The notes beneath the pieces were generated by a model. The model saw only the letters and a program-made list of their open reading frames with translations. It made no database searches and was not told the DNA's origin. A program made the translations under genes and the position numbers. From NCBI GenBank assembly GCA_025174535.1, contig JALBUN010000001.1, forward strand, positions 124,001 through 188,000: 64,000 nt of DNA, written 5' to 3'. Source of the DNA: Cantharellus purpuraceus. Its lineage: Eukaryota; Basidiomycota; Agaricomycetes; Cantharellales; Hydnaceae. Below are positions 1-64,000 of the stretch, one piece after another (the first letter of the stretch is position 1; each line of letters opens with the position of its first letter).

Positions 1-3000
1 GCTGACTCTCGTCAAATGTGTATCGCGCTACAAGGCCGCCAGATAACGGGTGGTGAAGATGGCATCAACATAGAACATATACGATTGGTGCACCTGTATT
101 GGTCATCGTCCAATGTAGAGCGCTAAGGATGGTCGTGTCCCCTCCATGGAAGGGACTTATGATGCACTGAAAATTATCATCGTGGTCACGACGATGAGGT
201 AGTAGATACAAAGCTGAAATCGATACCGGTGAGTTTCTGGTGAAGGCATAATGGCGAATGAGCGGATGAGAAGTCGACACTTGATGCGAAATGCTTGGAA
301 TTGTCTAGAGTTAAAAACGAAGAGCCTTTTTAAACCCTCAGATCCAGACCTGACAAGAACTCAATGAACCTCCAGAGCAGTCTGGAGAGGTCCTAGTCCT
401 TGCCGGGCGCTTTCCAGTATTCCCTAGGAGTTCCATGAAGGCGACGAAGCCGCACTATTTTGCGTGTCACAGTGGAGCACATCATAATTATGCTATGCTT
501 ATGGAGGTGATATATCCTGAAGGTATGGGTGTGGTCTTATGTACTGATGGGAAGACCCTGTCAATGTAAGGGCCGTAGTTAGTATAAAGACCAGAAGTTG
601 TAGAATAGATGTTTGTATTGATCACTTCTAAGTATTGTTAAATTGAAAGAGACCTTGATACTAGGACAAAATGATTGACCTGTGGATGATTTACTCACGA
701 TGAAAAATATGCTTGGGTATGTCTGGGAGACACCGTCTCATGGCTGTGGATGCCTTGTGGATGAGGAAACTAAAAGCTTATGGCTACGCTAAATGCATTG
801 AGTGACAGGGCACTGAATGCAAAAATCATCCGCTTACCGGCATCATTGTCGATAACAATTTGAGAAGGATCCGACCTTACTTTCGGTAAATGCCATTCCT
901 AGCGACCATCCTAGCGATCATCTGAGGCCGTAGATGCCATCAAGTAGGGGATACGGAGGCGCTTGAAGTCGGAGCCTGAGTGCGGGAGAGTTCGGGGATC
1001 ATCCCGCTTTCCTCTGTCAGTGAGCACCTCATCATGATAAGGGCACTTGGGTAAATCCAATGGTGCTTGTCTACTCTCTCAATCTACGTGGAGTGTTTTC
1101 AATGTTGCAATATAGAAGCACCAGATTGCGCCCTGTGGTAGGATGTTGCGCACTTCAAAATCTATCGCTCCTGGTGCACAGAACCTCTCAAAACTGGCAT
1201 ATCGATCTGTGCTTGTAAAGATGAAATAGGCGGATGAGGTTTGTCTCACAAAGTGCACATCAATCACAGCTGACTTACTGAACAGTCCGACCAAGGAATA
1301 TCCATCAAGGCTGCGAACTCTCCATATCTTAAACATAGGCAAAGCTGCTGCGTCCATAAAATCTGGACTTCATAAAGGGGACCATGTTGCACAAACCATA
1401 TAGGATAGTCACTAAAACCCACATACGGTTAATCTTCTGGAAACAGTAAGCAGGTGGTGTGAACAAAGGGGAAATGGGCGATTTGACCCCCGTAACCAAC
1501 AATCCATTTGTGTAATTCTAGGCATATCTCCAGGCTTGAAGGCTCAAGGTGCCATCTCGAGCATATCCGTCATTTCACGAGCGACTGTCACAAAGCGGGC
1601 ACTTCCTTTTCGTGGTAGCAATGATCGACAGGTTTCCGTCGCATGCTTGATACAATGTGTAAGGTATCCTTCTATTCAGCAGGGACAATTCAGCGCATAT
1701 GTTGTTATTGATGTAGGCATCCACTCACCCGAATTAGAAAAGCCAGCCGTCCTTATGCAACTATAAACCTCGATCTGTGTCTCGAACCAAAGGTCTAAAC
1801 CACCCAAACATCACTCTGGTTTACTACATGCGAATCATGTCAACATGTATGGAGGCCTTGTACTGGACTGGTCCAAACGACGCGCGATTGACTATGGTAA
1901 AGCTATCTCCCCAATCTGCAAGGCCCGGGCATGCTTAAACCAATGCACGAAAGCTGACTTACTGAAAACTCTCTGTAGACTTGTTGCTTCATATCAGGGA
2001 CCCTCACACTGCTCGATTCTCATGTCAATGTTATGTTCGTCAACTGCGGAGTGAAAGGTTGGTACCACTAGGCGCTTCCCGAGACGAGCGATTAGTCGGC
2101 CTCGGTTGCGGATATTACTATATAGACTACGTATGTCATTGTATGACCATTCGATTATTCTGTCAGTCTCTCACATCCATTGATTTTTTTAAATTGGGAT
2201 TTCTGACATTTTGCATCATGTGTCTCAGACTGACATCTGCTCAACTTTGGCCCTGGCCTTGAATTTTATTCTTATCCCTCTAAGGACATTCCGGTATCAC
2301 ACTAGCACTTTGACGGCAACATTCTCTATGCTTCTGGTTCGATCCGCCAGCCAGACCCTAACTTTCTTCCGACACAAACGGAATGTCTCCATCTGCCAAC
2401 TATTTATCGATACCAGCTTACGCGCAGCTCGGATCCATTGTCCGCCGTACATTCGGCATTGAGCGGTGAACTAGATGATGCTTCTGATAGGATAACACAG
2501 CAGAAATTGGATGTCTAGCTCAAAAAAGATGGTGGCGTGGAACGTCCCCTGTCAGCAGGACTGGATTATCCTCATGGACATTGTGGCGCGCTGTGGGATA
2601 TTCTCTGACTATTCGAGTTGGTCAGTCATGCAGATGTGTCAGATATTACTTTTACTAACAAACACGAATCCAGTCTAGTTTCTGTCCGAGTAGAAGCATG
2701 AGAATAATTTTCTAAACATCCTGTGAAGCAAGAAGAAGTGCCAGACACGAGCCCCAGCTGACCGTGGCATCAGCGGTATCACTTGTCGTGTTCCCGGATC
2801 GCTATCGACAAGAGATATTCCGATTATACCTGCATTACCCGCAGGAACCTTTAGATACACGCTGGCTGCGACTCTTTTCTCGACACAGCGCGCTACGTGG
2901 GGATCTTTTCGGACTGACCATCGCAACCATTATGGCATATGTGCATTAATGGGGTACCCGATAAAACTTAGGGGTTACCCGTCACTGGATAATGTAATCG

Positions 3001-5984
3001 ATGTTTGCTAACAACTTGGACACACTGATTGATGTCTACATCATACAACTTCTCGCAAGCGAACCGCACACCGTCTGATCGCCACGGTTCCGAGCCAGTT
3101 GGCGTTCAAGGGAGGATAACGGGCAGAGGGTGTTCGCTCATATCGATGAACCAAACATCGGAGTCTAAGAGGCTGGATAAGGGCAAATCGAACGCTTCTC
3201 GCCGAAGAAGAAGATCGGAAAATAAAAAATGATTCTTGTCATATCCACAGTATTGCCAGTGTCGGGAACGCAAATTTTGGTTGCAAATTATATTAATGGA
3301 CTCACTCACCTTGAGTGTTGCTGCTGTGACACCGACAGAGATAAGGCTGGAGTGTAGGGTCTCTGGCAAGATTGCTAGAATGAATTCGTTGGAAAGAGTT
3401 TACGGAACGTGAGTCCACGTGTCTATTGTAATGCATTGAGGTTGTCCAGAGATACACCACTCGGACTCATGTCCAATTCAGTACCCAAATCTGGTCATGC
3501 AAAACTTTCTCAACAACACGGGCCTCTTAGAATGATGGCAATCAATATTCTCCAGGACTTTCAACCATGGCTGCTTGAACCCTGGTAGAGAGTCCATGAA
3601 AGTCCAAATGTCTGACAAATGATTATTACCATTGAGACGACCACGTTTAAAATGAGACCACCCGGAGGTTCTATACAGGACGTATAGGACGACAAATGAC
3701 AAGTTCTTAAGGCGTGTGGATTACGCAATAGAATTGAGCATATAAGCAAAGCTTCAGTCAACGCCCTTCGACGGGGCGGGTGAATTCAACTCCATGTGAA
3801 GTAGTCATGAGGGTGAGAGTCTGAGTCCACTTTTTCTAGAGCACAATATTGTTATCATCGACAGAACTGTCAGAAAGACACAGACTGTCACACAACCGAG
3901 CCTTGTTAAGCGACAAGTTCGAAAGGACACTAGGTCATCAATGACCCTGACGGGGTTCCAACTTGACCCGCTGATATTCTCCTAAATGGCGAAGTCGACT
4001 TGTAGTACTAAAATCCGGATTGAATGACAACACACCTAAGCTTTGGGTGACTGGCGGTGTAACACTTTTAATGGACGGGAGGCGTCACTATTGCGCTAGT
4101 AGTAGTGGCAGTGCGGGAAGGATGGACTCAGAAGGCAGTGCATTGTGTTGAGGCGATCATGAAACTAAACGACTACCGAACAAAGGTTGTTTCGGGTGAT
4201 TTAGATGAATATGAGATTCTCCTGCAAAGCAGACTGTAAAGCCAGCGGAGTACGCGGACATTCGGAGTGGCAGACGGACGTTCGGAGGGCCCGGTTATTC
4301 GGCAGGAGAAAGCGCTGGCTGGTTTCTTCTATTGGGCTGCATCTGCTAGCCAGTTATCCATCCCTCGACGTTCTGACACTGGCAGCGTACCATGAATATC
4401 AGGAACATCGCACACAGTGCATGTTGTATTCCATGTTGACGCCGACCTTTACGTCCAGGTTGGATGAGGCTACACAGGTCCGCACTGTGCTAGGTGAAAT
4501 GATACACATATGTTAACAACGTCGTAGATCAATTGTAGGAAATAACACCTACAGGATTACATTAGGGAACCATTAACCTACACGCGACCCGGTATGGTTG
4601 GGACACAAAGCTGTCTGAGCTTGTGAGTAGACCCACAGCAGGGCAACGTGCCAAGATAAACCGTCTCACCATTGTTGGCACTCACGGCTTCCCATGCAAT
4701 GTTTGGAAAGTCTATCAATAAGAGAAATTCATATTCGGGGATTGTGCCATGATCGTGCATACTTACCTACCATCAAGGCTCTATGAACGCCGCCTATCTA
4801 GGATGCCATTAGCGGCTCAGGAGGTCAATCTTCCCTCGGATGCTGCAGTTGTTGCGAAATAACGTGTGGGTAGCTTTGGGTATTCATGTAGAGGCGATAA
4901 CCTCGCAGAATCCGTCCCGTCCATTCGCCACACGTTACTGACATCTTGCGGAGTTTTCAGTTCAAGCACCGTTCATTCGCCGCAGGATCGATTATGAAGA
5001 TCATTGTAGCACTAAGACATTACTTTCTCTTGCAACGTTGATACAACGGGACCAGGCACTGTCAACCCAAGCCCATTGAGGTGAGAAAGCCTACATTACA
5101 ATCTGCTAAACACAAGTGCACACCTTCACTAGGCCAACCCGAGTGTCTCCAGCTACATGTACAGGTTCATGCGATGTCTGGACGATGGTGGCAGGAGTCA
5201 AGAAACAATGCCAGCTGTCCCACGCTTACGGCGCGTAACGCTGTTGTTCTAAACAAAGTTGCTCTTTCGACCCCGTTGTTTGATCTCTCCGAAGCAGGGC
5301 AGAGATTGAAGAAGTGATATGTGATAACTCACGTGCGAGTACCCCTTCCTTTTCCAAACCATATGTGTTTTTACCAGACTTATACTTTTCTAGGAATTCA
5401 ATATTCAATTCCAGCCTGCCGGGGTTCACCGACGTGACTTCCTTGCACAGAAGAATTTCTCGTGTGAACATGGCTGCTTCGCTTCACGGCATCGGTCCCG
5501 AGGGACGGACCAAAGATGCGAATTTATCTGCCATCATTTTTAACATTGACCTCCACGAACCAGTGTCCCAGGGGCTTGAGCTCTTCTCAAGCCTTGTGCC
5601 TAGGTGTCGTCGACGTCACATTCGAGGACGAGCGTTCAATCACTTTTTCGATATCAAACTTTCAAATGAAGCCGGGTTTTACAACCACATGTGCCAATTC
5701 ATTGGCAGGGTTCAGAGCGCGTCAGGCATGTCCTCTTCTCCGCGGTGTTGTGATACGTTTCAGCCTCGTCTCATTCCCCTATCTTTGAACCAAAGAGTGC
5801 GGTGACATCGATGTCTCCAGAGCTTTTAAGGCTTAGCCTGTGCTGAGTCTGATACTGCTCAGAGGCGATCCATCCCATCGCCTACCAACTGGTATCGTAC
5901 CTCCCCTACCAGCCTCGGTTGAATCATGTCGCACTGTGAGCCATCCATGATGCCATACGTGTGTCATTACTTACACGCCGCACA
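1..5984. other. No recognisable gene
   Basis: About 6 kb of mixed-composition DNA with only short open frames. The longest, at 5314-5805 on the plus strand, could be 163 codons, but its product has no motif I recognise and an overlapping frame (5516-5788) looks equally plausible. I see no transposase, reverse transcriptase, LTR, tRNA or rRNA signature. Small intron-rich genes could hide here, since the genes just downstream are broken into exons as short as 25-100 nt. This stretch should not be read as proven gene-free. Confidence 0.4.
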
Positions 5985-6299
5985 ATGGCAGCCATTGCAC
6001 TGAACAACTGTTCGTTGGGACCTCAAATCCTCGCAATCCCTCTGACACTACACACTAGATCTTCAAGCTCAGCAAAAGCTCAATTTATTGACCATCGAGG
6101 AGTCTTGTTCTGGTCCGCCCCATGCTGTCACATGGACTGTGACTTACAGGCGTACGTTTATGCCATGTGTTATACTGCAATTTGATTCACGGTCACTACA
6201 GTTGATGGTGAAGCCATTGGTACTGGAAGTGGCCTTCAGAAGTGGCAGGCTAAAGACGCTGCCGCTAAGGAGGCTCTTCAGAAGCTCAATCCGACGTAG
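5985..6299 (+). CDS. Small single-domain dsRNA-binding protein (3 exons)
   Basis: Seen: exons 5985-6009, 6059-6151 and 6202-6299, joined by GT-AG introns of 49 and 50 nt, give one frame of 71 residues ending in TAG. The whole protein is one double-stranded-RNA-binding domain. Helix 1 is near residues 4-18 (LNNYLQAQ). A GPPHAVTWTV strand follows, then the loop GEAIGTGSG, then the C-terminal helix KWQAKDAAAKEALQKL, which carries the lysines that contact the RNA phosphates in this fold. Family knowledge: dsRBDs bind A-form RNA without strong sequence preference. Inference: a free-standing dsRBD could modulate RNAi or RNA-editing machinery, or simply sequester dsRNA. The start is the first ATG that reads into helix 1. 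It lies upstream of, and on the same strand as, the 63-aa gene. The fold is secure; the biological role is unknown. Confidence 0.85.
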
Positions 6300-6569
6300 C
6301 CTTGGCCTCGATGGGGGATCTCTTTCTAAAGAAAAGCTTTCCCAAGGAATTTCATGTGCTGCTATCATGTCATTTGGCCATTCTGTTCTCTTTTTTTTTT
6401 CGGTTTCGTTTCCAAGGATGCTATGCAGAATGAACACAGCGAATAAATGAAGTGCTGCTGAGACCTATAACGTTCCCAAAAGGGATGCATCAGTTTGGCC
6501 CATCAGTGGACGCCAGTTAGTATTAGCGTCTGATTTGAAGCCCCGACCGTTTTAACTCGCACTCTTCAC

Positions 6570-6905
6570 ATGTCGCGCTCACAAAGACTATTTCCAATCA
6601 TGATAGCGTGTCTTACTGGTGCTTTATCTAATTTTTTATTCATTAGAAAGTTTGTCCATCTCATAACAGCCAACTAAACAGGAATAGTGTCAGGGATGTA
6701 CATTTTCCAGCAACCTCTCAAAGAGCAGGCTGAAGCTCGGTAGGACATCTTTTCGCTACTTCACCGTGCACTGGTGTATCTGAATATTTTTGTTCAATTC
6801 AAATATAGTCGCATCGAAGAAGAGAAGAAGACTATGCAGGGGAATTTTCCCACGAACACAACTCCACTCAGCACCGATTCACCATCAACTCCGTCACAGG
6901 CCTAG
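6570..6905 (+). CDS. 63-aa putative single-pass membrane microprotein (3 exons)
   Basis: Seen: exons 6570-6618, 6694-6739 and 6809-6905 with GT-AG introns of 75 and 69 nt keep frame and end in TAG. The product starts MSRSQRLFPIMIACLTG, runs into MYIFQQPL, then a charged helix (KEQAEARRIEEEKK) and a Ser/Thr/Pro tail. Residues 7-21 are hydrophobic enough for one membrane span, preceded by two arginines. Inference: this layout resembles small fungal inner-mitochondrial-membrane or organelle-associated proteins, but I cannot name a family. None of the three exons is long enough to stand out on its own. A second open frame runs through exon 3 and on to a TGA near 7111, so an alternative 3' end or a one-base shift cannot be excluded. 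Confidence 0.6.
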
Positions 6906-7475
6906 AAGCGCTGTCAGAAATACGGAAGGTAGACGTGACTGGTGCTTTTCTTCCCGATATAAACATGATGTCGGACACGCCAGGGTTTGGGGCGACTAGC
7001 AAGCCTGACGGGAACGATTCAATACTTCAGTCAGGTCATGCAGAGCTCTCTGCTTTAGTCACAAGCATGGGCCTTGAACCTTCCTCGCATTTCGAATCAA
7101 TCTACCCCTGATTTAAACTGTCTCTATCACACAGCATGCTCCACAATCCCCTTGGCCCACGTATATCCTAAGGCGGCACCTATCTTTGAAAGTATTCTGT
7201 GGCGCGTGGCATAGACTTCAAATCCAGGAGATCGGATCGCCTCATGTTTTCGGCACAGGTCTTCTCGCCAATGATCATTCACCGGATGGCAATTGCTCCG
7301 ACCTGGTCTGATATACAGGTACGGCTTCCCCGCATGATACACTTGTTATTATTAAAAACATGCAGATCGTCGCAATCCGACAACTCGGCTAGTGTGGATT
7401 GTGAGACAGTGCAGTATTCCTGCTGGACTCCTGAGAAGTGGGTACAGAGAGAACCTCCAAATTGGTGCCAAAGAC
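6906..7475. other. Convergent intergenic segment
   Basis: This lies between the 3' end of the 63-aa gene and the 3' end of Sad1/USP39. The plus frame that enters from 6813 stays open to about 7111 (about 100 codons in all, protein-like composition). It could be an alternative end of the 63-aa gene, but no start or splice site decides this. The rest should hold the two 3' UTRs. I see no further gene. Confidence 0.4.
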
Positions 7476-9563
7476 CTATGAGTCAACGTCCATTTTACTG
7501 TTGTAGGCGGTGGTTTGTTCGTAAGCGTCTCGGCGCTGCCATACCTGAAAGTGAATTCGCAATACATGAACGAGTGAAGAGAGGGGTGGGACGAGCGTCT
7601 CCTGACCTGCAAGACGCTTTCTCCCAGGAAAATCATCTCTTTCCGGACCTCTTGCACAATTAGATCCTGTACCTCGAACCAACGCTCTCCATCTCCGCCG
7701 CCGCCACCGGCCCGAAGATGAATCTTCCATACAGTGTTTGCCTTGTCACGTGTGGTACCGGCGACGGATTCATGCGTCACGTTGGATAGGAGGTCATACA
7801 TTGTAGGTGGATGGTCCGGTGGTGCATCCAGATCTGAAGAAAGGCGTTCATCAACGTCACGTCCGTTTCCAATCATCTGCTAACGTCGCACGTACAGTCA
7901 CGAAAGTCTACCCCACGCAAAGGGAAGTTCACGATCGTGGGGTTTTTCTCTTCCACAAAATTATTCTTGGTGAAGCGCTTGTAGTGCAGGATAATGTACG
8001 GAGGTAAGCGCTGAAGTTTGTACCGCTTTAGCTGGCCCATTGATTCCTGTACGAGTGTTCAGTATGTGTGCATCATCGGTCGACTGCGGATCTACCTGTG
8101 TCATCTTGCCGTCGAATTTACTCAAGACAGAGGCTATGCTAACTTGAGGGATGATATTTTTTTCAACAGAATCTTGGAAGAGGGGAGGTGGCGGAAGATC
8201 AAGTGCAAGGTAGAGAAATGGCGAAATTGTGGTCTTTATATCTGTATTTAACGCCTGAGCATCTGGGTATAATATGGATTGTGTCTCTCACCTCTATCAA
8301 TATCGAACTGAGGCTTTTGATTACTCCCTTCGTCAGGTCTGACAATTACCTGTTGCGTCTCAACGCGGAGTTCACCCTGAAACGACGTGTATATGACACC
8401 TAGAATTGAGCCACATGTTAAGATGACTGAGAAGAGAAAAATAATTTTTAGACTTACTGCTGCTTTGCTTTTTGGTTCCACCCAAATCGACATGAATTCG
8501 ATTCAACAACCAGCCAAGAAATTCCGCTGGATCACCTTGCTCTTCCAAGCGCCATTTCGATTTAGATGCACGATTAACCTCTTGAAGGAATTCATGTGGA
8601 GAGACTTGCGATTTAAAGAGCCGAGGTGACCATAATTTACGGGTAAGCAAGGATAGCCGCGTCAAAAGCTCTGGGTGTTTGGCAACATCCTTTGCAGAGG
8701 GTGACTTTACCATTTTTGCTTGAGAGTTCTTGTGTGAGGCTGGGTACAAGAGCAGGAAATCCCTCAGAGATGGAACATGAAGAAGCATGTGGATAATGAC
8801 ATTGATGTGATCGTGACGTTTGATGTTGTTCAGGCCGATGAACCCAGGAATGTAAGAATTGTTGGAAAGATCAAATGATGGTCGTGATAAATGAGCGGGT
8901 TTATCAAGAACCTTGAGGTCCGACGGGGAAAACTTTGGAGAGAGAACGGCAATGATGTCAGAGAGCGAGGGATCCGAAACAAGGTAGTTGTCTGGAAGCA
9001 CATAGACCTCATCACAACATGAAATGAATATTAATGACACGCGGATCGATTAATGGGGCTCATACCTTGGTGGTCTCAAGATTAATGAAGACGTGATGGT
9101 CCTCATGAATGCTGTGTGAGTAGGCATAGGATGACGGCCCCCGGCCTTGAAAATACTTGCCGCAAACGAGGCAGCCATATATGTTGATGTTAGACACGCA
9201 AACTGAGCAGACTTTCTCAAAGTCAAAGTCTAGAGCCGCGCGATTGACCTGTATCTAGATGAGAACTTTCACAACCTGTACAATTAGAGCACATACAGTG
9301 TCAAGATAAAGATCCGCTGCCCGCGATGGATCTTTGCTGACTTCAAAGACTTGGTCATCCTCTACCTCTTCTGCAGGTTCAGAGGCCACATTGCCCTCCT
9401 GCATGCTGTTCACAGCCACGGACTTTGGCTCTTCTGTTCTAGGTCTCTTGGTTGGCCGATCATTCGCATCACCCAGAGTTTCCGACGTATTGTTGGACAC
9501 TGACGCGTTAGATGGCGCAGAAGAATCTGCCTTTAACTGTGCTCGGGACCGTGTAGACGGCAT
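7476..9563 (-). CDS. SAD1: Pre-mRNA splicing factor Sad1/USP39, catalytically dead USP (8 exons)
   Basis: Role (family knowledge): needed for tri-snRNP assembly or stability in the nuclear spliceosome; it has a ubiquitin-protease fold without protease activity. Seen: exons, in order of transcription, 9297-9563, 9066-9248, 8458-9007, 8292-8399, 8096-8241, 7896-8046, 7607-7833 and 7476-7544, with introns of 48-62 nt. They add up to 567 codons (566 aa), very close to the usual length for this family. Residues 1-80 are a low-complexity acidic/basic tail with a RPTKRPR nuclear-signal-like run. A ZnF-UBP follows (C103, C106, C115, C118 and His 134-141 region, with CGKYFQGRG). The USP fold then begins at GFIGLNNIK, where active enzymes have GLxNxGNTC. 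The catalytic Cys position is occupied by Asp, as expected of Sad1. Late conserved blocks KRFTKNNF, NPTIVNFP, TMYDLL and the terminal VWQRRD are all present. The start is the only upstream ATG in frame. It faces CSN2 head-to-head. Confidence 0.95.
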
Positions 9564-9963
9564 GTGTAAGATTTAGCTTTGTGGGTGCATGTTTATGGAC
9601 CACATATAGCCGCCTTCTACTACAGCCAGAGACGCAAGAGTCAGAATTTGAAAATTTGAAATGTCTGCCTTCAAGCATCTTGGACCATCTATAACTCCAG
9701 TTCAGGTAAAACAAGGGAACTGGTTTATTCCAAAGAATGGTTTTATTGAAAAAAACTTTATTTACTCAATGCTATCTCCAACGCTCCGTTTACACTCGTC
9801 ATTTATTCTGGATTAATGAGAGCCAGATCAAATATACAGTGGTAGCAAGAGAATATGATTCGCCACGGTAGTCGTATAGTTCTCGGAGGCCGCCAGCGAT
9901 TCGGTGCCTTGAACCGCCACTGACGCGGTTTAAACATACCCACCGACCGTCTCTGAAGTAGCC
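9564..9963. promoter_or_regulatory. Shared 400-bp divergent promoter region of SAD1 and CSN2
   Basis: The start codons of SAD1 (minus, 9563) and CSN2 (plus, 9964) are 400 bp apart with no gene between them, so both promoters and 5' UTRs must lie here. An A/T-rich core is visible around 9735-9770. I cannot point to a convincing TATA box for either gene. Sharing of regulatory sites is inference from spacing only. Confidence 0.6.
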
Positions 9964-12041
9964 ATGGATGACGACGATGCAGAGTACATGCAAGAGGATG
10001 AGGTATAGTACTCATGTATGTACATGGCGTAAACTCATTACCCTCCGCAGGACTACGATTTCGACTATTCAGACGACGGGGAAGATGCCAACGACTCTGG
10101 AAGCGCAGATGTGGAGAACCAATACTATACTGCTAAATGTGTGTGCTACCTTACGCTCTGTAACCACAGCCTAAGTTTTCAAATGCTCTATCCAGCGATG
10201 AAGGAAGACGACCCGGAGGCTGCGCTGCAAGCCTTCAAGTCAATCGTTGATGCCGAGACTGAAAAAGGAGACTGGTGCACATCATACTATTCTCTCTTAA
10301 CTTTCTTTTGACCATTTGTACTCTCTCAAGGGGATTCAAAGCTTTGAAACAGTCTACAAAGCTTCTCTTTCTGACGCTTCGTCGTCCTTCGGAAGCATTA
10401 GAAACCTATACCAGATTATTGACATACACCAAGTCAGCAATCACACGCAATTACTCGGAAAAGTCAATCAATGGTATTTTGGACTACGTCGGAGGAGGCA
10501 AAGGTGGCGCGGTAGAGGTAGATGTACTGGAGAAGTTTTATGAAGCAACGAGGGGCGCATTAGAGGACGCAAAGAACGAGGTTGGTTATTGACAAAGCGG
10601 GTGAATATTGCCTAATTATCTTTCTCAGAGGTTGTCCATCAAGACTAACCTCAAGCTGGCCAAGTTATGGCTAGACAGACATGAGTATGGCCGTTTGACG
10701 AAGGTACCAGTTGTAGTGACTTACTATCTATTTCTTGACATGTTTACGTGTCTGTCAGTTGCTTCGAGATTTACATAATTCCACGTCACAAGGTGATGAG
10801 GGCGAGCAGGACCAGTCCCAGGGTACTCAACTCCTCGAAATTTACGCTCTTGAAATCCAGATGTACAATGAAACACGGAATTTCAAAAAGCTTAAGGTAT
10901 GGTTTTTTGCTTTGTTATCCAGTTCATTTGTGACGAATATTATCAGGAAATATATAACGCCACAAATGAGGTCCGTTCTGCCATTCCGCACCCGCGTATC
11001 ATGGGTGTTATCAAGGAATGTGGGGGAAAGATGTGGATGGGAGAGAGTGAGCCTCGCATTCGTAATAATTACTGGATTGTTTCTGACACGATGAAATTGA
11101 TTAGAACAATGGAATCGGGCAAGCGAAGACTTTTTTGAGTCATTCCGAAATTACGATGAAGCTGGATCCCCGCAACGTATACAAGTGCTCAAGTATCTGG
11201 TGCTCGCAAACATGCTCACAGGGAGTGAGGTGAATCCCTTTGATAGCCAAGAGACTAAGCCGTAAGTTCAGCATCTCTTTCTTCTCGCTTGTCTGATATC
11301 TTGTTGTATGTTAGGTACAAAAGTGACCCCCAAATCACTGCAATGACAGACCTTGTTGGAGCCTATCAGCGGCGAGAGGTCCATGAAGCCGAGAAGATCA
11401 TCCGAGGTACGTGATTGTCTTTTCTCTCAACGTGTGTTCGCTCAAGATGTCGAAACAGATAACCGTTCGACAATTATGGATGACCCCTTTATCCGCTCTT
11501 ATATTGGAGAACTACTTCGTAGTCTCCGTACACAATATCTCATTGACCTCATCAAGCCATACACCAGATTAGAACTTTCATTCTTAGCTACGGTACCTCA
11601 CATTATCTCCATGTCTTTCTCAGCCTGACTATTAACGAATCAAATTCTGGACTACACAGCAACTAAATGTCGACGTAACAGAAGTGGAGGATCTACTAAT
11701 TGGATTGATCCTGGAAGGCAAAGTCGAAGGCAAAATCGACCAGGTTGCCATGCGTCTTGAACTCGATCTACAGTGCGTTTCACGTTCACCTGATTACTAG
11801 TTCTGGCTAATGTTCTTCGATAAAATTATTCTTTGATGCCAGACAAAGCCTGGAGAAGCGCCGATACAACGCGCTTTCGAGCTGGGCAGAGGCGCTCCAA
11901 GGCGTACATTCTGCTGTTTTGGGAAAGACAGTTGTTGGTCATGCGCGAGGTACTGATCCACATCTCATGCACATAAATTCCAGCGACAATGCTTTAGATC
12001 CCATGATTGGGGACTTTGGGAACTTGAAGGATGTATGGTGA
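9964..12041 (+). CDS. CSN2: COP9 signalosome complex subunit 2 (12 exons)
   Basis: Role (family knowledge): a PCI-domain scaffold subunit of the COP9 signalosome, which removes Nedd8 from cullins in the nucleus and cytoplasm; CSN2 contacts the cullin-RING ligase. Seen: exons 9964-10002, 10051-10138, 10196-10274, 10331-10580, 10629-10703, 10759-10896, 10947-11046, 11105-11261, 11315-11406, 11459-11592, 11660-11772 and 11843-12041, with introns of 48-70 nt, total 488 codons. Hallmark blocks in order: acidic start ([13 protein letters not shown]), [114 protein letters not shown], then the PCI winged helix near [11 protein letters not shown] and GKIDQV. About 40 extra residues follow the usual C-terminus. 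All junctions keep frame and no lesion is seen, so the gene appears intact. Its presence implies a working cullin-deneddylation system. Confidence 0.96.
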
Positions 12042-12181
12042 AACTACATATAGCATGCAGGAACGAAGCACGACTGCATTTTCAGCGTCTTTCCCTCAGA
12101 ATCACTATATCTCTTTGTGTTCTGCTTGAACATCATTGAATCCTTACTCATTTTGTTGTACCATGATTCCAAATCGCTGTC

Positions 12182-12349
12182 ATGGGACTAGAGCGTGTCT
12201 TTGATAAAGCTTCAGTCTCTGTACGCACGCTGCAGGAATATGCATCTGGTTTGCTTGATATGCTTGAATTCAACAACTACCCATGCCTACGTGGCAAGCA
12301 CTGCCAGTACTTCCTGTCAAGAGCTCTGATATACATGTTATCAAATTAA
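12182..12349 (+). CDS. Possible 55-aa hypothetical or gene fragment
   Basis: An ATG-initiated frame of 55 codons ends in TAA. The product is well mixed in composition (starts MGLERVFDKASVSV, contains GLLDMLEFNNYPCL). It may be a single exon or a remnant of a longer gene. I recognise no domain and see no clear splice sites joining it to neighbours. It lies 140 bp beyond the CSN2 stop, so it could also be chance coding inside CSN2 3' UTR sequence. Confidence 0.22.
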   Translation: MGLERVFDKASVSVRTLQEYASGLLDMLEFNNYPCLRGKHCQYFLSRALIYMLSN

Positions 12350-15300
12350 CCGTCTAGCGTGCAATGAGAATGATGTAAACAAGATAGCGTGAACATCGAC
12401 GGCTGCCAGTTTTCTCAGACTTAATGTTCAGAGCGTGACGGGCGCAAATCAAACACTATTAATGTCGTACATGTACAAAACCAACTATCATAGGGTTAAC
12501 GGTGACATAATATAGCTCAAAAATAAGGCTTACAAGTAACGAGTAGAGAAAATTGTACAGGTTGCTGAGTTCACGGCTCCAACTTCAAAATAACGTTACA
12601 CCAATAGCTTACTGTGATTCATTTCTGGTCTACCGGTATGCTATGCCGCGAATTCTTGAGTAGTAACAAGGTGAGGCTTCGCCGATTGTCTACCAAACCG
12701 ACGGAGGCCGTGGTATAATCAAGACACATCTGGTGAGGTCATTCGAAGCGACGGTCATGACTTAAAAACGCGTGTTCATCAAGATGAACGTAAAGACCAC
12801 ATGGATGCGACTCACGTTGCCGCTCATTCAAGAAGCACTAAAGAGCTCAAAGGGGTCGACTGCGCATCGTGGGCCGTCGGTCGTCAGTACACAATATAAC
12901 TGATAGACGGGATAGGAAATGTCTCTTGCGAACTGTTGGCTATTACATTGCTTCAGGCCCACCTCGTGTACATAGACTGCCGCTGTATTGGGAACGCAGG
13001 GTTGATCCAAACTGATCAAGCAGTTAGACGCAAGGATCTCGCTGAAGCGCCAGGGTTCTGCGTACGGATGGGACCTGGCGAAGCTGTACAGCGCTCCAAT
13101 ATATCACATAGAAGACTGAAAGATTGGCACAGAGTTCTGAGAGGAACACGGCCTTACTCGCGTGGCCGTAAGATGAACGCCCTAAAGAAGATACGAAAGC
13201 AAACGACTGGTTATAGAAGAGCGGGGTCAGGTAGCAGGGGACATCGCACCGACATCAGGAGAGTGTATATCTTCAAAGACTCCGGTTTCCATATGTTTGT
13301 CACGTTTCCCAAGCGATGACGCGTGTTTTGAATACAGTCCCTCGTAGGCGAAATAGAAGCCTTGAGTAAAATAGAAGCTGTCCGGACGGAGAAATCGACG
13401 TGCCAGCTTGCACGTTTGGAGCGTAAATCATAGGAGGTGTACTCAGGACGGCAACATTGATGACAGATTCAGGACTTGGCGAGTGGACGATGTTCCTTCG
13501 CCGCCTATCGACTGATGCAGGTGAGAAACGGGAGCTCCACACTCTGGGATCCTGCGGTGTCCGCGGGACTAAGCGTTTGCCGGCGCCCAGATACCAATGC
13601 ATAGCGCCTGCTTTGCCATCTCCAGGCAGGCCATGTACACCATATGTTCAGCCGCGCTGCTCACGTTTTCCAATTGCGATGGGAGAGTCCAGTTGGGGCG
13701 ACAGGCCTTGGCGACTCGTGATCTTTCAGACTCAAGTGCCAGAAGACCCCACTGCGACGAAAAGGGCGATCGAGAATTCCAAGCTGACCTTCCATGTTTG
13801 GACGGCGCCACTGACGCTGATTATTCGGACGTGAGAAGCTTGGAATGAGGAAATGCTACGGATGGGGAAACCGGGTGTTAGTTTTGGGGGACTCCCGTTA
13901 GTCAATGCCTCTGGCGCAGTGTAGTCGTTAAACCTCACTTCCAGATGCTGCGCTCATTGGTGGCAAAGGCTAGCTTACTTGGCCATCACATTGTGATACA
14001 GGTACGTGCGGTCACCAGAAGGTTGGCGTCAACAGAGATGAGACACTGCACGTTGTAGACTGGAAACCTCGGGATGTCAGTGGTTAACGAAACCCATCGC
14101 AGGGAGCAATATCCGCTAATATATAGATTGACGTTAGACTCTGGTTGATGGAACCAAATGCCCTCTCCACATAAAGGACTCGCCTATTTTCGATACGCTA
14201 AGCTATATAGGACCTCCACACCAAAAATCCCGAACAAGGCACTTTGTTCATCCTATCGCATCTGGATAATTCATAATACGGACATCATAGTCAGAGGACA
14301 GTTGGCCCAAGCCCCCGAGAAATGAACCGGATAGAAATTTCACCAAGGTTACATTCAATGTAGGCAAGACTTACCTACTCGAAATGCTGTATATCATATT
14401 TTGATGCGATTTACGCAGTCACCAGCATGCAAAGGAATCTCAGTATGTCGTTTGTCGACGAGAACATTGCAAGAGACCAATGTAGCCTCTTCTATGTCGA
14501 TATAGGTCGTCAATGAACATATTATGAACAAGTAAACGCGAGAGTTATCCTCTTTTCAGTAAGGCATGAGAGGCAAAGAGAACTCACTCACTTCTGGTTC
14601 ACTGAATCAACAATACTCGCTCTAAATCTCCACGAGGGGAAGCAGGCAGTTCTACGGTTGTGCAACACCGGTGCAAGACATAGTCATAGAACCACCAAAA
14701 ACCCGCGTTCACGTCTATCCTCGCACTTTGGTACTTCATACATACAACTATACGTGCCGAAAACAATGGATCTCAACTTTCTCTAATCCTGCTGGGACAT
14801 ATGAAGCTTCATTGTAAGATTCATCACGGGGGTTCGTGGTTGTTGCATTGGGTAACGATTTATGTTAACCGTTGATATCAGGTCGACCTTAACAATGAGT
14901 CAAGTGAACACCAAGAAAACGATGCCCACGTTTTCCACAATTCTCGCACATCATCGTACGTGTTGCCTCACTGTGACAGTATTGCACATTGACCTGACCA
15001 CTCTTCCAGAGCAGAGTCCGCCCAGATTGGGGGCCACCGTGGAGTTGTTCCACCGCAGAACAAATTGACCGCTCGTTTTGACCTCTATTGTTGGCAGTTC
15101 GTGGATGAGCTAGGGCTTTCGCATACGGCTCGACATCGATGGAGGCCGTTCCGTTGACGCGCTCTAGCAAAAAACCCCGATTCACTGCCGAACCCCGCTA
15201 TTGTCAGCTTCTCCGCCCTAGGGAATGTCGTCTCTGTCCCATGACAAGACAGTTGTTCTCGTCTACTACTTTCAGCAGTCATGATATCTCGGACAGAGGT

Positions 15301-17619
15301 GTGGATACTACGGTTATAAGACTGCAATCTAGGCCAGAACATCACTATTTCAATGCTTCAAGTTTAGATGCCTGCAACACTTCAAAGCAGATGTTACTCG
15401 GAACACTACGCAAGAGTCTTTGGAGACGTTGGTATGCGAGGTAGTCTGGCACAGGGCTACGAGGGGGTCTCACGCGAGGATGTAGTACGAACTGCAAGTG
15501 TATACCATCGAACAAATTGACAGAACCTGGACTTACTCTTCAGGAAAAGTCTACCATTGACAGCAGGTAACAGCTTAGCCCGGTGTACCAATAACTTGGA
15601 AGCATGAAACATGACGTCTGGTGGAAGTGATAAGTTTCTTTCAGCTCAGACTTTCTAATGGATTGGCTGATAAATGTCTCAACTCTGTGTTGCAAACTTT
15701 CAAGTAAAGAGCAGGAAACCTTGTCCACAACCGGATATCCCAAACCCGTATCCCGATCAATTCTTGAAGCTAGTTCTCGTTCATTTTAATCTCTTGTTAC
15801 TGTGGACTTGTCATCGCCCAGTATAATGTCGCCTAGCAATATGATGATTTAGGAAATTTGTTTCTCATTTGATCACAAGGCATGATGAAATTTTGCAATT
15901 ACAATTGTCAGACGGTAGTCTGATGCATTGGCGTATTTATGCTGCACTGTAGGTACCTCATACTTTTCCAGCTTTCACTGCAGCGCAGTGTGACAGATGC
16001 TTGGAAGAATGTCCTCCAAATTAATGCTTGCTGTTCAGTTGACTGAATTACTCGGTCCATTACGCGACCGAACCCTGCACCTCGGTTTGGCGACACCATA
16101 CGTCCACACATTCCGATGGCTGCGACGGAAGCGGCAGGAAGGCACCGTGGAGGGCCTGCTTAGGTTTAATTCAGGGCTTTGTCAAACCTGGCCCGGACTA
16201 CTTGCAGCCAACGTTGCTATCTGGACATGAAGTGACCCACAAAAAAGGACAAGGCGTACAAGTTTGGTTTACCATCTTCAAATTATACCAAACTCTGCTG
16301 GCATACCCTTTGAAGCACCATTCCCGTTTATAGACAGTTACCTTCTCACTAGATGTGACTCAGATCAGCGCACAAACCAGCGCCTTGACACCAGACTACC
16401 ACTCACATGACGAACTGCCGCTGGCATCGCCTACAAACCCCAATGCCCCATTTCCTGCACCAGTTCTGGTAAGAAGACGTGTTCTACGACGAGAAGGTGC
16501 CAGATTAGGACGGTCCGCCTGTTACCTAGTTTTACTGTGAGCAGTCCACGCCACTACCCCATGAGAACATACCAGACACGCCAAGTTCTTCATAGCGATT
16601 CCTTGAGGTATTTGCTATTATTGACCCCCTTCCAGCGAAGCGTGATGGATACACGAATAAGAGCCGGAAACTGCGGTAATATTGTGCGTCATAAGAAGTT
16701 AATACTGCAATATACGAATCGTGAGAGGGCCAGTTTCTGTAGTATTAGGACTGGTAGGGATGGGTGGTCTTTAGCAAAAGAACTGCTGCTGAGAACTCCG
16801 TAATATTCGAGCGAAAGAAGCGGAAATAACCGAATATTTGACACATGAGAGAAAAGGTATAGGAAAGCCGCCTTCACGTTGACCCAAGCGCCTCGTACCT
16901 ACCAAGGGCGGCCGGAGCAGGAAGTTGCAGGACAGTATTCCAACACACTCTGGTCCTCTAGAACAAGGCGCAATGACGGAAGGGATGCAGCATGTCTGGC
17001 AGCGCTTGGGCCTGGGGGTAACATGCCTCCACGTTGATGAAGCCTGCTCGAACATCGAATATGTGGCTGGTCTATGGAAGAGACAGAGTCCCAGAATGGA
17101 TTGGACGTAAGAAAGGAGCAGAAAGACGAGGATGATGAGAGAATGAGTTGTGAAGGGCTATGTTCCGAATGTAGGTCATCGTTTTCTCCAAGGATCATGG
17201 TGATATAGAGAGTTGTAGAGGCTTGAAATGGCCCACATGCTGCTTATGGGATCGCCTGTGTCAAGGCGATTCGGTGAGCTATTGTCGATGGAGCCCCATA
17301 GGCTGCACGTCTGCGAGCAGCTCAACACCTAATGGAACGTCTGGCTCAGGAGAAAACCCAACGTATGATTCGCGCAGATCCGCGCATCTTGATGAAGTAA
17401 CCTTATGACTTGAAGGAATTGCCACATATTTATAATAGGTGGGGTGTTCGGCCTCGTTGACTGGGCTTGTTCCCTCATAGGGCCCTTGTTTCACTCACTG
17501 GATGCATTGAAGAAGGCAAGTTCTGCTATAGCACCTAGAATGCAAATAGCGACAGACTCCATCTGTTTCCTGGATTCAGATACAAAGACTTCCAAATCAA
17601 CTGGCACCATCACCGTTGA

Positions 17620-18035
17620 AGTTATGTCGTTGACTTGCTGTCCACGTCTCATAACGATATATTCATGAGGTTCGTCAAAACCCGTTTATTGTTAGGGAAA
17701 CGTGCTCACTGTTGTGCAGATAATCACACCCTAATATCATTTTCTGACTTGTGACACGTGCCACCTGTGCCACTGTAACTGTAAAGAAGTGCCAGATAAT
17801 TTTTCATGAGGTTCCTTAAAAATGTTGTTTATTGGAGCAACGTACTCACAGTTCGTAGATGCCAACTCCCTATCAGTACATGCCGCTTTCACTGTATACC
17901 GCCTATAGCACTGTAACCGTTGATTTGTTGCCCACGCTTTATAACAACAGATACATTTTGACGAGGTTCGTCAAAAACTATCCATTTGAGAAACATACTC
18001 ACTGGGCCGTAGATGTCAACTCCCTATCAACAGGT
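17620..18035. repeat. Degenerate direct repeat, about three copies
   Basis: A block containing GAGGTTCGTCAAAA, then an A/T-rich stretch, then ACGTGCTCAC or a close variant, then GTAGATG followed by CAACTCCCTATCA occurs near 17660-17725, 17805-17875 and 17955-18030. An upstream ACCGTTGA box followed by CCACG and ATAACGA-like sequence precedes the first and third copies. Spacing is uneven and identity moderate. Read on the minus strand, each copy contains GTGAG-type donor-like sequence, so these could be duplicated exon-intron units. No function can be assigned. Confidence 0.5.
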
Positions 18036-18605
18036 GCCAACATCAATACGTCAGCTGTCGTGGAGTAATGAAGTGCTAGAAGATATTCCATACGCGTCCT
18101 CGGTGGGCACTGTGCTCTCAGAGCCGAATGAAAGATAGTCGACCAATGATAGGGAAGTTGCGCTATTGATGACCAGGTGAAAGCCGCCTCTGCTTGCAGC
18201 AATCTGATTCACATCATTGACTTAGTGGTATGCTATCCAACGGGAGGACGTTACCTGCCACTGGCAGCGAGCGCCTGGAGCTTAAAGCTTGAAGCGGAAG
18301 GTCCACAATCTGCTGCAAGGCTGCACGCTGCCGGAGGTAGCCCGCTTGATAGCGACTGGAGTCGTCGACCTAAACAAGAAACACTTCATTGGAGGAGAAC
18401 ATACCTCAGGGTGAAAACAGCAAAAGTTTGCCACGCGTGGACCATCATGGACGACTGGCCCAGCCTCAATAGACCCCGACTTCGCACCCCGGACTCCGCT
18501 CTGGCTGTTAGTCTGCCCGAGGCCGCTTATCGTCCAACGTTACATTACATCATGGCGTCTCTCATACCCGACAAATACTATGCTGTAGAGTTAATTATCC
18601 TACCA

Positions 18606-18708
18606 GTGCCAGGATAGCACCTCTCTACGTGGAATGCCGCCGGTGGGACATCAGTAAACAACATGTCCCACCGGCGGCATTCCACGTAGAGAGGTGCAAT
18701 CCTGGCAC
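18606..18708. repeat. Near-perfect 46-bp inverted repeat (hairpin)
   Basis: Left arm 18606-18651 and right arm 18663-18708 are reverse complements with a single mismatch, separated by an 11-nt spacer. The arms begin GTGCCAGGAT and end GGTGGGACAT. A transcript would fold into a 46-bp stem. It is isolated in gene-poor DNA with no flanking open frame. It could be a fold-back element, a milRNA-type precursor or a recent inverted duplication; the sequence alone does not decide. Confidence 0.9.
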
Positions 18709-21700
18709 AGTGACTGTGTAGGTGTTAGCTGGCGTGCAGCCTGGGTACTCGTAAGTTCCAAATCGGCTTTGATTATAGCGCCGTCTTCAAGAACTAACGG
18801 ATTATTTGTAAGTGGTGTAGCGAAAGGAATAGACCGGCTATGATATCGTCTCCCATTGACGCGTCAACTTAAATTTTTCATAGACGACATCTTCCGTGGC
18901 CATAAAATTCACTATTGTCAGGGATCGGCTACAACGCCAAACGGCAACTGGATGGTCTATAATGTGGTCATATTCTAGACATTTGCGTAACTGCCCTTTA
19001 CTACGTCTGATTTGAAGAGAAGATTCATCACGTCTTCACACCATCCATCTTCCATTCCTCCATACGCTTTTTGACAAGGATCGCTTTGGACGCGCACGAT
19101 ATTTACATGGGCCGACTCGCCGTTATAATGCACCACTCAATGCCGATGCTTCAACAAGCTAACGGTATTATCATGTCTCAGGAAGGCACTGTTCTAGACT
19201 CTGACCACATCTCGCATAATTTGGCTTTACTGAAAGATCACTCTCTATGTACATTGCAGTAATGGGGCGCTGCGGAGTAGTCAACTGCTGGTAGCGGTAG
19301 TTTTCCAACGCATGCATGGGTCACAAACTTCACCTGGTGGGCTTGCATTATACGACTCATGGCTCTACTGTATGTCATCTGATGTTCAGTGGTTATTGAT
19401 CTGACCGTTATTTTACTATATCCCTGGACACGTTGCTCCATATCATCACTTCTGTAATTTTCACGTAGTCGAGGTAGCATTCACAACTTGCAAGGCAGTC
19501 AATCTTTCAGTTGTGATGCCAATGAAGTGCTCTTAAATCCATCAATGCCACATGCTTTGTTGCTATGCATTGCTACAACTACTGCGGCGACGATCTGCAC
19601 AGATTGACGTCCGATCCTCCAGACGGTAATATTTCGACGGGGTGCCAAGCATGAATTATTCGAGGTGGATTGCAATGTGTAGATAATCCGTATCATTATT
19701 GAACTTCGCAAGCAAGGGATCCAATGCTAACTTCGGTTAAATACTACTAGCATCCCAACCCAGATGATATCACAGCGGGAAGATAGGAGAGCAAGCAGGA
19801 TTATGCACACAATAATACCAATAATGCTCCTTAGCCTTAGCATGACCGGACCTAACAACAAGGAATGACAGCCTCATTTGAGGAACCAGCGGTTCAGTTA
19901 ATAGGGTGTCTCCCGTTAGTATCGGATTTGAATGCATGGTGAAGAAAACGACAGCAGCTTGGGACTTTGGATATTCCGTGAAGAGAATGGGTGAGTTATG
20001 CGGATTTCGTGAAGGGAGCATAGCCGAGAGCTAGATAGGAGGTGTGACTGGACAAATGTCGGAAGGTTCGAACTCGTGAGGAATTATCGTAATCTTGAAG
20101 ACTCCGATTGCCGTTCAGTTAATAAGTGAACACGGAGAATCGACTATACCTGAGTATGTCCGGTCAGGTACAGTTACAAAACGGGAAGAGGAAATGAAAG
20201 CTGGCGTGTTGTCACAAACATGTGGGGGGTCATGAGTTATGAGCGGAACATTAGGGAAGGCATTAGGCTCCGTGATTCCCGGCCATCGAAGGAGCGCCAA
20301 TTGTGTCCAATATCTTCGGAACCCACGAACAACTTCTCGGAAAATACAGAGATATGTGTAGAGCCCCCAAGTAAGACTAAAATCGATGGCCCATCGTACG
20401 TGAAGATGCCCCATGATGAGACCTGGAAAGTATGAGTCAAGCTGGACCAAAGTGAGAGTAGCACATCGTGGGGAATCTAGAAGCTAGCTGATGTTGCCAT
20501 GATTTGGTACCACAGTCCACCTTGAAGCGCTGTACTAATTGGTGATTCGGGTCATGTAAGGGATTATATGGATATGTAAGGCGTACTGAAACAAGGGTCA
20601 TTCTCAATCAAAGATGTAGAGCGTGCCATGACAGTCAGGATCCGAGCATAGATCTTCCTCCTGCGTTTGAGGGACCGGCAACATTGAACCCCTGATATGA
20701 GATGTTCCGGTAGAATGCAGTAGAACTCCAGTGTCGATAACAACAACTCTTCTCACAATACAGGCATGGAGCTAGCGCTCTAGAACTGCATCAAGATAGT
20801 TCACTGACTCGAAGAGGTTTAGCGAAGCGCCCACCAGTTTCCTCCTTCTCTTCCTTATCCTCATGTGAACGCATGTATGACACATTCCAAACAACTTCGA
20901 TACGGAAGCAGATATCGATCAGTGCTTGTCAGCTTTGAAGCAGATCAGGGACCATGGGAAAGTGTTGAGAAACAAATGACAAGGTCGCAAAGGGCGAACA
21001 TAATGGTTGAGCTGCGTACAATTTTCCAGGTGAATAATCGCTTCTGGTATGAAGAGTCTAACAGATCCTCCTGATTCCCTATGAAGCATGCCATAGCGCA
21101 GCGACGTCATGGGATGGAAGATTGGGGATGGCTTCGTAGTCCAGTAGAACACCATTCGTGAGTCCTTGCATGGTTTGACATCGTGAAGCGGTCTCACACC
21201 ATTGTTAATGCAGACCGTTGATCGCAGACCTACACCGGGACAAGCTTGAAACATGTACGGGACTAGTTGGCTTGTATCGAGGTGCGATTATTCGGTATCT
21301 GTGAGGCAAACCGACATTTGGTAACCCTTCATGGTGCTAAAGTTCTCTGTGCGTTGGTCTACTACATTGATTGTAACCTGAACGTACCTGATACATTTCA
21401 GATAAGACTCGCCCACACACTTGAAGGAGGATTTTCCGAGACCCTGCAACAAAAATCGAGAGATGCAGATGTCCGTTCTGTTGATAGAACACCGCCCTCT
21501 TTGATTCCAAGGCAACCAGCCATTGGCTTTTCAAAACACCAACACCTTCACTACCAGCGGAGCACTTCTTCATGCACTACAGGATGTCAAGCATTCCTGT
21601 TTTGAATTTTCGACGTCATTGGGTCTAGAGGAGGTTGGCTGTGACTTGCTCATTGAGCTTGAACCGCTATCATCAAGGATAACCTTTGATCCCTGCCCTC

Positions 21701-24700
21701 CTGTTTTCTAGATGCCCAACGTTCTCTCCTGCTGGGCAACCGTCTTTATACGTACTGGAAACAGAAGACATCAGAGATGGGCGCATGGATATAATCAATC
21801 ACGTAGGTCGCGACATCGACCGCGATCTACTGGCTGATGGCCCTCATAGACATGTTCAGGTTGTAGATTACAAGATACACACCTCTCTCTCGCTGGAACC
21901 CTACTTATAGTCCATCATTGTAGGTGGCTGACATTCTGATATTCTTGTGGATGTTGCTCATTAATCATGCTTGCCAGATTCCTTTTTGCCAAGTTGAAAT
22001 ACATCTGTGCTGCACCTGAGGCAAGGAAAAGTTTGTATCGTTCGGAGTGGCTCGAAGGCTCTGTGTAGTAGGGCATTGCCGGCTTGAAGGGCGGCTCGCC
22101 CGACACTCCGACCACCAAGTCACCAAGTCTGAGTCACCTCCATACGGCCGGACTTACTCTCTTTTGCAAGGAAACGTAGGAGTCAGACGGGCATTATCTT
22201 GATAATCAAAGCACAATGGCTCACCGGTTACAGTACTAGTCTTTCAATCCATCAGCGAATTTACCGTAATGCTTCTCACCCCACTCAAGTTTATTCGAGG
22301 CAACTCTGTTTCAATTTGGACCCTCATAATTATATCGTGTTTATTGACATCGGAAGATGCGCCATATTCGACGGCAACATCAGCAACAGCGATCAGATAT
22401 GAACTCATGGATAATATTATATCGCTTACTTTCCAGCTTTAAGGGATCAATACAGCAGTTGATTGCCTCAAGAACTGTGGAACAATCGAACTCTCATTCC
22501 CCACTAGACCTGGTAGTTAACATATACCCTCGTGATATCAGCTTCTACTTTTTTTGCTCGAGTCTTGAACGAGTATGAAGCCCAACCGGTGAGTCTGAGC
22601 TCATCTTCGTGTTGTGAATGCTTTCAAAAGGTACGACCAGTCGGAACATGCATTGAGGGTCTCGCTCTATTTCACCTTTAGTCAATCGGGCTTTCTTGAG
22701 CCAGATTGAGCCTTGAACCCTCGGTTTAAGGTCTTTCAGTCTAGGACCACCATCAAAATGGTATGTTTGGTTATTTGCTTGGCAGCTCTTCCAGTTAATG
22801 TTTAACCGTGTATTGGACATATGCAATAGAGTACATTGGCCAAGTTAACTTCTATACGTGAAGTTGCTATAAGTATTATATTCACTAACACTGGATTCAT
22901 GTTAAAGACCTAGGGCTGCGAAAATAAAGTTGTTAGAGGAGATGCGATTCTTGCCTGGTGATTGAAATACCATACTGCAGTACGTCCTATATCATCAACA
23001 ATGAAATTTAGATCACGAACATTCCAGCCACAGTCATGCCAAAAAACAATTGAACTAACACAGCGTGAAATGGGTTAAAAAGGATATACACTTAGCTAGA
23101 TCATGTTAGAGTCCGTTATGATTGCGGGGTTTCCAGTGGCTTGCGTGAATAATCCACTGGTATAACACAAGGGACATAGTCATGGGTGTTGATTTTCCAC
23201 CAGGGAAGATGTATTGTGGTAGGAGGCATGCCAATGCTACTTCTGGATATGCCTTTTGAAATCCTAGGTCCTACAAATGAGCTGGTCACAATCCGAAAGG
23301 AACCGAAGAGTGCCACGAGGTACGTACACTCAAGAAGAGGCGAGGAGTCAACTTCTTCAGCAAGTTCAGGGTTGCTTTGTTGAGTTAGGGGAAATTAGGG
23401 AGATAGGAAAGATCCCACACGGGCGTACGGTTCACTCACGCTGCTAGTCCGCATTCAACATCTCCTCAGAAGCACCACAACCAGGCGATAGTCTCGCTTT
23501 ATGAATGGGGTTCTCTATCGAAGCTTGGCCATTTTGACGATGGGAGATACCCCCGGAACCGCATGTGTACATCTTTACTAAGGAATTGCATCGAAGGGAC
23601 GAAAAAGAGATATTCTGAGACAGAGCTATGAAGCCATCGAAAAGAACTTAGGTCACATAACAAGGGAGGGGAAAGGAGATGCTTCTTACCCATAGTGAAA
23701 TAGCCTGAGTTTGGGAAAGGTGCACTGCAACCAAGACGGGAATAACCGGATTCTTGACACATCCCCAAATGCTTACCCTTCCCTTGACTGAGCGCCCACC
23801 TCTACAGTTCCTCGTCTGGGAATCGTCTATGGACCAGGGCTCGTGCATTGTAGCAAGAAAAGGCGTCAATCGTGGCTACCGGCGACGGCAACCCAGTGCC
23901 AGTGTCGAAAAACCAGCCCTTTCGGGTCCTCCGCGGCACTCATCATGAGTTAGCCTGGATCATACCCGATATGTAGCGGGATGAATCTCCAGCAGCTTTG
24001 TAGATGCTGTCGTCGTCGAGGTTTCGGAAGTAAAGGTTTCGGGAGAGCAGCTCGATGATGAGCTAGAAACCAGAAACACCAAAGATTTATTCGTCTAGGA
24101 TGCTTCAGTGAGCTTCGTGAAAGATATCCAAGGCGGTGCGTGGCGTCGGGCACTTCACCTGAGTGGAAATTGTTCCAGATCCAATTTGAAACCGCAGCTA
24201 GGTGACCAGAGATCACGCAACGGCGGGCTCATGTGCAGGTGGCGACATTAGAAAATTTCTGCGAGTACATTTGGAGTACATTTGGAATACATTGGTATGT
24301 TGCCCGGAAAGCGTTCGGGTACAATCGCACTTGTTAGGATACCATTGAGGGTGAAAATGCCACCAAAAGTTTGCCTGTTTCGTTGGAAGATGGTTATTTT
24401 AGGTGGGGGCGCATGTCCTTCTCTACCCAAGCAAACTCTCAATAGACAATTCTTGATGCGCCATACCAGTATCACATCTATCCAGTTTTCAGATACAGAT
24501 GATCCCAGGTTCACTCGCCTTTGGAATGGTTACTCGACGCGATGGAGTCTCAGTCCACTTTCAATTTGGTTCCACCACCCACACACAACGAATACGAGTA
24601 AATCGCCTGGGTATACCTCCTGTATATCAGTGGTATTTTCTGTATGTGATTCTTCTATGCCTCGCTCACTTTAGTCTGATTGTAGCATAGCCTCATGCGT

Positions 24701-27458
24701 AAAATTTCCCGAATCTGCCTAACATTCCCCCGTCATGCCGAAGATACAACTCTGCACTCAAGACAGCTGCAAGATCGCGCGAAACGTGGTGTTCGGTCGA
24801 CTGTCGGTTATCGATATGGTGTGGCCTTTCACTGGCGGTGTGGCGGAGGTGTGTGGCCTGCCCGAGTCTATGAGAAGAACAAGCGTTCCTCTTGGGCGTG
24901 ATGCACCACCACCCCTGATGCAAGTGCCCAATTCACTACAAGCTTCACGGTTTGCTCTGCATTTGAACACTCCTGGCTGACTGGGAAGGTCTGAGAGAGA
25001 TCTTCTCCATGGGATTTTCTCTTTCGAGGCGTATCTTGATTGTGAGAGTCGTGTCACAGCGGGCTGGAACAGGTAAAACTGAAACAGGCTTACCCGGAAT
25101 GGACTGTGAATAAACCCCGACTTTACTTCCCGCAGGCTCTGACTCCGCTCAGCTTCAAGTTTTGCACTACTTCATTGCATGAAGCCAAGTTCTCTCTTGT
25201 AATAGCTTAGCGGGAGATGTGGCAGCTCGCCCTCACAGCTCTGCTGCACGGCCAAGCATGGTGAAGCGCATCGATGCCTGCAATGCCACGCGTGCATTTA
25301 TTCGACGCAAGTTTTGCTCCGATGACGCTCGACGTGGAAGAGCTGTGGGATGTTATCCTTTCAGAATTGAAAACAATCCATGGCTCGACGTATACACCAC
25401 AGAAAACATTGCTTGGTCGTTTTTCAGCCGCCGAAGGAGAATACCTTGTGCGAGCGCCATGGAGGATGCTCTACTGGGTTTTGATCAACTCGTTAGGCAG
25501 CCCGACATGAGGATCTTATTAGAACAGGGCTTGGCTGCCAAGGTGTGTCTCAGATGACGCTGATAGATTGAGTCTTTCACGATGCACTAAGTGCAAGGTA
25601 CGAAGCGCTGTAATCACATTGTTCCCAGCTCGATAACTTTCTCCCCTTTGAAATATTCAATCGGCACATCTGGATATCACTTTTCATGGATACTGCAGTT
25701 CACACCCCTTGCCAACAGCGAGTTATCGAGGTTCTGTTTACAATAGTCGACCTCTGTTCTACATTCACTCCCTCTGGTGCCTTTCATCACGGAAGTTCTC
25801 AGGGTTTCAATCAGGTGCCGGACTGTGATGTTGCTTTTATTTCCTTGGCTTGTCGGTGTAGCCAGCGTCAATTCTGTTTGCAGCGTTACCAGTTGTGTAT
25901 CAATGAGGAAGGAACAGTCCATCTGGAGTTATCATCGTCTCTGTGTTCCGGTCCACCTCGTACTGATCCTTCTCTCGGGAACACACGTCTTTGTTGTATA
26001 GTGATGCCGAGGCCGGGTCGAGCTCTTGGATATGCCGAAGTCTGACTACCCTGGCCTAATTCTCCCGGTTTACCATCACACGTCATAATATCTTTCGATC
26101 CTGTTGCTTTTCCCGTTTTGTCATACTCCCACGGTCCCACAATCTCAGTGCTGCCTCAAGCAGCAATTGGCCAGATATTAGCACCATTCAGCACTCCACT
26201 GCACACTTGCAAGGGAGTCTCTCACGCCCACCTCCTTAACTACTAGGTCATTCCTGTCTCTCTGTAGACCATAAAACCACAAGATGCGTCATAGAAACGA
26301 TAATCTAGCCTGCCTCGGCGACTTCGTGCGAGACACTCGGCAGGGAAAGGTGGTGCACGACAGCCAGTTGCCATGACATGCGATTGTTGTACGCAGACAT
26401 TACGAGGAACAACAACCTGTCTCTTAAGTCGAGGCCCATGTCGTGATCATGATAGTGAAGCAATCGTCATTCTATGCTGACCAGTTTTAACAGACAGGAG
26501 AATGATCTGCGCCACTCATAACCTATGGTGCGTTGTCCACGTGAGCTACGTACACAATCATCAGAAACCTCATTGATCACGTTATGAAGACAACGATGAA
26601 GCAACAGTATTGTACAGCAGTGGCTGTATTGAGCTCTTTTATCAGGACAGGAGCCGCGGCGGATTGATATACAGCATGGTTCTTTTCGGCACCTTCATCC
26701 GCTCCAGAAGTCTAAGCCAACGCTTGTACGAAGTGATAGTGTGGTCCCGATGGGTTTCGATTTATAGATATGCACAGATAATGGTATCCGAGAAAAAACG
26801 GTATCCGAGCAAACAAGGTGCGCTGCCGCCAATGTTCCTATCCAACTTGACCACTCAGCACGAAAACTCGCCCTTCGCAGCATGATAATGCCCAGTGAAT
26901 GAGTGTAGTTGCGTCGGCTGCAAGGGGGCCGTGCCAACTGAATTTCGGTATTAGTCAACTGAGATCATCTCGTTATCACTCCCCCCTTTCAAAACCTGGA
27001 GCTCAGATATTAATGCTTGATCATTCACGGTATGAGCGAGTTGTAGGCACTTAAGGATGATGCTCATCAATGGATCTGCTCCAATGTGATGCAATTTTGG
27101 AGAACTCCATACTCATACCCCGTCTCATTATGGCGCCGCAAAATTGACAGCAGTCTGTCCTTGCAAACTCAACACCGTTTTAATACTAGAGTGACCCACC
27201 TTTTCAACAGGTCAACCATGTCAACATTGCAAGCAACATCTACACACTTGACAATCAATTCCACTTCACAGGATGAATCATGCAGTCCAATTAAATTGAT
27301 TCTGGCCCCCTCTTGCAGTTAAAAATTGGCATGATTACAGTGCCTGAACAGTACTAGGTTGGTTTCTAAATGTGAATGGAGATGCCATGATCAGAATTTG
27401 AAATAACAAACTTACATAGCTTTTAATGCTCAGGGGCTCAGCCTTAATGGGGAGATAC

Positions 27459-28898
27459 TGTTATGACCATATTAATTAACACCCAGCTCCCCACCCAATC
27501 TACTCAGATCCCCACACACATGAAATCTATACTCCTTATGGAAACCATCACATCTCCATTAGTCCATCCAATCATCATCACTGTTCCCATTCATCCATCT
27601 CTGGTTCCACTGATGCATCAGCATCACTATAGGAACTCAGACATCCATCCCCATTGGACTCAGACATACTCTTGTAAGGCCATTGGTGTTTTGGAACCAT
27701 GAACTTCAACCTAAACTGTGGTGTTAATCACAATCTAAGTTTAGCCTGAGGATGTACAACCTTTCAAGGCTAGCAATAAGCTTGAAACTATTTTAACAGA
27801 GAACCCAATTAAGAAATTATATTCCGGTGAACAAACACAATCAATGTTGCCACAGGAAGTGAAGCAATAGAGATTTTTATGCTTGTCATGTGTAGTTCAC
27901 ACTTTACTGCTGATGCAATGTAAAGTCAAGATTGACAGGTGTTCAAGGGTTCAGATACTTCAAAGGGGGAAGTAACCTATTGCCTTAGGACCACAGGTTG
28001 AGTGGATTAAAGTCAACAATAATCCCTTCAATGTAAAAAGATAGATACACACTTGAACACTTCCTTCTGAACAAGTGTATTCACTATACATGTCTTATCC
28101 ATGATAGAATTGACAGTCAAAGGATATTAATCTCATCTCAAAGAGGTGAGTTAACAGATTGTGGTGTTGATTTATTGAAATGCCTACAATTGAACCAACC
28201 AATCAATAGCAAAGTATGTATTAGCCTGACTAACCTCAGAGTCTCAATTTAATGTGCAGTATTCTTGACCAACCAATAGCCTAGTATGTATTAACCTGAC
28301 TAACCTCAGAGTCTCAATTAAACGTGCAAGGCTCTTGATTATAACCAATTGCCCAATATGTGATAATTTGACTAACCTCAGAGTCTCAATTACATGTGTA
28401 GGATTCTTGATCAATGAATAACAATTAATACACTTCAAGTTACTGCTCCAAGTGGGCTTGTAGTGTGTTAATTACTAATCAGTTACTCTGTATTAACCTC
28501 TTCTCCAAGTTTGATTAATATTAGAGCCTGCTGTGCTTGTAATATAATAGCTTCTGGCTTCTCTGAGAGTCAATCAAAGCTAATATACCTTAAGAGTAGC
28601 TGATATAAGTGTGCTGCTTATGTGATGATTACTCAATGCTTGAGTAGACACTGCTGTGTGCGTGTGGTAAAAAGATATTCTTTATTGCACTGCTGTTGCA
28701 GCCCTTTTTATATACATGGGCTATCTAGCTTATGTAACTAATTAGAGAATATTCCTGAGGCTTAGGGAAGCCCCTAGAAGGAAAGAGAAGGCCAGAGAAC
28801 CTTGTGGAAGGTCCAGGAAGGTGTGAGGTGGAATTGATGGAGGTGGAGTAGATGGAGATGGAGTCTGGAGATAGGACTTGGTGTTACAGGATGTAACA
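27459..28898 (+). mobile_element. Truncated LTR B interrupted by an A-like LTR and an LTR C fragment
   Basis: LTR B starts TGTTATGAC at 27459, directly after the polypurine-like GGGGAGATAC that precedes B-type LTRs elsewhere in the window. It breaks off at 27686, where a sequence beginning TGTTTTGGAACC starts, the same 12 bases that open LTR A at 40340. The interior is A/T-rich, non-coding, and has a TATATA run near 28710. A piece of LTR C in minus orientation, ending in GATGTAACA, closes the block at about 28898. Boundaries inside the block are approximate and no TSD was found. Confidence 0.55.
28195..28410. repeat. Three tandem copies of a ~66-bp unit
   Basis: The motif TGACTAACCTCAGAGTCTCA recurs three times at a spacing of about 65-68 bp, each time followed by an AATT-rich stretch and a TTCTTGA/CTCTTGA box and preceded by ACCAAT and GTATGT. 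It lies inside the A-like LTR and is probably part of that LTR's non-coding body. Confidence 0.75.
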
Positions 28899-29085
28899 GA
28901 CCTACTATTTCCTAACTTTCTTTATTCCATATCATGTAATGGGGATGATGAAAATTCTGGAAAAAAATCATGTAACTTCTCACCATTTGTCACAAAAGGT
29001 TTGTGTGGTCAAACTCTGCTTATTTTACCATGAAAGCTATTTCTTTTGCTGACAAGGCAAATGTCATGTCTCTCCTCTTATCAGG
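28899..29085. other. Unassigned A/T-rich spacer between nested LTRs
   Basis: About 190 bp between the LTR C fragment and the next LTR B. No open frame or repeat boundary is recognised. It may be the far end of the A-like LTR. Confidence 0.4.
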
Positions 29086-30162
29086 TGTTATGCACTAGGT
29101 CTGATGGGGGTTGGAGTTTGGGGTCAGAGTCAGATTGGGTCATGAAGATTGGATCAGACTTGGTTTTGATGGAATGGACTTGGCTTCAGCTTATGTGCTA
29201 CCCCCTCACTAATACTGGTGTGAGATTTCAGAGATGGAGTAGGACTTTAGCTAGTTTCAGATCAGACTTAGGACCTAGATGTTACATCCTGTAACACCAA
29301 GTCTGATCTCTGGACTCCATCTCCATCTCCTTCTACTCCACCTCTGTCAACTCCACCTTTGTCAAACCTGAACTCCATTTATTGTTCTGGGTTACAACAA
29401 ACTGCTACCTTTTATATTGCTTAGCATTAGTTCAGACTTGAGTCTGAACTCTGAACTCCTTTCTGTGTTGTATTCCATATCCATCTTATTGTTCTATCAC
29501 TTTTAGTTTTATCATTCAATTCTTCACATACTTATATGGGCTACTCTCTGTATGTTAGATTTTCCCCATCAACTTCTTGGTTGCTAGCTTCTTGACAAGT
29601 ACCTTCTTGACAAGTTGAACTCTGGATCCCTGATCCAACTCTATACTCTCCAAAATATTGGACTGACAATCTGAGGGGGTGTAACACACAAGTTGAAGCC
29701 AAGTCCACTCAATCTGACCCAATAGTTATTGCTCCATTCTGTCTCTGGTTGAACTGGAACAGTAAAGTCCCCTCCCCTCACTAGCATCTGAACTCTGATT
29801 ACTACTTTGAACCCTATGTACCAGCCCTTAACACTAGACATGATTTGATATTCAAACTGGGGAATGAAGTCCCCAGTAATGCAACTTGAATACATATTGG
29901 AAATCTAATAATAATTACTCCAGCGATGTCTCCAAGGCCAATGGCCTTACATGAATATGTCCAAGTCCAACAGGGATAGATGTCTGAGTTCCTATGGTGA
30001 TGCTGATGCATCAACAGAACTGGAGATGGATGGGCAGAAACAATGGTGTTGATCAGACAGACTAATGGAGAGGTGACAATTTCTAAATAGAGTATAGATT
30101 TCATATGCACAGGGATCTGGATGGATTGGATGGGGATCTGGTGTTAATGATATGATCATAAC
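29086..30162 (-). mobile_element. LTR of family B, minus orientation, split by a solo LTR C
   Basis: The left end TGTTATGCACTAGG is the reverse complement of the right end of LTR B at 36155-36695. The right part includes the shared GATATTCAAACTGGGGAATG and AATAATAATTACTCC blocks and ends at GATCATAAC, one base short of the usual CATAACA end. LTR A begins at the next base. About 520 bp remain if the inserted LTR C is removed. Confidence 0.8.
29280..29833 (+). mobile_element. Solo LTR of family C with perfect 5-bp target duplication
   Basis: The 554-bp sequence starts TGTTACATCCTG and ends AGCCCTTAACA. It is flanked by CTAGA at 29275-29279 and again at 29834-29838. Removing it plus one CTAGA rejoins the surrounding LTR B. 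A lone LTR with a target duplication is the usual trace of LTR-LTR recombination after a full insertion. No coding capacity. Confidence 0.92.
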
Positions 30163-31376
30163 TGTATGGGAACTGGTTTTCCCTGAAAAGATCTTGTTTA
30201 TGGTCCCAAAATTGTATATTTTCACTTTATGGCCTTAAAATATCAGCATATACATGCTGCTTTCTCTTGATTTAGAGTCATTCAAATATTCTCTATTTTT
30301 TCATATTTTTTTTTTTGGGAATTTTCTATGCAGAAATGGGTTCACAAATTTATTGTCCTGCTGGGCAAAGTTTTGGACCCACATGGACCCACAAAACTTC
30401 ACAGATGTCAGCAGCTTCACAGTCAGCAGAGTCACCTGATCTACTGACTCATTTTCGATCACATGACTCATTTCAATCTCTGACCCAATCTGATCACCAC
30501 TGCCAGTAAATCCTCAATATCTTGGCAACCACAGCTCCTCCTGACTCCATTTTTGGTGGAGAGTTCAACAGAAGCTGTGCCTACCCATAGCTGTCCTGAT
30601 CAGCCTGGGAAACAGAGTATTGCCTGAGTTATTTGAGTAATAGTGACTCATGCTATGACTCCTATGATACAGTATATAAGGAGGCCATTTTGCCTCTGAA
30701 TAAATAACCATTTCTACCCTATCTTTTGCACATCAGTGTGACTAGAGTGACATACAGTGTCATCCTCTTTATCTCAGTAACCGTCGATCGTCCAGTTCAA
30801 GGGTTGCTTACAGTTGTGTAACTGTATTTGATTGCACTCAAAGTAGTGATTGTCCTGCTTTGGACATGAGTGTAGTATCTACCTTGCGTGACTACAAATC
30901 TACAGGGTGAGATTGTCTGTTGATAGTCCTGCCATTAGTGCTCTTTGTTTAAGTTACTAGTGTGTACTGCCTTAGCAGAGCATTAGGATCTTGAACTTGT
31001 GTGAAGCAGTTGCTAGACTACTTCACACATTGCTGTTACCTGCTTCAGAGTGTCACTGGTTGGACGGTTGGATTCATCCACCTACTTCCTCTAGCCTCTA
31101 AGTGCATTCCCCTCTTTTTGGAATATCTGGACCCCTAAGCATCTGTGAACTCTAGACTCTGGAAGTCTTATTCATTCCCTACTGCTAAGAAATGTATTAC
31201 CTTCCTGTGTATCATCTGCATTGATCATTACAATGGATTGTAACCAAAGTACAAACATTAAATTGTTTCTGGAGTTGTGCTGCAGTAGGATTTGATATTC
31301 TTCTCAGCTGTTCATTCATGGAATTGTGGTGATTTAGAGTTTGCCCTAACACCATAATTTTGCAGGTTCCAAAACA
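30163..31376 (+). mobile_element. LTR-like element A, left copy
   Basis: A 1214-bp non-coding unit runs from TGTATGGGAACT to GGTTCCAAAACA, related along its length to the reverse complement of 40340-41750. Its ends are partly inverted copies of each other (TGTxTxGGAACC). It has an A/T-rich start, a TATATAAGG box near 30673 and a poly-T run. No convincing target duplication is seen (ATAAC left, CATAC right). Left it abuts LTR B, right it abuts integrase sequence, suggesting a later deletion at one side. Confidence 0.75.
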
Positions 31377-31641
31377 CATACTGTAGTACAGGAGTTACAG
31401 TAGTGTTGAATATACTCTTGCATTTTTGGCCATATGTAGTCTCATTGGATTAACTCTTGTGTGTGGTTTGTCCAAAATGGCCAGAGATTGAGTGGTCATG
31501 ATAGTACTGCAAAACTCAGAGTTGTAGACCATTGACATCAGGGACGTACTGTATATCTGACCATTATGTTGGAGATATCCTTCAGGGTCAAGTGACCACT
31601 TTGGATCAGAAGAGTCATCCAAGTGTTTAACTGCAACAGGA
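31377..31641 (-). pseudogene. pol: Ty3/gypsy pol remnant: integrase N-terminus / end of RNase H
   Basis: Read on the minus strand, this matches the pol of the element at 54054-56469 over its RNase H-integrase junction (SDPKWSLDPEG and the zinc-binding HHCC start). It has lost several codons to TGA/TAA. It is a target fragment into which LTR C at 31642 and element A at 31376 landed. Confidence 0.75.
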
Positions 31642-32243
31642 TGTTAAGGGCTGATACTAAAGGTTCAATGGAGTAACCAGAGTTCAGATGCTAGTGAGGA
31701 AAGGGAGGGGACTTCACTGTTCCAGTTCAACTGGAGACAGAGTGGGGCAATAAAGTCAGATTGAGTGGACTTGGCTTCAACTTGTGTGTTGCACCCCCTC
31801 AGATTGTCAGTCCAATATTTCAGAGTTTGGAGTATAGAATTAGATCAGGGATCTCAAGTTCAACTTGTCAAGAAGATACTTTGTCAAGAAGCTAGCAACC
31901 AAGAAGTTGATAGGGCAAAACTGAGTCAATATATGAACTACTGTAACATACAGAGAGTAGCCCATATAAGTATACAAAGAATTGAATGGTAAACTAAAAG
32001 CGATTGGACAATAAGACAGATGTGGAATACAACATGGAAAGGAGTTTGGAGTCTGGACTCAAGTCCAAACTAATACTAAGCAATATAAAAGATGAAGGTT
32101 TGTTGTAACCCATAAGAGAAAAGCTATTTATATGGAGAACAATAATAGAGTTCAGGGTTGATGGAGGTGGAGTTGATGGATGTGGAGTAGAAGGAGATAG
32201 AGATGGAGTCCAGAGATTGGACTTGCTGTTACAGGATGTAACA
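31642..32243 (-). mobile_element. LTR of family C, the 3' LTR of nest element E
   Basis: A 602-bp LTR in minus orientation: starts TGTTAAGGGCTG and ends ACAGGATGTAACA on the plus strand. Next to it, on the internal side, is GTATCTCCC, the complement of the purine-rich GGGAGATAC that also borders LTR B in other copies. I read this as the polypurine tract plus 3' LTR of a minus-strand element whose pol and gag lie to the right (34031-42730). The left flank is old integrase sequence. Confidence 0.75.
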
Positions 32244-32387
32244 GTATCTCCCTTCTAGATTGAGCCCATGAGATCTTAGTCAGCATCATGGGAAAAATGT
32301 TGGTATATGCATTTGAATTGGCACACAAGGCTGGGCCAATTATTAAAACATATGTCATTCCCTCCTTGTCTCTTACCACCATCTGCT

Positions 32388-33988
32388 ATGCCTTCTACAG
32401 ATGAACTTTACCAGCAATGTGCCAAGTTGGACAAGTTGATTGCAGAGGCTGATGCCACAGAAAAAGAAGGCAGAAGAGGAGAAGAGGATAAAGAGAGAGG
32501 AGGCAGCTCATGTGAGAGCTGCTGAAGTTGCCTGAGTCAGGGTGGAGGCTACAAAGAAAAGGGCCTTGACAAAGGCAGCCATAAAAGGCAAGGAGGTCAT
32601 CTGGGACCTGGATGAGGAGTCTGAACTGGACCTCATATGTGATATGTGCATAAAGCATGACGATGTGTGCAAGTGGGCAACAGTGAGTGAAACAGTGATG
32701 GTGGGTTTGTATCATACTGATTATTATTGTTTTAGTTGGGGAAATCCTGTTCTTGCCTTGCATGCCAATCAAATTGGCTGAAATGCGAGGCAAAGGGTTG
32801 CACTCCTCCATGTCAGAAGTGTGATTGCAAGGAGGGCAGCAGTGTGGTGGAACCTTCTCCCAAGTGTTGGAGGATGAGGACCATGTCCATTGGTCCTGCC
32901 ATTGAGAACAGACCTATAACACTGGTAGAAGCCATGTAGGATGTCAGTATCAACGTGGCTGCAGTGGCTTATTGATTAATTGAGTTTCCTGGGCACACTG
33001 AGGGAATGAATGCAGCTCTCCAGGGCATTGAGGCCCACTTAGGTGAGCTCACTGGAATGTTCCACAATTATATGATGGGATGGAAATGGAGTCTGCTCCA
33101 AAGGGAGTTGGATGCATTGGAGTTGGAAACTCTGGGCACTGTACATGATACGGACTCAGATTCCACAGGATCTTGGGATTCCATAGTGTTAAGGGCTGGG
33201 AAACTAGGGGTTCAATGGAATAACTGGAGTTCAGCTGCTAGTGAAGAAGGGGAGGGGACTTTACTGTTCTGGTTCAACCAGAGACAGAATGGGGCAATAA
33301 CTATTGAGTCAGATTGAGTGGACTTGGCTTCAACTTGTATGTTGTGCTTCCTCAGATTGTCAGTCCAATATTTTGGAGTTCAGAGTACAGAGTTGGATCA
33401 AGGATCTGGAGTTTGACTTGTCAAGAAAGTACTTGTCAAGAAGCTAGCAACCAAGAAGTTGATGGGGCAATCTTAGTTGATATACAAACCACTGTAATAG
33501 ACAGAGAGTAGCCTGTATAAGTATGTGGAGAATTGAATGATGAAACTAAAAGCGATAAGACAATAAGATGGATATGGGGTGCAGCATGGAAAGGAGTTTG
33601 GAGTTCAGACCCAAGTCCAAACTATACTAAGCAATATAAAAGAGGAAGGTTTGTTGTGACCAATAAGAAGAAACTACTTATAAGGAGAACAATAATGGAG
33701 CTTGGGGTTGACAGAGGTGGAGTTGACAGAGAATGGAGATGAAGGAGATGTAGATGTAGATGGAGATCTGGAGATCAGACTTGGTGTTATAGAATGTAAC
33801 ACATGGAGAATTTCAATGGGTTGGATGATGAGACATGGTGGCCATGGGAGGCGATAGACAGGATGATTAGGGAGCAGGAGCCAGAACTGGAGATTTTGGA
33901 GAAGGAGGGGACAGTGGATGGGGAGTCAGAGGAATTGGATGCAGGAGAGTTGGAGGTTGAGGAGAAGTGGTGTAGTCAGAGAATGTGA
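32388..33988 (+). pseudogene. Antisense Zn2Cys6 gene of element E (decayed copy, split by a solo LTR)
   Basis: Opposite to E's pol and lying between pol and its 3' LTR. From ATG 32388: a helical Glu/Lys-rich N-terminus (MPSTDELYQQC...), then a Gal4-type cluster split by a 53-nt GT-AG intron (32683-32735): C-x2-C-x6-C (CDMCIKHDDVC) before it and C-x2-C-x6-C (CLACQSNWLKC) after it. A leucine-rich helix (HLGELTGMFHNYMMGW) follows, then an acidic end. The C-terminal 60 residues (MENFNGLDDETW...) resume at 33803, beyond a solo LTR C. Lesions: a one-base shift near 32463 and an in-frame TGA where CGA is expected near 32530. Zn2Cys6 proteins are fungal DNA-binding regulators (family knowledge). The stop at 33988 is only 43 bp from the convergent pol stop. 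Confidence 0.7.
33187..33801 (-). mobile_element. Solo LTR of family C inside the antisense gene
   Basis: 615 bp, starts TGTTAAGGGCTG and ends AGAATGTAACA, minus orientation. Flanks CATAG (33182-33186) and CATGG (33802-33806) match at 4 of 5 bases, consistent with an ageing target duplication. Removing it rejoins the two parts of the Zn2Cys6 gene. Confidence 0.85.
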
Positions 33989-34030
33989 TGAATAGTGAAT
34001 GGATGATTTTTCTTGGAGAAAACTGGAGAA

Positions 34031-34843
34031 TCAAAGCAACATGGGGCCAGGTTTATGAGGGTAGGCTGTGTGGAAATTGGAGATGATCTCCATTGGATGT
34101 CCTAGTTCTGAGGCAGGTAGCCAGGAGGTTTCTTCATCAGTTCCTTTGTATCCTGCCCACCTGACAAGGTATTGCAGTTTACATTTTCTTCTCTTGTCAA
34201 TCTTGGAGTCTAGAATCTCTGAAATCTCATACTCTCATTCTCCATCTATGATGATAGGAGGGTCTGGAGTTGGTTCTCAACTGGAGAATGGATCTGGAGT
34301 TGAAGGTTCAGGCATGGAAATGTGGAAGATGGGATGAATGGAGCACATGCTTTCTTGTGGATGGAGGGTGAAGGAGTTGGAACCTGCTTGAGTGATGATT
34401 TTGAATGGGCCAAGGTATTTCTCCAATAGTTTCTTGGAAGGTCTCGTGGTACAGATATTGTCAGATTTGACAAAAACCTTGTCTCCAACCTTGAAGTCCA
34501 GGGCTGGGGATTGGTGATGGTCGGCAGAGGTTAAGTATTGGTATTGGGCATCGGAGATGGTTTTTTGGAGATCTGATGGAGTTCATGGAGATCCACAGCA
34601 AAGTCTTGCTCTTGAGGAAGTGAGGTCTCATTTGGGATGTATGGAGATGTTTGGGTGATAACCCTTGTTGGAAAAGAATGGAGATAAGCCAGTAGTGGTG
34701 TTTGGAATTCTGTGAGTGGGAGTAAGTTGGACCAGTTGTTCTGTTGGTAGTTGCAATAGACTCAGAGGTACTGTTCCAGAGTCTGGTTCATTCATTTGGT
34801 TTGTCCATTGGCTTCCAGATGGTAACCAGAGGTGAAGTGGAGT
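34031..34843 (-). pseudogene. pol: Element E pol, C-terminus: integrase tail and chromodomain
   Basis: Reading leftwards, the sequence parallels the pol of 54054-54900: integrase catalytic-core tail (HFTSGYHLEANGQ-like), a GDKVFVK...K-L-x-K-Y-L-GP block, a PVFHISMPEP-like motif, a chromodomain (EISEILDSKID...YLVRW), and an end at 34031. Many codons have become stops. CpG-containing codons of the younger relative appear here as TpG/CpA, so the copy is older. Chromodomain integrases direct insertion to heterochromatin (family knowledge). Confidence 0.8.
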
Positions 34844-36016
34844 TTACTTTCCATCGATCCTACACCCTCCTTTCCGACCCCAACAACGATCGCAGGACCG
34901 AAGGCAGCAAGTTGGGCTGGTAGGCCACACACACTCCATGCCCGCATCATGACACAAGTCACAAATTACACTGGGCTCACTGAATGGCTCCATCGGAGCC
35001 AGAGCCTTGGGTGGTCCACCCCTTCTCGATGCGGCCTCCAAGTGCTCCCTCTCCTCCTCCTTGTCCTGCTGTTCCACCGCCACCTTCTCCATCTTGCGCT
35101 TGCCAAGCTGGATCGCCAACCTAGTGACATGCAGCTCCTTCTTATGGGTTGCCAACATGCGATTCTCCGCTTTGCACCATATAACCCTCCGGTCCACCTC
35201 CCGCTTCTCTGTATCAGCACTTGGGTGCACCTTCAATGAAAAGATTGCAACCTCAAGGTTCTTCTTGGTGGTAGCAGCATAGAGCTCCACCCTTTTGCGA
35301 GCTTCAACTGTGGCTACCCAAGCCATCTCCTCGTAACAATTTGAGGTTGGATCTGGCTCTGCATCTGTCCCAACATCCACACCCTCAGGCTCTGCATTTG
35401 TGTCGAGCTCCATATTGGCATCAGGATCTGCCTCCACTTCCGCCTTCTCTGCCTCCGCCGCATCATCTTCCTCAGCCACACCCACCGCAAATAATGGCTG
35501 TGACCACAGGCGTAACGGCGAGTCCACCATAGGGGCAGTCATCGGACAGGTTGACTCCATCCACGTAATCGAGATGATGGCAACCTCGGGGGTCCCTGCC
35601 TGTATTGGCACACTCGGACTCCCTGAGTGACTAGTCGCCCCTGCCCCAGTCACCTCCTCTACCTCCATGGCGGCTTCTAGCTCGTGCGCCTGCTCTTCCA
35701 CTTCCTTCAGTCTTGTGGCCTCCATCGTGGCTGCAAGTTCCTTGACCCTGTGGGCTCACTCGGCTTTGGCTTCCTCCTCCTTCCTTCTCTGTTCCATCTC
35801 CGCCTCCTCCTTCCATCTCTGCTCCTCCTCCTCCTCCTTATGTCTCTGCTGCTCCTCCTCCTCCTTACATCTCCGCTCCTCCTCCTCCTCCTTCCATCTC
35901 CATTCCACCTCCTTCTCCTCTTTCCGTCTCTGCTCCTCTTCCTCTTCCTTCTGTCGAGCCAGGAGCAACTGCTCAAGCTCAGCCACGCTCATGCTTGCCA
36001 AAGGGTTTGACATCAT
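34844..36016 (-). pseudogene. Antisense Zn2Cys6 gene, second copy, 3'-truncated
   Basis: Reads leftwards from ATG 36016 (MMSNPLASMSVAELEQLLLA). Residues ~20-90 are tandem Glu/Arg/Trp/Lys repeats (WRWKEEEE type), a long charged coiled coil. Next are a Pro/Ser segment, an acidic Asp/Glu stretch, and a helical block (YAATTKKNLEVAIFSL ... EKREVDRRVIWCKAENR). The Gal4-type cluster fits C-x2-C-x6-C-x12-C-x2-C-x6-C (CDLCHDAGMEC, then CDRCWGRKGGC). It stops shortly after the cluster, where integrase sequence begins, so the C-terminal part known from the 50351 copy is missing. One in-frame TGA interrupts the end of the coiled coil. A TATA box (36044-36053, minus) sits about 30 bp upstream of the start, as in the other copy. 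Apart from these lesions, 293 codons are open in one run. Confidence 0.8.
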
Positions 36017-36043
36017 TGAGGATAAGACCTCAATCCTGCCCCT

Positions 36044-36053
36044 CCTTTTATAT
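36044..36053 (-). promoter_or_regulatory. TATA box of the antisense Zn2Cys6 gene, copy 2
   Basis: ATATAAAAGG on the minus strand, 28-37 bp upstream of the ATG at 36016. The same box, spacing and surrounding sequence occur at 50311-50320 in the other copy, between the LTR and the ORF. Confidence 0.7.
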
Positions 36054-36154
36054 GTCTCCAGACCCCCAGTATAACTCTGACTGTGCCCAACCATCTCACC
36101 TATTCAATCCACAGACATGGGGCCTCAGGGGCTTGGCCTTAAATGGAGAGATAC

Positions 36155-36695
36155 TGTTATGACTATATTCATTAATGCCCAGATCCCCATCCAATCCATT
36201 CAGATCCCCGCGCACATGAAATCTATACTCCATTTGGGAACCATCATGTCTCTATTTATCTGTCCGATTGTCACTGCTGAATCTCACCCATCCGTCTCCG
36301 GTTCTGATTGATGCACCAGCATCACCATAGGAACCTGGACATCCATCCCCATCGGACTCGGACATACTCATGTAAGGCCGTCAGCCTCGGAGACCCATCA
36401 CTGGAGTAATTATTATTAGATTTCAAATATGTATTTAAGTTGCCCGACTGGGGACTTCATTCCGCAGTTTGAATATTGAATCATGCCTAGCTCCTAAGTC
36501 TGATCCTAACTCTCTAAGTCATACTCCGTCTCTGAAATCTCGGACACCAGTATTAGTGAGGGCACAGCACATAAGCTGAAGCCAAGTCCATTCCAACCCC
36601 CACGATGTACCCTGACTCCCTCTCTGACTCCGACCAAACCTCCAACCCAAATTCCAACCCAATCTCCAACCCCCAATCGGACCTAGTGCATAACA
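36155..36695 (+). mobile_element. LTR of family B, plus orientation
   Basis: 541 bp from TGTTATGACTATATTC to CTAGTGCATAACA. It is preceded by AAATGGAGAGATAC, the purine-rich border seen beside every B LTR here. Together with 34844-36154 it forms a truncated 3' end of a B element (antisense gene plus 3' LTR) landed in element E's integrase. About 180 bp of that integrase are missing at the junction compared with 54889-55067. No target duplication found. Confidence 0.85.
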
Positions 36696-38185
36696 TCCAC
36701 AATAACTAAGATGGTGTCATAACTGGAGGATGCTGGGAGCTTCTTGATGAAGTCCATGGATATGAAGTTCCACAGACTCTCAAGAATGGGGAGTTGTTTG
36801 AGTAGTCCATAAGGATGATGTCTCTGTGACTTTATGTGCATACAAGTGGTACAAGACTTGATGTAGGACTTAACAGAACCATGGAGTTCAGGCCAGACAT
36901 AGTCTCACCTGACTATATCTATAGTTCGGTTCTGTCCAAAATGACTGGAGATCAGATGGTCAAGTTTGTTCTGGAGTACATGGAGTTGGAGATTGTTCAC
37001 ATTGGGAATGTAGATGTGGTTGTCATGACAGAGTAATCCTTCTGGGTCAATGGACCAGCAATTGGTTGGTTTGATGAGATGGCCAGAGATGGCTGGATCT
37101 GATCAGAGTGTGGATTGGATATCAGAGTGGAGTGTGTCAATGTCCATAGTGATGGCTGCTCAGAGGACTGGGGAATAGAATGTCATAGCTTGGAGGGAAG
37201 CAGTTAATGTTGTTCCAGCTGCCGGACGTCTAGCTGCCGGACTTCTGGGGAGAAGGGAGAGGAGAGGGGGATTACAGGGGACAGGGGAGGAACAGGAGCA
37301 TATAGGAGGCTCAGGAGGTTTTGAGGGACAAAGGGGGTAAAGGAGGACGGTTACAGGAATGGAATAGGGAACAGGAGAAGCCCCTGTGAGTTCCAGAACT
37401 TCCTGGACATTATTTTCGCTTTTATTTTCATCATTTCATCATCATGGACACTTCCCCCATCATCATCTCATCATCCATCCCATCATTAACTCAGGACATT
37501 TACGAATGACTTCACTCATTCATAGGACTTAGTATCATATATAAATCACATCTGTAATGCACTTGAATAGATAGAGAATTTGCTCTCACTTGTTTTTTGT
37601 TGACTGTGTCTGAATCTATTCATATCTGGAATATCTCCAGAAAGAACGGGTATTTCTATTAGCTTTTGCATATTCTATTAGAATATTGCATATCCAACTC
37701 GAATCTCGAATTACGAAGCCATACAATAACTGGCTACGTTTTTATTAAGCATTTACTCTCGTTCGAGTCATCTGCTCCTGATCCCTGCTCAAATTGTCAA
37801 TATCTAGACGAAGATCACACCAAATCCCATCAAACTTCGTAGGAAGATACTACTCAAGTATATCTTCAATTCGACTATGCATACATCCAGTTCCCACCAC
37901 TGCTCCACTTTCTATTCGACTTCTGCTCGTCACTACACTCCAGCAAAGCAATTATTTACATTATTCAAATAACAGTTAACTGTTCATTAGTGAAGACAGG
38001 CTTAAGATTATGCGGATTTACTGCTGCATAATCATTTCCTCCCTCTTTAGGATAGATGTCCCATCATCTAGTTAATGAGTCTGGTTTTGTGCCGAGTTTG
38101 CTGGGACAGAAATGGATTACCAGATTGAACTGGGAAAGGTATTTGGACCAGTGGGCTTGCCGCCTAGTAAGGAGTTTGGTAGTTC
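36696..38185 (-). pseudogene. pol: Element E pol: integrase core and RNase H, interrupted
   Basis: With the solo LTR D (37208-37974) removed, the minus strand reads RNase H, then the integrase zinc finger, then the start of the catalytic core, in parallel with 55068-55790. Recognisable pieces include the LLT/RRQ...WS-YLSQFN block near 38140, the DIYPKEGN motif near 38050 and the integrase DFI-K-P block near 36740-36790. Numerous TGA/TAA stops. At about 38185 the sequence jumps from RNase H directly to the N-terminus of RT; the RT core is deleted. Confidence 0.7.
37208..37974 (+). mobile_element. Solo LTR of family D with perfect 5-bp target duplication
   Basis: 767 bp from TGTTGTTCCAGCTGCC to TTCAAATAACA, flanked by GTTAA on both sides (37203-37207, 37975-37979). 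It is highly similar to 50725-51489. It contains TATATAAATCACA (near 37540), a plausible promoter/start region. It interrupts element E's RNase H. Confidence 0.95.
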
Positions 38186-39300
38186 AAGATTATTCTCATG
38201 GTTAACTTCCCTAAATGGGGGAAGTTCTAAGGGTATGCTGCTGAATGGGTCAGCATACTTTTCTTTCCATTGATCCCTTAACTGAGGGATCTGATCAGCC
38301 ATGTAGGCAGTTGATCCTCCACAAGATGAACCTATTCACATCGTGCTCTTATTTGGATCCTCCATTGGGAGGTCCTTTACTGAGTCTAGTCCTTCTTTTG
38401 GGAAGGACTGCATTGTGGGTAGCTTGTGTTTAGAGTTACCCCCTTGGCGTCATTTATTCATGCCAATACTCCTTCTTTGTATTGAGTTTATACCCCATGA
38501 CAGGGTATGAAGAGCATTGGTATTATGCTCTTCATTGGTGGGGACTTCTTCAGTTCCCATCATGATTCAGCCTGGGCCATTGAAGTCCAGGCATATTCCT
38601 AGCTTTCATAGGAATGGGGTACAGAGTATTACATCGTAATACTCAATGTTGGTGACATCAAAGTACTCTTCAATGTCCCAACTACCAAACTTTATGGTAG
38701 TGTGAGTACCATAATTTATGATAGTGTGAGTACCATAATTTATGGTACTCCTGCTCCCAATGCACATTAATTGCAGTGTGATGGGTTGCTCTAGCACAAA
38801 GGTTTTCATACCTGTTGCACATGTGAATTCAGGGGATATCATTATCCCCTCACTCCCACTGTCTAATAGACAGTGAGCAAGTGTTCCACCAATCTCCCAA
38901 TACCCAGAGATTGTTTTATTGTCTATGAATGGTCTATTGGGTCATGCTGTTGACTTCCATCAGCTCCTATGATTATACATAGGTTTGGCTGATCTGTCAA
39001 TGCTGACAGCAGCTATATGCAGCTGTCATGATTCCCTGCTCATCAGGAATCTTGTTGCACTGCAGAAACACACTGCATAGGTGCATTTCAGTGGAATTCG
39101 ATCATTGGGTTGAATTCATATTACATTAGAGTGATACATTGGCATAGCCTCCTCTTCAGGGGTGTCATCTTGGCTGTCCCATTTGTATGGGGCGACCTCC
39201 TCATTCCATTGATCAGCTACTTCTATAGCTGGTGTTTTTTCATCTAGATGATCCTTGGGATCATCCATTGCTTCATGTTCTCCTTCTAAGGGAGAATCCA
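38186..39300 (-). pseudogene. pol: Element E pol: protease and start of reverse transcriptase (decayed)
   Basis: On the minus strand near 38200-38300: QWKEKYADPFSS, LPPFREVNHENN, the linker and first conserved block of Ty3/gypsy RT. Upstream, near 38600-38850, is an aspartic-protease-like stretch (DVTNIEYYDVILCTPFL, with ITLQLMCIGSR before it) in several broken frames. A short in-frame DNA duplication (about 22 bp, containing GAGTACCATAATTTATG) at 38690-38750 gives repeated NYGTHT residues. Heavily interrupted by stops. Confidence 0.65.
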
Positions 39301-42300
39301 TCTACATTGTCCTCCACTATGTGTGAGGACACATCCTTTTGGACTGCAGCTGACCTTACATTGCCCTTTAGTTTGGGGCAGCTGGGTTGCATGTGACCTG
39401 TCTGGCCACATTTGTAGCACACAATGTTACTGGTAATGTTGTTTGATTGATCACCACTTGCATGTGCTGGTGGCTTTGATTGATAATTACCCTTAAAGGG
39501 GTAATTGTTGGAATTGGACCTGGAGCTTCCATTACAGGGTTCCAGCCTTGATGCACTCGCTTGTTGTGAGTGTGTGTTGGGAGCCATATACATGTCCATG
39601 GGGCATGGGTTGACTCCCTGTATTCATCATACCAGTAGTTCTATTGACTACTGGTCTATGGGTTGAGGAGGATGTGTTAGTTGTGTTCTCTGGGCATCAC
39701 ATACTGTGGTGGTATCACGTCGCTTCCTCTATCATTCGGGCAGTTTCATACAACTGCTCAATACTGCTAAACTCAGCATTGAAGCTTGAGGACTTCTTGA
39801 CTCAGAGGTTCATGCATTGCAGTTACAAACCTCTTCCTGTATATGTATGCATCTGGCAGCATTATCATGTGGCCTGCATACTTATCTAGGCCATTCATTA
39901 ATTCATGAATGGTCCTTTGACCCTGTATTACAGAGTCAAATTTATTTGATGCATGATGTTGCATCAGGGTGTGTAGGAATCTATGCTGCAATCCTTGGAT
40001 TGCAGTTTCCAGGGTCCAGTCTTGGACTGCCCTGTCATAGTGTTCTACATTCCTGTAGAACCATTCCTGGGCCTTGCCTTTAAGGCGAGTGCCTAAGTAC
40101 AATAGCCGAAACTTTGTACTTGATGAAGATTATTCATCTTCAGCCATTGTAGCATACCTGCTACAAAGATCTTGAACTCTTTGAGATCCACACCTCCTGC
40201 ATATTGCTCAGGAGATGATACTTAAATGCCCACCTTGGCAAGTACAGACTTCTCTGTGTCTGTGTCTCTATTATCGACTATGGCTACTTGCACCATGCGA
40301 GTAATGCCATTGATAGGATCAATTGTGTCCAATTGATCCTGTTTTGGAACCTGCAAAATTATGGTGTTAGAGCAAACTCTAAATCACCACAATTCCATGA
40401 ATGAACAGCTGAGAAGAATATCAAACCCTGCTGCAGCACAACTCCAGAAATGATTTAATGTTTGTACTTTGGTTGCAATCCTTTGTATTGGTCAATGCAG
40501 ACTATACACAGAAAAGTAATACATTTCTTAGCAGCAAGAAATGAATAAGACTTCCAGAGTCTAGAGTTCATGGACACTTAGGGGTCCAGATATTCCAAAA
40601 AGAGGGGAATCCACTTAAAGGCTAAAGGAAGTAGGTGGATGAATCCAACCATCCAACCAGTGGCACTCTGAAGCAGGTAACAGTCTAGCAACTGCTTCAC
40701 ACAAGTTCAAGCTTCTAATGCTCTGCAAAGGCAGTACACACTAGTAACTTAAACAAAGAGCACTAATGGCAGGACTATTGACAGACAATCTCAACCTGTA
40801 GATTTGTAGTCACGCAAGGTAGATACTACACTCATGTCCAAAGCAGGACAATCACTACTTTGAGTGCAATCAAATACAGTTACACAACTGTAAAAGATCC
40901 TTGAACTGGTAATCAACAGTTACTGAGATATAGAGGATGACACTGTATGTCACTCTAGTCACACTGGTGTGCAGAAGATGGGTAGAATATGATGAATATG
41001 TTAGAGGCAGAATGACCTCCTTATATATTGTATTTACAGGGGCTGACTAATGCTTCTGGAATATTCTACCTATTAATAGATGGAAACTACTGGAAGGTAG
41101 TGGAAGGTGGAAGAAATGGGTAGAATATTCCAAGCCAATCATAGGTTCTGATCACTGTCCTAACACTGATCAGGAGCTGAATAATAGTTCTGGAATGTTC
41201 TATCTAATAATAGAAGGAAACAGCTAGAATGTTATGGAAAGGGGTAGAATATTCCAAGGCAATCACCTGATCTGATCATCAATCACCTGCTCTGATCCCT
41301 GAACTAGGCACTGATCAGGCAAAAAGAAGGGTATCCACTCTGTTTTCTGCACTGGTTATCACAGCCATGGATAGCCACATCTCAGGTGATGATCTCCATG
41401 GAAAATTGCCCTGAGAGGCTGTAGTTATCAAGTTACAGATTATTTATTGATCAGAGACATCTGAGCTTGAATTCAGGCCAAATGCCTGGTCCAAAGGTGG
41501 AGAGCTGACTGTGTGAAGGTTTGTGGGCACCTATGGGTCTACAACTGTAGTACAGCAGAAATAAATCATTCTGGGCTGAGTTCTGCATGGAATATTACTG
41601 AAAAAATATGGAAAAATAGAGAATATTTGAATAAGTCCATTCCAGGTACAAGCACCAAATATATGCTGATATTTAGGAATGGAAAAGCAAAGTATAGCAC
41701 ATTGGTGCTGCATAAATAGGATTTGATAGGGAAAAGGTGGTTCCCATACAGATCTGGTATGCCTTGACCTTCTAGGGTCAATGGCGCTGATTGTTCCCTG
41801 TCATGGGGAACATCTTCTTGAGGTACCCATTGGGTATCTCGTTGCTCATGGCAGGTGTCTCCTGAAAGGCCCACCACTTGTATGTGCTGATAACTGTTCA
41901 GCACATGTCATGACTGTTGGTTTAAATCAACAGCCACATTGAGCTCTTGCTGGGGCCACTGCTCTCTAAGCAGCTAGCTGAGCTCCTGCTCTGCATGTTT
42001 AGCCTTCCATTTGAGGGCTAACCTGGGTTTACAAGAAGCCTCAACTTCTCATTGTTTCCATAGCTTGATCTCTTGATTGAGCTCCTTTGCCATAGATTGA
42101 GGAGTTTCCTCTTCAATCTGGACCAGTAATTCTTGCCTCACAGGGATTACTGGGTCTCTGATTCTCTCCATTGGGGGAATTTCATTTCCTCTTTCATTTC
42201 CTCTGTCTAACTGATCATTCAGTTGGATCCTCTCACCCTGGGGAGATCCAAACTCTCCAGATTCAGATTCTTATCGAGAATCTGATCTTCGGCGATGCAA

Positions 42301-42730
42301 CTTGCATTGCTCAGAGTTCTCTTGGAGTGATTTTAACATTGTTCCTAGCTCTGAAATTTGCTGCCCCATAGTAGTGGCAGCATGCCCTGCTTCAGCAGCC
42401 ATCTTAGCTGCCTGAGCACTAGCTTTGCTAATGCTCTTCATCTCATGTTGATTACGCATGAGCTGTTTGGTCAATCTTGTGATTGACCTGTGGGTTTCAC
42501 ACCACTCCATGCTGCATGATTCCCTAGTAGAAGTATTGCTACTTCTACTTGTGCTCGTGTATTGAGCATGTTCCTTTCCTTTAGGAATATTGGAGACAGT
42601 TGATGACTGTCTCCTCCTTTCTTCTCTAATCAAAGAACCACTCAATGGGCTTGTTTGACAGATGATCTATTGTGTGATTGTCTGTGTGGTCTCATGATTG
42701 CAGCGACTCTCTTCTAGAGTCTTCCTTATG
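39273..42730 (-). pseudogene. gag: Element E gag (capsid and zinc knuckle), interrupted by LTR A
   Basis: In translation order on the minus strand: a helical N-terminal region (42645-42271, contains RSITRLTKQLMRNQHEMKSI, coiled coil); a linker; a capsid-like segment (40102-39773, KGKAQEWFYRNVEHYD ... LHTLMQHHASNKFDSV), matching the retrotransposon Gag family pattern; and a CCHC zinc knuckle CYKCGQTGHMQPSC near 39380. Stops and shifts break the frame. If LTR A (40340-41750) is removed, GIPD joins QLDTIDPINGIT without loss, showing the insertion site exactly. Element H is inserted just upstream of this gag. Confidence 0.75.
40340..41750 (-). mobile_element. LTR-like element A, right copy, inserted in gag
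   Basis: 1411-bp non-coding unit, TGTTTTGGAACC to GGTTCCCATACA, with flanks GATCC (40335-40339) and GATCT (41751-41755): a target duplication with one mismatch. Its ends form an imperfect 12-bp inverted repeat. It has a TTATATATTG box near 41025 and several TGGAATATTCTA repeats between 41050 and 41250. Excision restores the gag frame. No coding region. It could be a solo LTR of an unseen retrotransposon or a TIR-type non-autonomous element; the 5-bp duplication and TG...CA ends favour the LTR reading. Confidence 0.85.
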
Positions 42731-42735
42731 AGAAG

Positions 42736-43085
42736 TGTCAGGGTTCAAATAAGTCATATTCTATTTTTAGTATTTTCTCTTGACACCCCTATCAGCGCAG
42801 CCTGTCAGGGTGCGTCTCCCCTATTTCATTGCCCCTATCTTTCCTCCCCTATCTTGGTTCTCCTATCCGTCTCCATCATTTAGTATAAAGACTCGCCTTG
42901 GTGCAGTGTGATCCCCTCAGCTTGATCTCTGAGGATATCCGCTGTACCAGGTAAGTCCCATGTATTTATCAGAAACAGCTGTATAGACTGAGGATATCCG
43001 CTGTACCAGCTGGCATTATTTCTTATCGGCTCTCACTTATTGAGTATCTTGTTGTTGTGGCCTCGTCATCAGCGTCGCCCTCACA
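42736..43085 (+). repeat. 5' LTR of element H
   Basis: 350 bp, TGTCAGGGTTC to GCCCTCACA. It contains a TATA-like TAGTATAAAGAC near 42880 and two copies of a 20-bp motif GAGGATATCCGCTGTACCAG (42931-42950 and 42990-43009). The first copy is followed directly by GTAAGT, a consensus splice donor. Confidence 0.97.
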
Positions 43086-43153
43086 GAAGATCAAGCTCAT
43101 AAGACGACCCCACACCTCATAACACTTTCCCTATTAACTACTTCACCGATACC

Positions 43154-44296
43154 ATGACCGATCAGCTCCCTGAAGCCTATTGGGACACTCTAGGTGAAAG
43201 TGGTGGCTTTCTGCGAGCGTTGTTCAACACCCAGGCACAGCAGCTCCAGCAGCTGCAACTCCAGAACCAGCACCTCCAAAGCCAGTTCGCCAATGTCCAG
43301 AACAACCTAGCAGATGCTGCCACTGCTGCTGCCATCGCTGCAGCACAGACCATCTCTCAGACCACCTCATTTCCCACACCTTCTCCTACATCGTCATCCA
43401 TTCGCCCAATAAGGGCAGCTGAACCAGCCAAATTCAATGGAGATCGTGCAGAGACGGAAGGTTTCATTCGCTCTATCAGGCTTGCCATTGCAGTCCAGCC
43501 TACATCTTTCCCAGATGAGCGGACCAAGATCCTCTATGCCCTCTCTTTTATGACAGGAGGTTCTGCTGAAGTATGGGCGCACAATGAGACACAGGCAGTC
43601 ATTGACAGGACCTCACCGCTCTCCACCTTGGAGGAATTCATTAAGCAAGTGGAGAACACTTTTGGGGACCCTGACCGCTCTCGAACAGCATGAACAAAGC
43701 TACACGATCTTAGGATGACACCTGGCATGTCAGCGGATGAATACACGGCACAGTTTGAGATACTAGCAGGAAGGACTGGGTTTAATGATGCAGCACTGGA
43801 AGATGCCTATGCCCGAGGGCTCCCTGCAATGATTCTTGACAAGATCCATGCACAGCCATCCCTCCCATCCGATCTCAAGGCATGGAAGGAAGCGGCCTGT
43901 CAAATTGACCGCAACCACCGTCGTCTTCTAGAAGTGAGACGTGCTCAGACTTCCCTCACTCCTGTCCGCTCTACCCCATCCCGCCCTCACAGCACTCCGG
44001 TCATCTCTGTACCAACTACCTTGGCAACCTCTAATGGTGCTGCACCTATGGATATTGACTCCAACCGCCATCGCATTGAGACTCGGACGTGCTATAACTG
44101 TGGAAAGCGTGGCCATATATCCCCAGCATGCCCTGAACCACGCAAGGAACGTATCCGAGCTGATCTCACACAAACAGCAATTGCAGGCATGATATCAGAG
44201 TCAGTAGCAGCTGCACTGAAGGCCAAGGAAGAAGCGCAGAAGGCAGTAATTCCAAAGCAAGAGGAGAAGCAGGATTTTCAGGCCAGTCAGCAGTGA
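43154..44296 (+). pseudogene. gag: Element H Gag (one in-frame stop)
   Basis: Starts at ATG 43154 (MTDQLPEAYWDTLGE). It has a Gln-rich coiled coil (residues ~25-50), an Ala/Thr/Ser linker, a capsid domain (AAEPAKFNGDR, FPDERTKILYALSFM, GGSAEVWA), then, after a TGA at 43691-43693, the second half of capsid (TPGMSADEYTAQFEIL) and a CCHC knuckle CYNCGKRGHISPAC at 44090. The TGA replaces an expected Arg codon (CGA), a C-to-T change at CpG. The frame is otherwise open for 381 codons. Its stop overlaps the pol start by 4 nt (44293-44296). Confidence 0.9.
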
Positions 44297-47200
44297 AGAG
44301 CATGCCCTGCCTGACAAACCGGTTTTCAGTTCTTGAATCATGTACTGTAGGGCTCACAAGCGATATGTTACACGCACACTCCCTTGTCCATCAGACTGAA
44401 ACCAAAACAGCCATGCCTGAAAACCCTTCTCAACTTTCAGCTAAACATGATGACCCTCCTCGTCTCTACCTTCGATCTGCAGACATCCGTCGATGTACAA
44501 GAATTCCCATGAAAATCCACTCGGTAGACACTGGATACCCTCTAGCTGTGGATGCACTCCTCGATAGTGGTGCTACAGGAATGTTCATTGATGCAGAATA
44601 TGTCAAAGCAGAGAAACTTCGAACACGCCCTCTACCACGTGCCATACCTGTTTATAACATTGATGGGACCCCAAATGAAGCAGGTTCAATCAAGGAAGAA
44701 GTCGATCTCATCTGCACATATGGGACCCATACTGAACGTGCCACATTTTCAGTCACAAGCCTGGGAACCTTTGGCATAATTGTTGGGCACACCTGGCTTG
44801 TGAAGCACAACCCAGAGGTAGACTGGCGTACAGGAAAGGTACAGATGACTCGCTGCCCTGATTCATGTGGAGAAGTACCAGAACACAAGGAGCATTCGCT
44901 TGGTACAACTCCTTCAAATGGCAAGAACTCACACGGGCAACCCCAATACGAGGGAGACCGAACATTTGTTATCTTTGTAGAAGAAGACTTGGAGAATATC
45001 TATGCTGGTTCAACAGTTTCTCAACAGCTCGCACAGAAGGCTGCAGAATCCACTCCAGTCAAAACCTTTGAGGAGATTGTCCCAAAGGCGTACTGGGGAT
45101 TTAAGGATGTTTTTGCAAAGGAGTCCTTTGACCAACTTCCACCTCGAAAACTGTGGGACCACGCTATTGAACTCACTCCAGGAGCACAACCCTTCAGCAC
45201 AAAGGTCTATCCAATGTCCCCAAATGAGCAGAAGGAGTTGGACGCATTCCTTGAGGAGAACCTACGGAATCATCGTGATACGCCCTTCCAAGTCACCCAT
45301 GGCATCCCCTGTCTTTTTTGTGAAGAAGAAGGACGGTAATCTTCGTTTTGTGCAAGACTACTGCAAGCTGAATGATATCACAATCAAGAACGCCTACCCA
45401 CTACCCCTGGTACCAGACATCATGAATAAAATTGCCGCAGCCAATGCCAAGTACTTTACCAAGCTTGACATCCGATGGGGATATAACAATGTGCGGATTA
45501 AAGAGGGCGATGAGTGGAAGGCAGCCTTTCGAACCAATCGTGGTCTATTTGAACCCCTGGTCATGTTCTTTGGTCTCACAAACAGCCCAGCAACCTTTCA
45601 GACGATGATGAATGGCATTTTCAAGGAGCTCATTGACGATGGCACTATGGTAGTGTTCATGGACGACATCCTCATTTTCACTGAATCCCTAGAACAACAC
45701 CACACGATCGTGCAATCTGTCCTTGAAATTCTTCGGGCCAACCACCTGTACCTCAAACCAGAGAAATGCCTTTTCTCGCAACAGAAGGTAGATTATCTTG
45801 GATTGATTCTCTCACAGGGACAGGTAGCTATGGACCCAGTTAAGGTGGCTGGAGTCAGGGACTGGCCCACACCGCGCAATGTGACAGAAGTCAAATCCTT
45901 CCTGGGTTTCATCAATTTCTATCGTCGCTTCATTGAGGACTTCTCACATATCGCAAAGCCTCTGAATCGGTTAACAAAGGCAGATACACAGTGGTCTTGG
46001 ATACCTGATGGCCCAGAACAAGAAGCCTTTGATAAACTCAAGCAGCTTGTCACGTCAACTCCAATCCTTGTCCTCCCAGATCAAACCAAGCATTTTCGAC
46101 TAGAGACAGATGCTTCAGCATATGCAACAGGTGCTGTTCTATCTCAACTCTGTGACGATGAGAAATGGAGGCCGGTAGGTTTTGTATCCAAGAGCCTTTC
46201 AGATGCAGAGCGCAACTATGCCATCCATGATAAGGAATTGCTCTCAGTCATCCGTGGACTAGAAGAATGGCGCCACATCTTGGAAGGGACCAAATACAAG
46301 ATTGAAATCCTTAATGACCATCAAAACCTCACATATTTCCGTACAGCTCAAAATCTCAATCGTCGACAAGCTCGCTGGTCACTATACCTTTCTCGTTTTG
46401 ACTTTGAACTGATCCACCGTCCTGGACGACATTCAGCCAAACCTGATGCCCTCTCACGACGTGTAGATCATAAGCGGAGGGAGGAAGATAACCAGAACCA
46501 GATTCTTCTTGGCCCTGAGCTGTTCCACATTGATGCGACATCCACCTATCCAGGGCCAGAAGCTCAAATGATCACAGGAGAAGGAGACATATTCCTGGAA
46601 CGTGTGCGGAATTGCACCAACAGAGATGAAAAGGTTGTAAAGGCTCTTAAGGAACTTGGCCCCTCTTGGAATTTACGAGGACAGGAATGGACCGAGGAGA
46701 ATGGACTCGTCCTCTATCGTGGCAAGGTATATGTCCCTCTTGACCCAAAATTGCGCCATGACATTGTAAGGGCACACCACGATACTCACATTACAGGTCA
46801 CCCTGGTCGCTGGAGAACAACAGAACTTGTATCCCGCAGCTACTGGTGGCCTGGATTTGGACGATACATTGCCAAATACGTCAAGGGATGTGACCTCTGC
46901 AATCGGACAAAAACTTTCCCTGCTCCTCCTATGGGTAAACTCCTGCCTAATCGTGTCCCAGATTGGAGGTGGCAAGTGATATCTGTTGACCTTATTGTAG
47001 AACTACCCATCAGCCATGGCTATGATGCACTCCTTGTCGTTGTGGACCGTCTTTCCAAACGAGCACATGTTATCCCTACCACCTCTGACATCAACTCCAT
47101 AGGAGTTGCATGACTTTTCCGAGACCATGTGTGGAAACACCACGGCCTTCCTGAGGAGATCATCAGTGACCGTGGCACCCAGTTTGTCTCTCAATTTATG

Positions 47201-48192
47201 CGCGAGCTCAATAAGCTTTTGGGGATCAAGGTTGCAGCATCCACAGCATATCATCCACAAACCGATGGTCAGACGGAAAGGGTCAATCAAGAAATTGAAC
47301 AATACTTGAGGCTTTTCGTCAATCAGCGCCAGGATGACTGGATTGAGTGGGTTCCTCTTGCCGAATTCACATACAACAACCGCATCCACTCCTCCACGCA
47401 ATCAACCCCCTTCATGCTTGATACAGGCCAACACCCAAGGCTTGGGTTAGAGCCAATCCGAGAGACACGACTTGAAGCACTGGAAGAATTCACTGAGCGT
47501 ATGGAGACAGCCACCACTGAGGCTCGCTCCGCCCTGGAAAAGGCAGCAGATGATATGGCACGATTCTATGATGCCCATCGGCAAGCAGCCCCAGTATACA
47601 AACTTGGTGACAAGGTCTGGCTCAATGCACAAAATATCACCACCACCCGTCCAACCAAGAAACTTGATCACAAATGGTTAGGACCGTATGTGATTAATAA
47701 AGTGGTCTCACGAAATGCCTATGGCCTACAACTTCCCCAATCTTTGGTCACACTCATCCAGTGTTCTCTGTTGTCTTACTCCGTCCTTATGAAAAGGATC
47801 CCATCCCTGAACGCCAGTCATCTCCTCCACCACCTCCAGTCATTCGAGATGGAGTACAGGAATCCGAAGTTGAGAAGATCCTTGACAGCAGAGTTTTCCG
47901 AGGAAGACTGGAATACCTGGTGCGTTGGAAGGGCTATGGAGCTGCTGACGACCTCTGGATCCCAGCTAAGGATGCCAGTGGGGCTAGAAGGTGCATTGCA
48001 GACTTCCATCAGGAAAATCCTGAAGCCCCAAGGCGTATTTCGGCAGCCACCTATGCGGCTCTTCCCTTCAGACGCTTTGAGAACTTCACAGAACCTCCCA
48101 AACAGGTCCTCTTTGATTGGACAGCTGGCAGGAACCCAACATGTGGTATTGGACACATTTCAGAGCCGCAGAATAGGCACAGTGAAGCTTAG
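44293..48192 (+). pseudogene. pol: Element H Pol: PR-RT-RNaseH-IN-chromodomain (disrupted)
   Basis: Protease: LLDSGATGMF, catalytic Asp encoded at 44563. A one-base shift near 45265 separates it from RT (PVFFVKKKDG; active site FMDD near 45656). Then RNase H (ETDASAYATGAVL; NYAIHDKELLSV), the integrase zinc finger (HHDTHITGHPGRWRT ... CDLC) and the integrase triad (SVDLIVE; SDRGTQF; TERVNQEIEQ). TGA at 47111-47113 replaces an expected CGA codon just before the second Asp. A second one-base shift near 47750 precedes the chromodomain (EKILDSRVFRGRLEYLVRWKGY), which ends at 48192. Enzyme roles are family knowledge: reverse transcription in particles, nuclear integration, and targeting to methylated-histone chromatin by the chromodomain. 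A functional copy elsewhere would need all four lesions absent. Confidence 0.92.
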
Positions 48193-48298
48193 CGCTCACC
48201 AAATTCATCCATGCCGAAATTCCACTAACTGTATATAAGCCAGTGAATCCACTTCCCCTTCCTCAGTAAAACCATCATCGTTCACTACCCAACCCACC

Positions 48299-48559
48299 AT
48301 GCCTTACCAGTCTGAATCCAACCCTCTACGCTCACTCCGTTCCTACCCCTCAATCACTTGGTCAGTTGACTCAAGGGATACTGCACGTGCTGTAGAGGAT
48401 TATAACCTCCCATCTCCACCTCCACAAGTTCATTTCCCCTTCTGGCATCGTAATCCATCCAGACGCCAGACATACTACATCTGGGACCCTCTATTCATCG
48501 GCAACTATGACATACCATATGCCTTCCAAGGGCTCGCCGGTAAAGTCACCTATGAGTGA
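48299..48559 (+). CDS. Small extra ORF of element H
   Basis: 86 codons between the pol end and the polypurine tract, with a good start context (CCACC before ATG). The product begins MPYQSESNPLRSLRSYPS and contains a Pro/aromatic stretch (SPPPQVHFPFWHR ... TYYIWDPLFIG). No signal peptide, membrane span or known domain. A TATATAAG box at about 48231 lies 68 bp upstream, so it may have its own transcript. Unlike gag and pol it has no stop, but 86 open codons could be chance. Confidence 0.45.
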   Translation: MPYQSESNPLRSLRSYPSITWSVDSRDTARAVEDYNLPSPPPQVHFPFWHRNPSRRQTYYIWDPLFIGNYDIPYAFQGLAGKVTYE

Positions 48560-48776
48560 GGGGAGATGATACTTGGGGCAGTTTTCAGCACGAACAATCC
48601 CATATCCCCTGGAGAGTTCACCATCCCACTTTACCCCAAGGCAGAGAAGAGTCACCATCAACACTCGTCATGGGCTCTACTTTGGCAGAGAGTGAGAAGG
48701 GACCTTGCAGAGTGCTTCAGGGTGTGTCTCTCTTGAGATGGATGGGACGATAGTGCATATCGAGACGACATGCATT

Positions 48777-48789
48777 AAGAGGGAGGTGA
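48777..48789 (+). promoter_or_regulatory. Polypurine tract of element H
   Basis: AAGAGGGAGGTGA directly upstream of the 3' LTR; this is the standard site where plus-strand DNA synthesis is primed. Confidence 0.8.
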
Positions 48790-49139
48790 TGTCAGGGTTC
48801 AAATAAGTCATATTCTATTTTTAGTATTTTCTCTTGACACCCCTATCAGCGCAGCCTGTCAGGGTGCGTCTCCCCTATTTCATTGCCCCTATCTTTCCTC
48901 CCCTATCTTGGTTCTCCTATCCGTCTCCATCATTTAGTATAAAGACTCGCCTTGGTGCAGTGTGATCCCCTCAGCTTGATCTCTGAGGATATCTGCTGTA
49001 CCAGGTAAGTCCCATGTATTTATCAGAAACAGCTGTATAGACTGAGGATATCCGCTGTACCAGCTGGCATTATTTCTTATCGGCTCTCACTTATTGAGTA
49101 TCTTGTTGTTGTGGCCTCGTCATCAGCGTCGCCCTCACA
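48790..49139 (+). repeat. 3' LTR of element H
   Basis: 350 bp, identical to the 5' LTR except for one C-to-T in the first copy of the internal 20-bp motif. It is followed by the AGAAG target duplication. Confidence 0.97.
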
Positions 49140-49144
49140 AGAAG

Positions 49145-49692
49145 TCCTTGTGACTTCTCTAGAGTCTAGCTTCCCTTCATGGGAGCTTCTGCTGCTGGCT
49201 ATGTGCCACCATTCATCATTTATGATGTCCTGGGTGCTGCCAGCATGACTCACTCTACTGCAAGTCATCATTATGATGACTCCTTTCTTTCTTCTATCTT
49301 TGTAGACTAACTAAGTTAGTCTACTAGTTGCTCACTCATATGAGTGACTGGGGGGGGTTGGTATATGTTTGTACACCAGCAACAGCCAGTTTTCTAGTAT
49401 TGACTAGAAAACTTCAATAATGAGGAAGAATCAATTGATTCTTCCTTTGGAAGTTCAAAAAAGTGTAAATGGGTGTCTTAGTTCACACTGTTGCACAGAA
49501 CTCAACCAAGTATATTGGTTGGGTGATGTGTTGTACAGAGTATATGGCAACCACATACGTCATTCATCATACATAACAGCTGCATGCATCGTGCATGAGA
49601 AAGTATCTGTTCACCCCAGGGCGTGGCTCATTGTTTTATTTTACCTCTTCTCACGTCAACATACATGCAGTGTTGCCGGTAGTTGGAGTTAA
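49145..49692 (-). other. Upstream part of element E gag region / leader
   Basis: The minus strand continues the gag-bearing element E after removal of H; a run of about 60 codons (ending at 49271, contains QDIINDEWWH) reads toward H. The rest is non-coding, with short inverted repeats (for example GTGCATGCATCGTGCA-type sequence near 49580). The right border is LTR B. This may be E's leader, but E's own 5' LTR of type C was not found. Confidence 0.4.
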
Positions 49693-50209
49693 TTATTACG
49701 CACTAGGTCCGATTGGGGGTTGGAGATTGGGTTGGAGGTTTCGTTGGAGTCAGAGTATGTCGTGGGGGTCAGAACGGACTTGGCTTCAGCTTATGTGCTG
49801 CACCCTCACTAATACCGGTGTCCGAGATTTTGGAGACAGAGTATGACTTAGAGAGTTAGGATTGGACTTAGGAACTAGGCGTGATTTGATATTCAAACTG
49901 GGGAATGAAGTCCCCAGTCAGGCAACTTAAATACATATTTGAAATCTAATAATAATTACTCCGGTGATGGGTCTCTGAGGCCGATGGCCTTACATGAGTA
50001 TGTCCGAGTCTGATGGGGACGGATGTCTGGGTTCCTATGGTGATGCTGATGCATCAATCAGAACTGGAGATGGATGGGTGGAATCGGTGGTGACAATCGG
50101 ACAGGTAGATGGAGATGTGGCGGTTTCCAAATGGAGTATAGATTTCATGTGCACAGGGATCTAAGTGGATCGGATGGGGATCTGGGTGTTAATGAATATA
50201 GTCATAACA
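49693..50209 (-). mobile_element. LTR of family B, minus orientation (3' LTR of nest element G)
   Basis: About 517 bp. The left end TTACGCACTAGG is slightly altered from TGTTATGCACTAGG. The right end is TAGTCATAACA, followed by GTATCTCTCCATTT, the complement of the polypurine border AAATGGAGAGATAC. It belongs to element G, whose antisense gene (50351-53907) and minus-strand pol (54054-56469) lie to the right. Contains many CpG sites, unlike the B LTR at 29086. Confidence 0.8.
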
Positions 50210-50310
50210 GTATCTCTCCATTTAAGGCTGAGCCCCTGAGGCCTCATGTCCATGGATTGAATAGGTGAGACGGTTGGGTGCAGTAGGAGTTATACTGGGG
50301 GTCTGGAGAC

Positions 50311-50320
50311 ATATAAAAGG
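50311..50320 (+). promoter_or_regulatory. TATA box of the antisense Zn2Cys6 gene, copy in element G
   Basis: ATATAAAAGG, 31-40 bp before the ATG at 50351 and 100 bp inside the LTR border. Conserved with 36044-36053. It suggests the antisense gene has its own promoter rather than relying on the LTR. Confidence 0.75.
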
Positions 50321-50724
50321 AGGGGCATGATTGAGGTCTTATCCTCAACGATGTCAAACCCTTTGGCAAGCATGAGCGTGGCCAAGCTTGAGCAGTTGCT
50401 CTTGGCTCAACGGAAGGAAGAGGAAGAGGAGTGGAGATGGAAAGAGGAGGAGGAAGCAGAATGGAGATGGAAGGAGGAGGAGGTGGAACGGAGACGGAAG
50501 GAGGAGGAGGAGAATGGAGGTGGAAGGAGGAGGAGGAGGCGGAATGGAGATGGAAGGAGGAGGAGGAGCGGAGACGGAAAGAGGCGGCAGAGATGGAACA
50601 GAGAAGGAAAGAGGAGGAAGTGAAAGCCGAGAGAGCCCGCAGGGTCAAGGAACTTGCAGCCACGATGGAGGCCACGAGACTGAAGGAAGTGGAGGAGCAG
50701 GCGCATGAGCTAGAAGCTGCCATG

Positions 50725-51489
50725 TGTTGTTCCAGCTGCTGGACGTCTAGCTGCCGGACTTCTGGGGAGCAAGGAGAGGAGAGGGGGATTAGAGGGGACA
50801 GGGGAGGAATAGGAGTATATAGGAGGCTCAGGAGGTTTGGAGGGGCGAAGGGGGCAAAGGAGGACAGTTATAGGAATGGAATAGGGAACAGGAGAAGCCC
50901 CTGTGAGTTCCAGAACTTCCTGGACATTATTTCACTTTTATTTTCATCATTTCATCATCATGGACATATCCCCCCATCATCATCTCATCATCCATCCCAT
51001 CATTGACTCAGGACATTCACGAATGACTTCATTCATTCATAGGACTTAGTATCATATATAAATCACATCTGTAATGCACTTGAAAAGATAGAGTAATTAT
51101 CTCTCACATATTCTGTCTGTGTGTCTGAGTCTATTCGTATCTGGAATAACTCCAGAACGAACGCATATTTCTATTAGCTTTTGCATATTATATTAGAATA
51201 TTGCATATCCCACTTGAATCTTGAATTATGAAGCCATACAAACACTGGCTACTTTTTTATTAAGCATTTACTCTCGTTCGAGTCATCTGCTCCTGATCCC
51301 TGCTCAAATTGCCAATATCTAGACAAAGACTACACCAAATCCCATCAAACGTCGTACGAGGATACTCCCAAGATATATCTCCAATTCGACTGCACATACA
51401 TTGTGTTCCCACCACTGCTCCATTTTCTATTTGACTTCTGCTCGTCACTACACCCCAACAAGGCAATTATTCACATTATTCAAATAACA
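50725..51489 (+). mobile_element. Solo LTR of family D with perfect 5-bp target duplication
   Basis: 765 bp, TGTTGTTCCAGCTGCTGG to TTCAAATAACA, with CCATG on both sides (50720-50724, 51490-51494). Removing it restores the frame of the antisense gene. It closely resembles 37208-37974. Confidence 0.96.
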
Positions 51490-52028
51490 CCATGGAGGTA
51501 GAGGAGGAGGTGACCAGGGCAGGGGCGACCAGCCACCCAGGAAGTCCGAGTGTGCCAATATGGGCAGGGACTCCCGAGGTCGCCATCATCTCCATTACAC
51601 GGATGGGGACAACTCATCCGACAACTGTCCCTGCGGCGGACTCATCGTTACGTCCGCCGGCACAGCCATTGTTTGGGTTGGGTGCGGCTGAGGAAGATGA
51701 AGCGGCGGAGGTGGAGAGGGTGGAGGTGGAGGCGGATCCCAATGCCAATATGGAGCTCGATGCAAATGTGGAGCCCAAGGTGGGTGTGGATGTTGGGACG
51801 GATGTGGAGCCAGATCCAACCTCAAATTGTTACAAGGAGATGGCTTGGGTAGCCGCGGTCAAGGCTTGCAAAAGAGTGGAGCTTTATGCTGCTACCACCA
51901 AGAAGAACCTTGACGTCGCGGTCTTTTCATTGAAGGCGTACCCGAGTGCTGATATGGAGAAGCGGGAGGTGGATCGGAGGGTCATATGGTGCAAGGCGGA
52001 GAGTCATGTGTTGGCGACCCATAAGAAA

Positions 52029-52240
52029 CACTTTTGTAATGCAAACACACTTGTGACACTTCACTTTGTAACACTTTGCCCTTTTTTTTGTAACACTTTT
52101 TTGTAATGTAAACGCACTTGTGACACTTCACTTGTAACACTTCACCTTTTTGTAACACTTTTTTGTAATGTAAATGTAAAGACTGCTTGTGACACTTGTA
52201 ACACTTGCTGCACCCTTGTTAACACTTCAACCTGCTGCCT
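52029..52240. repeat. Spacer tandem repeats, ~62-65 bp, three degenerate copies
   Basis: Units containing TTTTTTGTAATGTAAA, CTTGTGACACTT and TTGTAACACTT repeat at about 52029-52092, 52093-52154 and 52155-52215. Their position beyond the 5S gene fits rDNA intergenic-spacer repeats. Confidence 0.75.
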
Positions 52241-52424
52241 GCTGCAAACACTTTTAACACTGCAATAATTAAAATAAAATACACACTGCATGAAAAAATA
52301 AAATCCACTGGACACTCAATGTATAAAATCCCCACTGCATGAAAAATCTACACACACAATAAATAAAATACACCAATCCAATGGAGTGATGCCTTTACTT
52401 TGGTGAAGCAAAAGGCAACACTTG

Positions 52425-52542
52425 ACTGCAGCACCCATGGATTCCTGCATGGTCCCCCACTGTAGTACCAACAGGGCAGCACTCTGGTTAACTGTGCAGA
52501 TCAGATGGGATGCAGTGCTTTCAGAGTCCTATGGCCACAGAT
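52425..52542 (-). rRNA. 5S rRNA gene copy (probably a pseudogene)
   Basis: 118 nt whose minus strand follows fungal 5S rRNA from start (ATC..GGCCATAGGACTC) through GAAAGCACTGCATCCCATC, the internal control region with CAGTTAACCAGAGTGC and the GGTACTACAGTGGGGGACCA block to GGGTGCTG at the 3' side. Several CpG sites of the consensus appear as TpG or CpA, so it is likely decayed. It has no independent evidence of transcription. Confidence 0.88.
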
Positions 52543-52872
52543 AACAGGGCTGCCCAGAGTCAGGCTACATCTGCTTGCTCGCCTGCCCTAAATAATGGGG
52601 GATGGCCCCCACTCGGAGAGGGGGGGGCAGCGGCACGCATGCGTGTCACACCCGCCAGCACACACCCACGTAAAATCAAAAAATTTCCCACCCGCTCCGC
52701 AGGCAGGGAAAAGGGGGGGAGGGGCCAGAGGCTTCTTCCCCCTCAACAAGGCATAAATAATAAACAAGGTGGGCGGGTGTTTTGCACCCTGTCCACTGTG
52801 CCAAAGTCAAATTGACCAGCCCTAAAGCAGACAGTATGGAAGAAAAAGAAAAGGTCCAACCAAAAAAGTTGA

Positions 52873-53221
52873 ACAAATCTGTAGAACAAGGGCTAAACCT
52901 CAGCAGATTGTAGCAACAAGGCTACTCTACTGCTTACAGTACCCCATTCCCATTCAAGTCGTCTGCAAAGGATTCACCCCCACGCATATGATGATTGCAA
53001 TTCATGGACGAGCCCCTGAGGCGTTTCTGCCCCGACGGCCAAGCCCACCCCATTTGGTTCATGAGCAAAGCTCTATTCAAACACAGCTAACACGTGCGGG
53101 ACCAACATCATCGTCTCTGGCACGGATTCTGGCTTAGAGGCATTCAGCCATAATCCAGCAGATGATAGCTTCGTGCCACTGCCCGATAGGACAGGCGCAA
53201 ATACCAAATATCTGAATGAAC
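52873..53221 (-). rRNA. 25S rRNA 3'-end fragment
   Basis: The plus strand carries the antisense of the last ~345 nt of large-subunit rRNA: TCAGCAGAT...ACAACAAGGCTACTCTACTGCTTAC near the 3' end, AAGTCGTCTGCAAAGGATT, and CATTCAGCCATAATCCAGC with GATAGCTTCG near the break. It ends at GAATGAAC, just short of the sarcin-ricin loop. A 3' fragment only, so not a functional gene. Confidence 0.9.
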
Positions 53222-54053
53222 GAGAGGAGGAGAGGGAACACTTGGAGGCCGCATCGAGAAGGGGCAGACCACCCAAGGCTCTGGCTCCAGTGGAGCCATT
53301 CGGCGGGCCCAATGTAACTTGCGACTTGTGTTGTGATGCGGGCGTGGAGTGCGTGTGGCCTACTGGCCCAACTCGCCGCCTTCGGTCCTGCGATCATTGT
53401 TGGGGTTGGAAAGGAGGGTGTAGGATCGATGGAAAGTTCGATCCCTGGAGTTGGAGCATCAAGCCCCAACTAGTGGTACAAGGAGGGGCAGAGAGAGAAA
53501 CAGAAGGTCGTCCGACCAAAAAGCGGCAGACGGAGACAGGTGCTGTGGCAGCTGGGGGTAGCGGTGTCGGATCAGAAGGGGCAACGACCGGTGCAGGTAC
53601 GGGGCGTGTCTCTGCACCCAATAGTACTGTGGGCCAGCTTATCCGGCTGGTTAACCTGCAGTCGGAGCACCTCCGGCGGACGGAGGCGTTACTAGTGGAC
53701 TTGGCGAAGACAATGAAATGGAAGGAGGTTCTGGAGGGTCATCGGACAGCCGAGTTATGTCGGCTGCGGAAGTTCATGGCCCCTTTGGATGAGGATTCAG
53801 ACATGGGGGATGAAAAAGATTGGGTGTTGGATGTAGATAGTGATGATGAGTCAGAGACAGAGCCTGAGGTGGACAAGGGGAAGGGGAAAAGGAAACGCAA
53901 TGTATAAAAAATGAAAATGATTATGAATTTTGGAGCGGAGAAAAATGAGGCGGAGTGATTCCTTCAGAGTTTTTTGGGCAGGCTTGTAATTTCCCTTGTG
54001 ACTTGTAATAAAATGACGATGCAAAATAATAGAATTAGCATTAGTAATTGAAC

Positions 54054-56469
54054 TTAAAGATTCATAAGAGGGCCAGGTTTGTCTGGATAAGTGGAGTGAA
54101 AGTCGGAGACAGATTCAGATGCATGATCGAGTTCGGACACGGAGACCCATGAGGACTCTTCATCGGTGCCTTCGTATCCAGTCCATTTGACTAAGTACTG
54201 GAGCTTGCACTTGTATCAACAGTCGATCTTTGAGTCCAGGATCTCAGATATCTCATATTCATTGTCTCCTTCAATGATGATCGGGGGAGGTGGGGGTTGT
54301 GTGCGACCGGGGATCTCGTTTGTAGTAGCGGGTTCAAGCATTGATATATGGAAGACCGGATGAACTGCTCGGAAGTGGTCCAGGAGGCAGAGGGTGAAGG
54401 ACCTGCTGCCTGCATGAGCAATGACCTCATAAGGACCTAAGTATTTCTTGGAGAGTTTCTTCAATGGATGGGTGGTCCGGAAGTGTTCAGCCTTAATGAA
54501 TACTTTGTCTCCAATTTGCAGGTCCGGAGCCAGAATGCGGCGTCGGTCTGTGGAGACTTGATATTGTTTCTGGGCATCGGAGATGGTCTCTTGGAGATGT
54601 TGGTGTAGTTGATCGAGGTCGGTTACGAATTGGCGGGCTTTGGTGGATGCAAGTTCTTTCTCAGGGTGGACGGAGATGTTCGGATGATAGCCTTTATTAG
54701 CAAAGAACGGAGAGATGCCAGTAGTCGCGTTCAGAGTGTTGTTGTAGGCAAACTCTGTGATCGGAAGTAGATCAGCCCAGTTGTCTTGTTGATAGTTACA
54801 ATAGATTCGGAGATATTGTTCCAGGGACTGATTCATTCGTTCCATTTGTCCATCTCCTTCAGGATGGTATCTGGAGGTGAAATGAAGCTTCATGTCGAGA
54901 GCCTTTCCTAATGTGCGGAAGAAGGAGGACACGAACTCCGAGCCCCGATGTGACATGCGATGGGACTCCGTGTTTAGAGAATACGTGGAGAATGAACAAT
55001 TTAGCTAGTGAGGTGGAGGTGATGGTGTCATGCGTCGGAATAAATAGTGATTGTTTAGTGAACCTGTCGACAATCATGAGTATGGTGTTGTATCCGAGCG
55101 ATGGGGGGAGCTTCTCTATGAAATCCATGGAGATGGAGTTCCATGGTTGCTCTGGGACTGGAAGTTGCTTAAGCGTTCCATAGGGTTTGTGCCTTTGCGA
55201 TTTTGAGCGCATACAGGTGGTGCAGGAGTTACAGTAGTGTTGAATGTATTCTCACATTTTTGGCCATACGTAGTCTCGTCAGATTAATCCTTGTGTGCAA
55301 TTTTGCCTGAAATGGCCGGAGATCAGGTGATCATGATAATCCTGCAAAACTCAGAGTCGGAGACCGTTGGTGTCAGGGACATATAACTGGTTGTTGTGTC
55401 GGAGGTGTCCTTTGGGGTCAAGTGACCATTTCGGATCGGAAGGGTTGTCCAAGTGTTTAACTGCAATAGGATCGGATCGGAGTGATGAGCAGATGTCAGA
55501 GCAGAGTTGGTCGATGTCCATAATGGTGACAGCTCGGAGGGTGGGAGTCATGAGGGTGGATGCTCGTAGGGACGATGCCAGCTGCTCGTTAGTAAACACA
55601 AGATGAAAGTTGTGTGGGTTTACAGTGGCATAGTCGCTATTCCCCTCTTTAGGGTAGATGTCCCAGCGTCTAGTTAACACGTCGGGCTTTGCTCCGAGTC
55701 GACCAGGACGGAAACAGATAATGAGATTGAACTGAGATAGGTACTCGGACCATCGGACTTGTCTCCATGTGAGTAGATTTGTTGTGGAGAAGTATTCCAA
55801 GTTCTTGTGGTCCATTATGACGTCCACCGGATCGGAGGGACCTTCAAGGTAGTGTCTCCATATCCGGAAGGCTTCATATATGGCAAGGAGCTCTTTGTCA
55901 TGGACGTCATAGTTCAGTTCGGAGGGCGTAAATGTACGCAAGTGAAAAGCGATTGGGTGGACTTGTCCGTCGTCCGGAGAGATGATGGACAGGATTGCGG
56001 CAAGTGCATAGTCGGAGGCGTCGGTCTCTAATAGGATAGGAACATCTGGAACCCAATGAGTCAGTATCAGAGCGGAAGTAAAGGCCTTCTTCAAGGTCTC
56101 AAAGCTCTGTCTACATTCATCAGTGAAATTCCATTGGGTACCCTTCCTAGTGAGTCGGGTGAGCGGAACGGTGATATCAGAGTAGCCGTGAATGAAGTGG
56201 CGGTAGAAGTTGGCGAACCCTAGGAAGGACTGTACGTCCTTGACTTTCTGGGGTTCCGGCTATTCCTGTATGACTTTGATTTTGTCATCAGACATTGTCA
56301 ATCCTGCCGGGGAGAGGATATAGCCTAGGTATTCAACTGAGTCGGAGTGGAATTCGCATTTGTCAGCACGGGCAAAGAGGCCATGCTTTCGGAGACGTCG
56401 GAGTACCTCTTGGACATGTGTCCGATGTTCTTCTTTGTTGTCCGAATATACCAGAATGTCGTCTAAGAC
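54054..56469 (-). pseudogene. pol: Element G Pol: RT (from catalytic VLDD) to chromodomain
   Basis: Reads leftwards from 56469: RT from the catalytic block VLDDILVYSD (usually YLDD), FLGFANFYRHF; RNase H (LLETDASDYALAAILS ... NYDVHDKELLAIYEAF); integrase zinc finger ending CTTCMRS; core (SMDFIEKLPPS, an Asp-bearing block near 54910-54960, and a YHPEGDGQMERMNQSLEQYL block); GDKVFIK and KKYLGPYEV; chromodomain (EISEILDSKID ... KLQYLVKWTGYE), ending at 54054. Stops include TGA codons where CGA is expected and TAG for TGG. RT is cut at its catalytic site by element X, so gag, protease and the RT N-terminus are absent from the window and may lie beyond 64000. Confidence 0.88.
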
Positions 56470-56843
56470 GCTTGTTCGGAATCATGTCAGTATACAATAT
56501 TCTGATGTATAGGAGATATACATCAGGATTTCAATGATACATAAAGCCAGGGAGTTACAATTTGGATATCTTAAAAGATTTCGGATGTGTGAAATTTTCA
56601 TAAATATAAACATATATTCTATATTTTAATAAACTTTAAAAGATAAGATATTTGGTTGAGATGAACATAATCATTTACATGGATATAATAGGAATGTATG
56701 TATTAATATAATTGGTATTATATAGGGTATTTAGATATACAAATACCAGGTGGGGATTAAAGATAGTTCAAATTATGTTATAAGTATTGTATAAGAAAGA
56801 ATCAATGATATTTGGATGTTCCTTCAAGAGAGTTGCCACCACT
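56467..56843. repeat. Long direct repeat of unit X, left copy
   Basis: 377 bp identical to 63622-64000 except for one A/G difference (GAGTTACAAT versus GAGTTGCAAT). It contains a 10-bp-stem hairpin CTGATGTATA-GGAGA-TATACATCAG near its outer end (56504-56528). Very A/T-rich afterwards, non-coding. Confidence 0.97.
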
Positions 56844-57565
56844 AAATCAGGAAAAAAAGAATTATTTTTGAGAATTATGCCAAAATATCAAAATATGTTT
56901 TAATCTAGTATATTGTGTAAAATTTGAGAATCATGTTGAAATATGAAAATAAGTTTGAATTGAAGTGTATTGTATAAAATTTGAGGAAAATAGGTTGTAC
57001 ATACGTATTTGTTGTATTTCTGAATAAGCGTCTTAGGAAAGTCTTGGAAACAAACACCTTTAATGCAGTGAAGCTACTTTTAAAACAAAGTAACTTAGTT
57101 AGGGCATAGTGGTAGATAATCTTGTTCTAACATAAGACTGTATGACTATCCCTCGTACTTTAGGGTGCAATACCATCAGATTTTCCATCCAAAGTGGTGG
57201 AAAATAATGATCCTGCTCCATACTAGTATATAACTCTGTTAATTTCTGTTCCAGAAGTGTGCCATCAGTACATCTGTATAAAGTCAGTGATTGGAACCTT
57301 GATATTTATAAAGGAACTTACCTCAGAAACAAATCATGGAGGGATCCTATCCAAGATATATACCAATCATTAACTCTTCTATCAAACTCTATCTTGCATT
57401 GAAGCATAAAAGAGAGCATCTTCATAATGCTTATAACATAAAAACATAATAATCATTTTATTAAGAAAGCAAGATGTATATATCTACTGCCTATACAAAA
57501 TATCAAATGTTCAGAAAAAATGATTATTATGTTTTTTCATTTCTGTTTTATAAGCAGAGAGGGAT
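56844..57565. other. Non-coding AT-rich leader of unit X
   Basis: About 720 bp with no open frame of note. The true left repeat may extend into it, because the second copy is cut off by the window end at 64000. A tRNA-like A-box/B-box pair near 57105-57180 was examined and rejected. Confidence 0.5.
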
Positions 57566-58659
57566 TTGAAAATGCCACAAATCTTTGAAGATATAAAAGC
57601 AATCAAAGGCTGGATAAGTGACAATGATGCACTGATAAAAGCTATGGCAAGTCAAATGGAAGTAAAAGATGAATTAATATCTGATCTTATAAATGTCAAG
57701 TCTTGGATGAGTGAAAAGGATAGGCAGATCACTATGCTTGAACAACAGGTTAATTCCCAGAGTCAGGAAATTCAGGTGCTTAAGAAACAGGTTGAGGAAA
57801 AAATACAATTATAACTACTTTGACAGACAGGAAAGAGAATTTAGATGAATGGATGAGTGAAATGAATGATATTGTATCAGGATTTGGAACAGATATTCAT
57901 AAACTTCAGAGACAGGTTAATAGGTGTGTTGCCACAATATCAGACCATGGAACAGATATTCATCAACAGGTCAATACACATAATGCAGAGAATCTTATAT
58001 TGGACTATAGAACAGATATTCATAAACTTCAGAAACAGGTTAATAGATGTATTGCAACAATATCAGACATTGTGGAATGGAAATCTGAAGTGCATGAGTG
58101 GATTGTAGAAACAGATGATACTGTAGTGGAACTTGGAACAGACATTAATAAACTTCAGAAACAGGGTGATAAATATAAAGCAATAATATCTGAGATTGTT
58201 GACTGGAAATTTGATATGAATCACTGGGCTGGAAAACAAGAACAGGAGGTAACAAGGTTACAGGAAAATGGTACCAGAAAGGTGACATTTAAGATAGTGA
58301 AAAGAGGTGTAGACTATATACTTATAGACTCAGATCAGTCTTGTAGACTAAATAGAATGGAATTATTCATAAATGGTGAGCCTAGAAAACTATCTACAAT
58401 ATATACTAGAAAGAATGAAATGTCATCATATGGCGTAGATGGTAATAGGATTAATTTTCAAACATGGAAGCAAGGAATGACTCAAGGTTTAAGGCATCAA
58501 GAAAAAAGGTCTAATGAACGATCTCAAACTCCTAGTTCAAGGCATCAAGAAAAAAGGTCTAAGGAACGATCTGATTCAGACTCTGATCAATCTGATTCAG
58601 ACTCTGATCAATCTCAAATTCCTAGTTCAAGAAAAAGATGTAGAGGGAGAACCCAGTAA
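57566..58659 (+). CDS. Coiled-coil protein with basic/RS-like tail (unit X)
   Basis: Two open segments, 57572-57814 (from the ATG) and the following frame to 58659, are separated only by a one-base difference in an A6 run at 57798-57803. One extra A would give a single protein of about 365 residues. Residues 1-80 are heptad-rich (MPQIFEDIKAIKGWISD...). Then a motif GTDIHKLQKQVNRC-ATISD recurs three to four times, giving a long coiled coil. A compact segment follows (VTFKIVKRGVDYILIDSDQ ... MELFINGEP) and finally a tail with two HQEKRS-ERS repeats, Asp/Ser repeats (SDSDQ) and RKRCRGRTQ. Coiled coil plus basic tail suggests oligomerisation and nucleic-acid binding, as in structural or nucleocapsid-like proteins. 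That is inference; no family was recognised. Transcribed in the same direction as the transposase. Confidence 0.6.
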
Positions 58660-59495
58660 TGTAAGCCTCCGAAGACGTAGGATACAAGGTCACCTTGGAG
58701 TGAATGGCTGTCCATGAGCAGTCTAATGATGTCCCTATCTGTCGTTTCATTTCTCCATGATTTCCCCTTTAGTAGCTCAACTTCACACGCCTCGTCAGCT
58801 GGCTTGATCAGCATTTCTTGCATCATTTGCTCCTCATATTGTGTCGTTGTGCCCTGGGAATTTGTATATAAAAAGGCGCTAGTTTTTGCCTTTGGAATCA
58901 AAAAACAAGTTTTCAGCCAACGCTCTAAGTCTACACTCTACATCACAATCCATCATCTCTACACTGAGGTAAAACACCTTGGTTCAACGATCAGATTTCC
59001 CTCCGCCACCGAGAGGTTGCTTCTCCTGAAACCAGCTTTCGCGTACCTCCCAACCAGGCTCCGCATTGTCATCCAGTCACAGAGCACGATCAGCCATCGG
59101 GACCGACCTTTTGCTCCCATCCTCATCCAACCACAGAGCACTATCCCACTTCCCTGTTACGAACCCTCGGCCTGATTGATCTTTGGAGTGCTGAACAACT
59201 GCGTTACACACCGTCTGCTTGCTAGGACCATTGCACGCAGGCTTATAGGATCTATTCCATAAGCGAACCGACACCGAGTGACATCATCGGGCTGCTCAAG
59301 GACAACGATTCAATTATCTGGTACACCATGCCGCTGCAAAGTCTCACCTACTGTCTGCTCAGTAAGTGCATCATTATCAACCCTCACAGCCAAAAGGCTG
59401 TCCTTTGATAATGTGATCAAACTGCTCCTGACAAGGTGACCTTCCATCTGACGTCATTACCATGATATGATAATATCCAATCGGCTGGTACACCT
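58660..59495. other. GC-richer non-coding insert inside unit X, with TATA box
   Basis: Composition jumps from A/T-rich to near-balanced right after the coiled-coil stop and falls back near 59500. A strong TATATAAAAAGGCGC box lies at about 58866-58880, followed by a C/A-rich stretch with CACTCTACATCACAATCC, typical of an LTR promoter/start region. Related 12-bp AAGGTCACCTTG-type palindromes lie near both ends (about 58686 and 59436). It may be a solo LTR or a MITE. No target duplication was found and no protein is convincing. Confidence 0.4.
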
Positions 59496-59765
59496 ATTTA
59501 GCTATGCAGCAAAGAATTTGGAATGAAAGACTGGCAAGATAGGAAACAAGGAACTGGTAGAAGAATGATAGATGAAAGGACAGGGAATTCTGTATGGGAC
59601 TTTGTTGTAGTATTCAGAACGAGTGCATGCATCTGGCTATTGACAACTTTAGAAAATATATATAATTCAATTTATAAATATTAGATAAAAATATGGACAT
59701 TCTGCTCTTCAGAACTATGCACATATCTAGTAAATAAATTTTATATATCCTTCTTTATTGACATC

Positions 59766-60256
59766 ATGGGTAAAGATAAGAAGTGCAATGATTGGAGTTC
59801 TCATGATCTTTGGGATTATGGTATAATGGTTGACACACAATGGACTAAACAGTTTTTTGAGACAGATTTTAGAGATATTACTTTAGATACTGATGATGAG
59901 ATCCTCAGTTTTGATTACAAAAAGATGATGTGAAATGTTTAAAGGAGTCTTCAAGAAAATTTTTACATACTTAGATAAGGAAGAATAAGGGAAAAAGTGC
60001 TTTAGAGGAAATGACAATACCTTGCATTCAAACATCGAGAAAAGTCCCCCAGTTTTACCTAGTAACTGTTACAAGAGAGCTTGATCATGCTATCACAGAA
60101 GGGTTGTTTTCAGAAGTGATAACAAATGTAAGGTGTTGTTTCCCTGTAACAGTAACAGGTATGAAACATATTAATAGTAGAAAGAATGTTCTACAGTGTT
60201 TTGAAGCATTTAAGAAGTTTGTAGATATACTTGATAGGAAATTAGATGAGAAATAA
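59766..60256 (+). CDS. Hypothetical 146-aa protein of unit X (2 exons)
   Basis: ATG 59766 opens MGKDKKCNDWSSHDLWDYG. The first exon ends at 59929; a GT-AG intron of 50 nt (59930-59979) leads to an exon running to TAA 60254-60256. The joined frame is 147 codons. The N-terminal half is acidic (DFRDITLDTDDEIL). The C-terminal half is a mixed domain (FYLVTVTRELDHAI ... CCFPVTVTGMKHINSRKN) ending in a charged helix. No known motif. The acceptor choice is the one that preserves frame; without splicing the first frame stops at 59933. It lies in a same-strand run of small genes upstream of the transposase. Confidence 0.5.
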
Positions 60257-60294
60257 TGAGTTTTGAAAATTAATATATAATAACCAGAGACACC

Positions 60295-60474
60295 ATGTTG
60301 AATATACCCGAGATTGGTGATAAGGTATCATTTATCAATGCAAGAACACAAATGACAGTGACAGGTATTGTTACATTAGTAACTGGCACTTTGTCAGATG
60401 ACACTTTGCTAATAACTGTTACTTATGATGACAATGAGATTCAGCTACCACTACGTGCACTACAACAAGTATAA
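60295..60474 (+). CDS. Hypothetical 59-aa beta-rich protein of unit X
   Basis: ATG 60295 (context CACC) to TAA 60472-60474, 39 bp after the previous stop. The product starts MLNIPEIGDKVSFIN and alternates Val/Thr/Leu (TVTGIVTLVTG ... LLITVTYDDNEIQLPL), the pattern of a small SH3-like or Tudor-like barrel. That fold is only a guess from the spacing of GDKVSF and the strand pattern. Confidence 0.45.
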   Translation: MLNIPEIGDKVSFINARTQMTVTGIVTLVTGTLSDDTLLITVTYDDNEIQLPLRALQQV

Positions 60475-60525
60475 GATAAATCAGATAAGTGAATATGCAA
60501 TATTTTTATTCACTCAAATGAAGGC

Positions 60526-60750
60526 ATGTGTGGTGATAGTGAAAAAATTCAAATTACTTGGAAGTGCAATCATATAACTACTACATCTGTAGTTACAGAT
60601 TGTAAGGATATTAAATGTCCTAAAAGCTCTGAACATTCAAAAAATACTCATCATGATACTAATGGTACTTATTGTTGTGTGAACAAAAGTTCAAATCTTG
60701 AAATTATCCAAGTGAAAATAGATGAAAAATGTTGTGAGTGTAGAAACTAG
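60526..60750 (+). CDS. Cys-rich 74-aa protein of unit X
   Basis: Starts MCGDSEKIQITWKCNH and carries nine cysteines (C2, C14, C26, C31, then CC, and a terminal CCEC) plus several histidines, ending CCECRN. Cys/His spacing does not fit a zinc finger class I know; it could bind metal or be disulfide-linked. No signal peptide is evident. Same strand as its neighbours and 51 bp after the 59-aa gene. Confidence 0.45.
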   Translation: MCGDSEKIQITWKCNHITTTSVVTDCKDIKCPKSSEHSKNTHHDTNGTYCCVNKSSNLEIIQVKIDEKCCECRN

Positions 60751-60768
60751 GACTTTTAAATCAACTCC

Positions 60769-61419
60769 TTATGAGGATTCTTTGAACATCTGATTTCTTA
60801 TACTTTGGAATATAATGTCAATAGCATTAGAACACTCTTCAAACTGAGCTTCTATGCTGTATCCAGAGGAAGGATATACAACAATTGAAACACCCTGATT
60901 GTTATTGGTGGTTTCATATAATTTTAACCTACCATCCTTAGTTATGATCATACCATAGATTGTGATTTTACTTTTCTTGAAAACTCTCTGCTGTTGTTTC
61001 AATGCAACAACCATTGATGTAACCAAATTGTTATACACATCACAGTTCTTACAAGTTTCCCCAGCAATAGAAATATCACACTTCTTGCCAGTTTCTCTAG
61101 CAATAGAAATATTACAACTAGGCAGATTATCCTGTTGCATGGTTTGCAGACTTGACATACAATGATTTTGTTGAATCCAGGTTGAATTACTTATTTCATT
61201 GCCCTTTTCAATCATCTTATTGTACAGTGCTTCTGGTGTTTTATCTCTTTCCTGAGAAACCAATCCAGCTGGAAAGAAGTCCTTTGGGGGATTTCTTAAT
61301 CTGAATTTTATGTAGATGGTGTCAGAGTCTATATACAAAGGATTTTCATCATCCTCTGGTTCTTTTTTAACAAAGACAGTAGATATTTTATGAACAACTT
61401 GCTTAGAGACAGACAACAT
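60769..61419 (-). CDS. Hypothetical 216-aa protein of unit X, opposite strand
   Basis: Uninterrupted from ATG (MLSVSKQVVHKISTVF) to the stop at 60769, convergent with the Cys-rich gene (18 bp between stops) and divergent from the transposase. It has an acidic KKEPEDDENPLYIDSD segment resembling a SUMO-site-plus-acidic motif, a short internal duplication (CNISIARETGKK / CDISIAGETCKN, 36-bp period in DNA), and a C-terminal alpha/beta segment (KITIYGMIITKDGRLKLYET ... SIVVYPSSGYSIEAQFE). No family recognised. Intact, unlike the transposase. Confidence 0.55.
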   Translation of the reverse strand: MLSVSKQVVHKISTVFVKKEPEDDENPLYIDSDTIYIKFRLRNPPKDFFPAGLVSQERDKTPEALYNKMIEKGNEISNSTWIQQNHCMSSLQTMQQDNLPSCNISIARETGKKCDISIAGETCKNCDVYNNLVTSMVVALKQQQRVFKKSKITIYGMIITKDGRLKLYETTNNNQGVSIVVYPSSGYSIEAQFEECSNAIDIIFQSIRNQMFKESS

Positions 61420-61515
61420 AGCTTCATAGAATAAATATTATTTAATTTAAAATTCAATTATCAAAAAAATGAACATATTTTTGTTTTACTGTAATATAAG
61501 AGTATCTTAGTCAAA

Positions 61516-62980
61516 ATGCCCTCAGACCAGCAAAAACGCACAAAGGAGCAAAAAGAGAAAGAGCAAAAAGAGAAAGAAGAAAAAGAGCTTCAGCAACTTA
61601 AAATGTGGAATGATCAAAGGGACAGAGCATATAATAAGTTGATGGACAATCATTGGAATTTTCTATACACAAAGTGGCCTGTCTTAGAACACAAAAATAT
61701 CATAGAACAAAACTAAAAGATATGAATGACATGGATGATGTAAAAAAAGTAGTATATAACAAGCTTGGACCAATACCAGTATTTTTCTTTCTTGTGTTAT
61801 TGTTTTCAGTTGAAGAACATTCTACACCTTATAGAGAGATAGAAAAAGGCTTGTTAGTACTATATCATCTACTCAAAGGTCCTACTTATGAAGAAATAGG
61901 AAATTTCATGCCATCAAGTAGCTTTTATGATGTTCATAAGGAATTTTATGGTCGTCTGCATCATCTTAACTTTGATCTAGATAAACAAGTTACTGATTCA
62001 CTGCGTACAATGTTCTCAAATATAATAATAAGGATATTATCAGCTCTTATAAAGAATCCTCCAAAAATGGAATCAGTGACATTACTTCTTGATGGTCATG
62101 ATACAAGAGGAATTTTGATTGGATCGACATCTGAAGAGGGGTACTCACATAAATTTAAAAGGCAGGATTTCGTACTCAAGTATGCATTGACATCAATCAA
62201 ATGGTTCTATTCACCTCACCTTCATTGGCATGTAAACTAAATCCTGATGCAAAAATGTTTGTAGAGATGGCTGTATGGAATAAAATAGATAAGAATGATC
62301 AGATAGGCTTTGATGGAGCTTATCCATCTGCTATTCCAGAAGTAGTAAAGGCAAGTATATTAAAGCCTAAGAACTTCTTTTATCCTTTTCGGAAGCCAAA
62401 AAATGTTGAACTTAAACCTGAAGAAAAGATTTTTAATAAGAAGTTTGGTGCCTTTCGTTCAACAGTAGAAGCATTCTTTGGAGGGTTTGGAATATTGTTT
62501 GAAAAATTTGATAATAAGAGATCTATTAGAACTACAAATCCTGCTGTCTTTAATCTGGAATTAAAGGTAGCATGTCTATTATGGAATATTAAGAAATTTG
62601 TAGAACTACGTAAGATCAAACCATCCCCTTATCATGAAAAATGGTGTGAACAATATTTTGATTACCCTGAGGAAGAGGACCCAGATATTGAGCCACCCAG
62701 ATCATTACTGGAAAGAGCAGAAGATGTTGACAAGATGACTCTATCTCAACAACGACTATTAGAAAGATGTGAGTATGATGTGGAGATGCATTATGAGACT
62801 GAAAATGAAGTAGAACAAATAATAAGGCAAAGAAAAAGGAAAGTACGTAGAATATTTAGTTAAATGGAAATGTTATGCAGAGAAAACTTGGGAAGCAACA
62901 TCAAGCTTTAAATCTACAGAATGTATTAAAGAGTATTGGAAAGACAATAGTAATAGTATTATTGTATACCTATGCTACAT
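61516..62980 (+). pseudogene. DDE transposase with C-terminal chromodomain (unit X; three frame breaks)
   Basis: Starts at ATG 61516 with a Lys/Glu coiled coil (KRTKEQKEKEQKEKEEKEL). After a one-base shift near 61705 comes a helical DNA-binding-like region (HSTPYREIEKGLLVLYHLL, PTYEEIGNFMPSS), a fungal transposase pattern. First catalytic Asp in LLLDGHDTRG (about 62090); a second shift near 62170; then FRTQVCIDINQMVLF; second Asp in GFDGAYP (about 62312); catalytic Glu in FGAFRSTVEAFFG (about 62467). The layout fits the DDE_Tnp_4/Harbinger-like group abundant in some fungi. A third shift in an A-rich run near 62845 opens a chromodomain (VEYLVKWKCYAEKTWE, then ECIKEYWKD). That domain would tether the enzyme to modified histones, as in chromovirus integrases. 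Breaks may be decay, tiny introns, or homopolymer errors in the assembly. Confidence 0.8.
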
Positions 62981-63045
62981 TCAACTGTAAATTTTTTTCC
63001 CAGAATAAAATTGAATATTTGTATGTTTTATACTTATAGGTATCT

Positions 63046-63543
63046 ATGGAGACTGATCCATTACTGAAACAGCGTCTCAATCAACAGTTTTACCAAAAGC
63101 CTTTTCACAGCAATCCACACCGGCTAGCTAATTGTACAACGTGTGACTGGTACCCCTTTGGACAGTATCTGGACCGTTCATATGCTGAAGGTGAAGTGTT
63201 CCAGCTTTCAAAGTATCCTCATATCAAATATGTATTTCTTGGTCTACAACCTGATAAAATAGGCTATAATGAAAGTGATCCTATTTTTGTAGCAGAATTT
63301 GCAGGTTTTCTGAATAAAACCAACAGATTTGTAAGTGGTTCTGATCCAACCTCTGGATATGCACACATTATAACCACACATGTGAATCAGGCGTTTGTTA
63401 GACAGCCAGGCCCAGATATAAATAGGCAGAAACTATATCTTGGCCGTACAGTGCACATGATCTACATAACTAGTATTGGTATACTATTGGCTTTGCTGTG
63501 TTGGACAGTGTCCAGACATACCAATGAAGATAAGAATTCATAA
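63046..63543 (+). CDS. Putative C-terminally anchored membrane protein of unit X
   Basis: 165 codons from METDPLLKQRLNQQF to TAA. A short cysteine motif (NCTTCDWYPFGQYLDRS) near residue 26 is followed by a soluble alpha/beta region (YPHIKYVFLGLQPDK ... HIITTHVNQAF). A strong hydrophobic span near residues 138-156 (HMIYITSIGILLALLCWTV) comes with a short charged tail (SRHTNEDKNS). No N-terminal signal peptide, so tail-anchored or type III topology is likely. An acceptor-like TTATAG lies just before the start, so an upstream exon is possible. A membrane protein is unusual cargo for a DNA transposon. No family recognised. It is the last gene before the right repeat. Confidence 0.6.
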   Translation: METDPLLKQRLNQQFYQKPFHSNPHRLANCTTCDWYPFGQYLDRSYAEGEVFQLSKYPHIKYVFLGLQPDKIGYNESDPIFVAEFAGFLNKTNRFVSGSDPTSGYAHIITTHVNQAFVRQPGPDINRQKLYLGRTVHMIYITSIGILLALLCWTVSRHTNEDKNS

Positions 63544-63621
63544 TGGCATGTCTAAATCTATGGAGAAAGAAGCTTGTTGATGATATAAGGTGATGATTTT
63601 TGTTTTTAAAATGACCTCCCT

Positions 63622-64000
63622 AGACGCTTGTTCGGAATCATGTCAGTATACAATATTCTGATGTATAGGAGATATACATCAGGATTTCAATGATACATAA
63701 AGCCAGGGAGTTGCAATTTGGATATCTTAAAAGATTTCGGATGTGTGAAATTTTCATAAATATAAACATATATTCTATATTTTAATAAACTTTAAAAGAT
63801 AAGATATTTGGTTGAGATGAACATAATCATTTACATGGATATAATAGGAATGTATGTATTAATATAATTGGTATTATATAGGGTATTTAGATATACAAAT
63901 ACCAGGTGGGGATTAAAGATAGTTCAAATTATGTTATAAGTATTGTATAAGAAAGAATCAATGATATTTGGATGTTCCTTCAAGAGAGTTGCCACCACTA
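63622..64000. repeat. Long direct repeat of unit X, right copy (cut by window end)
   Basis: Starts AGACGCTTGTTCGG after CTCCCT, and repeats 56467 onward with one substitution up to the last base of the window. Total length unknown. Confidence 0.97.

Follow-up and report, generated by a model that had tools for sequence, protein, structure and literature searches.

A 7.7-kb element that runs off the right-hand edge of the window—the whole stretch of 64,000 nucleotides analysed here—raises the question of how a unit with a DDE transposase came to be bounded by long direct repeats, and whether those repeats share one history with the sequence between them. A sequence-only reading of the locus had taken the unit to be neither an ordinary transposon with terminal inverted repeats (TIRs) nor an LTR element, which agrees with our analysis, and had offered a tandem array, a plasmid-like replicon or a new class of element in their place, alternatives that need the corrections given below.

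The element has the structure M-INT-M, a 6.6-kb core between two 566-bp copies of a mini-transposon (Table 1). M is a MITE-like unit with its own TIRs, while INT holds the DDE transposase and orphan genes. The two M copies (56467-57032 and 63623-64188, the second read past the window) show one difference in 566 bp (99.82% identity) and are spaced 7156 apart, so that the long direct repeats reported earlier are real, as is the AT-richness of the unit, with a GC content of 33.7% for the element compared with 46.4% for window positions 1-56466. The insertion had also been placed correctly within the reverse transcriptase (RT) of another element: its host is a minus-strand RT of Ty3/Gypsy type that continues beyond the second M, which ends 188 bp outside the window and is followed by the TAA target duplication and then by the host RT again. 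Because the RT resumes directly after the second M with a TAA/TAA duplication, extension past position 64000 identifies the window copy as a single insertion and rules it out as a member of a tandem array, an arrangement seen in three arrays elsewhere in the genome. The empty site, with a single TAA, occurs 258 times in the genome (≤3 mismatches).

Table 1. Features of the M-INT-M element, in window coordinates.
Feature	Position	Strand	Remarks
Left target duplication TAA	56464..56466	.	Partner at 64189-64191, past the window; empty site has one TAA
Left M, the 566-bp terminal repeat, bearing TIRs of its own: GACGCTTGTTCGGAA ... TTCTGAATAAGCGTC	56467..57032	+	One difference from the right M
Interior INT, 6590 bp	57033..63622	+	With one M, 7156 bp, the size of the postulated circle
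Coiled-coil ORF with basic, repeat-rich tail	57573..58659	+	Reading frame interrupted in the window; no Pfam hit passed the cut-off
Orphan protein, 216 aa	60772..61419	-	Open in 6/6 copies
DDE transposase (IS5/Harbinger-like)	61516..62860	+	Disrupted in the window; full length in 3/6 copies
Chromodomain-like stretch, read in another frame, following the DDE ORF	62838..62950	+	Reading of the DNA in the window
165-aa orphan protein; hydrophobic segment close to C-terminus (by eye)	63046..63540	+	Open in 6/6 copies
Right M, the other terminal repeat, its first 378 bp inside the window	63623..64000	+	Ends at 64188, beyond the window

The earlier description of the interior genes held in several respects. 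A DDE transposase is present, disrupted in the window but full length at 449-454 aa in three of the six copies read, and no RT was matched in a Pfam scan that took in seven of the eight window-element open reading frames (ORFs) of at least 90 aa and, from other copies, the full transposase and a 429-aa coiled-coil ORF. The chromodomain tail ascribed to the transposase is found in relatives, but the DDE ORF stops short of it, at the same point, in all six copies, and past this stop the window DNA resembles a chromodomain when read in another frame. The coiled-coil protein with a basic tail likewise corresponds to an ORF, but one that is broken in the window, where it gives 80 aa from the first ATG; counted in the same way, it spans 409-423 aa in two of six copies. 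The minus-strand gene proved to be an ORF open in every copy, as is the 165-aa ORF that had been called a membrane protein, for which the membrane segment is a judgement by eye only. Protein searches found no relative of either orphan product at E ≤ 0.001, the predicted structure of the minus-strand protein has a pLDDT of 34.5, and nonsynonymous-to-synonymous counts of 21:5 and 14:10 for the two ORFs, summed over 15 pairs, are too few to show selection. No match supports the label of ‘structural-type’ cargo.

By itself, M is short and non-coding, has 15-bp inverted repeats at its ends (GACGC...GCGTC), lies between 3-bp target duplications and occurs in high copy number, which makes it MITE-like, and its mobilisation in trans by the INT transposase is a putative step that we propose. 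The two end patterns of M were found 521 and 638 times in the genome at ≤3 mismatches, compared with none for a reversed control pattern, and all 12 solo M copies with both ends have a 3-bp target duplication. Genome-wide there are 54 paired M-INT-M units, alongside solo M in their hundreds, and four M are shared between units in the three arrays. Outer triplets match, as expected of a target duplication, in 33 of 41 elements. Three loci (L013, L016 and L017) were rejected as elements with other cargo: there, the M copies sit in host DNA that has Ty3-type ORFs, and no INT separates them.

Several features relate the transposase to the PIF/Harbinger superfamily. Against a Pfam DDE_Tnp_4 cut-off of 24.8 bits, relatives scored 39.8 (P0002) and 34.5 (P0022), with the element’s own protein below the cut-off at 21.4. 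Residues D198, D272 and E324, invariant across 31 sequences, form a putative catalytic triad by our own assignment. A Foldseek search against the PDB gave no match at E ≤ 0.001, the best among the matches listed being Tn5 transposase (5e-3). The first base of the M TIR is G, which fits PIF/Harbinger (A or G), and the 3-bp target duplication of that superfamily, TWA (PMC4482050), accounts for 19/33 duplications around elements and 11/12 around two-ended solos. The preference of solos over elements for TWA in these counts comes from a small, similarity-picked sample and was gone in a wider one, in which the triplet left of M was TWA for 29/63 solos and 11/18 element-left M (p = 0.30); an equal share is expected if elements sit at former solo sites. 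The system thus resembles PIF/Harbinger and Tourist-like MITEs (PMC4482050) in its DDE_Tnp_4-type transposase, 3-bp duplications that are often TWA, G-initial TIRs and many small non-autonomous copies, but differs from PIF/Harbinger as described there in having terminal direct repeats rather than one TIR pair and in that about half of its triplets are non-TWA. Myb/SANT, the second ORF of most PIF/Harbinger families, gave no Pfam match in the seven scanned window ORFs (≥90 aa) or in the coiled-coil ORF of another copy, and we therefore call the transposase Harbinger-like without filing it as a PIF/Harbinger member.

The suggestion of a new class of element does not stand, as the same architecture occurs in animals in KolobokP, reported from a single lineage (Kojima and Bao 2022, PMC9587614). 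KolobokP is described there as bounded by long direct repeats, each bearing short TIRs (11-18 bp) of its own, with a DDD/E transposase in the interior; solo repeats are abundant, arrays share a repeat, and multimers have target duplications at their outer ends. Direct-repeat ends with their own TIRs, solos and multimers were all found here. KolobokP repeats measure near 450 or 660 bp, compared with 566 bp for M, and its animal hosts, Kolobok transposase and His-Me finger nuclease contrast with the fungal-type genome and DDE_Tnp_4-type transposase of our element (PMC9587614). The nuclease, which lies downstream of the transposase in KolobokP, had no Pfam match in the scanned ORFs, although the orphan proteins or ORFs of smaller size may conceal a divergent version. 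One KolobokP family includes 6 and 40 one-sided and three bare INT copies compared with 90 monomers, evidence for single-repeat excision (PMC9587614), whereas here INT is nearly always joined to M on the tested side (59/60 left ends and 56/56 right ends, from end lists compared by eye). KolobokP was the one eukaryotic case of this architecture among the matches listed from the open-access literature. The architecture is therefore already known, but its occurrence in a fungal-type genome with another type of transposase means either that it has more than one origin or that its distribution is broader than supposed. The KolobokP authors describe the molecular pathway as unknown and a circular intermediate as yet to be determined, and in the passages of their paper considered here we noticed no test of left against right repeats or of repeat haplotypes against those of the interior (PMC9587614).

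So many paired units and solos in one genome allow the repeats to serve as genetic markers, and what is new here is the near-identity of left and right M in each insertion together with the independence of M and INT haplotypes. Within 41 elements, left and right M differ at a median of 1 and a mean of 2.44 positions, compared with a median of 12 for left M between elements, and none of 10,000 re-pairings gave a value as low as that within elements. The mean is 1.33 for the 33 elements with matching triplets, 16 of which have no difference at all, although identity is not universal: six of the 33 have 3 to 6 differences, and in 13 of the 41 elements the right M nearest to the left M do not include the element’s own. 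Over the 555 bp of INT that adjoin the left M, 38 elements differ at a mean of 2.79 positions, compared with 11.65 for M, and Mantel tests gave no correlation of INT with left M (r = -0.05, p = 0.68) or right M (r = -0.005, p = 0.49), compared with r = 0.89 between left and right M (0/5000 permutations as high). Even between elements with an identical INT stretch (44 pairs), M differs by 11.25. With left and right M in agreement but the M haplotype independent of INT, M and INT do not form one descending block, which suggests that core and ends are inherited separately in the sampled elements and that both ends come from one template; each element seems to take a single M from a varied pool and to carry it in duplicate from the outset.

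LTR retrotransposons also have long direct repeats that are alike at birth, and many solos, so that an LTR or LTR-like element, copied via RNA with RT supplied in trans, would account for these two features. LTR retrotransposons end in TG...CA, with duplications of 4-6 bp, whereas this element has 15-bp inverted-repeat ends and 3-bp duplications, and none of its scanned ORFs matched RT. One of its genes is encoded on the other strand, inspection by eye beside the repeats turned up neither a primer-binding site nor a polypurine tract, and repeat and interior are not co-inherited. On the failure to match RT in those ORFs, the DNA-transposon-type ends and the separate inheritance, we reject this explanation as extremely improbable. 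The presence of hundreds of near-identical repeats could have led assembly or polishing to make neighbouring copies alike, but such an artefact is very unlikely, given that M of different loci remain some 12 sites apart, that left and right M differ in elements without matching triplets and that contigs reach nearly 4 Mb.

We favour, at slightly less than even confidence, a scheme in which INT enters at a resident M as a one-M circle and repair duplicates that M, the entry and duplication being steps that we infer. INT would travel with a single M, probably as a 7.16-kb circle produced by recombination between two M, an event that would leave a solo M behind. Re-entry would take place at one of the many genomic M once the circle’s own M had been broken, perhaps through cleavage by the transposase, and ends-in gap repair, a step drawn from established recombination biology, would copy the resident M on both sides, so that it would form both ends and its older target duplication would frame the whole element. 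Arrays could stem from dimeric units or unequal exchange, and the transposase would carry M alone to new sites in the manner of a MITE. If a one-M circle entered a solo M by simple crossover, left and right M would be complementary rather than equal, and we therefore rejected this as the main route. Entry at a resident M is itself weakened because an old resident copy should carry more private variants than were counted (12 common to left and right M in 41 elements, six of them in one, compared with 8 in 13 solos); no circle was seen and no locus was found in both solo and full state.

Post-insertion gene conversion would instead let the M-INT-M block move by cut-and-paste, with conversion keeping left and right M alike and exchange with dispersed M reshuffling them. 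Mosaic M haplotypes with mainly shared variants, tracts of left-right differences in some elements and the recombinant look of elements without matching triplets (1 to 11 differences) are consistent with this account, which we consider unlikely but credible. Fast homogenisation is disfavoured because it should erase left-right differences, and such differences are no rarer than INT singletons in those elements (15 in 27,168 bp, from 24 matched elements with ≤2 differences, compared with 5 in 13,464 bp), a comparison of small numbers from a set that excludes 8 of 32 matched elements. Across 38 elements overall there were 15 INT singletons, a rate of 7.0e-4.

A replicative cointegrate would have the transposase join the M of the circle to a new target and replication duplicate it, the circle’s M being reshuffled against the genomic pool between rounds. 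One step would then yield both identical direct M and a fresh 3-bp duplication, and such a route is known for IS26 and Tn3-type elements; however, M should travel with INT, and as M and adjoining INT are uncorrelated, extra rounds of exchange would be needed. We know of no replicative use of a Harbinger-type transposase and regard this route as distinctly unlikely. The targeted route of IS26 keeps two parental copies. IS26-family cointegrates form by a copy-in route and by a targeted conservative one (PMC7885326), and IS26 translocatable units and pseudo-compound transposons share with our element a DDE enzyme, short direct repeats around a passenger and entry of a one-repeat circle—here postulated—at an existing copy; in that bacterial system the IS encodes the transposase, whereas here M is non-coding and both M match each other.

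If INT does enter at resident M, it may be a plasmid-like parasite of a MITE family, with no ends belonging to its own lineage. It would home into scattered MITEs, which would act as landing pads and be duplicated on entry, through a transposase that acts partly like a homing endonuclease, and would supply in return the transposase that spreads them, so that core and ends would be two lineages in one system. We offer this reading tentatively, as plausible rather than probable. The earlier idea of a plasmid-like replicon draws some support from how repeat and interior are inherited, set against the lack of any recognised replication gene or protein in the element and of any circle. The apparent separate inheritance of core and ends bears on how such elements spread and, like the single template of both ends, makes the mechanism testable. 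Among mixed elements, the right M rather than the left was the one with a particular haplotype in seven of nine, judged by eye, a weak tendency.

The long direct repeat described in the sequence-only reading is real: the unit in the window ends in two copies of a repeat (M) that differ at 1 position and enclose an interior (INT) carrying a DDE transposase and orphan genes. The length of M, 566 bp, was determined with sequence past the window end. The element is flanked externally by TAA and TAA. It interrupts the reverse transcriptase (RT) of a minus-strand Ty3-type element, by our reading of the sequence within the YLDD box. An insert-free version of this site, with one TAA, occurs 258 times (≤3 mismatches) in the genome (40.15 Mb, 50 contigs). 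Given the TAA flanks and insert-free sites with a single TAA, the window copy is therefore a single insertion of 7722 bp with a short target duplication.

Features of the window element (window coordinates)
Feature	Position	Strand	Remark
Left M	56467-57032		
INT	57033-63622		
Repeats in coiled-coil ORF	57863-58237 and 58480-58572		Units of 126 and 45-48 bp
Second dispersed repeat	58733-59273		
Run of short ORFs	59767-60750	plus	Read from sequence; <95 aa, one Cys-rich
DDE ORF stop before chromodomain	62838-62950		
Right M	63623-64188		

An M end was present at 10 matches of the YLDD-box site: 9 left ends (the window's among them) and 1 right end, part of an element on contig C11 in opposite orientation. 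M in eight further extracted copies of the site was 93.6-98.1% identical to the window's M. Insertions recur at the YLDD box of Ty3-type RT (e.g., genome stretches L142-L149).

M starts with GACGCTTGTTCGGAA and ends with TTCTGAAYAAGCGTC, together an imperfect inverted repeat. M standing alone (solo) showed a 3-bp duplication in 12/12 copies having both ends (a thirteenth, truncated at one end, was excluded), and M ends occur genome-wide 521 times on the left and 638 on the right (≤3 mismatches), with 0 matches to reversed control patterns. These inverted-repeat ends, duplicated solo flanks and many genomic ends led us to reject M as an LTR and to regard it as MITE-like. Among the first 100 of 314 exact M ends, the left-flank triplet was TWA in 29/63 solos versus 11/18 element-left M, and thus alike (p=0.30).

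Patterns spanning the inner junctions occurred 61 and 58 times in the genome and pair into 54 M-INT-M units, with spacings of 5.97-7.26 kb in 53 and 12.4 kb in one. Three arrays, on contigs C38, C44 and C45, together contain 4 M that are shared between two units; the C45 dimer has outer flanks TAA and TAA and so occupies one insertion site. Both M were compared in 46/54 units, and exclusion of 5 neighbour pairs in arrays left 41 elements, 33 of them with equal outer triplets (TAA or TTA in 19/33). Two elements, C7_293 (L057, L058) and C9_553 (L061, L062), have near-identical flanks and clearly different M haplotypes, and may represent one site hit in two host copies; C8_14 (L059, L060) and C29_78 (L021) share their flanks fully and may be a duplicated locus or haplotype.

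Movement as one block predicts that sister elements carry similar left M and that the genealogies of M and INT coincide; both expectations fail in the sampled elements. Left and right M of one element differed by a median of 1 (mean 2.44, n=41), compared with a median of 12 between the left M of different elements. The observed left-right sum was reached by 0 of 10000 re-pairings, although an element's own right M was not among the nearest right M for 13/41. Left-right differences averaged 1.33 in the 33 elements with equal triplets (none in 16) and ranged from 1 to 11 in the other 8, as recombinants would show. The 555 bp at the start of INT, which adjoin left M and are mostly non-coding, were compared in 38 of these elements; they differed by a mean of 2.79, versus 11.65 in left M. 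Mantel correlations were r=-0.05 (p=0.68) between this stretch and left M, r=-0.005 (p=0.49) between it and right M, and r=0.89 (0 of 5000 permutations) between left and right M. In the 44 element pairs with identical INT stretch, M differed by 11.25, and an earlier pass on 18 elements gave the same picture (r=0.07, p=0.29). Six complete INT, a non-random sample located via similarity to the window's M, diverged pairwise by 0.31-0.63%. An element thus seems to carry two copies of one M at birth, and its M seems not to be tied to its INT lineage.

A plain crossover between a one-M circle and a resident M was rejected as the main route: left and right M would be complementary mosaics, and the observed M are near-equal. 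Under the null model, conversion after insertion keeps the two M alike, which we think unlikely: left-right differences (15 in 27,168 bp, in 24 of 32 matched elements, each with ≤2 differences) are not below INT singletons in those same elements (5 in 13,464 bp; 15 at a rate of 7.0e-4 over all 38), small as these numbers are. If the circle's M were joined replicatively, both M would be circle copies, and that M would then need reshuffling; we think this route unlikely too, slightly less probable than conversion. In the landing-pad route, to which we give slightly less than an even chance, a break in the circle's M would be repaired from a resident M, yielding two resident M copies. M haplotypes are mosaics of common variants with few private ones: 12 common to left and right M (6 in one element), 12 left-only and 12 right-only in the 41 elements, and 8 in 13 solos; this scarcity speaks against resident M of great age. 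Mean M differences were 12.7 solo-solo, 14.0 solo-element and 11.2 element-element, the solos having been picked by similarity.

The suggestion of a new class of element does not hold, since the animal transposon KolobokP (PMC9587614) shares this architecture, solos and multimers. As models, its authors discuss unequal crossover and the entry of a circle at a solo repeat, and they liken KolobokP to IS26 translocatable units. In one KolobokP family, one-sided INT copies number 6 and 40 and bare INT copies 3, beside 90 monomers, whereas here M adjoins INT at 59/60 left and 56/56 right INT ends (pattern lists matched by eye), the sole exception being a diverged copy on C45. No further eukaryotic case was found among the open-access literature matches listed. 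What is added here is a different host, probably a basidiomycete to judge by its retroelements, another type of transposase, and evidence that bears on mechanism.

INT length ranged from 6562 to 6848 bp among 6 copies, a variation located at least partly at the coiled-coil ORF repeats. The DDE ORF stops at the identical point in 6/6 copies, which may reflect an inherited defect or a programmed frameshift; its remaining disruptions vary from copy to copy. The short ORFs lie between the coiled-coil and minus-strand genes, and the one scanned, of 93 aa, had no Pfam match. The second dispersed repeat has 81-90% matches in L016, L017, L019, L022 and L025; in L016, an M copy is inserted into another copy of that repeat.
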